Source: Prochlorococcus sp. AG-436-C05
GTDB taxonomy: Bacteria > Cyanobacteriota > Cyanobacteriia > PCC-6307 > Cyanobiaceae
Assembly (NCBI GenBank): GCA_003209795.1
Contig: QCPB01000010.1
Coordinates: 1-41,792 of the forward strand
Length of the DNA: 41,792 bases
Direction: 5' to 3'
Below are positions 1 to 41,792 of this stretch, piece after piece. The stretch's first letter is position 1, and the number at the start of each line of letters is the position of its first letter. The notes beneath the pieces are model-generated. The model ran no database searches and had not been told where the DNA came from. It was given only the letters and a program-made list of their open reading frames with translations. Both the position numbers and the translations under genes were made by a program.

Positions 1-138
1 GTTATCTTTACTTAAAAGAAACTTTAATAAGTTTTGAAATGAAAAATAACCTTTTTCTATTCTTTTCGTACCCAAAAATGAAAGAATAATAACTGTTATT
101 AAAAAAATTTCTGGAGAATTTAAACCAAAAAGTTTCAT
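1..138 (-). CDS. TatA/Hcf106-like protein, 3' end outside window
   Basis: The minus-strand frame starts with ATG at 138 and stays open to the window edge for 46 codons. It begins MKLFGLNSPEIFLI and continues through one hydrophobic stretch to LGTKRIEKG. This matches the TatA/TatB layout: a short N-terminus with FG..PE, one membrane helix, then an FGPKK-like hinge and the start of an amphipathic region. The hinge is degenerate (GTKRIEKG instead of GPKKLPELG). It is therefore likely a diverged Tat-like paralogue rather than the main TatA, but that is inference. The C-terminal part cannot be seen. Confidence 0.5.
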   Translation of the reverse strand, partial: MKLFGLNSPEIFLITVIILSFLGTKRIEKGYFSFQNLLKFLLSKDN

Positions 139-185
139 CAAATTTATATAATCTAAATATACTTTAGTACATATTAAAAATAAAG

Positions 186-578
186 CTAATTATTCTCAAA
201 TGTTGGTAAATAAAGCTCCCTATTTGATGCAATTAAAGCTTCTTCTTTAAAAAATATCTCTAAATCTTTTATTTCTTTTCTTTCAACAAAATTACCACAT
301 TTTTTTGCAATAATTGTATTAGTAAATTGCCAAAGATCATCTAAATATTCTTCATCATCAGGAAAAGCTACAAATTTTAAATAAGTATTATTTAATGCAT
401 ATTCACTAGCAAATCCAGAATCTAATCCTTCAATTATAGCCTCACAATAAACTTCTGCAAATCTCTTACCTACGGAACTTCTAGCATTAAATAAATCAAT
501 ATTAGTGCTAATAGCGTGAGAATTCGTAGGAGCAATAAAAAGAATTATAGGAAGAAGTAATGAAATTAAAAAAAACAA
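186..578 (-). CDS. secreted protein of unknown function
   Basis: This is a 130-residue protein. The only usable start in the frame is a TTG at 578, because an in-frame stop lies eight codons further upstream. The N-terminus is a classic signal peptide: a hydrophobic run ending in APTNSHA, with likely cleavage after SHA. The mature part is acidic and has two cysteines (in EVYCEA and KKCGNF) that could form a disulfide. No family is recognised. It lies on the minus strand, downstream of dus, which diverges from it across about 170 bases of AT-rich spacer. Confidence 0.6.
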   Translation of the reverse strand: MFFLISLLLPIILFIAPTNSHAISTNIDLFNARSSVGKRFAEVYCEAIIEGLDSGFASEYALNNTYLKFVAFPDDEEYLDDLWQFTNTIIAKKCGNFVERKEIKDLEIFFKEEALIASNRELYLPTFENN

Positions 579-748
579 AAAATACTGACTGTTAAAAGTT
601 TATAGACTATATAATTTAACAAAAATATTATCTAATTATGAGTACTTAATAAAAACTACATATGGGTTCTTAAAAAAAAGAAAACAAACAAATTACAAAT
701 TCTAGCTATAAATTTATAATATATATAAGATAAAGATGAAATTAAAAT

Positions 749-1756
749 ATGAGCTCAAACATAAAATTAATCGGTAAAGGTATTACTAGAATAATTAAAA
801 GTAAGGTTATGTTATCTCCTTTGGCTGGAGTTACAGATAAGGTATTTAGAAAAATTGTTCGTAAATGGGCGCCAGATTCGCTTCTTTTTACCGAAATGAT
901 AAATGCTTCAAGCCTAAAGAAAGGTTTTGGAACCATGAAAATTAAAAACCTTGAATTAGAAAAGGGGCCTGTGGGAGTACAAATTTTCGACAATAGATTA
1001 TTCGCCGTTTCTGAAGCAGCTAAACAAGCAGAAGCTTATGGAGCTTATGTAATTGACATAAATATGGGTTGTCCAGTAAAAAAAATTGCTAAGAAAGGTG
1101 GTGGTAGTGCATTAATTAAAGACCGGAAATTAGCTGTAGAATTAGTAAAAAGAGTTGTAGAAGCAGTTCAAATACCAGTTACGGTAAAAACGAGACTTGG
1201 ATGGGATAATAAAGAAGAAAATATTGATGATTTTTTATTAAGGATCCAAAATGCCGGAGCGGCTATGATTACATTACATGGGAGGACTAGGAAACAAGGT
1301 TTTTCAGGAAATGCAGACTGGGAAATGATTGGAAAGCTTAAAGAAAAATTAGAAATTCCATTAATTGCTAATGGAGATATAAAAAATCCATCTGATGCCA
1401 TAAATTGTTTAAAACAAACCAATGCTGATGGTGTAATGATAGGAAGAGCAATACTTGGATCGCCATGGAAACTAGGAGAAATAGATTATGCAATAAAAGA
1501 AATTAAAGGTTTTGAAGAGCCAAATATTGAGCAAAAATTATTTTTAATTATTGAACATTTAGAAGAGTTAATTAAAGAAAAGGGGGATCACGGTTTATTA
1601 ATAGCTAGAAAACATATTTCATGGACATGCAAGAGTTTCCCAGGAGCTACAAAATTACGTAATAATTTAGTAAGGTCTATTGATCATAAGGAAGTTAAAG
1701 AATTAATAAATTCAACGATTAAGACTTTAAAAAAAGAACAAATAATATTATCTTGA
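749..1756 (+). CDS. dus: tRNA-dihydrouridine synthase
   Basis: This 335-residue flavoenzyme reduces uridine to dihydrouridine in tRNA using NAD(P)H and FMN. The core opens with MLSPLAGVTD (residues 21-30), the usual FMN-barrel start. INMGCPVKK carries the catalytic cysteine (Cys108), and KTR (147-149) and HGRTR near 175 are the phosphate- and substrate-binding motifs of the family. Length and motifs fit the DusB/NifR3 branch. The ATG at 749 gives a 20-residue leader before the barrel; Met21 at 809 is the alternative start. A DUF2470 gene follows 18 bases later and may be co-transcribed. Confidence 0.93.
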   Translation: MSSNIKLIGKGITRIIKSKVMLSPLAGVTDKVFRKIVRKWAPDSLLFTEMINASSLKKGFGTMKIKNLELEKGPVGVQIFDNRLFAVSEAAKQAEAYGAYVIDINMGCPVKKIAKKGGGSALIKDRKLAVELVKRVVEAVQIPVTVKTRLGWDNKEENIDDFLLRIQNAGAAMITLHGRTRKQGFSGNADWEMIGKLKEKLEIPLIANGDIKNPSDAINCLKQTNADGVMIGRAILGSPWKLGEIDYAIKEIKGFEEPNIEQKLFLIIEHLEELIKEKGDHGLLIARKHISWTCKSFPGATKLRNNLVRSIDHKEVKELINSTIKTLKKEQIILS

Positions 1757-1774
1757 ATAATAATTTCTAATAAA

Positions 1775-2026
1775 ATGAAAATAATTAGTTCAAAAGTGAG
1801 TAAAAGAGTATGTGATCATATGAATAAGGATCACCTTCAATCAGTTCATAAATATCTTAGACATTATGGGAAAATAGTAAATTTCAAACATGCCTATATG
1901 GAAGAAATAAATAACAAATTCATGAAGATTAAATATGATAAAAATTCAGCAATTATAAATTTTAAAAATGAAATATCCGAAGAAGATATTCATGCAACAT
2001 TAGTTGCAATGATAAAAGAGATTTAA
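1775..2026 (+). CDS. DUF2470 domain protein
   Basis: This 83-residue protein matches the stand-alone DUF2470 pattern. HMNKDHLQSV near residues 15-24 corresponds to the HMN-DH signature, followed by a tyrosine/histidine-containing helix and an alternating beta segment (MKIKY). The domain is also found at the C-terminus of HugZ-type haem-utilisation proteins and in plastid proteins, where it is linked to haem or tetrapyrrole binding. Whether this short form binds haem cannot be read from sequence. It sits directly after dus on the same strand with an 18-base gap. Confidence 0.75.
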   Translation: MKIISSKVSKRVCDHMNKDHLQSVHKYLRHYGKIVNFKHAYMEEINNKFMKIKYDKNSAIINFKNEISEEDIHATLVAMIKEI

Positions 2027-2059
2027 TAAATAAAAAATGATATTTAATTAAGATTAGAT

Positions 2060-2224
2060 TTAATTATTTTTTTCATAGTAATCTGTAATTTTTTTACAGT
2101 CTTCAAAGGAAAGCATACTTAATCGAGAGGAAGCGTTACATTTTAATATTGCACAAATAGCTAACAAGTCTGCACTGTCTACGTTAAGTGCTTCTGAAAG
2201 TTCTAATACTCTAAGTCCTTTCAT
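2060..2224 (-). CDS. stand-alone IF2-N-like mini-protein
   Basis: This 54-residue frame runs from ATG at 2224 to TAA at 2060. It opens MKGLRVLELSEALNVDSADL and continues LLAICAILKCNASS. The pattern of a short strand, then ELS..LNV...DLL..C..L, is the small helical IF2-N fold found at the N-terminus of translation initiation factor IF-2, where it reads R-V-x-E-L-A-x-x-L. Here it stands alone with a short helical tail (FEDCKKITDYYEK). A nucleic-acid or ribosome contact is plausible by analogy only. It is convergent with the DUF2470 gene. Confidence 0.65.
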   Translation of the reverse strand: MKGLRVLELSEALNVDSADLLAICAILKCNASSRLSMLSFEDCKKITDYYEKNN

Positions 2225-2271
2225 ATTATAAAAAAGGTTTTAATACTGGAGAAGAATTTTAAATTAATTAT

Positions 2272-2595
2272 CTAATCCTTTCCAAAACCTGCAACGAATG
2301 GGAATGTTTGATCGTCGCCGAATATATCTTTTAGCGAAGGCTTAATTTTTTCATTTTTATTATTTGTATCTTTTGTTATAACTTCTAGTTCTTGAGATAG
2401 TTTTTCTAAATTATTTTCTATATTATTATCTATATTATTTTCTACATAATTTTCCATATTATATTCTAAATTGTTTTCTATATTATCTTCTATATTATTT
2501 ACTATATTATTTCCAATATCTTCTGCAAACAATTGTCCAACAAAGAAAAACAGTGACAAACTAATTAAGAATAATAATAAAACAATCCTTTTCAT
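2272..2595 (-). CDS. secreted protein with NNIE tetrapeptide repeats
   Basis: The ATG at 2595 gives 107 residues starting MKRIVLLLFLISLSLFFF, a good signal peptide ending FAED. An upstream ATG at 2625 would add ten residues that spoil the signal, so the inner start is preferred. Just after the likely cleavage site lies a run of 36 residues built from N-N-I/L-E type units. After it comes a lysine/glutamate-rich linker and a conserved-looking end (DIFGDD, FPFVAGFGKD). The repeat is expected to be an extended or helical, very acidic and asparagine-rich region. Function is unknown. Confidence 0.6.
   Translation of the reverse strand: MKRIVLLLFLISLSLFFFVGQLFAEDIGNNIVNNIEDNIENNLEYNMENYVENNIDNNIENNLEKLSQELEVITKDTNNKNEKIKPSLKDIFGDDQTFPFVAGFGKD
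2404..2511 (-). repeat. in-frame 12-nt tandem repeat (NNIE units)
   Basis: About nine imperfect 12-base units, reading roughly TTATTTTCTATA on the plus strand, encode repeated N-N-I/L-E tetrapeptides inside the secreted protein. Units differ mainly at the third residue and by D/E exchange. Such runs arise by slippage and can vary in copy number between strains. Confidence 0.75.
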
Positions 2596-2700
2596 AGAAA
2601 AAAAATTAATTATTACTATTCTCATATGTCTGTAAAGTTAATTGGAAAAATTTTATTATTTGAATACAAAACTAAATAAATTAATTAATAATAAAAGAAT

Positions 2701-2907
2701 CTATTTACTTAACTTATTTCTATTCATAAATCTGATAAAAAAATAGATTCCAATTATTATAAGAATAGGAATTGAGTATTTAGAAAGGAAAAAATAAACT
2801 ATATAAACCAAAAAAGGGAATAAACAGGCCCTTTTGAAATTTATCTTTTGCTTTGGCGACATTTTTCTCCAATTTAAATATTCTTCCCACTGAAAGATCT
2901 TTTTCAT
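2701..2907 (-). CDS. small membrane protein, unknown
   Basis: This 68-residue protein starts MKKIFQWEEYLNWRKMSP and then has two hydrophobic segments with a short polar turn between them. The ATG at 2907 is chosen because AGGA lies about nine bases upstream on the coding strand. The ATG at 2937 would add ten mostly charged residues and lacks such a site. The soluble N-terminus is basic and aromatic. No family is recognised. It belongs to the run of small membrane genes that fills 2-11 kb. Confidence 0.55.
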   Translation of the reverse strand: MKKIFQWEEYLNWRKMSPKQKINFKRACLFPFLVYIVYFFLSKYSIPILIIIGIYFFIRFMNRNKLSK

Positions 2908-3053
2908 TTTTCTTCCTTTATATTTTCTATTAAACATAAATTTATAACTAAGGATACAATTATTTTTATTTTAATTAAGAATAATCATAAGTAATCCAAT
3001 TTATAGAATTTATTTGTTTATAAATATAAAAATATAATATTTAAAATTTAAAT

Positions 3054-3488
3054 ATGAAATCAAAATCAGTTTGGGAAATAAAAAAAATTGTACTTCCACA
3101 AAATTCAGATCATGCTGGAGTTATGTGGCATGGGAATTATTTTAATTGGCTTGAAGAAGCCAGGATAAATGCACTATCAGAAGTTGGTGTAAATTACTTT
3201 GATCTAACAAAAAGAGGTTTTGATTTACCTTTAATAAATTCTTGCATAAAATACATAAAGCCATTATATCTTGGGGATAAAATAATAATTGAAAGCATTT
3301 TCAATATAGGCAAAAGTCCTAAAATAAATGTAAATTCAAAATTCTTAAATGAAAAAAAAGAGGTCCTAACGATTGCAGAAGTAAATATGGTTTTAATAAA
3401 TAAAGATAATTTCACTATAATAAGAAGAAGACCTGAATTTTTATCAAACGCTTTTCGAAAATTAAATGGTTTTAATTTAAAAGAGTAA
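3054..3488 (+). CDS. hotdog-fold acyl-CoA thioesterase
   Basis: This 144-residue protein belongs to the 4-hydroxybenzoyl-CoA thioesterase/YbgC superfamily. The active-site strand reads SDHAGVMWHGNYFNWLEEAR (residues 18-37). It has the catalytic-type Asp19, the His26-Gly-Asn-Tyr segment and the Glu-Ala-Arg helix start. In cyanobacteria a related enzyme hydrolyses 1,4-dihydroxy-2-naphthoyl-CoA for phylloquinone synthesis, so that role is possible, but substrate cannot be assigned from sequence alone. It is a single-domain, cytoplasmic protein. The gene stands alone, with AT-rich spacers on both sides. Confidence 0.8.
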   Translation: MKSKSVWEIKKIVLPQNSDHAGVMWHGNYFNWLEEARINALSEVGVNYFDLTKRGFDLPLINSCIKYIKPLYLGDKIIIESIFNIGKSPKINVNSKFLNEKKEVLTIAEVNMVLINKDNFTIIRRRPEFLSNAFRKLNGFNLKE

Positions 3489-3572
3489 TCTTTATATTGT
3501 AGACCTATGAAAATATATAAAAGATTTAATAATGTATATCAAAAACATTAATAATGGAATTAAAATTAAATC

Positions 3573-3632
3573 TTAAAATATATAAGAAAGAAAAAATTTT
3601 ATATTATGCTTAAAATTATCTAATAGAAAAAT
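3573..3632 (+). repeat. copy A of a diverged ~60-bp intergenic repeat
   Basis: This copy begins TTAAAATATATAA and contains TTTTATAT followed closely by GCTTAAA. A similar stretch lies at about 4993-5050. Both follow the 3' end of a plus-strand gene. The strong AT bias makes chance similarity possible. Confidence 0.25.
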
Positions 3633-3729
3633 ATATCAATTTTTTTTTAATTTTCTTGAATGGGAAAGTAATTACAATAATCAATAATTAGAAATTAAAT
3701 GCTTATAATTCAGTTAAATATAATTTAAT

Positions 3730-3981
3730 ATGGCAATCTACTTGAAGATAACTAACCCAACAGAGGTTGTAAAAAAAAAGACCTCAAAATGGCTTACAGA
3801 TATTACACCCAAGAGAATTGATAGAAAGCTTGTTGAAGACGAGGTGATAAAAGGTATTATTGATCAATTAACATTAGAAGGAATTAAAGGAGAGATATCA
3901 GCCATAAATGGTCTTGAAATAAAAGATTGTAAACTTATTACAAAAAATAATTTTGTTATAAGAAAAACAAAAACTTTCTAG
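3730..3981 (+). CDS. hypothetical protein
   Basis: This 83-residue soluble protein begins MAIYLKITNPTEVVKKKTSKW. It has an even mix of charged and hydrophobic residues, no signal peptide and no cysteine motif (one Cys near residue 67). The pattern of short strands and a central helix (EDEVIKGIIDQL) suggests a small alpha/beta fold. No family is recognised. The Mrr-type nuclease gene starts 23 bases downstream on the same strand, so the two may form one transcript. Confidence 0.6.
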   Translation: MAIYLKITNPTEVVKKKTSKWLTDITPKRIDRKLVEDEVIKGIIDQLTLEGIKGEISAINGLEIKDCKLITKNNFVIRKTKTF

Positions 3982-4004
3982 TTTTCTAAATATTAAATAT
4001 TTTA

Positions 4005-4877
4005 ATGAAAAGTATTTTTATTCTATTTATTTTTTTTCTAATTTTTATCGCTCTTATAATAGTTAGAAATTATCTAGCAAAAAAGAAAAGGCTTAAATTA
4101 AATAATTCTCTAAATGCAAATTACTTTATTCAAGTAATTACTAACTTAATAGAAGAAAATAAATATAATTTATTAGAAGAGAGGATAAGACTAATTAATA
4201 TAGATGCATATGGCAATGAGGACCTAAATAAGTGGATTGGAAATCCTCCTCTTGATAAAAAAACCATAAAGTTAACTATAAAGAATAGGTCAAAGGAATT
4301 TAAAGAAGGAATACCATACTTTTGGGAAAAAGTTATTTTAAAAAAGTTTGAAAGTCCAGAATTGTTTTTCGAAAAGTGGAAGTCTTATATCGTCGTTCAT
4401 CCAACTATTGATGATGAAATACTTGGTACAAGAAGAGAACTTAAATTTGATGATTGGTTTGTATTTGTAGCGAGTCAAATAGAAAAATCATGCTTATACC
4501 TATTAAAAAAAGATTATTTAAATAAAGACAATAAAAACTATAACAAAGGTATTGATTTTGAAAATAACTGCATGGAAATACTCAAAAATTCTGGCTGGCA
4601 AGTTAAAGAAACACCAAGCTCAGGAGACCAAGGAGTTGATCTAATTGCAACAATAGATGATTTGAGAATATGTATTCAATGTAAAAATCATGAAAAAGCA
4701 ATCGGAAACAAAGCAGTTCAAGAAATTTCTGCTGGAAAATTATATTGGAAGGGAACTCATGCAGTATTAGTTTCAAAATCAGGATTTACAAACTCTGCTC
4801 ATAAGCTTGCAAAAGCAAATAACGTAAAGTTAATACATGAATCGGAACTAAAAGATATAAAAAAATATATTAATTAA
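4005..4877 (+). CDS. membrane-anchored Mrr-type restriction endonuclease
   Basis: This 290-residue protein has three parts. Residues 1-22 form one membrane segment followed by basic residues (AKKKR), so the rest should lie in the cytoplasm. Residues 30-175 are an unrecognised helical middle region. Residues 180-290 are an Mrr catalytic domain of the PD-(D/E)XK superfamily. Visible motifs are GIDFE (Glu186), SSGDQGVDLI (Asp212) and the catalytic QCK (225-227), followed by SGFTNSAHKLA, a typical end motif of the domain. The family includes enzymes that cut modified DNA. No methyltransferase gene is nearby, so a type IV or housekeeping nuclease role is possible. Which DNA it acts on is unknown. 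Confidence 0.75.
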   Translation: MKSIFILFIFFLIFIALIIVRNYLAKKKRLKLNNSLNANYFIQVITNLIEENKYNLLEERIRLINIDAYGNEDLNKWIGNPPLDKKTIKLTIKNRSKEFKEGIPYFWEKVILKKFESPELFFEKWKSYIVVHPTIDDEILGTRRELKFDDWFVFVASQIEKSCLYLLKKDYLNKDNKNYNKGIDFENNCMEILKNSGWQVKETPSSGDQGVDLIATIDDLRICIQCKNHEKAIGNKAVQEISAGKLYWKGTHAVLVSKSGFTNSAHKLAKANNVKLIHESELKDIKKYIN

Positions 4878-5368
4878 AAATCATATTAAAAATCATATTA
4901 AATATATATGCATTATTTATCTATTACAAAGAGGAATAAATAAACCATAGGGCAAAATTAGTATTCAGAAGCTATACAGCTAAAAGAATTAGTTAAAATA
5001 TATAAAAAAGGGCAAATAATTTTATATGCTTAAATTTATTAGGTATATAAATAATTTATAGTAATGAAAAAAGAAGATATATAGGATCATTTATAAGGAT
5101 TAATAACAAAAATATCATAAAAAATACTTATACTTTTAAAAATATGAATGTTTTGAAAAATGTTCTTAGTAAAGACAAAATAAAATTTTTTGAATAATTA
5201 GATAGTAATTGTAGTTACCAAATTCTCAAAAAAACCAACATAATTTAATTACTCTAGGTAAAAAGTATAGAATCTCTGGAATTAACAAATTTAAGTTAGG
5301 AATTAAATTGTTTTTAAATTAAAAATATTTTAGATGATTCATAGGTATAGTTATGAGTTATATTTATA
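4878..5368. other. gene-free AT-rich spacer
   Basis: No convincing gene is seen in these 491 bases. The start holds two tandem copies of a unit reading TTAAAAATCATA just after the nuclease stop. A second copy of the diverged ~60-bp repeat lies at about 4993-5050. A plus-strand frame at about 5056-5196 is open but lacks a start codon. No clear terminator hairpin was found. Confidence 0.5.
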
Positions 5369-5509
5369 ATGAAATCATTTTTTATGGACTTTACAAAACT
5401 ATTATTAATATTTGGTTTTAGTATTGCGATATATATAGCTTTTTTAGTTTTAGGTTTTGTCCTTAGAAATAAGAACTTATTAGCACAGAATATTAAACAA
5501 GAAAAATAG
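5369..5509 (+). CDS. 46-residue single-pass membrane protein
   Basis: The ATG at 5369 opens MKSFFMDFTKLLLIFGFSIA, followed by a continuous hydrophobic helix to about residue 31, then a polar tail (RNKNLLAQNIKQEK). A single N-in or N-out helix with a basic C-terminus is expected. No family is recognised. A frame on the opposite strand over the same bases (5314-5523) is less protein-like and is taken as a shadow. Confidence 0.45.
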   Translation: MKSFFMDFTKLLLIFGFSIAIYIAFLVLGFVLRNKNLLAQNIKQEK

Positions 5510-5638
5510 CAACTTATTTCCACTACATAATTAACAGTTGAGTTTTATTTGTTTATGAGCATAATTTATAAAAATAAAAAAGAATGATAATAAAATTAAG
5601 TTAATAATGTATAAACTTAAATATAAATATTTTTTAAG

Positions 5639-5932
5639 ATGAATAAGATTTATAGATTTTTTATAAGTTTTTTATTCATATCTATCTGGTTAATGATCTC
5701 TTCATATATCATTAACTTTTGGAATACCATTCATTGGGAATATATTTATCTTAATTTAAACTCAATATCTGATAAAGAGTTTTGGTTGCTTTTAGAAAGA
5801 AATCTATTTGGACTAGATTTTGGATATTGGATAGAAGAAACACTAAAGTTCATTACATATGAAATACCAAAAGAAGCCTTTAAATATTTACCAATATATT
5901 ATTTTTTAAAATCGATTTGGATTAGAAAATAA
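5639..5932 (+). CDS. small membrane protein, unknown
   Basis: This 97-residue protein begins with a basic residue and a long hydrophobic helix (FFISFLFISIWLMISSYI, residues 7-24). A tryptophan- and tyrosine-rich region follows, and the protein ends with SIWIRK. There are seven tryptophans, which is high for the length and typical of proteins lying at a membrane surface. No known domain is seen. Confidence 0.55.
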   Translation: MNKIYRFFISFLFISIWLMISSYIINFWNTIHWEYIYLNLNSISDKEFWLLLERNLFGLDFGYWIEETLKFITYEIPKEAFKYLPIYYFLKSIWIRK

Positions 5933-6056
5933 AGTTTCATTTTATATATTTAATAAATTCATCTCATTTATTCCTAATAAATCCAATAATTATGAAAAAT
6001 TCTTGAGCAGAAATACTCAACGATATGCTATATTCTACGCAGAATATGTGGATTTG

Positions 6057-6341
6057 ATGACAAAAAGCTACTGGCTTAAAAAAATTTCAATTGCAAATGC
6101 AGATTTATTTCTAGAATACATAAGAACAGTTTTGCCATGGATAAAATCCGTTGGGGGTAAAATAGTAAAAAAAGATATAGTACAAGAATCCAATTCAACT
6201 AAATGGGATGGAGGTCAATTGGGTTTAGTTATAGAATTTGAATCAAAAATTGCTGCTAAAAAAGCTTTTTATTCAGACGTTTTTCAAAATTACTTATATA
6301 CAAGAAATTTAATGGAACTGGTTACCATCAGTACTCTTTAA
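6057..6341 (+). CDS. DUF1330 family protein
   Basis: The family normally begins M-x-K-x-Y-W-I followed by a strand. Here ATG at 6057 gives MTKSYWLKKISIANADLFLE, an exact fit, and 94 residues in total. A TTG at 6003 would add 18 residues with no family counterpart. Further features are the WIKSVGGKIV segment (the family GG-x-hydrophobic strand) and GLVIEFESKIAAKKAFYSD, the ferredoxin-like second half with its conserved phenylalanine and serine. Members are small dimeric alpha/beta-barrel proteins of unknown biochemical role. It is soluble and apparently monocistronic. Confidence 0.75.
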   Translation: MTKSYWLKKISIANADLFLEYIRTVLPWIKSVGGKIVKKDIVQESNSTKWDGGQLGLVIEFESKIAAKKAFYSDVFQNYLYTRNLMELVTISTL

Positions 6342-6656
6342 AAAGGGATATATCTAAAAATTCAAAATCATAAATAATCTAAAGAATTAATATGTATACA
6401 AAAGTTGATTTAATCTTTGAAATCTAATTAATTAATTTTATGCTACAGAATTTATTTATAAAGTTTTACGTTATTTATGTCTTCTACTCCACAAAAAAAT
6501 AGAATAATGTTTTATTAAAACTTTTATAAAAAAGGTAAAAACTTAATATGTTTATTTTATTTTTAAAGAGTCTTAGGTTTAATCGAAAATTTAAGGATTC
6601 AATGGTATATCTAATAAGAGGATAAGAATAAATTGCAAAATTTAGTTAATAAAAAT
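6342..6656. other. gene-free AT-rich spacer
   Basis: In 315 bases only three tiny plus-strand frames of 11-25 codons are present, none with a ribosome-binding site or protein-like composition. Nothing else recognisable is seen. Confidence 0.5.
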
Positions 6657-6836
6657 TCAAAAGATATCAAGCGTTTTTAAATAATAATAACCACCTATTA
6701 AGACAGGTAATAATATTCCAATAAAAAGTAAAAGAGATTTTTTTGATTCTCCTTCTGAAATAGGATTTATTTCAGGTTCTATTGCAAATCCATTTTGTCT
6801 GCCCCCACTTTCAGTCGTATAACCTTTTTTATTCAT
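6657..6836 (-). CDS. Hli-like N-terminus on a different membrane segment
   Basis: This 59-residue protein runs from ATG at 6836 to TGA at 6657. The N-terminus reads GYTTESGGRQNGFAIEPE. This closely resembles the TTESGGRQN-F-x-x-E-P/T leader of marine picocyanobacterial high-light-inducible (Hli) proteins. The rest does not fit: the Hli chlorophyll-binding helix with E-x-x-N-x-R-x-A-M is absent. It is replaced by a plain hydrophobic helix (LLLFIGILLPVLIGGYYYL). It may share thylakoid targeting or a partner with Hli proteins but cannot bind chlorophyll in the usual way. This is inference from motif resemblance. Confidence 0.6.
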   Translation of the reverse strand: MNKKGYTTESGGRQNGFAIEPEINPISEGESKKSLLLFIGILLPVLIGGYYYLKTLDIF

Positions 6837-6919
6837 AAAAATTAAAAACTCAATTGATTATCTCATGAAAAATTTTATTCAATAAATATTTTTACATTTA
6901 GAATTATCTTTTTAATTCT

Positions 6920-7054
6920 CTAATAAGTAATTTCAAACTTGGATCTTAATTTGGCAGCCTTTTTAAGTAAAAAAAGAAATTCTTTTCGATTATTTTCACA
7001 TTTAGCTTTACTAATTAATTCACTATATTTTTTTTTGAATTCCTTTTTTTTCAC
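6920..7054 (-). CDS. short basic protein with GTG start
   Basis: This 44-residue frame uses GTG at 7054 and TAG at 6920. It is rich in lysine and almost wholly helical, with two heptad-like stretches (EFKKKYSELISKA and EFLFLLKKAAKLRSKFE). One cysteine is present and there is no membrane segment. No ATG exists in the frame and no Shine-Dalgarno site is visible. The call rests on amino-acid composition and position between two similar small genes. Confidence 0.4.
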   Translation of the reverse strand: MKKKEFKKKYSELISKAKCENNRKEFLFLLKKAAKLRSKFEITY

Positions 7055-7197
7055 TTTTTATTTTTAATTATAGATAAAAAAAATATAATTTTTGTATAAA
7101 AGATATCAAAATAACTTTTAAAATTTATAAAATACTTATATAAGGAAACCTTTTTAAATTTCTATATTTACCGATGCATACTTTCTTATTTATTAAG

Positions 7198-7377
7198 TTA
7201 TTTATAATAGTTAACTAAATCGACAATTAATATCGCTAATAATGAAAAGCCTAATATATAAGGCAAATATGGAAATTTATTAATGATTTCATTTAATTTA
7301 ACTTTTGATTCTTTATTCTCTATTTTATTTACTCTTGGTGGTAACCCGAGTTCTTCTCTTCTTTTTGCTTCTCCCAT
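7198..7377 (-). CDS. small cyanobacterial membrane protein, DUF2839-like
   Basis: This 59-residue protein begins MGEAKRREELGLPPR, a start I associate with a small cyanobacteria-specific family (DUF2839 in my recollection). A lysine-rich linker follows, and then one C-terminal hydrophobic helix (YILGFSLLAILIVDLV). It is expected to be tail-anchored with the conserved head in the cytoplasm. Function of the family is unknown. The family assignment is from memory of the head motif and should be confirmed by profile search. Confidence 0.65.
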   Translation of the reverse strand: MGEAKRREELGLPPRVNKIENKESKVKLNEIINKFPYLPYILGFSLLAILIVDLVNYYK

Positions 7378-7501
7378 TTTTATTAAAGTTTAGATTTATT
7401 GTATATATAAGGCATTCCTATTGTTTAGTAAATAACTAATATTTACTTTAGTTAATTAAAAAGATATTTTAGTATATTAAAATATAGCTATAATAAAAAT
7501 A

Positions 7502-7609
7502 ATGATAGAAGTTGTCTGGTCAGTAAATATAATGATTTCTATTCTAATCTTTGGTATTATTTGGGTTCTATACTACATTTTTACTTATGATCAGAAATTC
7601 AACTCTTAG
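7502..7609 (+). CDS. 35-residue single-helix membrane peptide
   Basis: ATG at 7502 opens MIEVVWSVNIMISILIFGII, a single hydrophobic helix of about 25 residues ending in an aromatic and polar tail (YYIFTYDQKFNS). It resembles in size the many single-helix thylakoid subunits of cyanobacteria but matches none that I recognise. It ends five bases before the start of the Nif11-like gene, which suggests co-transcription. Confidence 0.45.
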   Translation: MIEVVWSVNIMISILIFGIIWVLYYIFTYDQKFNS

Positions 7610-7614
7610 ATTTA

Positions 7615-7794
7615 ATGTCTGACAAAGACCTAAATAAATTTTTAAAGAAGATAGAACAATTAAATCTTCTTGCCAATCTTATTAAAGAAAATTCTCATAA
7701 AAGGAGAGAATTATCAAACTGCAAGAATCATGAAGAAGTAATTAATTTAACTACCAAATGGGGGTTTGAAATTGGCAAAAGATGGGGAGAATAA
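7615..7794 (+). CDS. Nif11-like leader-domain peptide
   Basis: This 59-residue protein begins MSDKDLNKFLKKIEQLNLLA and ends with a helix carrying KWGFEIGKRWGE. The arrangement M-S-x-x-x-L-x-x-F-L-x-x-I near the start and a late G-F-x-I is the Nif11 domain. In marine picocyanobacteria this domain serves as the leader of lanthipeptide precursors (prochlorosins and relatives). Here the protein ends right after the domain. It has one cysteine and no Gly-Gly/Cys-rich core. No LanM-type synthetase is in the window. It is therefore a leader-only Nif11 protein or a remnant. Confidence 0.65.
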   Translation: MSDKDLNKFLKKIEQLNLLANLIKENSHKRRELSNCKNHEEVINLTTKWGFEIGKRWGE

Positions 7795-8013
7795 TAGATT
7801 TAACTTTTTTAACCAGGCTTATTAAATTTCCAGTAACTCATAAATAAAATATCTAATTTTTAATCTAAAATAAACGAACTTTAGAGCTATTTTTTTAATA
7901 AAAAGCTCTGAATAAAAAATTTAAATAATTCATAAAATAAATAAACATATAAAAAAGGCTCCTAAAGATTAATTTATTATGTATTTATTGCACTATCTTT
8001 ATTTATTTAAGTT

Positions 8014-8030
8014 ATGTTCATTATGAACAT
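8014..8030. promoter_or_regulatory. perfect inverted repeat before the TM2 gene
   Basis: ATGTTCAT and ATGAACAT face each other across one base, giving a perfect 8-1-8 palindrome that ends nine bases before the ATG at 8040. Its position suggests an operator or a 5'-end hairpin controlling the TM2 protein. No named regulator site is matched. Confidence 0.4.
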
Positions 8031-8039
8031 TTTATAACC

Positions 8040-8354
8040 ATGCTTACAAAAAAAGAAAAAAATTCTTATGTCAGAGCAATATTCTTAATATTAGGATGGG
8101 GCCTTGGCTTAGACAGATTTTATGAAGGTGATAAAAAAGGAGGTATCTTATCAATAATAGGTTGGAGTATTACCTTCTTTAGCTTCTTATTTCTCAAATG
8201 TTCAGGATATGAATACGTTGAGGGTGTAAAAAATTATTCTAATTATTCTGCTAATTCTTTAATTATCCTTCCATTAGTTGCAGGTGGTTTTGGGGGCTTT
8301 CTTATAATTAAAAAAGCTTTTAAATTAGCTAAGCAGTTTGAAAGTGCTGAATAA
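8040..8354 (+). CDS. TM2 domain membrane protein
   Basis: This 104-residue protein has a TM2 domain in its first half. The hydrophobic stretch FLILGWGLGLDRFYEGDKKG contains the family signature (G-x-x-x-x-D/H-R-F-Y-x-G), and a second membrane segment follows (ILSIIGWSITFFSFLFL). A third hydrophobic stretch lies near the C-terminus (IILPLVAGGFGGFLII), so three passes are possible. TM2 proteins are widespread and mostly uncharacterised. About 245 bases separate it from the upstream gene, with a palindrome just before the start. Confidence 0.75.
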   Translation: MLTKKEKNSYVRAIFLILGWGLGLDRFYEGDKKGGILSIIGWSITFFSFLFLKCSGYEYVEGVKNYSNYSANSLIILPLVAGGFGGFLIIKKAFKLAKQFESAE

Positions 8355-8369
8355 ATTTATTTAATAAAG

Positions 8370-8531
8370 TCAAGATAATAATCCAGTCCCTTGTAAGAAC
8401 AACTTAAATAAGAAAATCACTAATAAATTTACTATCGCTAAAGCTACGAATCCATTTCTTTTATTTACATCTAACTTTTTAATTAAATTAGATAGGTAAA
8501 CAACAGGATTTTCCGGTTCATTCTTATTCAA
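8370..8531 (-). CDS. 53-residue membrane protein with TTG start
   Basis: The frame begins at TTG 8531 and ends at TGA 8370. A polar head (NKNEPENPVVYLSNLIKKLD) leads into NKRNGFVALAIVNLLVIFLF and a short end, LQGTGLLS. The NxR-G-F-x-A-L order followed by a late T-G is loosely like the Hli/CAB helix, but the essential glutamate three residues before the asparagine is missing. Any relation to Hli proteins is weak. It is convergent with the TM2 gene, with a 15-base gap. Confidence 0.45.
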   Translation of the reverse strand: MNKNEPENPVVYLSNLIKKLDVNKRNGFVALAIVNLLVIFLFKLFLQGTGLLS

Positions 8532-8627
8532 AGTTTGTAGATTTATTAATTTGACATGAAAATATCATAGTTTTTTTAAAGAATCAAAAATGTAAAGATC
8601 ATAGTTAAAAAAGAGAACTTTTTAAAA

Positions 8628-8978
8628 TCACATTATTCCTGCATTTCTTAAATAAGCTTTACCAAGATTTCCAACTACGAAAAAAACACTCAAATTAATC
8701 AATAAAATTATAAGTAAAGCCAACATTTTATGATTAGGATTTGTTGAAATACCATCAAATCCATCATTAAGAATTCTCTCAAAAAGAGAATTCTTAGTAG
8801 GTGGGTTTATTTCTTGGGAATTAAGATTAGCTTTTTGTTGTAAAAAGTCTTGATTACTTCCTTTTTCAAGCAATTCAGAAGATACTTGAGCTTTATCCTC
8901 ATTTTTAATTTCTTTGTCAATCTTAGGGGTTGATTCTTTTGAATTATCTTCCTCTTTAGTTAGTTTTGATTCTTCCAA
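8628..8978 (-). CDS. tail-anchored acidic protein, unknown
   Basis: This 116-residue protein has a long charged, probably disordered N-terminal part (about residues 1-60, rich in K, E, S, N and Q). A short conserved-looking segment follows (SLFERILNDGFDGIST), then one hydrophobic helix near the C-terminus (MLALLIILLINLSVFFVV). No family is recognised. A single-pass protein with a cytoplasmic or stromal-side head is likely. Confidence 0.55.
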   Translation of the reverse strand: MEESKLTKEEDNSKESTPKIDKEIKNEDKAQVSSELLEKGSNQDFLQQKANLNSQEINPPTKNSLFERILNDGFDGISTNPNHKMLALLIILLINLSVFFVVGNLGKAYLRNAGIM

Positions 8979-9135
8979 ATTAGTTATAAATTCTAGGTAT
9001 ATATTACACTATAAAAACACACTATAAATTAGTAAGAGGTTTTAAAACATAAAAATTCTTCCTTCAAAAAAACTATTTATAGTAGTTGTAATTTTTTAAT
9101 TTTGAACTAAAAACATTAAATTATTTTTATTTTAT

Positions 9136-9339
9136 ATGCTTGACAAAAAAACCAAAAAAGAATGTGAAGATAATCCTTTAATAAGAGAACTCAAAATTAG
9201 AAACATTGAACATGCAATCGATCAAGCAGAAAAAATCATTAAAGAATCAAAAATGAGTCCAGTTGAATTAAGTTTTTTGAAAAGAAAAATATCAGAATCA
9301 AGGCAAGATTTAGAGATCCTTTACTTAATGAAAATATGA
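9136..9339 (+). CDS. small helical protein, unknown
   Basis: This 67-residue, strongly charged protein begins MLDKKTKKECEDNPLIREL. Most of its length is predicted helix with regular hydrophobic spacing (IRNIEHAIDQAEKIIKE, then VELSFLKRKISESRQDLEIL). It has no membrane segment and one cysteine. A helical hairpin is likely. No family is recognised. Confidence 0.55.
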   Translation: MLDKKTKKECEDNPLIRELKIRNIEHAIDQAEKIIKESKMSPVELSFLKRKISESRQDLEILYLMKI

Positions 9340-9448
9340 TAAGGAAAGAAAAATAAAAATAAGAATTATTATAAAAAAGTGATTAGATTATTATATTATT
9401 TTTGAATTAATAAAAAGAATATAAAAAATAAAGAAATAAATTAATTTT

Positions 9449-9733
9449 TTAATTTTTATCTAATCTATGATCAATAATGTTAATCAAAGGAATCATGAAA
9501 TTAACATTTATACCAACTGTGCACCATAAATAAGTAATAACAAATGTAATCTTTATATATAAATCAGGAGGTAAGGTAATAAATATTTTTATAAAACCAC
9601 CAATAAATAATATTAATATTCCAATTTGCAAAAGACCTTTAGCTATCCATATAATTCCATATTTTTTTATATTCTTATAGAACCAATATGAAATTAAACC
9701 TAATCCAACTAAGAAAATAAGCTTTATTATCAT
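9449..9733 (-). CDS. membrane protein with three predicted segments, unknown
   Basis: This 94-residue protein has hydrophobic segments at about residues 3-19, 30-50 and 60-82, separated by short basic or polar turns (YKNIKKYG). The C-terminus is charged (HRLDKN). No domain is recognised. It lies alone on the minus strand between two unrelated small genes. Confidence 0.5.
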   Translation of the reverse strand: MIIKLIFLVGLGLISYWFYKNIKKYGIIWIAKGLLQIGILILFIGGFIKIFITLPPDLYIKITFVITYLWCTVGINVNFMIPLINIIDHRLDKN

Positions 9734-9870
9734 TTTTCTTATAATAATTTCTAATAATAATACCTATAGAAGGCAAGATGCTAATTATTACTTTTATTTG
9801 CTAAAGAAATTTACTAATATAATATAACAAAAAAGAAAAAACCATAATCTTATTTTTTAATAAACGATTA

Positions 9871-10254
9871 CTAAAACATTTGGGATTTTATTAAGTCAAC
9901 TCTTTTTTGATTTACTCCTAAGTCGCTTACACCAACTCTTGATTCTGATCTTATTAGCAATATTTTTAATCCAGGAGAATAAGAAATCTCTATGTCGTCA
10001 ACATACTTCATCCATTTGCTAGTTGCCTCAGCATGAAGATAATCTCCATTAAAATCTACAATTTCAGTGCGGGGAGTATTTTCGATAATTGTTTTAATTT
10101 CGTCAAAAGGTTTCTCAATATTTTTAACATCCCATTCTTCTCTTACGCAATGAGCTATTTGGATACATGATTTTAACTCTACTTGAGAGGCAAATAATGA
10201 TGAAGGGGAGAGGGAAATTGTAAATATTAAAATTATTAGAAAAAATATTTTCAT
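9871..10254 (-). CDS. DUF1499 family secreted protein
   Basis: This 127-residue protein has a signal peptide (residues 1-22, ending LFASQ). The mature part follows the DUF1499 layout: two N-terminal cysteines (SCIQIAHCV), a central strand DYLHAEATSKWMKYVDDIEI, and the terminal signature IRSESRVGVSDLGVNQKRVD, in which RS-x-SR-x-G-x-SD-x-G-x-N-x-R is the hallmark. The protein is expected in the periplasm or lumen. The biochemical role of the family is unknown. Confidence 0.82.
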   Translation of the reverse strand: MKIFFLIILIFTISLSPSSLFASQVELKSCIQIAHCVREEWDVKNIEKPFDEIKTIIENTPRTEIVDFNGDYLHAEATSKWMKYVDDIEISYSPGLKILLIRSESRVGVSDLGVNQKRVDLIKSQMF

Positions 10255-10400
10255 AAATCAAAAAAAATTTTATCTGCATAATATAAACAAGAAAAGCTTA
10301 TATTTGGTTAAATAATTTTCTTTTATTTTATAATTAAATTTAATTTAGAAATTATAAAGGGTTATATCTAAAAAAATTTAAATATTCTTTTTTTAATACT

Positions 10401-10431
10401 AAAAAAAAAGATCCCTCTATGAGAGATCTTT
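10401..10431 (-). terminator. rho-independent terminator of the Yfr2-like RNA
   Basis: The arms AAAGATC/GATCTTT and CTC/GAG pair across one C-A mismatch with a three-base loop. On the minus strand the stem is followed by a run of nine or so T. The plus direction has only a short T-run, so minus-strand use is favoured. Confidence 0.7.
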
Positions 10432-10495
10432 TAATAAACTGAATAAATCAAGTGTTTCCTTGTTTCCACTAATTTAATCAGTTTCTCCTACACAC
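10401..10495 (-). ncRNA. Yfr2-family-like small RNA
   Basis: Read on the minus strand, this segment has GTGTGTAGGAG at its 5' end and then a six-pair hairpin (ACTGAT/ATTAGT). Two copies of GGAAACA, separated by one base, lie at 10467-10461 and 10459-10453. It ends in a terminator with a T-run. Repeated GGAAACA is, as I recall, the hallmark of the cyanobacterial Yfr2 RNA family. GTGTGTAGGAG is complementary to the Yfr1 core, apart from one bulged base. A -10-like CATATT or TATATT lies just upstream. The exact 5' end is uncertain by about ten bases. Confidence 0.65.
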
Positions 10496-10568
10496 AATAT
10501 AAATATGACCATAATAATAAAAAAATGCCATGCTTGGTAGGCCTCTATATTAACTGTCACATAGCAAT

Positions 10569-10607
10569 AAAAACAAAAAGTACTCAAAAATTATCTTTGA
10601 GTACTTT
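10569..10607 (-). terminator. strong rho-independent terminator
   Basis: AAAGTACTCAAA pairs perfectly with TTTGAGTACTTT (12 pairs, seven-base loop). On the minus strand it is followed by TTTTTGTTTTT. On the plus strand only TTTAAATT follows, so it mainly serves minus-strand transcripts. Confidence 0.7.
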
Positions 10608-10673
10608 AAATTATCAGAAAAAGTGTGTGAGGAGTTTCTGATAGGTATAATCTACTCCTTGAGTAATTTAAAA
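10569..10673 (-). ncRNA. candidate small RNA carrying the Yfr1 core in a loop
   Basis: On the minus strand the hairpin arms TATCAGAAA/TTTCTGATA (10612-10643) enclose a 14-base loop containing CTCCTCACACACTT. ACTCCTCACACACT is identical over 14 bases to the core of Yfr1 at 35451-35464. A perfect 12-pair stem followed by TTTTTGTTTTT comes next. A -10-like TATACT lies at 10685-10680. The strand is inferred from terminator polarity. If read on the plus strand instead, the loop would be antisense to Yfr1. Confidence 0.5.
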
Positions 10674-11087
10674 GGTTAGAGTATAAATTACTAATTATGT
10701 TTTACCTGGCAATAAATCTCTTTCGATTTTATAAAATCTAATGAATATGTTTAATTTTCCATAAAATCAACTTTTATAAAATTAGTTTTTATTATATCTA
10801 AAACTATTCTTGTTTCAATTATTGGGGGAGTTATCATATTCTAATAATTATATAGAGAGAATTCTTATAAATACATCCATATTCAAAATAAGAAATAGCT
10901 TAATTTACTTTATTTATAGGAAATATATTTTAAATAAATAATATAATTTTTAATTCATTATTTCACTATAAAGATTATGAAAACAATATTAGATTCCTCA
11001 ACAAAAAAATTAATTAAGTATAAATTCACTTCAAAAAATACTTAAAATCAATTATATATATATATTTATAAAAGTTAGGCAAAAATA
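10674..11087. other. gene-free AT-rich spacer
   Basis: Within these 414 bases only a 22-codon plus-strand frame (10977-11045) of low quality is present. A G-rich spot (TTGGGGGAGTTA near 10822-10834) stands out from the AT background but has no evident partner. No hairpin with a T-run was found. Confidence 0.45.
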
Positions 11088-11222
11088 ATGCAAAATAAAT
11101 CAATTATTAGTATTGACAACACTTATAAAGATATTAAAAGTAAACATAAATATCAAATACTTGAGGTTTACTGGAAGAAAAGGAAGAAGGAATATGAAAA
11201 GAATCTCTCAAAATTTTGCTAA
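11088..11222 (+). CDS. 44-residue basic protein, unknown
   Basis: ATG at 11088 opens MQNKSIISIDNTYKDIKSKH. The rest is lysine-rich and helical (WKKRKKEYEKNLSKFC). It has no membrane segment and a terminal cysteine. It ends nine bases before the next plus-strand gene, so a shared transcript is likely. Compositionally it is protein-like, but no family is recognised. Confidence 0.45.
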   Translation: MQNKSIISIDNTYKDIKSKHKYQILEVYWKKRKKEYEKNLSKFC

Positions 11223-11231
11223 CTGAATATC

Positions 11232-11480
11232 ATGAATTTTATTTTTTCCCTTTTATTAGCTTCTGTGATGTGGGTACAAGTTCCTCAATGGGACGCTGAT
11301 TGGTCAAAATGTGCGGTTGATGTTCCTGATGCATCATGTCACTGGTATGTTGCTTCACCTGATAATACCTTTGGCGAAGGTTTTAACTGGGAAGAAGCTC
11401 CTTGGTTTGACGCTAATGGCTTACATGATGTTGCACAAATTAGTAAGGAATCTGTTGTTGAAAAGCTTCAAAATAAATAA
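11232..11480 (+). CDS. secreted tryptophan-rich small protein
   Basis: This 82-residue protein has a short hydrophobic N-terminus (FIFSLLLASVMWV) that may be a signal peptide or anchor. The mature part is acidic and aromatic, with six tryptophans and two cysteines (KCAVDVPDASCHW) spaced to form a disulfide. Codon use is less AT-extreme than in its neighbours, suggesting a well-expressed conserved gene. I do not recognise the family. It probably acts outside the cytoplasm. Confidence 0.65.
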   Translation: MNFIFSLLLASVMWVQVPQWDADWSKCAVDVPDASCHWYVASPDNTFGEGFNWEEAPWFDANGLHDVAQISKESVVEKLQNK

Positions 11481-11563
11481 ACTTTTTATTTTTTCAATTA
11501 ACTTTTAAAAGCATTTAAATTTAATTGATTAATGGCTAAGTTTAAATATCTTTAAAAAAGATT

Positions 11564-11665
11564 ATGCTTTATCAAATTGAGCTTAAAAAAAATGGGAAAG
11601 AGTTTGATCAAGTTTTTATTATTAGTAATAAAAAAAGGAGTTTTGGAAGTAGATTTATAAAATAA
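11564..11665 (+). CDS. possible 33-residue peptide
   Basis: ATG at 11564 gives MLYQIELKKNGKEFDQVFII and a basic end (KKRSFGSRFIK). It reads like a short beta-strand protein fragment and could be real or a remnant of a longer gene. No ribosome-binding site is evident. It is convergent with znuB. Confidence 0.3.
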   Translation: MLYQIELKKNGKEFDQVFIISNKKRSFGSRFIK

Positions 11666-11710
11666 TCCATAAAATGAAGCATTAACTTCTGACTGGTAGC
11701 TTAAATTTAA

Positions 11711-12496
11711 TTATTTGCGAAATTTAGGAATTATAAGAGAGACAATACAAATAACACTAATTGCAGGGCCAGGAGAGAGATTAAAGACCAAAGAGAGAAT
11801 AAAGCCCAGAAGTGAGATACATAATCCAAAAAATGAAGACCTTATCATTGCAATTCTTAAACTCTGAGCCTTATTTAGCCCCAACAAAGTTGGAGTTGAA
11901 AGGAGTGATATTACAAGAATCACTCCCACTGCTGACATTGAACTAACAATTACTAATGCTGTTGTAAAACTAAGCGCAAGATTTAATAAAGAAACATTTA
12001 TACCACTAGCAGATGCTCCCTCTGGATCCAATCCCACATAAACAACCTTTTCATATCCAAAAGTCATTAGAAATATAAATACTGAAAATGCAATTATTGT
12101 TCTAAGTAAATCCTCCATATTTGCTGTCAACAAATCTCCAAATAATACTGCTTCCAAATCAATCCTTATGCCGAGTATAGGAATAATAAGGACTCCAAAA
12201 CCGAGCATACCAGCTAGAATAGTATTCATAACTGCTTCATAATTTTCGCTTTTTCTATTAGTTAAACTTTCCGCAATTACAGAGCCTAAAAGACCACTTA
12301 TAACACCACCAATTGAAGGATGAATTCCAAGCGCTAATGCAAGAGCAAGTCCAGGCAAAACACAATGAGAAATTAAGTTGACTTGTAATAATCTCTTATG
12401 CGTGATTAATACAGTTCCCATAGCTGGGCATAAGATCCCTGAAAATACAGTTATTATTAATGGAACAAGCCACCAGTTGTTATTTATAAAAGACAT
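11711..12496 (-). CDS. znuB: zinc ABC transporter permease
   Basis: This 261-residue integral membrane protein of the ABC-3 (ZnuB/MntB) permease family has about eight hydrophobic segments. The start, LVPLIITVFSGILCPAMGTVLITHKRL, and the LISHCVLPGLALALALGI segment are typical, including the family's conserved H-x-x-L-P-G. Together with the nearby ATPase and binding protein it should import zinc; the adjacent Zur-type repressor supports zinc over manganese. It is separated from znuC by zur, which lies on the other strand, so it probably has its own promoter in the 12497-12552 gap. Confidence 0.88.
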   Translation of the reverse strand: MSFINNNWWLVPLIITVFSGILCPAMGTVLITHKRLLQVNLISHCVLPGLALALALGIHPSIGGVISGLLGSVIAESLTNRKSENYEAVMNTILAGMLGFGVLIIPILGIRIDLEAVLFGDLLTANMEDLLRTIIAFSVFIFLMTFGYEKVVYVGLDPEGASASGINVSLLNLALSFTTALVIVSSMSAVGVILVISLLSTPTLLGLNKAQSLRIAMIRSSFFGLCISLLGFILSLVFNLSPGPAISVICIVSLIIPKFRK

Positions 12497-12516
12497 AATT
12501 CGAATGATTCGTTATG
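12494..12516. promoter_or_regulatory. inverted repeat between znuB and zur
   Basis: CATAA..CGAAT, one base, ATTCG-TTATG form a near-symmetric element (the left arm has two extra T). It covers the znuB start codon and lies upstream of the preferred zur start at 12553. Its position fits an operator for Zur autoregulation, but it differs from the palindrome before znuA. Confidence 0.35.
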
Positions 12517-12552
12517 ATCAAAAATGCGGCACATAAAAAGATCTTGAAAACT

Positions 12553-12948
12553 ATGGTAACTAAAACTGACATTACCAAAAGACAAGAACAACTTCTTGAG
12601 GCACTTAATAAGTGTGATGATGAATTGAGCGGACAAGAATTGCATAGGAAGTTGATCAATAAAGGAAAATCTATGGGGTTGACCACTGTTTATAGAAATC
12701 TGCAAATTTTGATAAAGCATGGCTTAATTCGTTCTAGACATCTCCCAACTGGTGAAGTTCTTTATACTCCTGTTGATAGAGATATTCATCATTTGACATG
12801 CGTTCAATGCGGAGAGACATCAAAAATGGAAGGTTGTCCGGTTAAAGATATTCATGTTCCTAAAAAAAACCCAAAAAAATTTCAACTTTTGTTTCATACA
12901 CTCGAATATTTCGGCCTTTGCCAAAACTGTTACCAAGCTCAAAATTAA
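12553..12948 (+). CDS. zur: Fur-family zinc uptake regulator Zur
   Basis: This is a 131-residue Fur-family repressor. It has a winged-helix half (KRQEQLLEAL, then GLTTVYRNLQILIKHGLIRS) and a metal half with IHHLTCVQCGETSKMEGC and CQNC, supplying the structural zinc cysteines. HLPTGEVLYTPVDRDIHH is very close to what I know of cyanobacterial Zur. In zinc-replete cells it should repress zinc uptake genes. The start at 12553 (MVTKTDITKRQ) matches the family; ATG at 12514 would add 13 basic residues and leave only 17 bases to the divergent znuB start. It sits between znuC and znuB, on the opposite strand. Confidence 0.88.
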   Translation: MVTKTDITKRQEQLLEALNKCDDELSGQELHRKLINKGKSMGLTTVYRNLQILIKHGLIRSRHLPTGEVLYTPVDRDIHHLTCVQCGETSKMEGCPVKDIHVPKKNPKKFQLLFHTLEYFGLCQNCYQAQN

Positions 12949-12974
12949 GAAGAAACATTTTCTAATCACAGAAA

Positions 12975-13733
12975 TTATTTTCCTTTAATAGAGCTGATGT
13001 TTATGGCATCTAATTTATCTTTTATTAGATCAGGACTACCAACTGCCAAAACACTTTTATCAAGAACTATTACTTTGTCGTAGTTATTTAGAGACTCGCC
13101 CCAATCATGGCTACTTACAAGTAAAGAAAAGCCTGCATCTGCTAGTTGACGAACAATTTTTAGAAAATCCTCTTTTGCAGGAGGATCCAAAGCTGCACAA
13201 GGTTCATCTAGAAGAAAGATTTTTGCCGGGGACATAAGAGTTTTTGCTAATAGCGCTCTTTGTTGCTGTCCTCCTGAAAGAGAATCGAGTCTTCTATTAG
13301 CCAAATTTGCAATACCTACTCTTTGCATTGTCGCCTCTAATTCACAACATTTATTAATCCAAGCATTAGGATTTGCTAGAAGAGCCTTGATTTGAAAGGG
13401 AGTATTACTTCTTGATCTTGAATACTTTATTTGACCAAGAGATACCAATTTTTCAACTGTAATGGGAAACTTCCAATTCATAGAACTTCTTTGAGGCATA
13501 AGTGCCACAAGAGATCTAGATCTATATAAATTGTCCCCATCAATTTTTATTTCTCCTTTATCTGGAGTATTTTGTCCTTGCAATATTCTTAAAAGAGTGG
13601 ATTTACCAGCGCCGTTTGGACCTACAAGCGCTGTTAGAGTTCCAGGTTTAATCTCAACCGATACCTTATTTAAAGCAGGCTTACTTTTTTTAGTGTATGA
13701 ATAGGTTAAATTTTCAGCGACTAAAGTAGCCAT
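12975..13733 (-). CDS. znuC: zinc ABC transporter ATP-binding protein
   Basis: This 252-residue ABC ATPase energises zinc import. Visible motifs are the Walker A GPNGAGKST (residues 39-47), the ABC signature LSGGQQQR, Walker B IFLLDEP with the following D-loop ALDPP, and the switch histidine in LLVSSHDW. Length is normal for ZnuC. It is transcribed away from znuA, and the 135-base gap between them holds a Zur-box-like palindrome that could control both. Read-through past its stop would run antisense across zur into znuB. Confidence 0.9.
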   Translation of the reverse strand: MATLVAENLTYSYTKKSKPALNKVSVEIKPGTLTALVGPNGAGKSTLLRILQGQNTPDKGEIKIDGDNLYRSRSLVALMPQRSSMNWKFPITVEKLVSLGQIKYSRSRSNTPFQIKALLANPNAWINKCCELEATMQRVGIANLANRRLDSLSGGQQQRALLAKTLMSPAKIFLLDEPCAALDPPAKEDFLKIVRQLADAGFSLLVSSHDWGESLNNYDKVIVLDKSVLAVGSPDLIKDKLDAINISSIKGK

Positions 13734-13831
13734 TATTCAATCTTTAAAAAAGTCACTTTACAAGTTTACCAATAATAGAAACTTTATATTTTATTCATAA
13801 CATCTGACAGCATTACTTGTAATCTCTAATG

Positions 13832-13848
13832 AAAATGATTATCATTTT
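13832..13848. promoter_or_regulatory. Zur-box-like palindrome between znuC and znuA
   Basis: AAAATGAT-T-ATCATTTT is a perfect 8-1-8 inverted repeat, extended outward by TG and TA. It lies 20 bases before the znuA start and 98 bases from the znuC start. The AT-rich GATTATC-type palindrome is the form of Fur/Zur operators. With a zur gene next door, zinc-dependent repression of znuA, and perhaps znuC, is the simplest reading. Confidence 0.75.
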
Positions 13849-13868
13849 TAAGTAGTTATTAATTTTTT

Positions 13869-15431
13869 ATGTCTATTTTTAAAAGACTTTTAGCAAATAA
13901 AGCAGGTTCAAGTAAGTCAATTATTAAAAATTCCGTAATCGCAGGAAGTATAATATTTTCTGGTTTTGGACAGGATGTTATGGCTAAAGAAAAGTCATAT
14001 GTAGCAGTAGAACCACTAGTTTGTGATTTAGTTAAATCAATTGCATTACCTTCTGATAAAGTTACATGCTTAGTGGATAGAAAGCAGGATGTTCATGACT
14101 TAAAAATCAATCCAAGACAAGCTCAATTACTGAATAAGGCTGATAAAGTTTTCACTCTTGGTAAAGAAATGACTCCAAGTATGAAAAATTGGGAAAGCAA
14201 AAAGCAAACTGTTGTTGTAGGTGTTAGTGCAATAGACGTAGATGATCATTCTGATCATGGAGGTCACGATGAACATTCAGCTAAGGTAGATGATCATTCT
14301 GATCATGGAGGTCACGATGATCATTCTGATCATGGTGGTCACGATGATCATTCTGATCATGGAGGTCACGATGATCACTCAGATCATGGTGGGAATGATG
14401 ATCACGCTGTAGGTGCTTTTGAATGGGCAGGTAAATTCAAGCTATCTAAGGGTTCCTACAAATGGTCATTTGCCAAGGTTGATGGAGAATATGCAGATCC
14501 TGCAATGAAGATGGTAATTCTTAAATCTAATGACATAGAGGGGTCTGAAGATTTAGCTAAAGAGCTATTAGGATCTAAAAACTCAATAAGCAGAAAAAAT
14601 AATCAGACTTTGACCCCAAGTAATAAAGCATTTGTTCTTAACTTTGATCAAAGGAAAGAAAGCACCGTTTTTAAGGTGAAAATCAAAGATGATGGTCAAT
14701 ATACATTTTTTACTGAACACATGCCTTTTGAGTTTGAGGCAAATGAACACTTTTTTAAAGACGTTTTAAATAGTGATGTCGAACCAATAGCACAAGTACC
14801 AGATGAAGGAGAGGGGCATCATCACCATCATGACCATGGAGGACTAGATCCTCATGTTTGGCATGATCCACATAACATCATAAAAATGGGGAATATTGTA
14901 AGCAAGAGTTTAAAGAAAGATTTATCAGTTTTTAATAGAGGAGACAGAAAACTAATTAATGAAAGATTCGAAAAAGCTGATTCGATACTAGAAGACTTAG
15001 ATTCTTGGATCGTTAGACAAGTAAGCTCTATTCCAGAGGAGAAAAGAGTAATTGTATCTAAACACAAAGCAATGAATTACTACGGTGAAGCATTTGGTTT
15101 TAAAACTATTAGTTTACTTGACTTTCTTGGAGACTCCTCAAGCTTAAGACCAGATAATATAAAGTCTGTACTTAAAGAACTTAAAGAAGACAATGTTTTA
15201 GCTCTTTTCCCAGAGCAAAAACCTCCTTCCAAATTATTAAGAAATCTAAGCAGACAAAGTTCTATTTCTATTTCTTCTGATCAAATATTTGTCGATGGAT
15301 TGATGATGGATGGGAATACGGTTTCAGTAGCTGTTCACAACACTTGTACAATTGTGGGTTCATTAGGTGGCAGTTGTGATAAAGAATCCGGCTCCTATCT
15401 TGAGTCTGAATGGTACAAACTTTCAGATTAA
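13869..15431 (+). CDS. znuA: zinc-binding protein ZnuA with extra domain
   Basis: This periplasmic zinc receptor has 520 residues, much longer than the usual 300 or so. Residues 1-39 are a signal peptide (ending VMAKE). Residues 44-120 are the first lobe, with DVHDLKINPRQ supplying a ligand-type histidine (His76). Residues 125-180 are a His/Asp repeat (DDHSDHGGH). Residues 183-300 are an additional domain. Residues 312-325 are a second histidine cluster. The second lobe follows, with GLDPHVWHDPHN, SKHKAMNYYGEAFGF and FPEQKPPSK, the usual ligand and hinge positions. The extra domain resembles one inside the adjacent GTPase. Zur probably represses the gene through the upstream palindrome. Confidence 0.9.
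   Translation: MSIFKRLLANKAGSSKSIIKNSVIAGSIIFSGFGQDVMAKEKSYVAVEPLVCDLVKSIALPSDKVTCLVDRKQDVHDLKINPRQAQLLNKADKVFTLGKEMTPSMKNWESKKQTVVVGVSAIDVDDHSDHGGHDEHSAKVDDHSDHGGHDDHSDHGGHDDHSDHGGHDDHSDHGGNDDHAVGAFEWAGKFKLSKGSYKWSFAKVDGEYADPAMKMVILKSNDIEGSEDLAKELLGSKNSISRKNNQTLTPSNKAFVLNFDQRKESTVFKVKIKDDGQYTFFTEHMPFEFEANEHFFKDVLNSDVEPIAQVPDEGEGHHHHHDHGGLDPHVWHDPHNIIKMGNIVSKSLKKDLSVFNRGDRKLINERFEKADSILEDLDSWIVRQVSSIPEEKRVIVSKHKAMNYYGEAFGFKTISLLDFLGDSSSLRPDNIKSVLKELKEDNVLALFPEQKPPSKLLRNLSRQSSISISSDQIFVDGLMMDGNTVSVAVHNTCTIVGSLGGSCDKESGSYLESEWYKLSD
14241..14408 (+). repeat. 27-nt tandem repeats coding DDHSDHGGH
   Basis: One unit at 14241-14267, a 21-base interruption, and four further units at 14289-14396 encode near-identical nonapeptides rich in His and Asp, followed by a partial unit. 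Near-perfect DNA identity between units indicates recent expansion. The run forms a flexible metal-gathering loop in ZnuA. Confidence 0.9.
14418..14768 (+). other. extra domain in ZnuA, related to one in the GTPase
   Basis: This segment encodes ZnuA residues 184-300. Key positions are FEWAG (184-188), GSY (195-197), DPAM (210-213) and FTEHMPFEF (281-289). The same landmarks occur in the same order in the COG0523 protein. Conserved His, Glu and Asp could bind metal. It is not part of the classical ZnuA fold. Confidence 0.65.
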
Positions 15432-15508
15432 TTTTTTCTAATAAAAACGATTTTCATTTCTTATTATTACTATTATTAAACTATTGTTTATTTAGTAAAA
15501 ATCTGTAA

Positions 15509-16864
15509 ATGAGCATCAAAGATAAAGTTCCCGTAACGATCCTAACTGGATTTCTTGGCTCTGGGAAAACGACTCTACTTAATAGAATATTAAGTGAAGA
15601 GCATGGTAAAAGAATAGCCGTAATTGAGAATGAATACGGTGAAGTTGGCATAGATCAAGGGCTCGTAATTAATGCCGATGAAGAAGTATTTGAAATGTCA
15701 AATGGATGCATTTGTTGTACTGTTCGCGGAGATTTGATAAGAGTCCTTGGCAACCTTATGAAAAGAAGAGATAAGTTTGACTATGTTTTAGTAGAAACTA
15801 CAGGATTAGCAGATCCCGGCCCTGTTGCTCAGACTTTTTTCATGGATGAAGAAATTAGTTCTGAATTTACCCTAGATGGAATCGTGACCTTAGTTGATGC
15901 TGCACATATTGAGCAACAACTAGGGAGGAGTGATGAAAGTTCAGAGCAAGTAGCATTTGCAGATGTTTTAGTACTTAATAAAACAGACTTAGTTTCTGAT
16001 GATGCACTAAATGCTCTTGAATCGAGGTTAAGAGAAATGAATAGAATGACTAGAATTATTAGAGCGGAGAATGCCAAGGTACCAATTGAAACAGTCTTAA
16101 ATCTTAGTGCATTTGATCTAGATCAGATTCTCAAGCGCAGGCCAACGTTCCTTGAACCCGAATATCCATTTGAATGGACAGGTGTTTACGACCTTGCTGC
16201 AGGTAAATATGAATTAATTCTAGAAGAAGGACCCGATCCTGAAATGTCATTAGTAGCTTTTACAAATCAAGGTTCAAACGAGGAAGAACTTAAAGATGGT
16301 GCTGAATCCTCTGTAAGACTTTATGCAGAAAAAGCTAAAAGTTTAGAACCTGGCAATAGTATTCCTTTTGGAGAACATATAAATCTTCAATTGGAAGATA
16401 AAGGAAATAAGTCTTTTATCCTGAACATAGAAAAGCCTACAAAAATAGGTTTGTTTACGCAACACACCGCTGAAGAATTCAATATGAAAGTAATTAAGAT
16501 TGATGAAAATAATTCAAAAGAGGTGCCTTTCAATGTTGAAAGGTTCTGGCAGGCAGAGCACGAGCATGATGATGAAGTAGGTTCAATTGCTATAGAGCGC
16601 TTTGGAGATGTTGACCCAGATAAACTAAACACTTGGATGGGCAGGCTTCTCTCAGAAAAAGGGGTGGATATATTCAGAACTAAAGGTTTCATAAGTTACA
16701 CAGGAAACCCAAGAAGAATCGTATTCCAAGGAGTACATATGTTATTTACCGCACAACCTGATAAAGAATGGGGTAACGAGCCACGGAGAAACCAACTTGT
16801 TTTTATTGGTAGAAATTTAGATGAGAAAGAGATGCAAAAAGGTTTTGATAAATGCCTGATATAG
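15509..16864 (+). CDS. COG0523 (CobW/ZNG1-type) GTPase, zinc metallochaperone
   Basis: This 451-residue G3E GTPase has a P-loop GFLGSGKT (14-21), ENEYGEVGID, the metal site CICC (67-70), the switch segment ETTGLADPGP, and NKTD (157-160) for guanine binding. The usual linker is replaced by a domain at about 220-331 that resembles the extra domain in ZnuA. A histidine-rich stretch (HEHDDE, 351-356) leads into the CobW C-terminal domain (from about 358). Linked to znuA and zur, it most likely moves zinc to client proteins when zinc is scarce; a cobalamin role is less likely. The next gene overlaps its end by 13 bases. Confidence 0.88.
   Translation: MSIKDKVPVTILTGFLGSGKTTLLNRILSEEHGKRIAVIENEYGEVGIDQGLVINADEEVFEMSNGCICCTVRGDLIRVLGNLMKRRDKFDYVLVETTGLADPGPVAQTFFMDEEISSEFTLDGIVTLVDAAHIEQQLGRSDESSEQVAFADVLVLNKTDLVSDDALNALESRLREMNRMTRIIRAENAKVPIETVLNLSAFDLDQILKRRPTFLEPEYPFEWTGVYDLAAGKYELILEEGPDPEMSLVAFTNQGSNEEELKDGAESSVRLYAEKAKSLEPGNSIPFGEHINLQLEDKGNKSFILNIEKPTKIGLFTQHTAEEFNMKVIKIDENNSKEVPFNVERFWQAEHEHDDEVGSIAIERFGDVDPDKLNTWMGRLLSEKGVDIFRTKGFISYTGNPRRIVFQGVHMLFTAQPDKEWGNEPRRNQLVFIGRNLDEKEMQKGFDKCLI
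16169..16501 (+). other. extra domain in the COG0523 GTPase, related to ZnuA's
   Basis: This segment encodes residues 221-331 with FEWTG (221-225), GKY (232-234), DPEM (243-246) and FTQHTAEEF (316-324). Compared with ZnuA, the distances are 22 versus 26 residues and 73 versus 71 residues between landmarks. It lies between the GTPase and CobW C-terminal domains. Confidence 0.65.
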
Positions 16865-17910
16865 AACAATTTAGCCCAAGAGGTATGTTCCATGAGGGAT
16901 GGACAGCAGAAGTTAATGATTACGCCATAGTTTGTGGTTGGGCCCTTAAAGGAAAGCAATTTATTGTCGGTGACGTAGCAGGAGGTCTTTTCGCATTTGA
17001 AGGGGAAACTGGAAAAGTTATTTGGGAAAAAGAAAATATACATTCTGGGGGTTTACTAGCAATGTCAATTCATCCAGAAGGACAAATTTTTGCAACTTCG
17101 GGTCAAGATGGAAATGTTCAAATTTGTAATTGCCAAGAAGGTAAAGTAATTAAAACAATAGATCTTGGCAAAAGGTGGGTAGAACACCTCAAGTGGTCTA
17201 ATGACGGTTTATTTCTAGCAATAGCGTCCTCAAAAAAAGTATATGTTTTTAATGAAATTGGTGAAGAAAAATGGATTTCAGAAGACCACCCAAGCACAGT
17301 AAGTGCAATTACATGGTCAAACAAAAACGAATTAGCAACTGCCTGCTACGGTAGAGTGACATTCTTTGACATAGTTAACAATAAAACAAATCAAAAACTC
17401 GAGTGGCAAGGATCATTAGTATCAATGGAATTAAGTCCTGATGGAGATATAGTCGCCTGCGGGAGTCAAGACAATTCAGTTCATTTTTGGAGGAGATCAA
17501 CTGGAATGGATGCGGAAATGACAGGATATCCAGGAAAACCGAGTCACCTTTCATTTGATAAAAGCGGAAAATTATTAGCGACTAGTGGCAGTGAAAAAAT
17601 TACAGTATGGAGCTTTATAGGGAATGGTCCAGAGGGGACTATGCCAGGAGAACTATTTCACCATACAGAACAGATTTCGAGTCTAGCCTTTTCCAATAAA
17701 GGTATGCTTGTAGCTTCTGGCTCCAGAGATGGCTCTGTGGTTGCTAGTTTTCTAAGAAAAGACGGCCATGGAGATCCTGTTGGTGCTGCATTCGCAGGAG
17801 ATTTAGTAGGCGCAATATCGTGGAGACCTGATGATTGCGCGCTTGCAGCAGTTAACGCAAAAGGTGTTGTTAATGTATGGAAATTTCAAGTTCGTACTAA
17901 TCTTTTATAA
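16852..17910 (+). CDS. WD40-repeat beta-propeller protein
   Basis: This 352-residue protein is built of about seven WD40-like blades of 40-45 residues. Clear units include AMSIHPEGQIFATSGQDGNV, LKWSNDGLFLAIASS, MELSPDGDIVACGSQDNSV, LSFDKSGKLLATSGS and LAFSNKGMLVASGSRDGSV. There is no signal peptide, so it is cytoplasmic. Its start overlaps the GTPase gene by 13 bases in another frame, which indicates translational coupling and a joint function. As a propeller it is likely a binding platform for the GTPase or its zinc clients; that is inference from context. Confidence 0.85.
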   Translation: MPDIEQFSPRGMFHEGWTAEVNDYAIVCGWALKGKQFIVGDVAGGLFAFEGETGKVIWEKENIHSGGLLAMSIHPEGQIFATSGQDGNVQICNCQEGKVIKTIDLGKRWVEHLKWSNDGLFLAIASSKKVYVFNEIGEEKWISEDHPSTVSAITWSNKNELATACYGRVTFFDIVNNKTNQKLEWQGSLVSMELSPDGDIVACGSQDNSVHFWRRSTGMDAEMTGYPGKPSHLSFDKSGKLLATSGSEKITVWSFIGNGPEGTMPGELFHHTEQISSLAFSNKGMLVASGSRDGSVVASFLRKDGHGDPVGAAFAGDLVGAISWRPDDCALAAVNAKGVVNVWKFQVRTNLL

Positions 17911-17943
17911 AGGGGTTTAAATAGAAAAATACAAATAAAAAAA

Positions 17944-18099
17944 TTACCAATAGTTAGCTTTTAAATGTCTTTCCATACAAATGACCTCGCAGTCATTATC
18001 TATACCTTTTGGATGGACATCACAATATGAAAGGCATTGAAAGTATTCATCTATCGGATTAGATCTCTCATCATTAACATCAAATTTGGAATTTTTCAT
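17944..18099 (-). CDS. 51-residue twin CX3C protein
   Basis: ATG at 18099 opens MKNSKFDVNDERSNPIDEYF, followed by CLSYC and, 13 residues later, CEVIC in a helix, and then MERHLKANYW. Two CX3C motifs on facing helices is the CHCH-like arrangement that forms two disulfides or binds a metal. There is no signal peptide. It converges on the zinc operon, with 33 bases between stop codons. Base composition is coding-like and less AT-rich than the spacer beyond it. Confidence 0.65.
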   Translation of the reverse strand: MKNSKFDVNDERSNPIDEYFQCLSYCDVHPKGIDNDCEVICMERHLKANYW

Positions 18100-18628
18100 A
18101 AAAAAGATTTCCTCAATTACTTAAAAGTAAGATAGGCGAATTAATTATCAAAAGAAATAAGCAAAATTTACTAAAAATCTTAAAAGATTTTAATTTTCTA
18201 ATTTGTTATTTCAGACTAAATTTATGATTAGAATTTATCGATAATAAAAAAAAACAAATTACTACTACTTTCGGACATTTATAAAAAAAAAGCAATGCGT
18301 ATAAAAACGGATTGTCATTAGATAAATTTTTTCTTACTTTTAAATTGTTGAGTTTTAGGAGGTCTTTCAAAATGATCGATAGCCTGCCAGAAATTTCGGA
18401 ATAAATCGAACTAATTTAATTAACTGCTCCAATTATTTTTTATTAATGTCTAAGCTTCCTTCTTCCGCATCGTTTAGGTGCCCTATAAGAAACAAGCTTA
18501 ATTCTAGAGTTTTTGCCCCAGTTAAAAACAATTAGTTAATTTGGTTAGCATAAGCTTAATAGAAGTTATTAACAAGGATCAATGATATAGGTGCGTTATT
18601 AACTTCAGAAAAATAAAAGTAATAGTTA
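18100..18628. other. gene-poor segment with possible RNA or decayed gene
   Basis: Between 18100 and 18628 no normal gene is seen, but 18340-18520 is less AT-rich than usual spacers. A plus-strand AGGAGG (18357-18362) precedes a ten-codon frame (18372-18404). On the minus strand two short coding-like stretches lie in different frames: 18318-18410, including FWQAIDHFERPPKTQQF, and 18433-18531, including LIGHLNDAEEGSLDI. A strong plus-strand terminator follows. A small RNA or a frameshifted remnant gene would both explain this. Confidence 0.4.
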
Positions 18629-18657
18629 AAAGAGAGCTTTAATAAGCTCTCTTTTTA
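18629..18657 (+). terminator. rho-independent terminator
   Basis: AAAGAGAGCTT pairs perfectly with AAGCTCTCTTT around a TAAT loop, followed by T-rich sequence on the plus strand. No annotated plus-strand gene ends just before it, which suggests an unannotated plus-strand transcript upstream. Confidence 0.75.
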
Positions 18658-18719
18658 TTTAAAATAAGATTACAATCTTATAGATTTATAGATAATAATT
18701 TAAGTAATAAAATTTAAAA

Positions 18720-19022
18720 ATGATGGTTAAATATTATTGCCCCTATTGCAATCCTAAGTATCAATTTGAAAAACAAACTGAAAAAGGTACTTTAATATGT
18801 GGCTTATGCGGAGAGGATCTTGTAAAAAAACCATTTATTAGATTAAACCAAATAATTGCTTTTATTTCAGTTGGATCTTTACTTTTACCTTTAATTTATA
18901 CTTTTATTTTTTTAATCAAAAATCAAATCAATCTTCCTAAGAAAAATTACCAGGCAAATATTAACTTTATGATAAACATAGAGGATCAACTACAAAAAAA
19001 ATTAAAAATATTTTTTTCGTAG
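18720..19022 (+). CDS. zinc-ribbon membrane protein, unknown
   Basis: This 100-residue protein has a rubredoxin-like zinc ribbon at its N-terminus (YYCPYCNPKY, then ICGLCGEDL) with two CxxC knuckles 16 residues apart. One hydrophobic helix follows at about residues 44-66 and a polar C-terminal tail after it. The ribbon should be cytoplasmic. Two adjacent ATG codons (18720 and 18723) are equally possible starts. Its stop is two bases from the end of the convergent next gene. Function is unknown. Confidence 0.6.
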   Translation: MMVKYYCPYCNPKYQFEKQTEKGTLICGLCGEDLVKKPFIRLNQIIAFISVGSLLLPLIYTFIFLIKNQINLPKKNYQANINFMINIEDQLQKKLKIFFS

Positions 19023-19024
19023 GA

Positions 19025-19258
19025 TCAGCCTCTACAAAGTGATTTATTTAGACATGAATTATTACTATCAATTACCTCTTGATCATAAACATTATTTAGA
19101 TTTTTTTCGTTAATAAACCCTTTCACATTTGAGTCGCAATGATCTTCACAACCCCCATTAATAAAATTATGCGGATATAAATGGGGAATATATGTTAAAT
19201 ATAAAAGAAAGATTAATTTAAATATTGGATACGTATTAGTTTTTATTTTTAATATCAT
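19025..19258 (-). CDS. small secreted or anchored cysteine-containing protein
   Basis: The preferred start is ATG at 19258, giving 77 residues with a basic and hydrophobic N-terminus (MILKIKTNTYPIFKLIFLLYL) like a signal or anchor. The rest has four cysteines (GGCEDHCDS and SCLNKSLCRG) that could form two disulfides outside the cytoplasm. An upstream ATG at 19321 would run through the neighbouring gene and bury the hydrophobic segment. No family is recognised. Confidence 0.5.
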   Translation of the reverse strand: MILKIKTNTYPIFKLIFLLYLTYIPHLYPHNFINGGCEDHCDSNVKGFINEKNLNNVYDQEVIDSNNSCLNKSLCRG

Positions 19259-19290
19259 TTTTTCCACAATTTGTAAGTCAATAATATCAG

Positions 19291-19527
19291 TTAATTCCAA
19301 GGAGTGTTTATAAGTCCCCAAATATCAAAGAAGAAAAATAAAACTGAAATAACTACAAGATCCCAAGCTCTTTCCTTAAAAGCCCAAGGGGCAATAAAAA
19401 CTTCTCCTATTCCATGAAGTGCAGCTCCAATAGGTATATGATCTAGGACAAGCAAACTATGAGAGATAATAAAAAGAAAACTTGCTAAATATCTAAAAAA
19501 AACAAATTGCCAATTACCAGAAAGCAT
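19291..19527 (-). CDS. small membrane protein, unknown
   Basis: This 78-residue protein is mostly hydrophobic with about two or three passes (FVFFRYLASFLFIISHSLLVL, and DLVVISVLFFFFDIWGLI). Two histidines near the middle (LDHIPIGAALHGIGE) stand out. It ends WGLINTPWN. It looks like a conserved picocyanobacterial membrane protein, but I do not recognise a family. The gene for the cysteine-rich protein follows 32 bases later on the same strand. Confidence 0.6.
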   Translation of the reverse strand: MLSGNWQFVFFRYLASFLFIISHSLLVLDHIPIGAALHGIGEVFIAPWAFKERAWDLVVISVLFFFFDIWGLINTPWN

Positions 19528-19726
19528 ATTTTTTAGATTTTTAAGAAATATACTTCAATCAATACAATAATGAAATAGGTCAATTTAATAGATATCACTT
19601 TTGGTAGTAATAAATACTAATAAAGATTTAAACCTATAAAAAACTTTTAAATTAAAAATAAATTAAAGATTTTGTTCTTTTTTAGTTTCAACTGATACGT
19701 TCTTTAATGTTTTTATCTGTTTTCAT

Positions 19727-20269
19727 TTGTTTAATGTTATAAGGAAATTGAATTCAAGTTTAGAAATCCAAATTATCAAATCAAAGAAATCAGATTTTTT
19801 TGAATTGATAAGTTATGAAAAGTTTCGAGATACAAAAGACGTTAGATTTTTTGATATAAGCATAAATAAATCTAATTATAGAGATTTAGTTATTCATAAT
19901 GGTCCTGCAATTAGCCCGCCTAATGATGAAGCATTAGGTAGTTGGCAATTTTATATACATGATAAACAAGAAGATAATCTATTAGCTATTTCTGGTGGAA
20001 GAACATTCTTTCTGGTTAATTTTGGTTGGAAGTATCCTTTTTATAAAATTAGATTAGAGGCCTGTGGATATATATTAAGAATCCCAAGAGGGACTTTCCA
20101 TAGATCAGTTTCTGATAAAAAGGGTTCTATAGTGTTAAATCAAGCCATAAGAGACAAAGGAGGTACAGTAGAATCCGAATTTAAAGTAATTAATAGTAAA
20201 GATAATAAGAGGCTACTTGATTGTATAAACAATCTAAAGCCAAAATTTAAAATATATAGTGTTAAATAA
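19727..20269 (+). CDS. cupin-like protein
   Basis: The frame begins at TTG 19727 and gives 180 residues with no internal methionine to use instead. The middle looks like a single cupin barrel: GSWQFYIHDKQEDNLLAISG, ACGYILRIPRGTFHRSVSDK. The RGTFHR segment corresponds to the second cupin metal-binding motif with its histidine. The first motif is less clear. Cupins include dioxygenases, isomerases and sugar-binding proteins, so no reaction is proposed. It is soluble and apparently monocistronic. Confidence 0.6.
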   Translation: MFNVIRKLNSSLEIQIIKSKKSDFFELISYEKFRDTKDVRFFDISINKSNYRDLVIHNGPAISPPNDEALGSWQFYIHDKQEDNLLAISGGRTFFLVNFGWKYPFYKIRLEACGYILRIPRGTFHRSVSDKKGSIVLNQAIRDKGGTVESEFKVINSKDNKRLLDCINNLKPKFKIYSVK

Positions 20270-20351
20270 TTTTAAAAACAACGTACAAATTTATATATCA
20301 ATATAAATAGTTATTTAATTGTTATAAAATAGTTTTATTGCAATTTTTAAT

Positions 20352-20870
20352 ATGAAATTTTTAAGTTTTATAAAATATTTCTTATGTTTAACATTCTCTT
20401 TATTAATTTTATCCTCACCAGTTCTTGCCGGAGCAAATGTAGCTGTAAAGGGTGAAGGAGACGAAGTACCAAGTTATGTAAGATCTGATATAACAGGATT
20501 TGATTTTCATGGAGAAGATTTACATTTATCATCTATAGCAGGAGCTGTTGCTAGGGATGCAGACTTTAGTGACGTTGATTTACACGGAACTACATTAACT
20601 TTATCAGATCTAAAAGGATCTAATTTAAATGGAGTAGATCTTACAGATACCCTCTCTGATCGAGTAAATTTCCAAAAAACCGACTTAAGAAATGCTGTTT
20701 TAGTTAATATGATTGCATCAGGAAGTAGTTTTGCTGGTGCTCAAATAGACGGAGCAGATTTTAGTTTTGCAATTCTTGACAGTGAGGATCAAAGAAAACT
20801 TTGTGATATCGCCGAAGGTATAAACCCAACCACAGGAGTTTCAACAAGAGAAAGTCTTGAGTGTGATTAG
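20352..20870 (+). CDS. secreted pentapeptide-repeat protein
   Basis: This 172-residue protein has a signal peptide (hydrophobic run ending SSPVLAGA, residues 1-27). The mature part has A(D/N)LxX-type pentapeptide units ([76 protein letters not shown]). These form a right-handed beta helix. It ends with a cysteine pair (KLCDIAEG and ESLEC). Such lumenal or periplasmic pentapeptide proteins are common in cyanobacteria. The partner is unknown. Confidence 0.85.
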
Positions 20871-20881
20871 TGAAGTTAAAA

Positions 20882-21235
20882 TCATAAATACTGCCTATTA
20901 CCATCAATATATTTATAAATTCTTTGATCATCATCCATATATATCAATTCATCATTTAACATTGATTTTTTAAATTTTGAGAGTCTTGCTCTGTGAATAT
21001 TAGACTTTCTTTTTATGACTTCTTCATTATCATAAGATTCAATACTTATATTTATATTTGGGTTTGAAGTGGTTTTTTCATCTTCTCTCAAAAAGATTTT
21101 TTCAATATTTGATTCCTTACTAAGAAGTTTTGTTTTAAATTTAAAAAGATTATTTTTCTTTAATTTTTTAGAATTTATATTTTTATAAATCATTATGAAT
21201 ATTACTAAAACTAAAAATATTAAAAATATATTCAT
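20882..21235 (-). CDS. single-pass membrane protein with basic tail
   Basis: This 117-residue protein has one N-terminal helix (IFLIFLVLVIFIMIY), a lysine-rich segment and a charged C-terminal region with a run of acidic residues and an arginine/lysine patch (KRKSNIHRARLSKFKKS). The end, DDDQRIYKYIDGNRQYL, looks like a short folded module. No family is recognised. It lies just behind another small membrane gene (two-base gap), so the pair is probably co-transcribed. Confidence 0.5.
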   Translation of the reverse strand: MNIFLIFLVLVIFIMIYKNINSKKLKKNNLFKFKTKLLSKESNIEKIFLREDEKTTSNPNINISIESYDNEEVIKRKSNIHRARLSKFKKSMLNDELIYMDDDQRIYKYIDGNRQYL

Positions 21236-21237
21236 TT

Positions 21238-21435
21238 CTATTTGATTTTAATTTTTATATCTACACCTAGGTTACTTTTTGTGGTTAAAATTTCTTTTTT
21301 ATATATCCCATAAGAAAATATTTTAGATAAAGTTTTTAGTGATTTAAAAAATAGAAAAACAATAAATAAAAAGAAAACTATCAATTTATCAACAACATTG
21401 TTTTTATTTTTATTTTTATTTTTTAAACTACTCAT
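21238..21435 (-). CDS. small membrane protein, unknown
   Basis: This 65-residue protein has an Asn/Lys repeat at the start (SLKNKNKNKNNVV), one hydrophobic helix (LIVFFLFIVFLFF) and a basic C-terminus. It is upstream of the preceding single-pass protein and downstream of the PfkB kinase gene, all on the minus strand. The low-complexity start may be slippage-prone. Confidence 0.45.
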   Translation of the reverse strand: MSSLKNKNKNKNNVVDKLIVFFLFIVFLFFKSLKTLSKIFSYGIYKKEILTTKSNLGVDIKIKIK

Positions 21436-21449
21436 AAAATTTAAATAAA

Positions 21450-22316
21450 TTACTTCTCACTTATTTTATATGGACCAAAGAATTCACTAGCATCTTTGCC
21501 CAATAATTTAGCAAGACTTAAGATTTTATCTATACTCCATTTTGATGATAATCCATAAAGGATACCAGCAGCGAAGGCATCTCCACATCCATAAGAATCA
21601 ATTTTTTGTTTTGTGTTTATAAGAGCCTTATATCTACCTCCTGGATATAAAATTCCACCATTTTCTCCCTCAGTTTTAATAATGAATTTAGGCTTTATAG
21701 ATATATCAGACAAAGAAAAAACCTCGCCAGGATCAAGATTGCTACCTATTAATCCATCTAAAAAAACGTTTGATTTATTAATTATATTTAATCCTACTCT
21801 TGGAGTTGTACAAAGAGAGTCTGCAATTCTGGCTTTTTTAAATATCTCTGAATCAGATGCTGTGATAAAGATTCCATCCATTTTTTCAAATATATTCCAA
21901 TCTAAATTGTCTTTATAAGTTGGGGCCAGTCTATCTCCAATAACAGTAATAGATCTTTCACCATTAGAATCAATCAAACTAAAACCTCTTCTAGTTGGCT
22001 TATCTCTCCATGCAACATGTATCTTTATTCCATAATTTGAAAGGATTTCAAAACTTTGTTCTCCGTAATAATCATTACCTAAAGAGGTAAAAAAGTGGAC
22101 TTGATTATTTGTTAATTCAGAAAGAGTTTTTGCTATAACAGATCCTCCCCCAGCTGGATGTTCTATTGACTTTTCAGAATGAGAAATAACACCTGGTTTT
22201 GGCAATTGATCAACCTTTAGAAAATTTATCCACTCAACATGACCTACTACAGCAAAATTTAAATTGCCCTTCTTTAATTTACAATCTTTAATTAAATTTT
22301 TTTTTTCTACAATCAT
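21450..22316 (-). CDS. PfkB-family sugar kinase
   Basis: This 288-residue ribokinase-like enzyme has an N-terminal GGGSVIAKTLSEL segment (the substrate-side glycine motif), GNDYYGEQ, and near the C-terminus IDSYGCGDAFAAGILYGL. The last is the PfkB signature 2 with the catalytic aspartate in GCGD. Here the usual D-T-x-G-A-G-D appears as DSYGCGD. It transfers phosphate from ATP to a sugar or nucleoside; the substrate cannot be told from sequence. The gene stands alone upstream of two small membrane genes. Confidence 0.82.
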   Translation of the reverse strand: MIVEKKNLIKDCKLKKGNLNFAVVGHVEWINFLKVDQLPKPGVISHSEKSIEHPAGGGSVIAKTLSELTNNQVHFFTSLGNDYYGEQSFEILSNYGIKIHVAWRDKPTRRGFSLIDSNGERSITVIGDRLAPTYKDNLDWNIFEKMDGIFITASDSEIFKKARIADSLCTTPRVGLNIINKSNVFLDGLIGSNLDPGEVFSLSDISIKPKFIIKTEGENGGILYPGGRYKALINTKQKIDSYGCGDAFAAGILYGLSSKWSIDKILSLAKLLGKDASEFFGPYKISEK

Positions 22317-22357
22317 TAGATTCTAAATATTATTATAAAATTAAATATTTTTGTCTT

Positions 22358-22735
22358 GTGAACTCATTAAGTATATTAAAAGATAAAAAACAAATAGTTT
22401 CTTATCTTTACCTTTTTCTATCAATTTTAGGGGCGATACTTCCAATGTTGGCAAATTTTGATTTTGCAATGGAATATGGAAATAATTTTGATATTAATAA
22501 CTTTATTGCTCTAGCAAATGCGAATCCTGCTGCTCAATCAATTTCTAGGGACTTATTAATTGGAGCTACTGCGGTTTTTATATGGATAGTAAATGAATCT
22601 AAAAAATTAAATATGAAAAATATGTGGATTATTTACTTTGGAACTTTTTTAATAGCATTTGCATTCTCAGCTCCTTTATTCTTGTTTCTCAGAGAAAGAA
22701 GAATTATAGAATTAGAAAGAATTAAATTAAAATAA
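22358..22735 (+). CDS. DUF2834 family membrane protein
   Basis: The GTG at 22358 starts a 125-residue protein with three hydrophobic segments. It has the DUF2834 features: LGAILPMLANFDFAMEYG, FIALANANPAAQSISRDLLIGA, a WIVNESKKL turn, and APLFLFLRER at the end of the last helix. The function of the family is unknown. It starts 41 bases from the divergent PfkB gene, and its end overlaps the convergent MFS gene by nine bases. Confidence 0.78.
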   Translation: MNSLSILKDKKQIVSYLYLFLSILGAILPMLANFDFAMEYGNNFDINNFIALANANPAAQSISRDLLIGATAVFIWIVNESKKLNMKNMWIIYFGTFLIAFAFSAPLFLFLRERRIIELERIKLK

Positions 22736-23956
22736 TTTTTTGAATAAAATCATAAGAGTTATTAAACAACAAAAGGAAATTGATAACCAAATTGTTGAAG
22801 CGTAACCATAAACATCTAATACTCTTCCAGAAATAAAAGGGCCAAAGAAATATCCCATAGCAAAACATTGAGATAATAAAGCAAGAGCGTAACCTTTTTT
22901 ATTTGGAGGGGCAATACTAAATACGACATCTGTTGATGTAGGAAGAAAGGAAGAAGTACCTAAACTAATTAGTACTAATGAAAAAAAGATTATATAAAAA
23001 GCTGAAAAATTTAAATAGCTGGATATGAATAAAAGTAATGAAGCAAGACAAAAGCTTAGCAGACTAAATTTCAAGCCAAATAATCTTCCTCTTTTTGATA
23101 TCCATGAACCGACTGGCCATTGTAATAACAGCAATAAAATCAACTGAAATGAAATTATAAAACTTATGAATTGATCACTTAATGCCTTTCTATAAACACC
23201 TCCTTTTACAAGGTCTAGAGGCAATGTAACTTGAATTAAGGCAATAGAAGTAGTTAATAAAATAATAGATATAATTATTAGAATGGAATTCCTATTCCAT
23301 TTATTTTGATTTAATGTAATTGGATCATTGGAACTTTTTTGAAAATCTACTAAAGATTTTTGGATAGAAGAATTATTTTGTAAAATCAAAAATATTATGA
23401 CTAACATACATAAAATATCGTTTACAAAAATTGATTTAGAGTAGAAAAAATTAGTTAGAGAACCTCCCAAGAAGACCCCCATAAATATTCCTAAAGCCTC
23501 TGCGCTTCTTACAAGAGAATAAGCCTTTCTAGTATCTATTGGATAACAAAAATAAGGCACTCCAAACTCTGCCGCAGGCCAATATATTCCAGCTGCTGCT
23601 CCAATAAACGATTGCCCAATTATGTAAAAAAAAGTATCCTTAGATATAATAAGAAAGAATCCTGAAGCAATACTTATTATTGAAGAAACTATTAATGGGT
23701 ACTGTATTTTCCCTGTTTTATTTAAATAATTACCTGTAAAGAATCTTGTTATGGTACCTATAATTGCTGAGATAGTAAAACCTAGTCCAATTTCTGTTGC
23801 CGATAATCCAATATCATTAAAAATAAGTGATGTTAAATAAATGACACCTCCAGCCCCAAATGAAGCAAAAAATCTTATTTTAGTAATTAACCTTAAATGG
23901 AATGGAAATTCTATCCACCAATATTTGCAAATTTGAAACCTATTTGGATTAATCAC
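22727..23956 (-). CDS. major facilitator superfamily transporter
   Basis: This 409-residue protein has about twelve hydrophobic segments. The loop between helices 2 and 3 reads GTITRFFTGNYLNKTGK, a variant of the MFS signature G-x-x-x-D-R-x-G-R-R. The middle loop (residues 190-215) is charged, as expected between the two six-helix halves. The repeat signature in the second half is SWISKRGRLFG. Substrate is unknown. The start is GTG at 23956; there is no ATG before the first helix. This puts its start two bases from that of the divergent hydrolase gene. Confidence 0.82.
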   Translation of the reverse strand: MINPNRFQICKYWWIEFPFHLRLITKIRFFASFGAGGVIYLTSLIFNDIGLSATEIGLGFTISAIIGTITRFFTGNYLNKTGKIQYPLIVSSIISIASGFFLIISKDTFFYIIGQSFIGAAAGIYWPAAEFGVPYFCYPIDTRKAYSLVRSAEALGIFMGVFLGGSLTNFFYSKSIFVNDILCMLVIIFLILQNNSSIQKSLVDFQKSSNDPITLNQNKWNRNSILIIISIILLTTSIALIQVTLPLDLVKGGVYRKALSDQFISFIISFQLILLLLLQWPVGSWISKRGRLFGLKFSLLSFCLASLLLFISSYLNFSAFYIIFFSLVLISLGTSSFLPTSTDVVFSIAPPNKKGYALALLSQCFAMGYFFGPFISGRVLDVYGYASTIWLSISFCCLITLMILFKKLF

Positions 23957-23958
23957 AA

Positions 23959-25512
23959 TTGAAATTCTTTACTATATTTTTTTTTAGTTTTTGTAGTTTT
24001 TTTATAGCTAATAGTTCATCCAAAGCAGCCGAAAAGATAAATATTATGTTTGAAGAGATGAAAATCCCTATTAATATAGACCAGTTAAGAAAAATAGAAA
24101 AATATGAGGAAGATTCTACACAAGTCATAGATTGGTTTAATAAAAATGGATTTTCAAAAGTTTTTGAATTATCAAAATTTTTAAAATTCCCAATTTTCAA
24201 AGAAGAAGGTTTAAACAGAAAATTATTAAGGAGTTGGGTAGGTAGAAAATTTCTTTCGGAATTAAGCAAAACTATAATTGTTCCTAATGATAAAGATGGC
24301 GTAGAAGTTTTCAATGCTATTGAAAATTTATTAGATGATAAAAAGCAAGTTTCTACCCTAGATATCATACGGGCTTTACCTTCAGAAGAAATTTCATTAG
24401 ATGTAGACAATCTAATAATGATAATTTCTTCTTGGAAAAAAGAATTAGTTATGCAACAAAATCTCATTTTTAAATTAAATGAACTAAAAATATCAAATAA
24501 AAAATCCTTTAAAAGTCCCAAGATCAAAATCGACTCAAATCTTATAAAAATCAATAAGAAAATTCATTCACCTCACAGAGTGGAACCTATAGAAATTGAA
24601 CTATGGAAAAGTAAGAAAGAATCATCTGATAAAGAATTAATAATTTTCATGCCTGGACTAGGGGGAGATATTAATAATTTCAAATGGATTGGAACAGAAT
24701 TAACTCAAAGGGGTTGGCCAGTGATTTTTCTACATCATAAAGGAAGTAATTCGGATACTTTGTCAGAAGTTCTTAAAGGTAAAGAAGGGATTCCAGAAAG
24801 TTCAGATTTTTTCTTTAACAGACTAAAGGATTTAGATGCCGTATTAAAAGCACATAGCAATGAAAGTTTTGGATTGGTTAATGAATCTTATATTTTAATG
24901 GGACATTCACTAGGTGCTTTAATAGCACTTTTATATGAGGGAGCCGAACCATTAGATGGACTTGAGAATAGATGTGATAAGGCATTAAAAGATTTTGCTG
25001 TAACAAATCTATCAAAATTACTTCAATGTCAATTAATCGAAATACCAATCCCTGCAAAGACTAATAAAAATAAGGCAAAGGCAATAATAGGTTTTAATGC
25101 CTTTGGGAGCCTAATATGGCCTGAAGAAAAGAGTTCGGGTATCGATTTACCTATTCTTCTTATAGGGGGTACCTATGATCTAATTACGCCATTAATAGGA
25201 GAACAATTTAAAGTATTTTTATCTGCTAATAATCCACTTAATAGATTTCTAATTATTGAAGGAGCAAGTCATTTTTCTCCAATTAGAATAGAAAATAGTT
25301 TAGAAGAAAATAATGACATTTTCAAAATTAGGCAACCTTTTATTGGAACAGATCCAATTTCAGTTCAAGATTTATCTTTAAGAACTTTAGTTGAATTTAT
25401 AAATAAGATTAAGACTGAAGAAAGTATCAAAATTTTTTCAAATAGAAGAGGCATTAAGCTTGATTTTCATATTTTAGATAGAAAGACTATAGATAAAATT
25501 TCTAAAAATTAG
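23959..25512 (+). CDS. DUF1400 alpha/beta hydrolase, exported
   Basis: This 517-residue protein starts with TTG at 23959, giving a signal peptide (MKFFTIFFFSFCSFF..SKAAEK). Residues 27-175 fit the cyanobacterial DUF1400 region. Residues 205-470 are an alpha/beta hydrolase: FMPGLGGDINNF (oxyanion strand), YILMGHSLGAL with the nucleophile serine in GHSLG, LIGGTYDLITP with the acid residue, and EGASHFSPI with the catalytic histidine. It probably acts as a lipase or esterase outside the cytoplasm. Its stop overlaps the stop of the convergent permease gene by four bases. Confidence 0.82.
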   Translation: MKFFTIFFFSFCSFFIANSSSKAAEKINIMFEEMKIPINIDQLRKIEKYEEDSTQVIDWFNKNGFSKVFELSKFLKFPIFKEEGLNRKLLRSWVGRKFLSELSKTIIVPNDKDGVEVFNAIENLLDDKKQVSTLDIIRALPSEEISLDVDNLIMIISSWKKELVMQQNLIFKLNELKISNKKSFKSPKIKIDSNLIKINKKIHSPHRVEPIEIELWKSKKESSDKELIIFMPGLGGDINNFKWIGTELTQRGWPVIFLHHKGSNSDTLSEVLKGKEGIPESSDFFFNRLKDLDAVLKAHSNESFGLVNESYILMGHSLGALIALLYEGAEPLDGLENRCDKALKDFAVTNLSKLLQCQLIEIPIPAKTNKNKAKAIIGFNAFGSLIWPEEKSSGIDLPILLIGGTYDLITPLIGEQFKVFLSANNPLNRFLIIEGASHFSPIRIENSLEENNDIFKIRQPFIGTDPISVQDLSLRTLVEFINKIKTEESIKIFSNRRGIKLDFHILDRKTIDKISKN

Positions 25513-26531
25513 TATTCGATTCTGGGATCTAATAAAGCAATCAAAATATCAACTAATAGGTTTAAAGAAACTATTAGTAATGAAGTGACAATTACGATCC
25601 CTTGAACCACGTTATAATCCCGTTGGGAAATTGCTTCATGTAACCTTAAAGCGATACCAGGCCATGAAAAAGTAACTTCAAATAAAAGAGCTCCTCCAGC
25701 TAATGATGCGATAGTTAAGCCTGAAATAGTTAGAATTGGTAAAAGGGCATTAGGTAATGCATGATTTATAATTATATTTCTTCTAGAAATACCTCTACAT
25801 ATAGCAGCATTTACATAATCACTTTTATATGAATTATCTAAATTTATTCTTAAAGATCTACTAAATATTCCGCTTAAAAGGAAACCTAAAGTTATTGAAG
25901 GTAGAGCAAGATGATAAAGACTATCTCTTAAACTATCAATGTTATTAGAAAGAAGACTATCTAATACTAAAAATCCTGTTATGTTAGGTTCATCCTTAAA
26001 GATTGGGTACCTTCCTCCTATAGGGAATATTCTAAAACAAACAGAGAATATTAATTGGGCTAACATTGCACCCCAGAAAGGTGGAATTGCATATGAAGAG
26101 ATACCTATCACTCTTGAAATATAATCACTTTTCTTACCTTTATTTCTTAAACCGAAAAAGCCTAAAGGGAAACCTATAAGAATTGCAAAAATTATTGAGA
26201 AGAATCCTAATTCAAGACTGGCGGGTAGTGCCTCAAGAACAATATCTAAAACTTTCTCTTGAGTACTTAATGATAAACCTAAATTTAAATGCAAAAGATT
26301 ATTTATGTAAATTAAATATTGATTAAAAAGTGACTCATTTAAACCTAATTCCTCCCTCAGAATATTTCTTGCAACTTCATTTGCATTTATGCCTAAAATC
26401 GCATCAACAGGATCTCCTGGAGCTATTCTTAATAAAATAAAAACCAACGTAGATATAATCCAAATTGAAACAGGTATTAATGTAAGTTTTATTATTGAAT
26501 AATTAAAAACTTTTTTTAAATCTCTACTCAT
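25509..26531 (-). CDS. DppB/OppB-type ABC transporter permease
   Basis: This 340-residue inner-membrane permease has six hydrophobic segments. Family features are the N-terminal LVFILLRIAPGDPVDAILG and the EAA loop region (NAAICRGISRRNIIINHALPNALLPILTISG), which contacts the ATPase. It ends LLDPRIEY, as is typical. With the substrate-binding gene just upstream (eight-base overlap) it forms half of a peptide or nickel-type importer. No DppC, DppD or DppF gene is adjacent, so partners must be elsewhere. Confidence 0.88.
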   Translation of the reverse strand: MSRDLKKVFNYSIIKLTLIPVSIWIISTLVFILLRIAPGDPVDAILGINANEVARNILREELGLNESLFNQYLIYINNLLHLNLGLSLSTQEKVLDIVLEALPASLELGFFSIIFAILIGFPLGFFGLRNKGKKSDYISRVIGISSYAIPPFWGAMLAQLIFSVCFRIFPIGGRYPIFKDEPNITGFLVLDSLLSNNIDSLRDSLYHLALPSITLGFLLSGIFSRSLRINLDNSYKSDYVNAAICRGISRRNIIINHALPNALLPILTISGLTIASLAGGALLFEVTFSWPGIALRLHEAISQRDYNVVQGIVIVTSLLIVSLNLLVDILIALLDPRIEY

Positions 26532-28095
26532 TAATAATTTCTAAATCACTCAATGAAATAATTCCTGATCCATTAAATACAGGTCTTGATATTGACATTT
26601 GAGACCATGCTTTTTGAGAGTCGACCCAAATTGGAATATAAGGAACAGATTCTGATGCTAGCATTTCAATTTTAATTAGTTTTTTCAATCTACTATTTCC
26701 AAAAGAAGATTCAGCGTCCTTAAATAAATATTCAACCTGCTTTGAACCCCAAAAACTTCCACTTGCAACAGATTCTCCTTCTTTACAATGATTTTTCTCA
26801 ATATCATTGCAGCTTAAAAGAGGTTTAAGATAACCCTCCGGATCAGGATATAAGCCTGTCCAGTCATAAATCGCAGCTGGATATAAACCTTTACTTAAAT
26901 TCTCATACATAGTTGTAGATTCAACTCCGTTAATTTGTATTGAAATACAATCTGACAAATTATTTTTTATATCTTCTTTGATAGTTAGTGAAATCAATTT
27001 ATCTGAATTAACATTGGATCTATATGTCAAAGGAAATTTTAATATTTTTCCATTACAGTAACCCTCTTTCTCAAGAATAATTCTTGCTTCTCTGGGATTA
27101 TATTCTGACCAAAAGTCATCATTAGTCTCTTTAAATATTGAAGGAACAATAGTTCTTAAAGGCTTTCTCATGTTGTAACTTACTTTTTCGCTAATAATTT
27201 TCCTATTAATACTTTTGGAAATTGCCAACCTTATATTTTCATTATCAAAAGGATATGAATTTGTTCTAAGACTTATAATACTTATTTCAGTTTCAGGTCC
27301 AAGCCCAACCTTTAATTTGTTTTTGTTGCTTAATAACATTAATTGGTGCCTTTGAGTATCATCAATCGAATTTGATAAGAGAACATCAATTTGCTTACTT
27401 CTAAGAGCTCCAAAAAGGGATGAAGTATTAGAATACTCAATAAAATTAATTCCATCATTTTTGGGTATCTCTCCCCAATATTTCGGATTTGGTTCTATAA
27501 CTTGCCTTTCATTGGTAAAACTCTCAACAAAATATTTACCAGTTCCAATAAAATTATCATTTAAGAATTTATCAGAATAATCCTTATAAAAAGTTGGTGA
27601 AATTGGAGTTAGATTAATTGAAGTTAATAAAGCATTTATTGAACTTGATGGTTTATTTAAATTGATAACAATCTTAAAATTCGAAGGGGTTTCAATAGAT
27701 TCAATCTTATCTGCCAAAATATATTTTTTTATACCAATTCTTTTAAATCTTTCAATTGAAAATTTCATTGCCTCCGAATCAAATTGTGTTCCATCATGAA
27801 AGAATATATTTTTTTTTAGATTAATTTTAATTTGCAAGTTGTCTTTAGAAATGATGGGCATCCCTAAAGCTAATTTAGGAATTAATATTCCCTCATTATT
27901 TAGTTCATATAAAGTATCTCCAAGCGAGGCTAATAAATGGAATTCTTTTAAGCTTTCTGCTCTAGCAGGATCCAAAGATTCAATCTTACCTGCACTTGCA
28001 ACAATTATTCTTTTGGAATTATTTTGAGAGACACAAGAATATTGAAATAACGAAATTAAAAAAACTAATATTGAAAATAGAAATTTATTTTGCAT
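26524..28095 (-). CDS. peptide/nickel-type ABC substrate-binding protein
   Basis: This 523-residue SBP_bac_5 family protein begins with a signal peptide ending LFQYSC, a possible though atypical lipobox (serine before cysteine, but Gln/Tyr in the other positions). The mature start, RIIVASAGKIESLDPARAES, is classic for the family. Other landmarks are FFHDGTQFDSEAMKFSIERF and FIGTGKYFVESF. It should bind peptides, glutathione or similar ligands at the outer face of the inner membrane. The permease gene overlaps its end by eight bases. Confidence 0.87.
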   Translation of the reverse strand: MQNKFLFSILVFLISLFQYSCVSQNNSKRIIVASAGKIESLDPARAESLKEFHLLASLGDTLYELNNEGILIPKLALGMPIISKDNLQIKINLKKNIFFHDGTQFDSEAMKFSIERFKRIGIKKYILADKIESIETPSNFKIVINLNKPSSSINALLTSINLTPISPTFYKDYSDKFLNDNFIGTGKYFVESFTNERQVIEPNPKYWGEIPKNDGINFIEYSNTSSLFGALRSKQIDVLLSNSIDDTQRHQLMLLSNKNKLKVGLGPETEISIISLRTNSYPFDNENIRLAISKSINRKIISEKVSYNMRKPLRTIVPSIFKETNDDFWSEYNPREARIILEKEGYCNGKILKFPLTYRSNVNSDKLISLTIKEDIKNNLSDCISIQINGVESTTMYENLSKGLYPAAIYDWTGLYPDPEGYLKPLLSCNDIEKNHCKEGESVASGSFWGSKQVEYLFKDAESSFGNSRLKKLIKIEMLASESVPYIPIWVDSQKAWSQMSISRPVFNGSGIISLSDLEIINE

Positions 28096-28118
28096 AATCT
28101 TTGAATTAACTTATTAAC

Positions 28119-28370
28119 TTATTGTGAGAATTTTTCTGAGCAAAAGAGTTGTAAGGTTATTTGACTTATTTCCAAAGCGACTGTTTTTTGGGGCTCAGAA
28201 GGAAAAGGCCACTCTCTTATCCAACAAATTTTCTTTTCTAGATTGATACCTATGACTTGAAATGTCTTTTTACTATTTTTAATTTTTACGCATGCTCCTT
28301 TATATAGTTTTTCAGGAATAATTCGGGAATTATTTTCTTTTTTCCTTTCTATCAATTTTGAATAATTCAT
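28119..28370 (-). CDS. conserved small protein, unknown
   Basis: This 83-residue protein has a basic N-terminus (SKLIERKKENNSRIIPEKL) and a small beta-rich core (GACVKIKNSKKTFQVIGINLEKKICWIREW). The core resembles an SH3-like or KOW-like barrel with a tryptophan pair. It is soluble. It lies between homoserine dehydrogenase and the ABC binding protein on the same strand, 23 bases from the latter. No function is assigned. Confidence 0.6.
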   Translation of the reverse strand: MNYSKLIERKKENNSRIIPEKLYKGACVKIKNSKKTFQVIGINLEKKICWIREWPFPSEPQKTVALEISQITLQLFCSEKFSQ

Positions 28371-28441
28371 TATAGATGTAAAAATTAAAAACTTACTTTC
28401 TTCGGTGTAACAAGCTATAAAGAAATTTGCAAATTATTTTT

Positions 28442-29743
28442 TTAAATACAACTTAATTGACTAGCGATATTTTTTACTTCTTTGAGAGCATTTATATCCT
28501 CCTTTGATTTCTCGAAATTGCCATTACTTACCTCGTGGGTTATCACAACTATTTCTGCTTTATCCTCACTTGCATCAAGTTGAACAATTGATTCAATAGA
28601 AACATCATAGTTACCAAAAATATCTCCAATCTTACCTATTACCCCAGGGCTATCAATACATATAATTCTAAGATAATTTTTTTTTGTTATTTGAGAAGAA
28701 TCTATTATGTGGCAATTTCTCCAGAAATTAAATGCTAACAATTGATCGATCCTAGTATTATTTTTTATCGATGTTGCATGAAGATTTAATATATCAGAAA
28801 CCACTGACGCAGCAGTTGGTCCACTTCCAGCTCCAGGACCATATAACATTATTTCTCCAAGAGGCTCGGCTTCTATCAATAAGGCATTATTTACTCCCTC
28901 AACAGTTGCTAAAGGGTGAGATTTAGGAATTAAAGAAGGTCCTACCCAAATATTTAAAGGAAGTGAATCATTACTATTAATAGGATATCTTTCTACAAGA
29001 GCTAAAAGTTTAATTTCAAATCCTAATTTATTTGCATATTCAATATCTTTAAGATTAATTTGACTAATACCCTCCGTATTTATTAATTCTCTTTCGATTT
29101 CGCCTCCAAATGCCAGTTCACTCAGAATTAAAATTTTATCTGCAGCATCATGACCTTCAACATCTGCAGTTGGATCAAATTCAGCGTAACCAAGATTTTG
29201 AGCTAATTTTAAAGTTTCCATATAATCAGCTTTTTCATTTGTCATTTTTGAAAGAATAAAATTTGTTGTTCCATTTATTATCCCTACCATTTTTTTTATA
29301 TGGTTACTTTTAAGAGATCTTTTTAAAGGTTCAATTATTGGAATACCCCCGCATACAGCTGCTTCTGATAAAACATAAACTCCTTTTTGACTTGCAGTCT
29401 CATATATTTCTCTTCCATATCTAGCAATTACTGCTTTATTTGCCGTGACAACAGATTTTCCTGCTTTTAAAGATTTCAAAATGATATCTTTCGCTATATC
29501 AACCCCCCCCATAACTTCAACAATCACATCAATTGAGGGGTCATCAATTAATATCATTGGATTATCTACTAAAACATTATTTCCCGGGGAGATCTCCCTT
29601 TTTTTATTAACATCTTTAACTGCTATTTTTACGATTTCTATTTCCTTTAATATTGGATGCAAGTCAAATTCTGATCTTAATATTTTATAAATCCCTGAGC
29701 CTACAGTTCCAAAACCTACAATACCAATTTTACATTTTCCCAT
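28442..29743 (-). CDS. hom: homoserine dehydrogenase
   Basis: This 433-residue enzyme reduces aspartate semialdehyde to homoserine on the way to threonine, isoleucine and methionine. The NAD(P)-binding start IGIVGFGTVGSGIYKIL is clear. ANKAVIARYG and the central GTTNFILSKM and FDPTADVEGHDAADK (catalytic lysine region) are typical. A C-terminal ACT domain (IDSPGVIGKIGDIFGNYDVSI) should give feedback control, probably by threonine. Length is normal. sufE lies upstream on the same strand, with a 35-base gap. Confidence 0.95.
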   Translation of the reverse strand: MGKCKIGIVGFGTVGSGIYKILRSEFDLHPILKEIEIVKIAVKDVNKKREISPGNNVLVDNPMILIDDPSIDVIVEVMGGVDIAKDIILKSLKAGKSVVTANKAVIARYGREIYETASQKGVYVLSEAAVCGGIPIIEPLKRSLKSNHIKKMVGIINGTTNFILSKMTNEKADYMETLKLAQNLGYAEFDPTADVEGHDAADKILILSELAFGGEIERELINTEGISQINLKDIEYANKLGFEIKLLALVERYPINSNDSLPLNIWVGPSLIPKSHPLATVEGVNNALLIEAEPLGEIMLYGPGAGSGPTAASVVSDILNLHATSIKNNTRIDQLLAFNFWRNCHIIDSSQITKKNYLRIICIDSPGVIGKIGDIFGNYDVSIESIVQLDASEDKAEIVVITHEVSNGNFEKSKEDINALKEVKNIASQLSCI

Positions 29744-29778
29744 TTTTATTTCTTGTTTATAATAAAATCAATTTTATA

Positions 29779-30207
29779 TTATTGGACAGACAAAAATTCA
29801 TTTGCCTGTGATTGCATTTTTAATAATATATTTAAAAATCCATTTGATCTTGAAGGAGTTAAGCTTGCTTTTAAACCAGTTTCTTCTAAAAATTTCTTGT
29901 TTATCTTAACAACTTCTTTAGGGGTTAATTCATTCAATCCATTTATAAGGAATGCTAGCAAACCTTTTGTTATTAGGGCATCTGAATATCCTTGCCAATA
30001 AACCTTACCTTCATGGATTCTCGCTTTAACAAAAACTTCTGAGACACATCCCTTAACTTTATTTTCAGGAACAAGAATATTACTATCTGGTTCTTCCAAT
30101 TTTTTACCTAGCCATAAAATATATTCGTATTTTCTTTTAGGATCTTCTGAGTTTTTTAACTTATCAACTAAATTGTTTAACCTAATATAGGTTTCTTGAT
30201 TATCCAT
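29779..30207 (-). CDS. sufE: SufE sulfur acceptor protein
   Basis: This 142-residue cytoplasmic protein takes persulfide sulfur from the SufS desulfurase for Fe-S cluster assembly. The acceptor cysteine is in NKVKGCVSEVFV (near residue 53), followed by the family's strand YWQGYSDALITKGLLAFLI. The C-terminal helix with GLKASLTPSRSNGFLNIL is conserved in the family. Length is typical of SufE. It lies in the minus-strand run between 5-formyl-THF cyclo-ligase and homoserine dehydrogenase. Confidence 0.92.
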   Translation of the reverse strand: MDNQETYIRLNNLVDKLKNSEDPKRKYEYILWLGKKLEEPDSNILVPENKVKGCVSEVFVKARIHEGKVYWQGYSDALITKGLLAFLINGLNELTPKEVVKINKKFLEETGLKASLTPSRSNGFLNILLKMQSQANEFLSVQ

Positions 30208-30243
30208 TCTTTTAAAACATTATAATTAATGGTAGATAACTTA

Positions 30244-30801
30244 TCATACTAATATTTCATTCTCGGTTATAAAACCTGATATAGGAATATCCCAATCAGC
30301 TTTAGTTAATGACTTTTTGCTTAAACAATTAGCGGTTAACAACCCAATACATGGAATATTACGCCAATTTTCATCTTCTCTTAAGATATCAAAATATCCT
30401 CCACCATAACCTAATCTTATAAGGTTTTTATCCACCGAAAGACATGGTATAAAAATAATACTAATCTCATTATATGTCATTAGCTTTGAGTTTTCAGGGC
30501 CTAGAATACCTTCAAAATCTTTAGTAAGTGGTTTATCATCCCAAGAATAAAATGATAGTTTTTTATTTTCTTCACATCTTGGCAAAGCTACAGGGAATTT
30601 ATCTTTAAGACTTCTAATATCTACTTCATTTTTTAAAGGCCAATATATTCCTATGTGATTAATATTCTGATTTTTATTTACAAAAGAATCGATATACTTT
30701 TTTACATTTTTTTCTACATTTCTCCTATCTTTTAATGAGCTCTCATTTCTTTGTTTTCTAAAAATATTCCTTTCCAAATTCTTTTTAACAGAAATATTCA
30801 T
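30244..30801 (-). CDS. 5-formyltetrahydrofolate cyclo-ligase
   Basis: This 185-residue enzyme converts 5-formyl-THF to 5,10-methenyl-THF with ATP. Landmarks are IGIYWPLKNEVDIRSL, the family signature in LIRLGYGGGYFDILRE (G-x-G-G-G-Y-F/Y-D) and IPISGFITE at the end. Length is normal for the YgfA/MTHFS family. The gene is three bases from ruvC on the same strand, so they are almost certainly co-transcribed. Confidence 0.9.
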   Translation of the reverse strand: MNISVKKNLERNIFRKQRNESSLKDRRNVEKNVKKYIDSFVNKNQNINHIGIYWPLKNEVDIRSLKDKFPVALPRCEENKKLSFYSWDDKPLTKDFEGILGPENSKLMTYNEISIIFIPCLSVDKNLIRLGYGGGYFDILREDENWRNIPCIGLLTANCLSKKSLTKADWDIPISGFITENEILV

Positions 30802-30804
30802 AAT

Positions 30805-31278
30805 TTAGTTAAAGCCTTCTTCATTTAATTTTGTTAGAGCTATTGCTAATGCGTCTGCAGAATCATCAGGTTTTGGAGGTTTATTAAGTTTTAAGTTATA
30901 CATTACTGCTTCGAGAACTTCCTTCTTAGATGCTTTTCCTGTTCCAGCAACAGTTAGCTTTATCTGAGCAGGTGAATATTCACTGACTTTAATATTTTTT
31001 GAAGCTAATAACATCATAATTACACCTCTAGCTTGAACGACGCTAATAGTTCTACTAGATTTATAAAAGAAAAATTTCTCTACTGCAGCAATATTAGGAT
31101 TCCAATGATGTATTAATTCATTAAGATCATTAAATATCTCATATAGTCTAAGTTCCTCTTTTTTTTCTTTACTAGTCTCAATAACTCCACAATCTAATAT
31201 GATCTTTTTTTCTTTTTGTATCTCAATAATTCCATAACCAACTCTTGCTAATCCAGGATCAATCCCAATTATCCTCAC
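30805..31278 (-). CDS. ruvC: Holliday junction endodeoxyribonuclease RuvC
   Basis: This 157-residue nuclease resolves Holliday junctions in recombination. It begins [19 protein letters not shown] with the first catalytic aspartate. [20 protein letters not shown] carries the second acidic residue and the DNA-contact loop. KKPDD-like acidic residues appear near the end ([16 protein letters not shown]). All four acidic catalytic positions appear to be present. It overlaps nothing; chlI ends five bases before its start. Confidence 0.95.
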
Positions 31279-31283
31279 GGCAA

Positions 31284-32372
31284 TTAAAGATTAGTTGATA
31301 ATTGGAACTTTGAAAGATTATCTTTTTCATCCAAATCAAATACTTTACAAAATGCTTGAATAACTCTTTCACCTGAGTCAACTTGTTCTAGAGGATCTTT
31401 TCTTAACCGATGTCTCAATGAACAAGTAATTACCCTAGCAATATCTTCTTCTTGCACTTCGGTTCTACCCTCATAGGCTGCGATTGCTCTTGCTGATCTA
31501 TTAGTAACAATATCTCCACGTAAACCATCAACATCTAGCTCTCCACAGATTGCAGAAATATTTAGTCTAAGATCATCATCCATTTGAACTGAATTTAATA
31601 TTTCCTGAGCTTTAATAACCTTTTGTTGAAGTTCATCTTGTTGTTTCTCTACACTTATAGAAAAGGCATCGGGATTATCATCAAAAGAGGTTCTCTGATC
31701 AACTACCATAACTCTTAATTCTGCGTCTCTTACTGTCTTGACCTCAACACTCATTCCAAATCTGTCTAGTAATTGCGGTCTTAATTCACCTTCCTCTGGA
31801 TTACCCGAACCAATCAAAACAAATCTTGCAGGATGTCTAACTGATACACCTTCTCTTTCAACTGTATTCCACCCTGAGGCTGCTGAATCTAATAGTACAT
31901 CAACCAAATGATCATCAAGTAGATTTACTTCATCTACATATAATAATCCTCTATTAGCTTTGGCTAACAACCCTGGTTCAAAGGCTTTAACTCCCTCGCT
32001 TAAAGCTTTTTCTATATCAATAGTTCCACATAGTCTGTCTTCAGTAGCACCCAAAGGTAAATCAACCATTGGGACCTGTTTTTTGTCACTCTCTAAAGAT
32101 TCTCCTTGAACAACTTTTTCTAAGACTTCTCTACATTGCAAATCAGGGTCAACCAAGGAACTATTATAAGGATCGTCTTTAACAACATCTATTGCTGGCA
32201 GCAAATCAGCCAAAGCTCTAATTGTGGTTGACTTACCAGTACCTCTATCTCCCATTATCATTACACCTCCAATTCTTGGATCAATAACATTTAACAAGAG
32301 TGCTAATTTCATTTCTTCCTGACCAATTACCGCCGTAAAAGGAAAAACTCTTCTTTTCTTTGTTGAAGTCAC
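31284..32372 (-). CDS. chlI: magnesium chelatase subunit ChlI
   Basis: This 362-residue AAA+ ATPase drives insertion of magnesium into protoporphyrin IX with ChlD and ChlH, the first step specific to chlorophyll. Walker A is GDRGTGKST (residues 41-49). [15 protein letters not shown] gives Walker B, and [19 protein letters not shown] gives sensor 1 and the arginine-finger region. The N-terminus [16 protein letters not shown] is standard. It is stromal and soluble. Downstream ruvC follows within five bases. Confidence 0.95.
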
Positions 32373-32498
32373 AGGTTTAGTTTTCTTTAAATTATCAAAT
32401 GATCAATAGATGCTACTTCAGAAAATGTTTTTAGTAAATATCCATATCAAATTGAAACTTCAAAAATAAAGGTTTATTTGATCTTTAGATTTTTTACT

Positions 32499-33233
32499 TT
32501 ATGAATTATTCAAGAACCAATTTATTTGATGAACAATTCCTCTCAAGATATTCATTTCATGAATTGATGTATTTGCTCTTAAAATATATTTTTTAAACTT
32601 GCTTATTTTAGCCCTAGATGTATGTTTTAAAAGAAATCCAACCCTAATAAGCATTTCCTCTATCTCCAAAAAAGATTCATTAATCTGCTTTGATGAAGCA
32701 AGATCAAAAACTATCAAGTCCTTATGTAAATCTCTTTTAGAAGATTTATTTAATTCATAAAGTATTATTGAAACAGCGTGAGATAAATTTAGTGAAGGAT
32801 AATTATCAGAAGAGGGGATATTAAAAATTCTATGTGCCATAAGCAATTCTTGATTAGTTAAACCTCTATCTTCTCTTCCAAATACAATTGCTAAATTATT
32901 TATCTGTTTCACTGATGATATCCATTTAGATATATCTTCAGGTGATTCAAAGAATGAATCTTTGCTTTTATCAACTCTCCCACACGAAGCAAGGACTAAA
33001 TCACAATCAGATATAGCCTGTTCAAGATTATTAAAAATTTTACATTTATCAAGATATTTTTGACCTTTAAGAGCCATTTTTTTTGCTTCTAACGAGTATA
33101 GATCACATTTTGGGGAAATAATTCTTAATTCGTGAACATCAAAATTAGCACATAATCTTGCAATACTTCCCACATTTAAAGGTCCTTTTGGTTCAACTAA
33201 TACGACTTTCAAATTAGTAAAATTTTTTTCCAA
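32499..33233 (-). CDS. TrmJ-type RNA 2'-O-methyltransferase
   Basis: This 244-residue SPOUT-fold methyltransferase belongs to the TrmH group 1 (TrmJ/LasT). Motif 1 is VLVEPKGPLNVGSIARLCANF. Motif 2 is IVFGREDRGLTNQEL, and motif 3 is PSLNLSHAVSIILYEL, which forms the trefoil knot that binds S-adenosylmethionine. TrmJ methylates position 32 of tRNA, so that target is likely. The C-terminal helical extension is present. It starts two bases after the stop of the cytochrome gene on the same strand. Confidence 0.87.
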   Translation of the reverse strand: MEKNFTNLKVVLVEPKGPLNVGSIARLCANFDVHELRIISPKCDLYSLEAKKMALKGQKYLDKCKIFNNLEQAISDCDLVLASCGRVDKSKDSFFESPEDISKWISSVKQINNLAIVFGREDRGLTNQELLMAHRIFNIPSSDNYPSLNLSHAVSIILYELNKSSKRDLHKDLIVFDLASSKQINESFLEIEEMLIRVGFLLKHTSRAKISKFKKYILRANTSIHEMNILRGIVHQINWFLNNS

Positions 33234-33235
33234 AT

Positions 33236-33622
33236 TTATTCCAAGCTATGTAAGTACTTTAATAAATTAGACATATTTTGAGGATCAATTTCAAAACTTG
33301 GCATTGGTGGTGTAAGCCCACCCGTTACTTGTTTTATAATCTCCTTATCATTCAAACTTTGACTTATTGAGTGTAAATCTGGTCCTACTAATCCTCTTGC
33401 TGTAATTCCATGACATCCAACGCAATTTGTTTTGAAAAGAGAATATCCATCTTTAACTGATCCATTAAGTTCAAGAGTTTTAAGAATATATTGATTTTTC
33501 TCATAATTTTTGAGGTAAATCAGAACAAAAATCACCAAAGCAAAAAGGAAAACAATAAAAACCTTTTTCCAGATCTCTAGTTTTATTTTCTTTTCTGCTG
33601 CAGATGATGAAGATGTTGTCAC
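33236..33622 (-). CDS. cytM: membrane-anchored c-type cytochrome, CytM-like
   Basis: This 128-residue protein has an uncleaved N-terminal helix (about residues 18-37) and one haem c site CVGCH (67-71). The distal region [10 protein letters not shown] supplies the axial methionine (Met107). [11 protein letters not shown] follows the haem motif as in class I cytochromes c. Anchor, size and the PPMPSF segment fit cytochrome cM, an electron carrier thought to modulate respiration or heterotrophic growth in cyanobacteria. The symbol is my best match, not certain. petG is divergent, 55 bases away. Confidence 0.75.
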
Positions 33623-33677
33623 AAAAAATAGTCCCTGTGTAACAATTGTGAATAAGAAATTAAAAAAATGCCAGAAA

Positions 33678-33797
33678 ATGATTGAACCTCTTTTATGTGG
33701 AATAGTTTTAGGACTAGTCCCAATTACTCTTCTAGGATTATTTGTAAGTGCTTGGAATCAATATAGAAGAGGTTCAGGAATATTAGATATAGATTAA
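33678..33797 (+). CDS. petG: cytochrome b6f complex subunit PetG
   Basis: This 39-residue single-helix protein begins [20 protein letters not shown] and ends [13 protein letters not shown], closely matching the PetG family (start M-x-E-P-L-L-x-G-I-V-L-G). PetG is essential for assembly of the thylakoid b6f complex. Start ATG at 33678 is certain from the family. Its 3' end overlaps the convergent rsmD gene by 15 bases, an example of the tight packing here. Confidence 0.95.
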
Positions 33798-34373
33798 AAA
33801 AGTTAACCTTGACTGTCCATAATTTCTAACATCTATAGTTTCCCATAAATTACTTTTTTTAAAAACCAATTCAGGTGAATGTTCACAAATAACTAATGAA
33901 TCTTTTTTTATAAAATTACATTTAAAGATTTGATCTAAAACTAATTCATGGTAATTTGCAGAGTAGGGTGGGTCTAAATAAATAAAATCAAATTTTAATT
34001 TATTAAAATCAATATTTTTAGATAATGAGTTTCTATCACTATTTGGTTTTGTCCAAATCAAAACATCATTGCAAATAACATCAATATCTTCTTTTCTACT
34101 TTCGATATTCTGCAGTGAAAGAAGATTTTTTAAACATATTTTTGAGTTATTTTTATTTTTTTCAATCGCAACGATTTTTTTTGCACCATGGTTATACGCC
34201 TCACAAGATATCGCTCCAGTCCCACTAAACAAATCTAACCAGTTACTATTCTCTACTCTGTTTCTCAATATATTAAAAATAGCTTCTCTTACCCTTAAAG
34301 TAGTAGGCCTAGTATAACTATTTTTTGGACTTTCAAGTATTTTACCACCTATTAATCTTAGTTTTGTTTTCAT
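33783..34373 (-). CDS. rsmD: 16S rRNA m2G966 methyltransferase RsmD family
   Basis: This 196-residue Rossmann methyltransferase has [15 protein letters not shown] near the N-terminus, which is the family signature. It has the SAM site [19 protein letters not shown] and the catalytic [17 protein letters not shown] motif with DPPY. It methylates guanine N2 in 16S rRNA. Length is typical. hisH ends 11 bases before its start on the same strand. Confidence 0.9.
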
Positions 34374-34384
34374 ATCTTTTCAAA

Positions 34385-35002
34385 TTATTGAATATTTTCA
34401 ACCCACCTTCGTAAGAATTTCTCACCAGTTTTACCAGATTTCTCTGGATGAAATTGACAAGCTAATAAATTATCATTTTCAATGATTGCTGTTAATTTCT
34501 CAGAACCAAAATTAACATTTGCAGCAATAATCTTTAAGTCTTTAGGGACTGCGTGATAGGAGTGAACGAAATATACCCAATTATTTAATTCACCTTCTCT
34601 TATAAAAGTATTATTTTTTGTTGAATTAAGCTTGCACCAACCTACATGGGGAGTTCTTTCGTCAAATATTTGAGGTATTTTCTTTATTTTTCCCCTAACT
34701 ATACCTAGACCTCTTAGTGAACCTTCATCACTTGATTCAAAAAGTAATTGAAGTCCTAAGCATATTCCTAAGAATGATTTCCCACTACTTATCCAATTCT
34801 TAATATGAATTATTAAATCAGTATCTTTAAGATTTTTCATTGCTGGGTCGAAAGATCCAACTCCAGGAAGTATTAATGCCTTACAATCCTTTGATTGATC
34901 AACACTTTTAATTAATAAAATTTCTTCTCCAAGACTTTCAAGGGATTTTGTTACAGAATGAATATTTCCCATTCCGTAATCTATAAGTCCTATTTTAGGC
35001 AA
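34385..35002 (-). CDS. hisH: imidazole glycerol phosphate synthase subunit HisH
   Basis: This glutamine amidotransferase supplies ammonia to HisF in histidine synthesis. The preferred start is TTG at 35002, giving 205 residues that begin (M)PKIGLIDYGMGNIHSV as in the family. An ATG at 35062 would add 20 residues and overlap trxA. The catalytic cysteine is in FLGICLGLQLLFE, and the His-Glu pair is in ACQFHPEKSG. VGWCKLN and YFVHSYH are conserved HisH segments. Confidence 0.93.
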   Translation of the reverse strand: MPKIGLIDYGMGNIHSVTKSLESLGEEILLIKSVDQSKDCKALILPGVGSFDPAMKNLKDTDLIIHIKNWISSGKSFLGICLGLQLLFESSDEGSLRGLGIVRGKIKKIPQIFDERTPHVGWCKLNSTKNNTFIREGELNNWVYFVHSYHAVPKDLKIIAANVNFGSEKLTAIIENDNLLACQFHPEKSGKTGEKFLRRWVENIQ

Positions 35003-35012
35003 AGTTTTATTT

Positions 35013-35336
35013 TTACAAATACTTAGATAAAGTGCTTGAAAGAGTCGCTTTTGGAACAGCACCTACAACTGTATCAACTTTTTGACCTCCTTTGAAGATC
35101 ATTAAAGTAGGGATACTTCTTATTCCATATTGACTAGCAACATTTGGGTTCTCATCAGTGTTTAATTTAAAAACTTTAATTTTCCCTTCAAAATCTTTAG
35201 AAATTTCTTCTACTACTGGTGCTACCATCCTACAAGGGCCACACCATGGTGCCCAAAAATCAACTAATACTGGGAGATTACTTTGCAGTACTTCTTTGTC
35301 AAAAGATGAATCTGTTACCGCTGGAGCTGAAGACAT
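35013..35336 (-). CDS. trxA: thioredoxin
   Basis: This 107-residue m-type thioredoxin has active-site WCGPC in [16 protein letters not shown], a cis-proline in [10 protein letters not shown], and the glycine-rich [13 protein letters not shown] strand. It reduces disulfides in Calvin-cycle and other enzymes using electrons from ferredoxin- or NADPH-dependent reductase. The yfr1 RNA gene lies immediately upstream on the same strand, as in other cyanobacteria. hisH follows 10 bases downstream. Confidence 0.96.
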
Positions 35337-35424
35337 AATTTAAGTATTCCTTTTAAAAAATTTAGCAAGCAATTAATTTAAGTGATGATTTCATTACAGA
35401 TAATCTAATATAAGTAACAAATAT

Positions 35425-35482
35425 CAAAAAAGCCCGAATAACGGGCGTTTAGTGTGTGAGGAGTATGGGAGGTTAATCCCAT
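35425..35482 (-). ncRNA. yfr1: small regulatory RNA Yfr1
   Basis: Read on the minus strand there is a 5' hairpin (ATGGGA/TCCCAT), then unpaired ACTCCTCACACACT, then the terminator hairpin GCCCG/CGGGC with a T-run. This is the hallmark structure of Yfr1, a ~55-nt cyanobacterial RNA known to lie between trxA and guaB and to act by antisense pairing with mRNAs through its CUCCUCACAC core. A -10-like TATTAT sits at 35494-35489, placing the 5' end near 35482. Confidence 0.9.
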
Positions 35483-35561
35483 TTTCTTATAATAACTCCT
35501 AAATAGAGTTTTGTTAAAAATAAATTACCAACATTTTATAAATAGTTCTTTGTTTTAAGTA

Positions 35562-36725
35562 TTATTTACCCATTCCAAGCTGCTGAGCTTTTTGATATAC
35601 CTTACCTTCTGTTAAAAGTGATGGAGCAATAACAATTTCTACATTTTGCATTTCCTTGATGTTTTTAACCCCAAGGGTGCTCATGGATGTCCTGATAGCC
35701 CCATGTAAATTATGAGTACCATCATCAAGCAATGCTGGGCCTTTAATAATCCTTTCTAAAGAACCTGTAGAACCAACTTTAATTCTAGTCCCTCTAGGCA
35801 ATATTGGGCTTGGTGTAGCCATACCCCAGTGATATCCATTACCTGGAGCGCTTGATGATTTAGCTATCGGAGAACCAATCATTACTGCATCTGCACCACA
35901 AGCTAAACATTTACAAATATCACCACCAGTAATAATTCCTCCATCACCAATAACAGGAATATAATTCCCACTTTCTTGAAGGTAATCATCTCTTGCTGCA
36001 CTGCAATCAGCAATTGCTGTTGCTTGAGGGATCCCAATACCTAATACTCCTCTCGAAGTACAAGCAGCTCCTGGACCTATTCCAACCATTAAACCAGAAA
36101 CCCCTGCCTTCAGAAGCAATATTGCCACTTCATAAGTTACGCAGTTACCTGCAATTACTGGAACATTCAAGGATTGACATAGATTTCTAATATTTAAGGA
36201 TTCCTTACCTTCCATACCAAGATGCTCGGTGGAAACTACAGTGCCTTGCAAAAAAAATAAATCTATCTTCGAATGAACTAGTGTTTCTTTAAATTTTATA
36301 GCAGCTTGAGGAGTTCCACTTAAAGCAGCTATTCCACCCATTTCCTTAATTTCATTTATTCTTTTTAAAATAAGCTCTTCCTTTACTGGTTTACTATAAA
36401 TTTTCTGCATTAAAGGAACAAATTCATTGTTTCCAACAGATGAAATTTGGGATAATATTTCATCAGGATATTCATATCTAGTTTGTATCCCCTCCATATT
36501 AAGTACTCCAAGAGAACCTAATTTACTAAGTTCTACGGCTGTTTTTACATCTACAACGCTATCCATTGCGCTTGCTATGATAGGTATTTCTCTTTTTTGA
36601 TTGCCTATTGTCCAAGAAGTATCGGTCAAATCGTAATCAAGGGTTTTTTTCCCTGGTACTAAAGCAATTTCATCAATGCCATAAGCCCTTTTGACTTTTC
36701 TGTTTAAACCAAGTTCAATATTCAC
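35562..36725 (-). CDS. guaB: IMP dehydrogenase, short form
   Basis: This is the short (no CBS domain) cyanobacterial form. GTG at 36725 gives 387 residues beginning (M)NIELGLNRKVKRAYGID, the family length. An ATG at 36788 would add 21 residues with no counterpart. The barrel motifs are clear: IASAMDSVVD near the N-terminus, VIAGNCVT, and the catalytic loop VGIGPGAACTSRGVLGIG with the active cysteine. GDGGIITGGDICK binds the substrate phosphate. It makes XMP for guanine nucleotides. Confidence 0.92.
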   Translation of the reverse strand: MNIELGLNRKVKRAYGIDEIALVPGKKTLDYDLTDTSWTIGNQKREIPIIASAMDSVVDVKTAVELSKLGSLGVLNMEGIQTRYEYPDEILSQISSVGNNEFVPLMQKIYSKPVKEELILKRINEIKEMGGIAALSGTPQAAIKFKETLVHSKIDLFFLQGTVVSTEHLGMEGKESLNIRNLCQSLNVPVIAGNCVTYEVAILLLKAGVSGLMVGIGPGAACTSRGVLGIGIPQATAIADCSAARDDYLQESGNYIPVIGDGGIITGGDICKCLACGADAVMIGSPIAKSSSAPGNGYHWGMATPSPILPRGTRIKVGSTGSLERIIKGPALLDDGTHNLHGAIRTSMSTLGVKNIKEMQNVEIVIAPSLLTEGKVYQKAQQLGMGK

Positions 36726-36903
36726 GGATTTTTTAATTATTCTGATTAAATTAACAACTAAAGGTGTAATAAGCCAATTTTTATTCAAAAAAAACAGTAT
36801 TTTTTCTTATTTGTGTGTAAATGTGAGTATTTGGAAATTAATTATAGTATTTTTTTTATTCATTATGACAATCAGCGATTATTATTAAATAAAGCCTATT
36901 TGT

Positions 36904-39501
36904 ATGTCTGATATTGTTGATTCTGAGGATTCTGGATTGAGCGAAAATAACGATCGAATCATTCAGACTGATTTAAGAAACGAGATGTCTCGTTCATACC
37001 TTGAGTATGCTATGAGCGTTATTGTTGGGCGTGCTCTTCCGGATGCTAGGGATGGATTAAAGCCAGTACACAGAAGAATTCTTTACGCGATGTATGAGCT
37101 TGGATTGACTAGTGGGAGGCCTTATAGAAAATGTGCGAGGGTAGTAGGAGAAGTTCTTGGCAAATACCATCCGCATGGTGACACTGCAGTTTATGACGCC
37201 TTAGTAAGGATGGCACAAGATTTTTCTATGCGGATGCCTCTTATAGATGGCCATGGAAACTTTGGTTCAGTAGACAATGATCCCCCTGCTGCGATGAGGT
37301 ATACAGAATCACGCCTACAATCTCTTACAGATGAAAGTTTACTTGAGGATATTGAATCTGAGACAGTAGATTTCTCTGATAATTTTGATGGATCTCAGCA
37401 AGAGCCAACGGTTTTACCTGCAAGGATCCCCCAACTCCTTTTAAATGGTTCATCTGGCATAGCTGTAGGGATGGCAACTAATATTCCACCTCATAATTTA
37501 GGAGAATTAATCAATGGACTCAAATCAATAATTAAAAACCCCGAAATCCAAGATAAGGAACTTTTTGAATTAATTAAAGGTCCTGATTTTCCTACGGGAG
37601 GTCAAATACTAGGAAGGAATGGTATTAAAGAAACTTTTATGACAGGAAGAGGATCAATAACTATGCGAGGAGTAGCAGATATTGAACAAATAAAATCAAC
37701 TGGGAGAGCAGAAAAAGATGCTGTAATAATCACTGAACTACCTTATCAAACTAATAAAGCAGCTTTAATAGAAAGGATCGCAGATTTAGTTAATGATAAG
37801 AAATTAGAAGGCATCTCGGATATTAGGGACGAAAGTGATCGAGATGGAATGCGTATTGTGATAGAGCTAAAAAGAGATGCCTATCCTCAGGTTGTTTTAA
37901 ATAATTTATTCAAGTTAACACCACTTCAAAATAATTTTAGTGCAAATATTCTTGCTCTAGTAAAAGGCGAACCTACAACCCTTTCACTTAGAAAAATGTT
38001 AGATGTATTTCTGAATTTTAGAGTTGAAACAATTAGAAGAAGAACAAGCTTTTTATTGAGGAAGGCAGAAGAGAGAGATCATATTGTTAAAGGCCTATTA
38101 TTAGCTTTAGAGGCTATGGATGAAATTATATCCTTAATAAGGTCAGCAAAGGATACCAATACAGCACGAGAAAGATTACAAAAAAATCATTCATTATCTG
38201 TTAATCAAGCAGATGCAATTTTGCAAATGCAATTGAGAAGATTAACAGCGTTAGAGGCCGATAAAATCAAAGCCGAGCATGCTGAACTAACAGAAAAAAT
38301 AAATAACTACAAAGATATACTTAATGATAAAGAAAAGATCTTTGAAATAATTCTTAAGGAACTTAGTAAAATTGATGAAAAGTTTTCATCTCCAAGAAAA
38401 ACTAAAATCCTTAATTTAGGCGGTGGCCTTGATGATATTGATCTAATTGCCAATGAAAGATCAGTAGTTTTATTAACTGAAGCGGGGTATTTAAAAAGAA
38501 TGCCTGTTAATGAATTTGAATCCACCAGCAGAGGATCCAGAGGTAAAGCTGGCACTAAAACCCAGGGAGATGATGAGGTTAAACTATTCATAAGTTGTAA
38601 TGATCATGATACGCTTTTGCTCTTCAGTGATAGAGGAGTAGCGTATGCCCTTCCAGCCTATCGAGTTCCCATGAGTAGCAGAACAGCAAAAGGGACGCCT
38701 TCTGTGCAACTACTTCCAATTCCAAGGGAGGAACAAATTACCTCTATTGTTGCTGTAGATTCATTTAACAACGATTGTTACTTATTAATGTTAACTAAAG
38801 CAGGATTTATAAAAAGGACATCACTTAGTGCTTTTTCAAAAATACGCTCGAATGGATTAATAGGAATTAACTTAGAAGATAGAGATTCTTTGAAATGGGT
38901 AAGATTATCAAAGGAAGGAGATAGTGTTTTAATTGGATCAAGCAAAGGGATGACGATACACTTCAGGCTCGATCATAATGAATTAAGGCCCCTTGGGAGG
39001 ACTGCTAGGGGAGTTAAATCAATGAACTTAAGAGATGGCGACAATCTAGTTTCCATGGATGTCTTAACATCAACTCTAGTTGATCAATTATCATCCATTG
39101 AAGATTCAGCTGACGAGATTGATTTAGATCATGAGAGTAATTCGTCTGATGGACCTTGGGTATTAGTAGCCAGTGCATTTGGACTTGGAAAGAGAGTACC
39201 AGTAATGCAGTTTAGGTTACAAAAAAGAGCGGGAATGGGTTTAAGAGCGATAAAATTTAGAATAAAAAACGATTCCCTAGTTGGGTTAAAGGTACTAGGA
39301 GAAGGGGAAGAACTCCTTTTCGTAACAGAAAAGGGTGTGATTGTAAGAACAAATGCAGATAAAATCTCTCAGCAATCAAGAGCTGCTACTGGAGTAAGAT
39401 TACAAAGGTTAGATGAAGGTGATCATTTATCTGAAGTTGTATTAGTTCCTCGTGAACAAATCAACGATTCAGATCAATTAATCTCAGGCGAAGATAATTA
39501 A
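36904..39501 (+). CDS. gyrA: DNA gyrase subunit A
   Basis: This 865-residue protein is the breakage-reunion subunit of gyrase. The N-terminal half has [20 protein letters not shown] and [30 protein letters not shown] is the quinolone-determining region, with Thr94 and Asp98 at the Ser83 and Asp87 positions of E. coli. The catalytic Tyr133 is in [10 protein letters not shown]. The C-terminal propeller has several [12 protein letters not shown]-like blades. A GyrA-box-like SRGSRGKAG is near residue 540, which supports gyrase over topoisomerase IV. The gene is divergent from guaB. Confidence 0.96.
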
Positions 39502-39525
39502 GAGACAGGTATCTAATCAGATCAT

Positions 39526-40737
39526 ATGAAAACACTTGATATTTTAATTTTAGGTTCTGGTCCTGCAGCATTATGTTTAGCGTCTGAATTGGCCAAACAG
39601 AATCTCACTATTATGGGTATATCAACGAAATCACCCAAGGCGAAATGGGAAAATACATATGGGATATGGGCATCTGAATTAGAGGAATTAGGATTAGAAT
39701 CATTGTTATCTCATAGATGGTCTAATACAGTAAGTTTTTTTGGAAATGGAATAAGTGAGAAGGGTAATAAGTCCACAGAACATAGATATGATTACGGATT
39801 AATAAACCAGGAAGCCTTTCAAAATGAACTTCTAAAAAAATGTAAAGGTATTGAATGGTTGAATGAAACAGCGAAACAAATCACAGAAGAAAAAAATATT
39901 TCTGAAGTTATTTGTTTCTCAGGACTAAAACTAAAAGCAAGGTTAGTTATTGATGCTAGTGGTCATAAGAGTAACTTTATAAAAAGACCAGAAAGAAAAA
40001 ATGTAGCTCAACAAGCTGCTTATGGAATTGTTGGTAAATTCTCATCGCCACCTGTAGAAAAGGATCAGTTTGTTTTAATGGATTTTCGTCCAGACCATTT
40101 AAATAAAAACGAGAAAATATCATCCCCTTCCTTTCTATATGCGATGGATCTAGGTAATGAAACTTATTTTGTTGAGGAGACATCCTTAGCTAGTTATCCT
40201 GCTTTATCTCAAGATCGTCTTAAAAAAAGACTTTTTACTAGATTAGAGAATAAAGGTGTCAAGATAAAAGAAATATACCATGAGGAGAATTGTCTATTTC
40301 CAATGAATTTACCTCTTCCATTAAAAAAACAATTTGTACTTGGTTTTGGAGGAGCAGCAAGCATGGTGCATCCAGCATCTGGATACATGATCGGATCTTT
40401 ATTAAGAAGAGCTCCACTACTTGCTGAAAAATTAGCAATTTATTTAAAAGAACCAAACCAAAGTTCTATTGAATTAGCCTCTAAAGGCTGGGAAGTCTTA
40501 TGGCCTAATGAATTAACTCAAAGACATAAACTTTATCAATATGGTCTCCAAAGATTAATGCGTTTTGATGAGGGTAAATTAAGAAGCTTCTTTTCTAGCT
40601 TCTTTAAATTATCAACAAAAGAATGGGTAGGTTTTCTTACCAATACACTCCCTCTCCCAAAATTAATTTATGTAATGAGTAAAATGTTTATAAATTCACC
40701 TTTAAAAATTAAACTTGGGATGCTTAATATAAATTAA
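39526..40737 (+). CDS. crtL: lycopene cyclase, CrtL type
   Basis: This 403-residue FAD/NAD-binding enzyme forms the rings of carotenes from lycopene. The dinucleotide-binding start is LDILILGSGPAALCLASELA. The next landmark, ENTYGIWASELEELGLESLL, matches the cyclase N-Y-G-V-W signature. LVIDASGHKS and VLGFGGAASMVHPASGYMIG are typical central and C-terminal motifs. Prochlorococcus has beta and epsilon forms; which one this is cannot be settled by eye. It starts 25 bases after gyrA and meets the convergent GH57 gene three bases apart. Confidence 0.9.
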   Translation: MKTLDILILGSGPAALCLASELAKQNLTIMGISTKSPKAKWENTYGIWASELEELGLESLLSHRWSNTVSFFGNGISEKGNKSTEHRYDYGLINQEAFQNELLKKCKGIEWLNETAKQITEEKNISEVICFSGLKLKARLVIDASGHKSNFIKRPERKNVAQQAAYGIVGKFSSPPVEKDQFVLMDFRPDHLNKNEKISSPSFLYAMDLGNETYFVEETSLASYPALSQDRLKKRLFTRLENKGVKIKEIYHEENCLFPMNLPLPLKKQFVLGFGGAASMVHPASGYMIGSLLRRAPLLAEKLAIYLKEPNQSSIELASKGWEVLWPNELTQRHKLYQYGLQRLMRFDEGKLRSFFSSFFKLSTKEWVGFLTNTLPLPKLIYVMSKMFINSPLKIKLGMLNIN

Positions 40738-40740
40738 ATT

Positions 40741-41792
40741 TTATTTTTGCCAATCCTTGATATTTATAAAAGGAAAAATTTTATCTTCTTCTTCTATTAT
40801 CTCAAGAAATTTTAAATCAGTTTTGGATATATTTTTAAGCATTTCAATTAGTTTCCAGAATCTAAATAAGTGCCTATCAATTCTTTCTTTAGCAAGCTCA
40901 GTCGTAGTTCCCGCCCTTAAAATGAAACTCCAATCTGAAGATTCTGAAAGAAGCAATTCTCTCCCTGCTTGCCTTAATAGTCTTATTGAAAATTCATCAT
41001 TAAAGTGTTTTGAAGAAAGCTCAACAAATATCGAACCTGCTTTAGTAATTTCAGGAACAATCCATGCATTCTTCTCATTCAGCCAATAGTTATGATATCC
41101 GCCTTGCCCCCAGCTTGAGGGAGATGGCTCGCAAATTTGAAGTTTTGGTTTTTGCTTTAAAATTTCCTTTAAGTTGGTAAGTGTAATTGAATATTTAGTC
41201 GATTTTTTTAAAATATTCTCTATAAATATTGGACCCTCATACCACCAATGGCCAAACAACTCAGCATCGAATGGAGCTATTAACAAAGGCTCAAAAGATG
41301 AGGATAAAGATAAGTGTTCTAATTGTTTAGATCTTGCCAAAAGATAAGTCTCAGCATGTTCTTCTGCCTTTTTATTTGCTTCATTTTCTATATAAAATTC
41401 TTTATTATCTAGGGAAATTTTATGATCAGTAATTTTATAATATTTCAGACCTAGGGGTCTTACACTTGGGATACCTTTTTCTTTAAGTCTTGAAGGAGGT
41501 AATTCCCACCCTAAGTCTTTATGAAATTCTCTATAAACTTTATCTCCTGGAAATCCATCTTTAGCAGACCAAACTGGTAAGGTTGATTCACTATCTCTAC
41601 CAAAGAATGCAACTCCATTTTTTGAACATATTGGTGCATAAACTCCATACCTAGGTCTTGGAGATGCATTCAAAATTCCATGACCATCCAAGACCGCATA
41701 TCTAATTCCAGAATCAAATAATATTTGATCTAAGTTCTCATAATAGGCACATTCAGGCAACCAAATACCTAAAGGACTAGTTCCAAGAATTT
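40741..41792 (-). CDS. GH57 alpha-glucan branching-type enzyme, 5' end outside
   Basis: Only the C-terminal 350 codons are inside the window. The frame stays open past 41760, where the apparent start is a TTG codon inside GIWLPECAYY, so the gene continues beyond position 41792. That motif is GH57 region 3 and carries the nucleophile glutamate. APFDAELFGHWWYEGP is region 4 with the acid/base aspartate. The C-terminal helical domain follows (about the last 130 residues). GH57 proteins of this type form alpha-1,6 branches in glycogen. Activity is inferred from family. Confidence 0.9.
   Translation of the reverse strand, partial: ILGTSPLGIWLPECAYYENLDQILFDSGIRYAVLDGHGILNASPRPRYGVYAPICSKNGVAFFGRDSESTLPVWSAKDGFPGDKVYREFHKDLGWELPPSRLKEKGIPSVRPLGLKYYKITDHKISLDNKEFYIENEANKKAEEHAETYLLARSKQLEHLSLSSSFEPLLIAPFDAELFGHWWYEGPIFIENILKKSTKYSITLTNLKEILKQKPKLQICEPSPSSWGQGGYHNYWLNEKNAWIVPEITKAGSIFVELSSKHFNDEFSIRLLRQAGRELLLSESSDWSFILRAGTTTELAKERIDRHLFRFWKLIEMLKNISKTDLKFLEIIEEEDKIFPFINIKDWQK

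Follow-up and report, generated by a model that had tools for sequence, protein, structure and literature searches.

Genes and elements of the zinc locus

The window, i.e. the whole analyzed stretch of 41,792 nucleotides from Prochlorococcus sp. AG-436-C05, carries on its reverse strand znuB (11711..12496) and znuC (12975..13733), which were assigned by family matches to an ABC-3 permease and an ABC ATPase, respectively. Between them, on the forward strand, sits a gene for a Fur-family regulator, probably Zur (12514..12948; PF01475). Its top PDB match is 7ne9_AAA (E 2.5e-45), and the code 7NE9 is mentioned once in the SynZur paper. A perfect 17-base palindrome, AAAATGATTATCATTTT (13832..13848, no strand assigned), separates the divergent znuC and znuA genes. 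It is probably a Zur box, as judged by analogy: the consulted parts of PMC9337993 place a Zur box between synw0970 and synw0971, and the palindrome occupies the corresponding position. According to the same parts, synw0970-0973 of WH8102 are up both without Zur and under low zinc.

The znuA gene (13869..15431, forward strand) encodes the substrate-binding protein of a zinc ABC transporter. Its N-terminus is signal-like, and the protein has both lobes, histidine repeats and the extra domain. The product belongs to PF01297 with 135.1 bits (cut-off 29; E 3.9e-39), matching in two stretches, the better one covering residues 296-482. The adjacent gene (15509..16864, forward strand) encodes a COG0523/CobW-type GTPase, assigned by its cobW (residues 8-184, 206.4 bits) and CobW_C (358-450, 86.2 bits) matches and by the CxCC motif, which reads GCICC and is invariant in alignment A3, the rows of which were partly picked by a DNA pattern. 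With the NCBIfam models of CobW, ZigA and YjiA-type GTPases, it scores well under the cut-offs. The start of a gene for a WD40-repeat protein without a signal sequence by eye (16852..17910, forward strand) overlaps the end of the GTPase gene.

A homologous domain in ZnuA and the GTPase

ZnuA and the adjacent COG0523 GTPase contain one homologous domain, as the initial annotation had proposed from three motifs shared in the same order. FEWxG, DPxM and FTxHxxxEF begin at residues 184, 210 and 281 of ZnuA and at 221, 243 and 316 of the GTPase, exactly where they had been placed, with spacings of 26 and 22 residues and then 71 and 73 residues in ZnuA and the GTPase, respectively. The two segments had been correctly located at 184-300 and 221-331 but are slightly longer, because the structural models include a last strand. 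Judged by motifs, AlphaFold model and conservation, the domain in ZnuA comprises residues 184-311 (14418..14801, forward strand) and is directly preceded by a tandem repeat (14241..14404, forward strand; 27-base unit, 6.3 copies) encoding DHSDHGGHD histidine repeats. In the GTPase, motifs, AlphaFold model and alignment A3 delimit residues 220-346 (16166..16546, forward strand), between the GTPase domain and CobW_C.

A Smith-Waterman score of 67 between the two domains was reached by none of 2000 shuffles (mean 28.9, SD 5.4, maximum 64). Direct comparison by blastp gave E-values of 5e-5 and 3e-5 in two runs, and phmmer with the ZnuA domain alone as query matched COG0523 proteins of relatives with domain E-values down to 4.5e-6. 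In the profile-profile comparison by hhalign, a ZnuA-only and a COG0523-only alignment matched with 99.9% probability (E 1.6e-36); with picocyanobacterial rows only, the values were 96.6% and 4.7e-10, versus 0.2% and 0.3 for a reversed-sequence control. The domain profile, which was built mostly from pattern-found rows, had no match at E <= 10 in 12,002 reversed ORFs. Chance similarity of the two segments is ruled out by the shuffles, the reversed controls and the profile comparison.

In agreement with the earlier claim, the domain is no part of the standard fold in either host, as it stays unaligned in solved ZnuA-type relatives and in YjiA. Residues 321-482 of ZnuA align to 131-286 of the manganese-binding relative 4utp and residues 35-110 align weakly (9.1 bits) to 26-101, which leaves a middle of about 210 residues in the window ZnuA versus 29 in 4utp, the closest solved relative, although the ZnuA family (PF01297) and the window host are alike in both lobes and the histidine-rich loop. 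The ordinary ZnuA fold is devoid of the segment, and 29 further cyanobacterial ZnuA-type loci (L266-L294; open frames of 312-516 aa) gave no profile match at E <= 1. The GTPase shares the GTPase domain, CxCC and CobW_C with the COG0523/G3E GTPases (YjiA, CobW, ZigA), but YjiA, the sole COG0523-type structure found in the PDB search, has no alignment over the insert of the window GTPase. This insert is not general in COG0523 either, since 37 of 220 cobW-type ORFs in the sampled loci are without it. Judged by signal sequence and host family, the two hosts work in different compartments, as had been noted.

Predicted fold and comparison with known families

AlphaFold models of both segments (ZnuA domain: pLDDT 90.9, pTM 0.85; GTPase domain: mean pLDDT 86.2) show a beta-sandwich with an identical order of secondary-structure elements. 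The domain is a portable unit of about 115-125 residues. A Foldseek search with the domain model gave no match at E <= 0.001; the 50 listed rows were nearly all influenza hemagglutinins (E 0.015-0.05, TM about 0.3) and were taken as noise. The top VIA-align Z-score was 4.8, a value common among beta-sandwiches, and GOLD-type domains and carbohydrate-binding modules are among the weak neighbours at this score and below.

Searches of Pfam, NCBIfam and, by sequence, the PDB brought up no family or relative of the domain, and the ZnuA domain of the window alone had no Pfam match at E <= 1. Among 79 domain members, the most frequent Pfam match was DUF7055 (7 members, best E 0.0016), and any NCBIfam family occurred in at most 2 (best E 0.0041). 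The ZinT family is not among the 25 listed of the 30 Pfam families matched by these members at E <= 1, nor among their 8 NCBIfam families at E <= 0.1. No weight was given to 41 PDB matches with E-values of 0.076 and above, which mostly cover the end of the query over the histidine stretch. The searched parts of PMC10957091, PMC9337993, PMC2770081, PMC6689063, PMC9010474, PMC8786288 and PMC12208494 do not mention the domain. It is undescribed in the libraries and literature searched here.

Conserved residues

The domain signature reads [FW]EWxGxxxLxxGxY ... (G)xDPxM ... FTxHxxxEF, and the residues E185, W186, D210, M213, H284 and E288 of the ZnuA copy correspond to E222, W223, D243, M246, H319 and E323 of the GTPase copy. 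The 94 genome-contig loci were located by a DNA pattern. Since it fixes EW[AG]G, L, G, Y, D, P and M, the apparent invariance of these positions there is by construction. Conservation was therefore read from 100 unique rows that profile or BLAST searches had recovered; copies L181-L200 of pattern genomes had been removed from this set, as had any row in which over 40 of the 125 columns were empty. In these rows, the histidine is kept in 99, the glutamate of HxxxEF in 98, the aspartate in 97 and the glutamate of FEW in 96; without the 7 rows that are identical to pattern-found copies, the counts are 92, 91, 90 and 89 of 93. Of the residues formerly suggested as a metal site, aspartate, histidine and glutamate are indeed among the most conserved, but tryptophan is unlikely as a ligand. 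Tryptophan and methionine are poor Zn ligands.

One Verrucomicrobial group mostly has a histidine-rich loop instead of DPxM and has lost HxxxEF. Scored by regular expressions, with L006, L007, L042, L049 and segments below 100 residues left out, a strict expression found both motifs missing in 17/17 unique histidine-loop sequences and both present in 173/181 others, and a wider one gave 15/17 and 180/184. The 17 sequences may represent one clade and one event.

Distribution, hosts and gene neighbourhood

The domain is widespread but sparse: it turns up in archaea as well as bacteria, and most of the sampled genomes lack it. Its hosts are COG0523 GTPases of many phyla, which hold the great majority of copies, and ZnuAs of archaea and bacteria, as well as stand-alone histidine-rich lipoproteins, the histidine-rich loop of a membrane protein, and a CDF exporter (PF01545 and PF16916) with the domain as its tail. 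In the haloarchaeal loci L052 and L054, ZnuA carries the domain and the adjoining COG0523 genes are without it. Matches of the DNA pattern in viral contigs (23) were in no case confirmed. A double ZnuA in G078, a single 873-aa frame with the same domain copy on either side of a run of X, was treated as an assembly artefact. The genome G067 holds a tandem pair of two differing copies, which looks real.

Histidine-rich flanks accompany the domain in four unrelated kinds of hosts. In 50 ZnuA domains, histidine makes up 13.4% and 16.5% of the two 60-residue flanks versus 1.9% elsewhere in the protein; these flanks are partly due to the place of insertion, since ZnuA has a histidine-rich loop even without the domain. 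Among 12 unique copies in the other hosts (three ZnuA-like fragments excluded; one copy cut by a locus end and one a 125-aa fragment), at least 5 histidines lie within some 20 flanking residues in 9 and at least 3 in all 12. COG0523 copies, in contrast, reach at least 5 histidines in 20 flanking residues in only 2/148 cases, with little histidine beyond the HxHD/E stretch. Insertion into flexible histidine-rich regions, together with the tandem copies, would suit a stable ligand-free spacer keeping the histidine-rich loop off the protein body. A spacer has no need of the histidine, aspartate and two glutamates that are near-invariant from archaea to cyanobacteria, and we regard this explanation as very improbable.

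In all 20 examined picocyanobacterial loci holding the GTPase gene, a WD40 gene follows it directly, and the same holds for 32/57 of the other COG0523 loci that extend 900 nt or more downstream; WD40 neighbours of COG0523 subfamily 5 were noted by Haas et al. 2009 (PMC2770081). Counts of ZnuC and Fur neighbours may take in generic relatives and were given no weight. The domain may alternatively be a docking surface that, without itself binding metal, recognizes a partner and gathers zinc carriers; this partner could be the ABC permease, the WD40 protein, a client metalloenzyme or a second copy of the domain. The variable C-terminal domain of COG0523, thought to recruit partners according to parts of PMC12208494, and the GOLD-type and carbohydrate-binding neighbours of the fold are consistent with such a role. 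However, only 1 of 30 loci with non-COG0523 hosts (L052-L150) has a WD40 gene, and that one, L115, also has a domain-bearing COG0523. Furthermore, the most conserved positions are acidic residues and histidine with tryptophan, glycine and tyrosine and form no variable surface, and the histidine-rich loop in the place of DPxM points to metal. Partner recognition without metal is accordingly rather unlikely in our estimation.

Origin of the ZnuA copy

The initial annotation had suggested that the module was copied between the two genes within this locus, and the adjacency of the genes and the homology of their domains would fit this. The domain tree, calculated from 115 columns with long branches under one model, nevertheless groups the window ZnuA domain most closely with ZnuA domains from Verrucomicrobia and Bacillota (100/97), and the AU test rejected a clade of picocyanobacterial ZnuA and COG0523 domains (delta lnL 46.8, p-AU 0.00013). 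In distant taxa, too, the domain is present in both host types; one contig from Verrucomicrobia encodes COG0523, WD40, ZnuA, ZnuC and ZnuB in a row and has it in both COG0523 and ZnuA. Copying within this locus is hence the least probable of the explanations considered, and we give it hardly any credence. The ZnuA core, unlike the domain, groups with domain-less cyanobacterial ZnuAs, so by these sequence comparisons the domain probably entered the histidine-rich loop separately from the descent of the core.

A possible role in zinc transfer

Based on residue conservation and sequence context, we slightly favor the domain being a portable zinc-holding or zinc-transfer module that acts with nearby histidine-rich stretches, the binding of metal being part of this proposal. 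The histidine-rich loop replacing DPxM and the histidine-rich flanks in four kinds of hosts speak for zinc holding or transfer, and the Zur-type gene and the Zur-box-like palindrome in the window provide a fitting context. Against it stand the COG0523 copies, mostly with few histidines nearby. Zinc handling needs no such domain generally, as it is missing from most genomes and from part of the cobW-type ORFs.

The glutamate of FEW at the start of strand 1 and the aspartate of DPxM at the start of strand 3 would come together at one pole of the sandwich with the histidine and glutamate of HxxxEF at the end of strand 8. These four residues may make up a Zn(II) site of weak, exchangeable binding. 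Such a site could hand zinc from the histidine-rich loop of ZnuA to the cleft, and in the COG0523 GTPase it could relay zinc between the HxHDD stretch and the CxCC site. The picocyanobacterial zur regulon would then use one module for import and for cytoplasmic delivery under zinc scarcity.

Zinc on the domain might instead alter the reach of the histidine loop or the nucleotide cycle of the GTPase, so that transfer is set by the zinc level. Its location, flanked by the GTPase domain and CobW_C in one host and lying within the loop in ZnuA, would suit such a sensor or gate, and a reference title (ref. 114) in the consulted part of PMC8786288 calls the ZnuA histidine loop possibly regulatory. 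Stand-alone copies have nothing to gate, though, and our data fit a gate and a store alike; we consider regulation by the domain improbable. Returning to zinc holding and transfer, a broader picture is put forward tentatively: a zinc-relay domain, undescribed and mobile by horizontal transfer, might serve on either side of the membrane in bacteria and archaea and have been inserted repeatedly into the histidine-rich loops of GTPase chaperones, lipoproteins, exporters and importers. In picocyanobacteria, it might mark both ends of the route from periplasmic ZnuA capture to GTP-driven COG0523 delivery, with the WD40 protein as third partner.

These considerations bear on the zinc supply of COG0523 proteins and on the role of the ZnuA histidine-rich loop. 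A small domain common to importer, GTPase, exporter and lipoproteins can be produced alone and tested, and, if the zinc reading is true, it would offer a shared point of access to zinc transfer for organisms living at extremely low zinc. It would also provide a testable function for two genes that are uncharacterised in the consulted parts of the WH8102 zur study (PMC9337993) and were matched here by gene order only.

Comparison with other zinc-handling proteins

AdcA, in which a ZnuA is joined to a ZinT-type second domain, represents an extra zinc-handling domain fused or partnered to ZnuA. Parts of PMC7858048 describe it as a 'two-domain lipoprotein'. In contrast to AdcA/ZinT, the shared domain is located in the loop instead of the C-terminus and is present in cytoplasmic proteins too. 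AztD, a periplasmic chaperone for AztC, is similar in handing zinc over to a ZnuA-type protein, and PMC6689063 reports neighbouring genes of the ABC, Fur and CobW types. It differs in being a beta-propeller, whereas the shared domain is a predicted sandwich. The WD40 protein of the window is encoded after the GTPase and has no apparent signal sequence. According to PMC10957091, the Anabaena exoprotein ZepA handles zinc, is secreted, includes a beta-sandwich domain of Ig-like type and occurs in zinc neighbourhoods; it is set apart by the second domain, called a new fold, and the PEP-CTERM signal described there.

Homology and predicted fold of the domain

The initial annotation had claimed that ZnuA (residues 184-300) and the adjacent COG0523 GTPase (residues 221-331) share an additional domain with the motifs FEWxG, DPxM and FTxHxxxEF, and all motif positions and spacings listed there were found to be exact. 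Shuffling, blastp and profile comparison agree that the two segments are homologous. None of 2000 shuffles reached their alignment score, blastp gave an E-value of 3e-5, and the profile-profile comparison proposed as a check matched a ZnuA-only with a COG0523-only profile at 99.9% (E 1.6e-36). Because many rows of these profiles came from a DNA-pattern scan, the comparison was repeated with picocyanobacterial rows only (18 and 20 rows), resulting in an E-value of 4.7e-10, with 0.3 for reversed sequences. In addition, a search with the ZnuA segment alone recovered COG0523 proteins of relatives.

Structure prediction, likewise proposed as a check, yielded the same order of elements in both copies, with one additional short strand in the GTPase. 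The AlphaFold model of the ZnuA copy (79 domain rows; mean pLDDT 90.9, pTM 0.85) comprises strands at 6-12, 15-22 and 32-39, a helix at 43-55, and strands at 59-62, 74-78, 85-92, 96-102 and 128-131. In the model of the complete GTPase, made with 49 rows (mean pLDDT 86.2, pTM 0.76), the insert shows strands at 223-229, 232-238 and 245-253, a helix at 258-272, and strands at 277-279, 290-294, 301-307, 311-317, 327-330 and 343-346. Foldseek returned no matches at E <= 0.001. The best VIA-align match (Z 4.8) was to SEC14-like proteins over a C-terminal part that corresponds to a GOLD domain; jelly-roll-like and carbohydrate-binding folds came next in rank. No relative was found in the PDB by sequence at E <= 10, and no family in Pfam or NCBIfam covers the domain. 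It is filed under no known family, its hosts being filed as ZnuA and COG0523.

Conserved residues

Conservation was determined from 100 unique rows obtained by profile or BLAST searches (54 from picocyanobacteria and 46 from elsewhere; rows with many gaps and L181-L200 left out). Conserved in these rows are the His (99) and Glu (98) of HxxxEF, the Asp of DPxM (97), the Glu (96) and Trp (95) of FEW, and the Pro and Met of DPxM (90 each). Seven rows duplicate copies that the DNA pattern had found; leaving these out (n=93) gives counts of 92, 91, 90, 89, 88, 83 and 83. Assuming a jelly-roll topology for the predicted sandwich, strands 1 and 3 would start, and strand 8 would end, at one pole, where the Glu, Asp, His and Glu would come together.

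One set of Verrucomicrobial GTPases has DPxM replaced by a loop with many histidines and has also lost HxxxEF; most of the COG0523 GTPases L239-L255 carry this long loop and lack HxxxEF. With a strict expression, all 17 unique histidine-loop sequences lack both motifs, and the other 181 sequences contain both (173), DPxM only (3), HxxxEF only (4) or neither (1). A wider expression leaves one DPxM-like and one HxxxEF-like match among the 17, so that 15 lose both, and finds both in 180 of 184 other sequences. The joint loss fits a common site but may be a single event.

Taxonomic spread and host proteins

A DNA-pattern scan of contigs from 84,980 species delivered 94 stretches, and the profile confirmed the domain in all 94. 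Profile searches were carried out by group, with group labels following the seed organism. Among cyanobacteria the domain occurs in 31 of 386 genomes, 27 of them from the family of the window organism; with the ZnuA domain as sole query, 33 of 121 genomes of this family were matched. Further genomes were found in the class of the Haloplanus seed (9/116, including two seeds) and, with one seed each, in the phyla of the Marinomonas (2/299) and Paenibacillus seeds (7/299, one match being weak at 1.7e-5), Acidobacteria (9/149), Chloroflexi (12/201) and Verrucomicrobia (20/194, several matches split or weak).

The 213 unique copies are distributed over COG0523 GTPases (148), ZnuA proteins (50) and other hosts (15); three of the 15 are ZnuA-like fragments (L054, L057 and L210). 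The remaining 12 comprise histidine-rich lipoproteins of haloarchaea and the phylum of the Paenibacillus seed, as well as a Paenibacillus CDF exporter with the domain placed after the dimerisation domain (L068, 1-1245; the domain and a histidine tail lie at its C-terminus). In two Alicyclobacillus membrane proteins, which presumably resemble nickel/cobalt permeases of the NicO kind, the domain lies within a histidine-rich loop; the one in L094 matched no Pfam family at 0.001. The flanks of ZnuA copies contain 13.4% and 16.5% histidine, compared with 1.9% elsewhere in the protein. At least five histidines per 20 flanking residues occur in 9 of the 12 other hosts and in only 2 of 148 COG0523 copies; 148 of 178 COG0523 ORFs (duplicates kept) have an HxHD/E-type stretch after the domain.

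Given this range of hosts, the domain tracks metal handling, apparently mostly of zinc, and is often located at histidine-rich stretches. The metal need not be zinc in every case, since the operon of urease, a nickel enzyme, is immediately followed in Natrinema by a stand-alone, histidine-rich lipoprotein that carries the domain (L055, 5872-6423). A putative zinc-holding or transfer module is the most likely reading, with moderate confidence; a docking surface ranks second, with low confidence. New here are the domain, its spread and its occurrence within histidine-rich loops of proteins that are not related to one another.

In the haloarchaeal loci L052 and L054, two domain-less COG0523 genes lie near the domain-bearing ZnuA gene. 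L052 (907-9102) encodes two COG0523 GTPases, a molybdenum-cofactor-type protein, an Fe-S scaffold and a cobalt-factor methyltransferase, followed by this ZnuA and ABC genes.

Origin and probable movement of the domain

A domain tree of 40 rows separates the copies of ZnuA and lipoproteins (95/87) from those of COG0523, CDF and membrane-loop hosts. The ZnuA copy of the window groups (100/97) with L115, a ZnuA copy from Verrucomicrobia, and with the copies L231 and L232 from the phylum of the Paenibacillus seed. Constraining picocyanobacterial ZnuA and COG0523 copies to one clade costs 46.8 lnL units (p-AU 0.00013), which rejects the copying between ZnuA and GTPase within this locus that the initial annotation had suggested; this rejection is also new. 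A tree of 97 rows agrees broadly, except that two Rubrobacter GTPase copies stand beside the ZnuA group and that CDF and membrane-loop copies join two Bryobacter GTPase copies.

The tree of ZnuA cores gives a different picture: the window core groups with 24 domain-less cyanobacterial and three other picocyanobacterial cores (97/93). The haloarchaeal, desulfobacterial and L231 cores that bear the domain are placed apart from these (98/98), joined by a single core that lacks it and sits on a long branch (L046), and the Verrucomicrobial core is unplaced. Four gains or losses are needed, at least three being forced by starred branches, with gain and loss indistinguishable; transfer of the domain from one ZnuA lineage to another, each time into the loop, is therefore probable.

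L046 is from G112, a 2.3 Mb genome of the window's family, in which the domain-less ZnuA adjoins a domain-bearing GTPase. The close relative G067 (L049, 2712-4556) has a ZnuA with two different tandem copies. In G078 (L042, 4727-7345) one frame holds two identical copies flanking a run of X, which looks like an assembly artefact.

Locus organization and WD40 partner

Small RNAs, gene content and relatives point to a picocyanobacterial origin of the window. Its genome (G000; 1.14 Mb, 40 contigs, about 72% complete) carries, in this order, znuB (-), a Fur-type regulator (+), znuC (-) and, divergent from it, znuA (13869-15431, +), the COG0523 GTPase (+) and a WD40-repeat protein (16852-17910, +) overlapping the GTPase gene end. 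A perfect 17-base palindrome (13832-13848) separates znuC and znuA. The best PDB relative of the Fur-type protein is 7ne9 (E 2.5e-45), a code found in the Synechococcus WH8102 Zur paper (PMC9337993). According to that paper, a Zur box lies between znuC and znuA, synw0970-0973 are the only genes whose expression rises in the absence of Zur as well as under low zinc, and the last two were not assigned a function. By gene order alone, these four match four window genes.

A WD40 gene follows the domain-bearing GTPase gene in all 20 picocyanobacterial loci examined with that gene and, in other groups, in 32 of the 57 loci that extend 900 nt or more downstream (14 of 71 fell short of this and were left out). 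With other host types it occurs in 1 of 30 loci, the Verrucomicrobial contig L115, where COG0523, WD40, ZnuA, ZnuC and ZnuB are consecutive and both GTPase and ZnuA carry the domain. Besides picocyanobacteria, the GTPase-WD40 pair is seen in Verrucomicrobia, Chloroflexi and Acidobacteria. WD40 and znuABC are described as neighbours of COG0523 subfamily 5 (Haas et al., PMC2770081), and the available part of that account of neighbours does not mention the insert.

The ZnuA cluster CK_2462 is almost missing from Prochlorococcus, as stated in PMC8786288. Domain-bearing ZnuA is present in many small-genome relatives of the window organism and may fall outside this cluster. The histidine repeats of the window ZnuA are encoded by a tandem repeat with a 27-base unit (14241-14404), and the histidine stretch has another length and another sequence in the relatives L042 and L049. 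The window also holds the small RNAs Cyano-1, Yfr10 and Yfr1 (10432-10642 and 35429-35482; Rfam).
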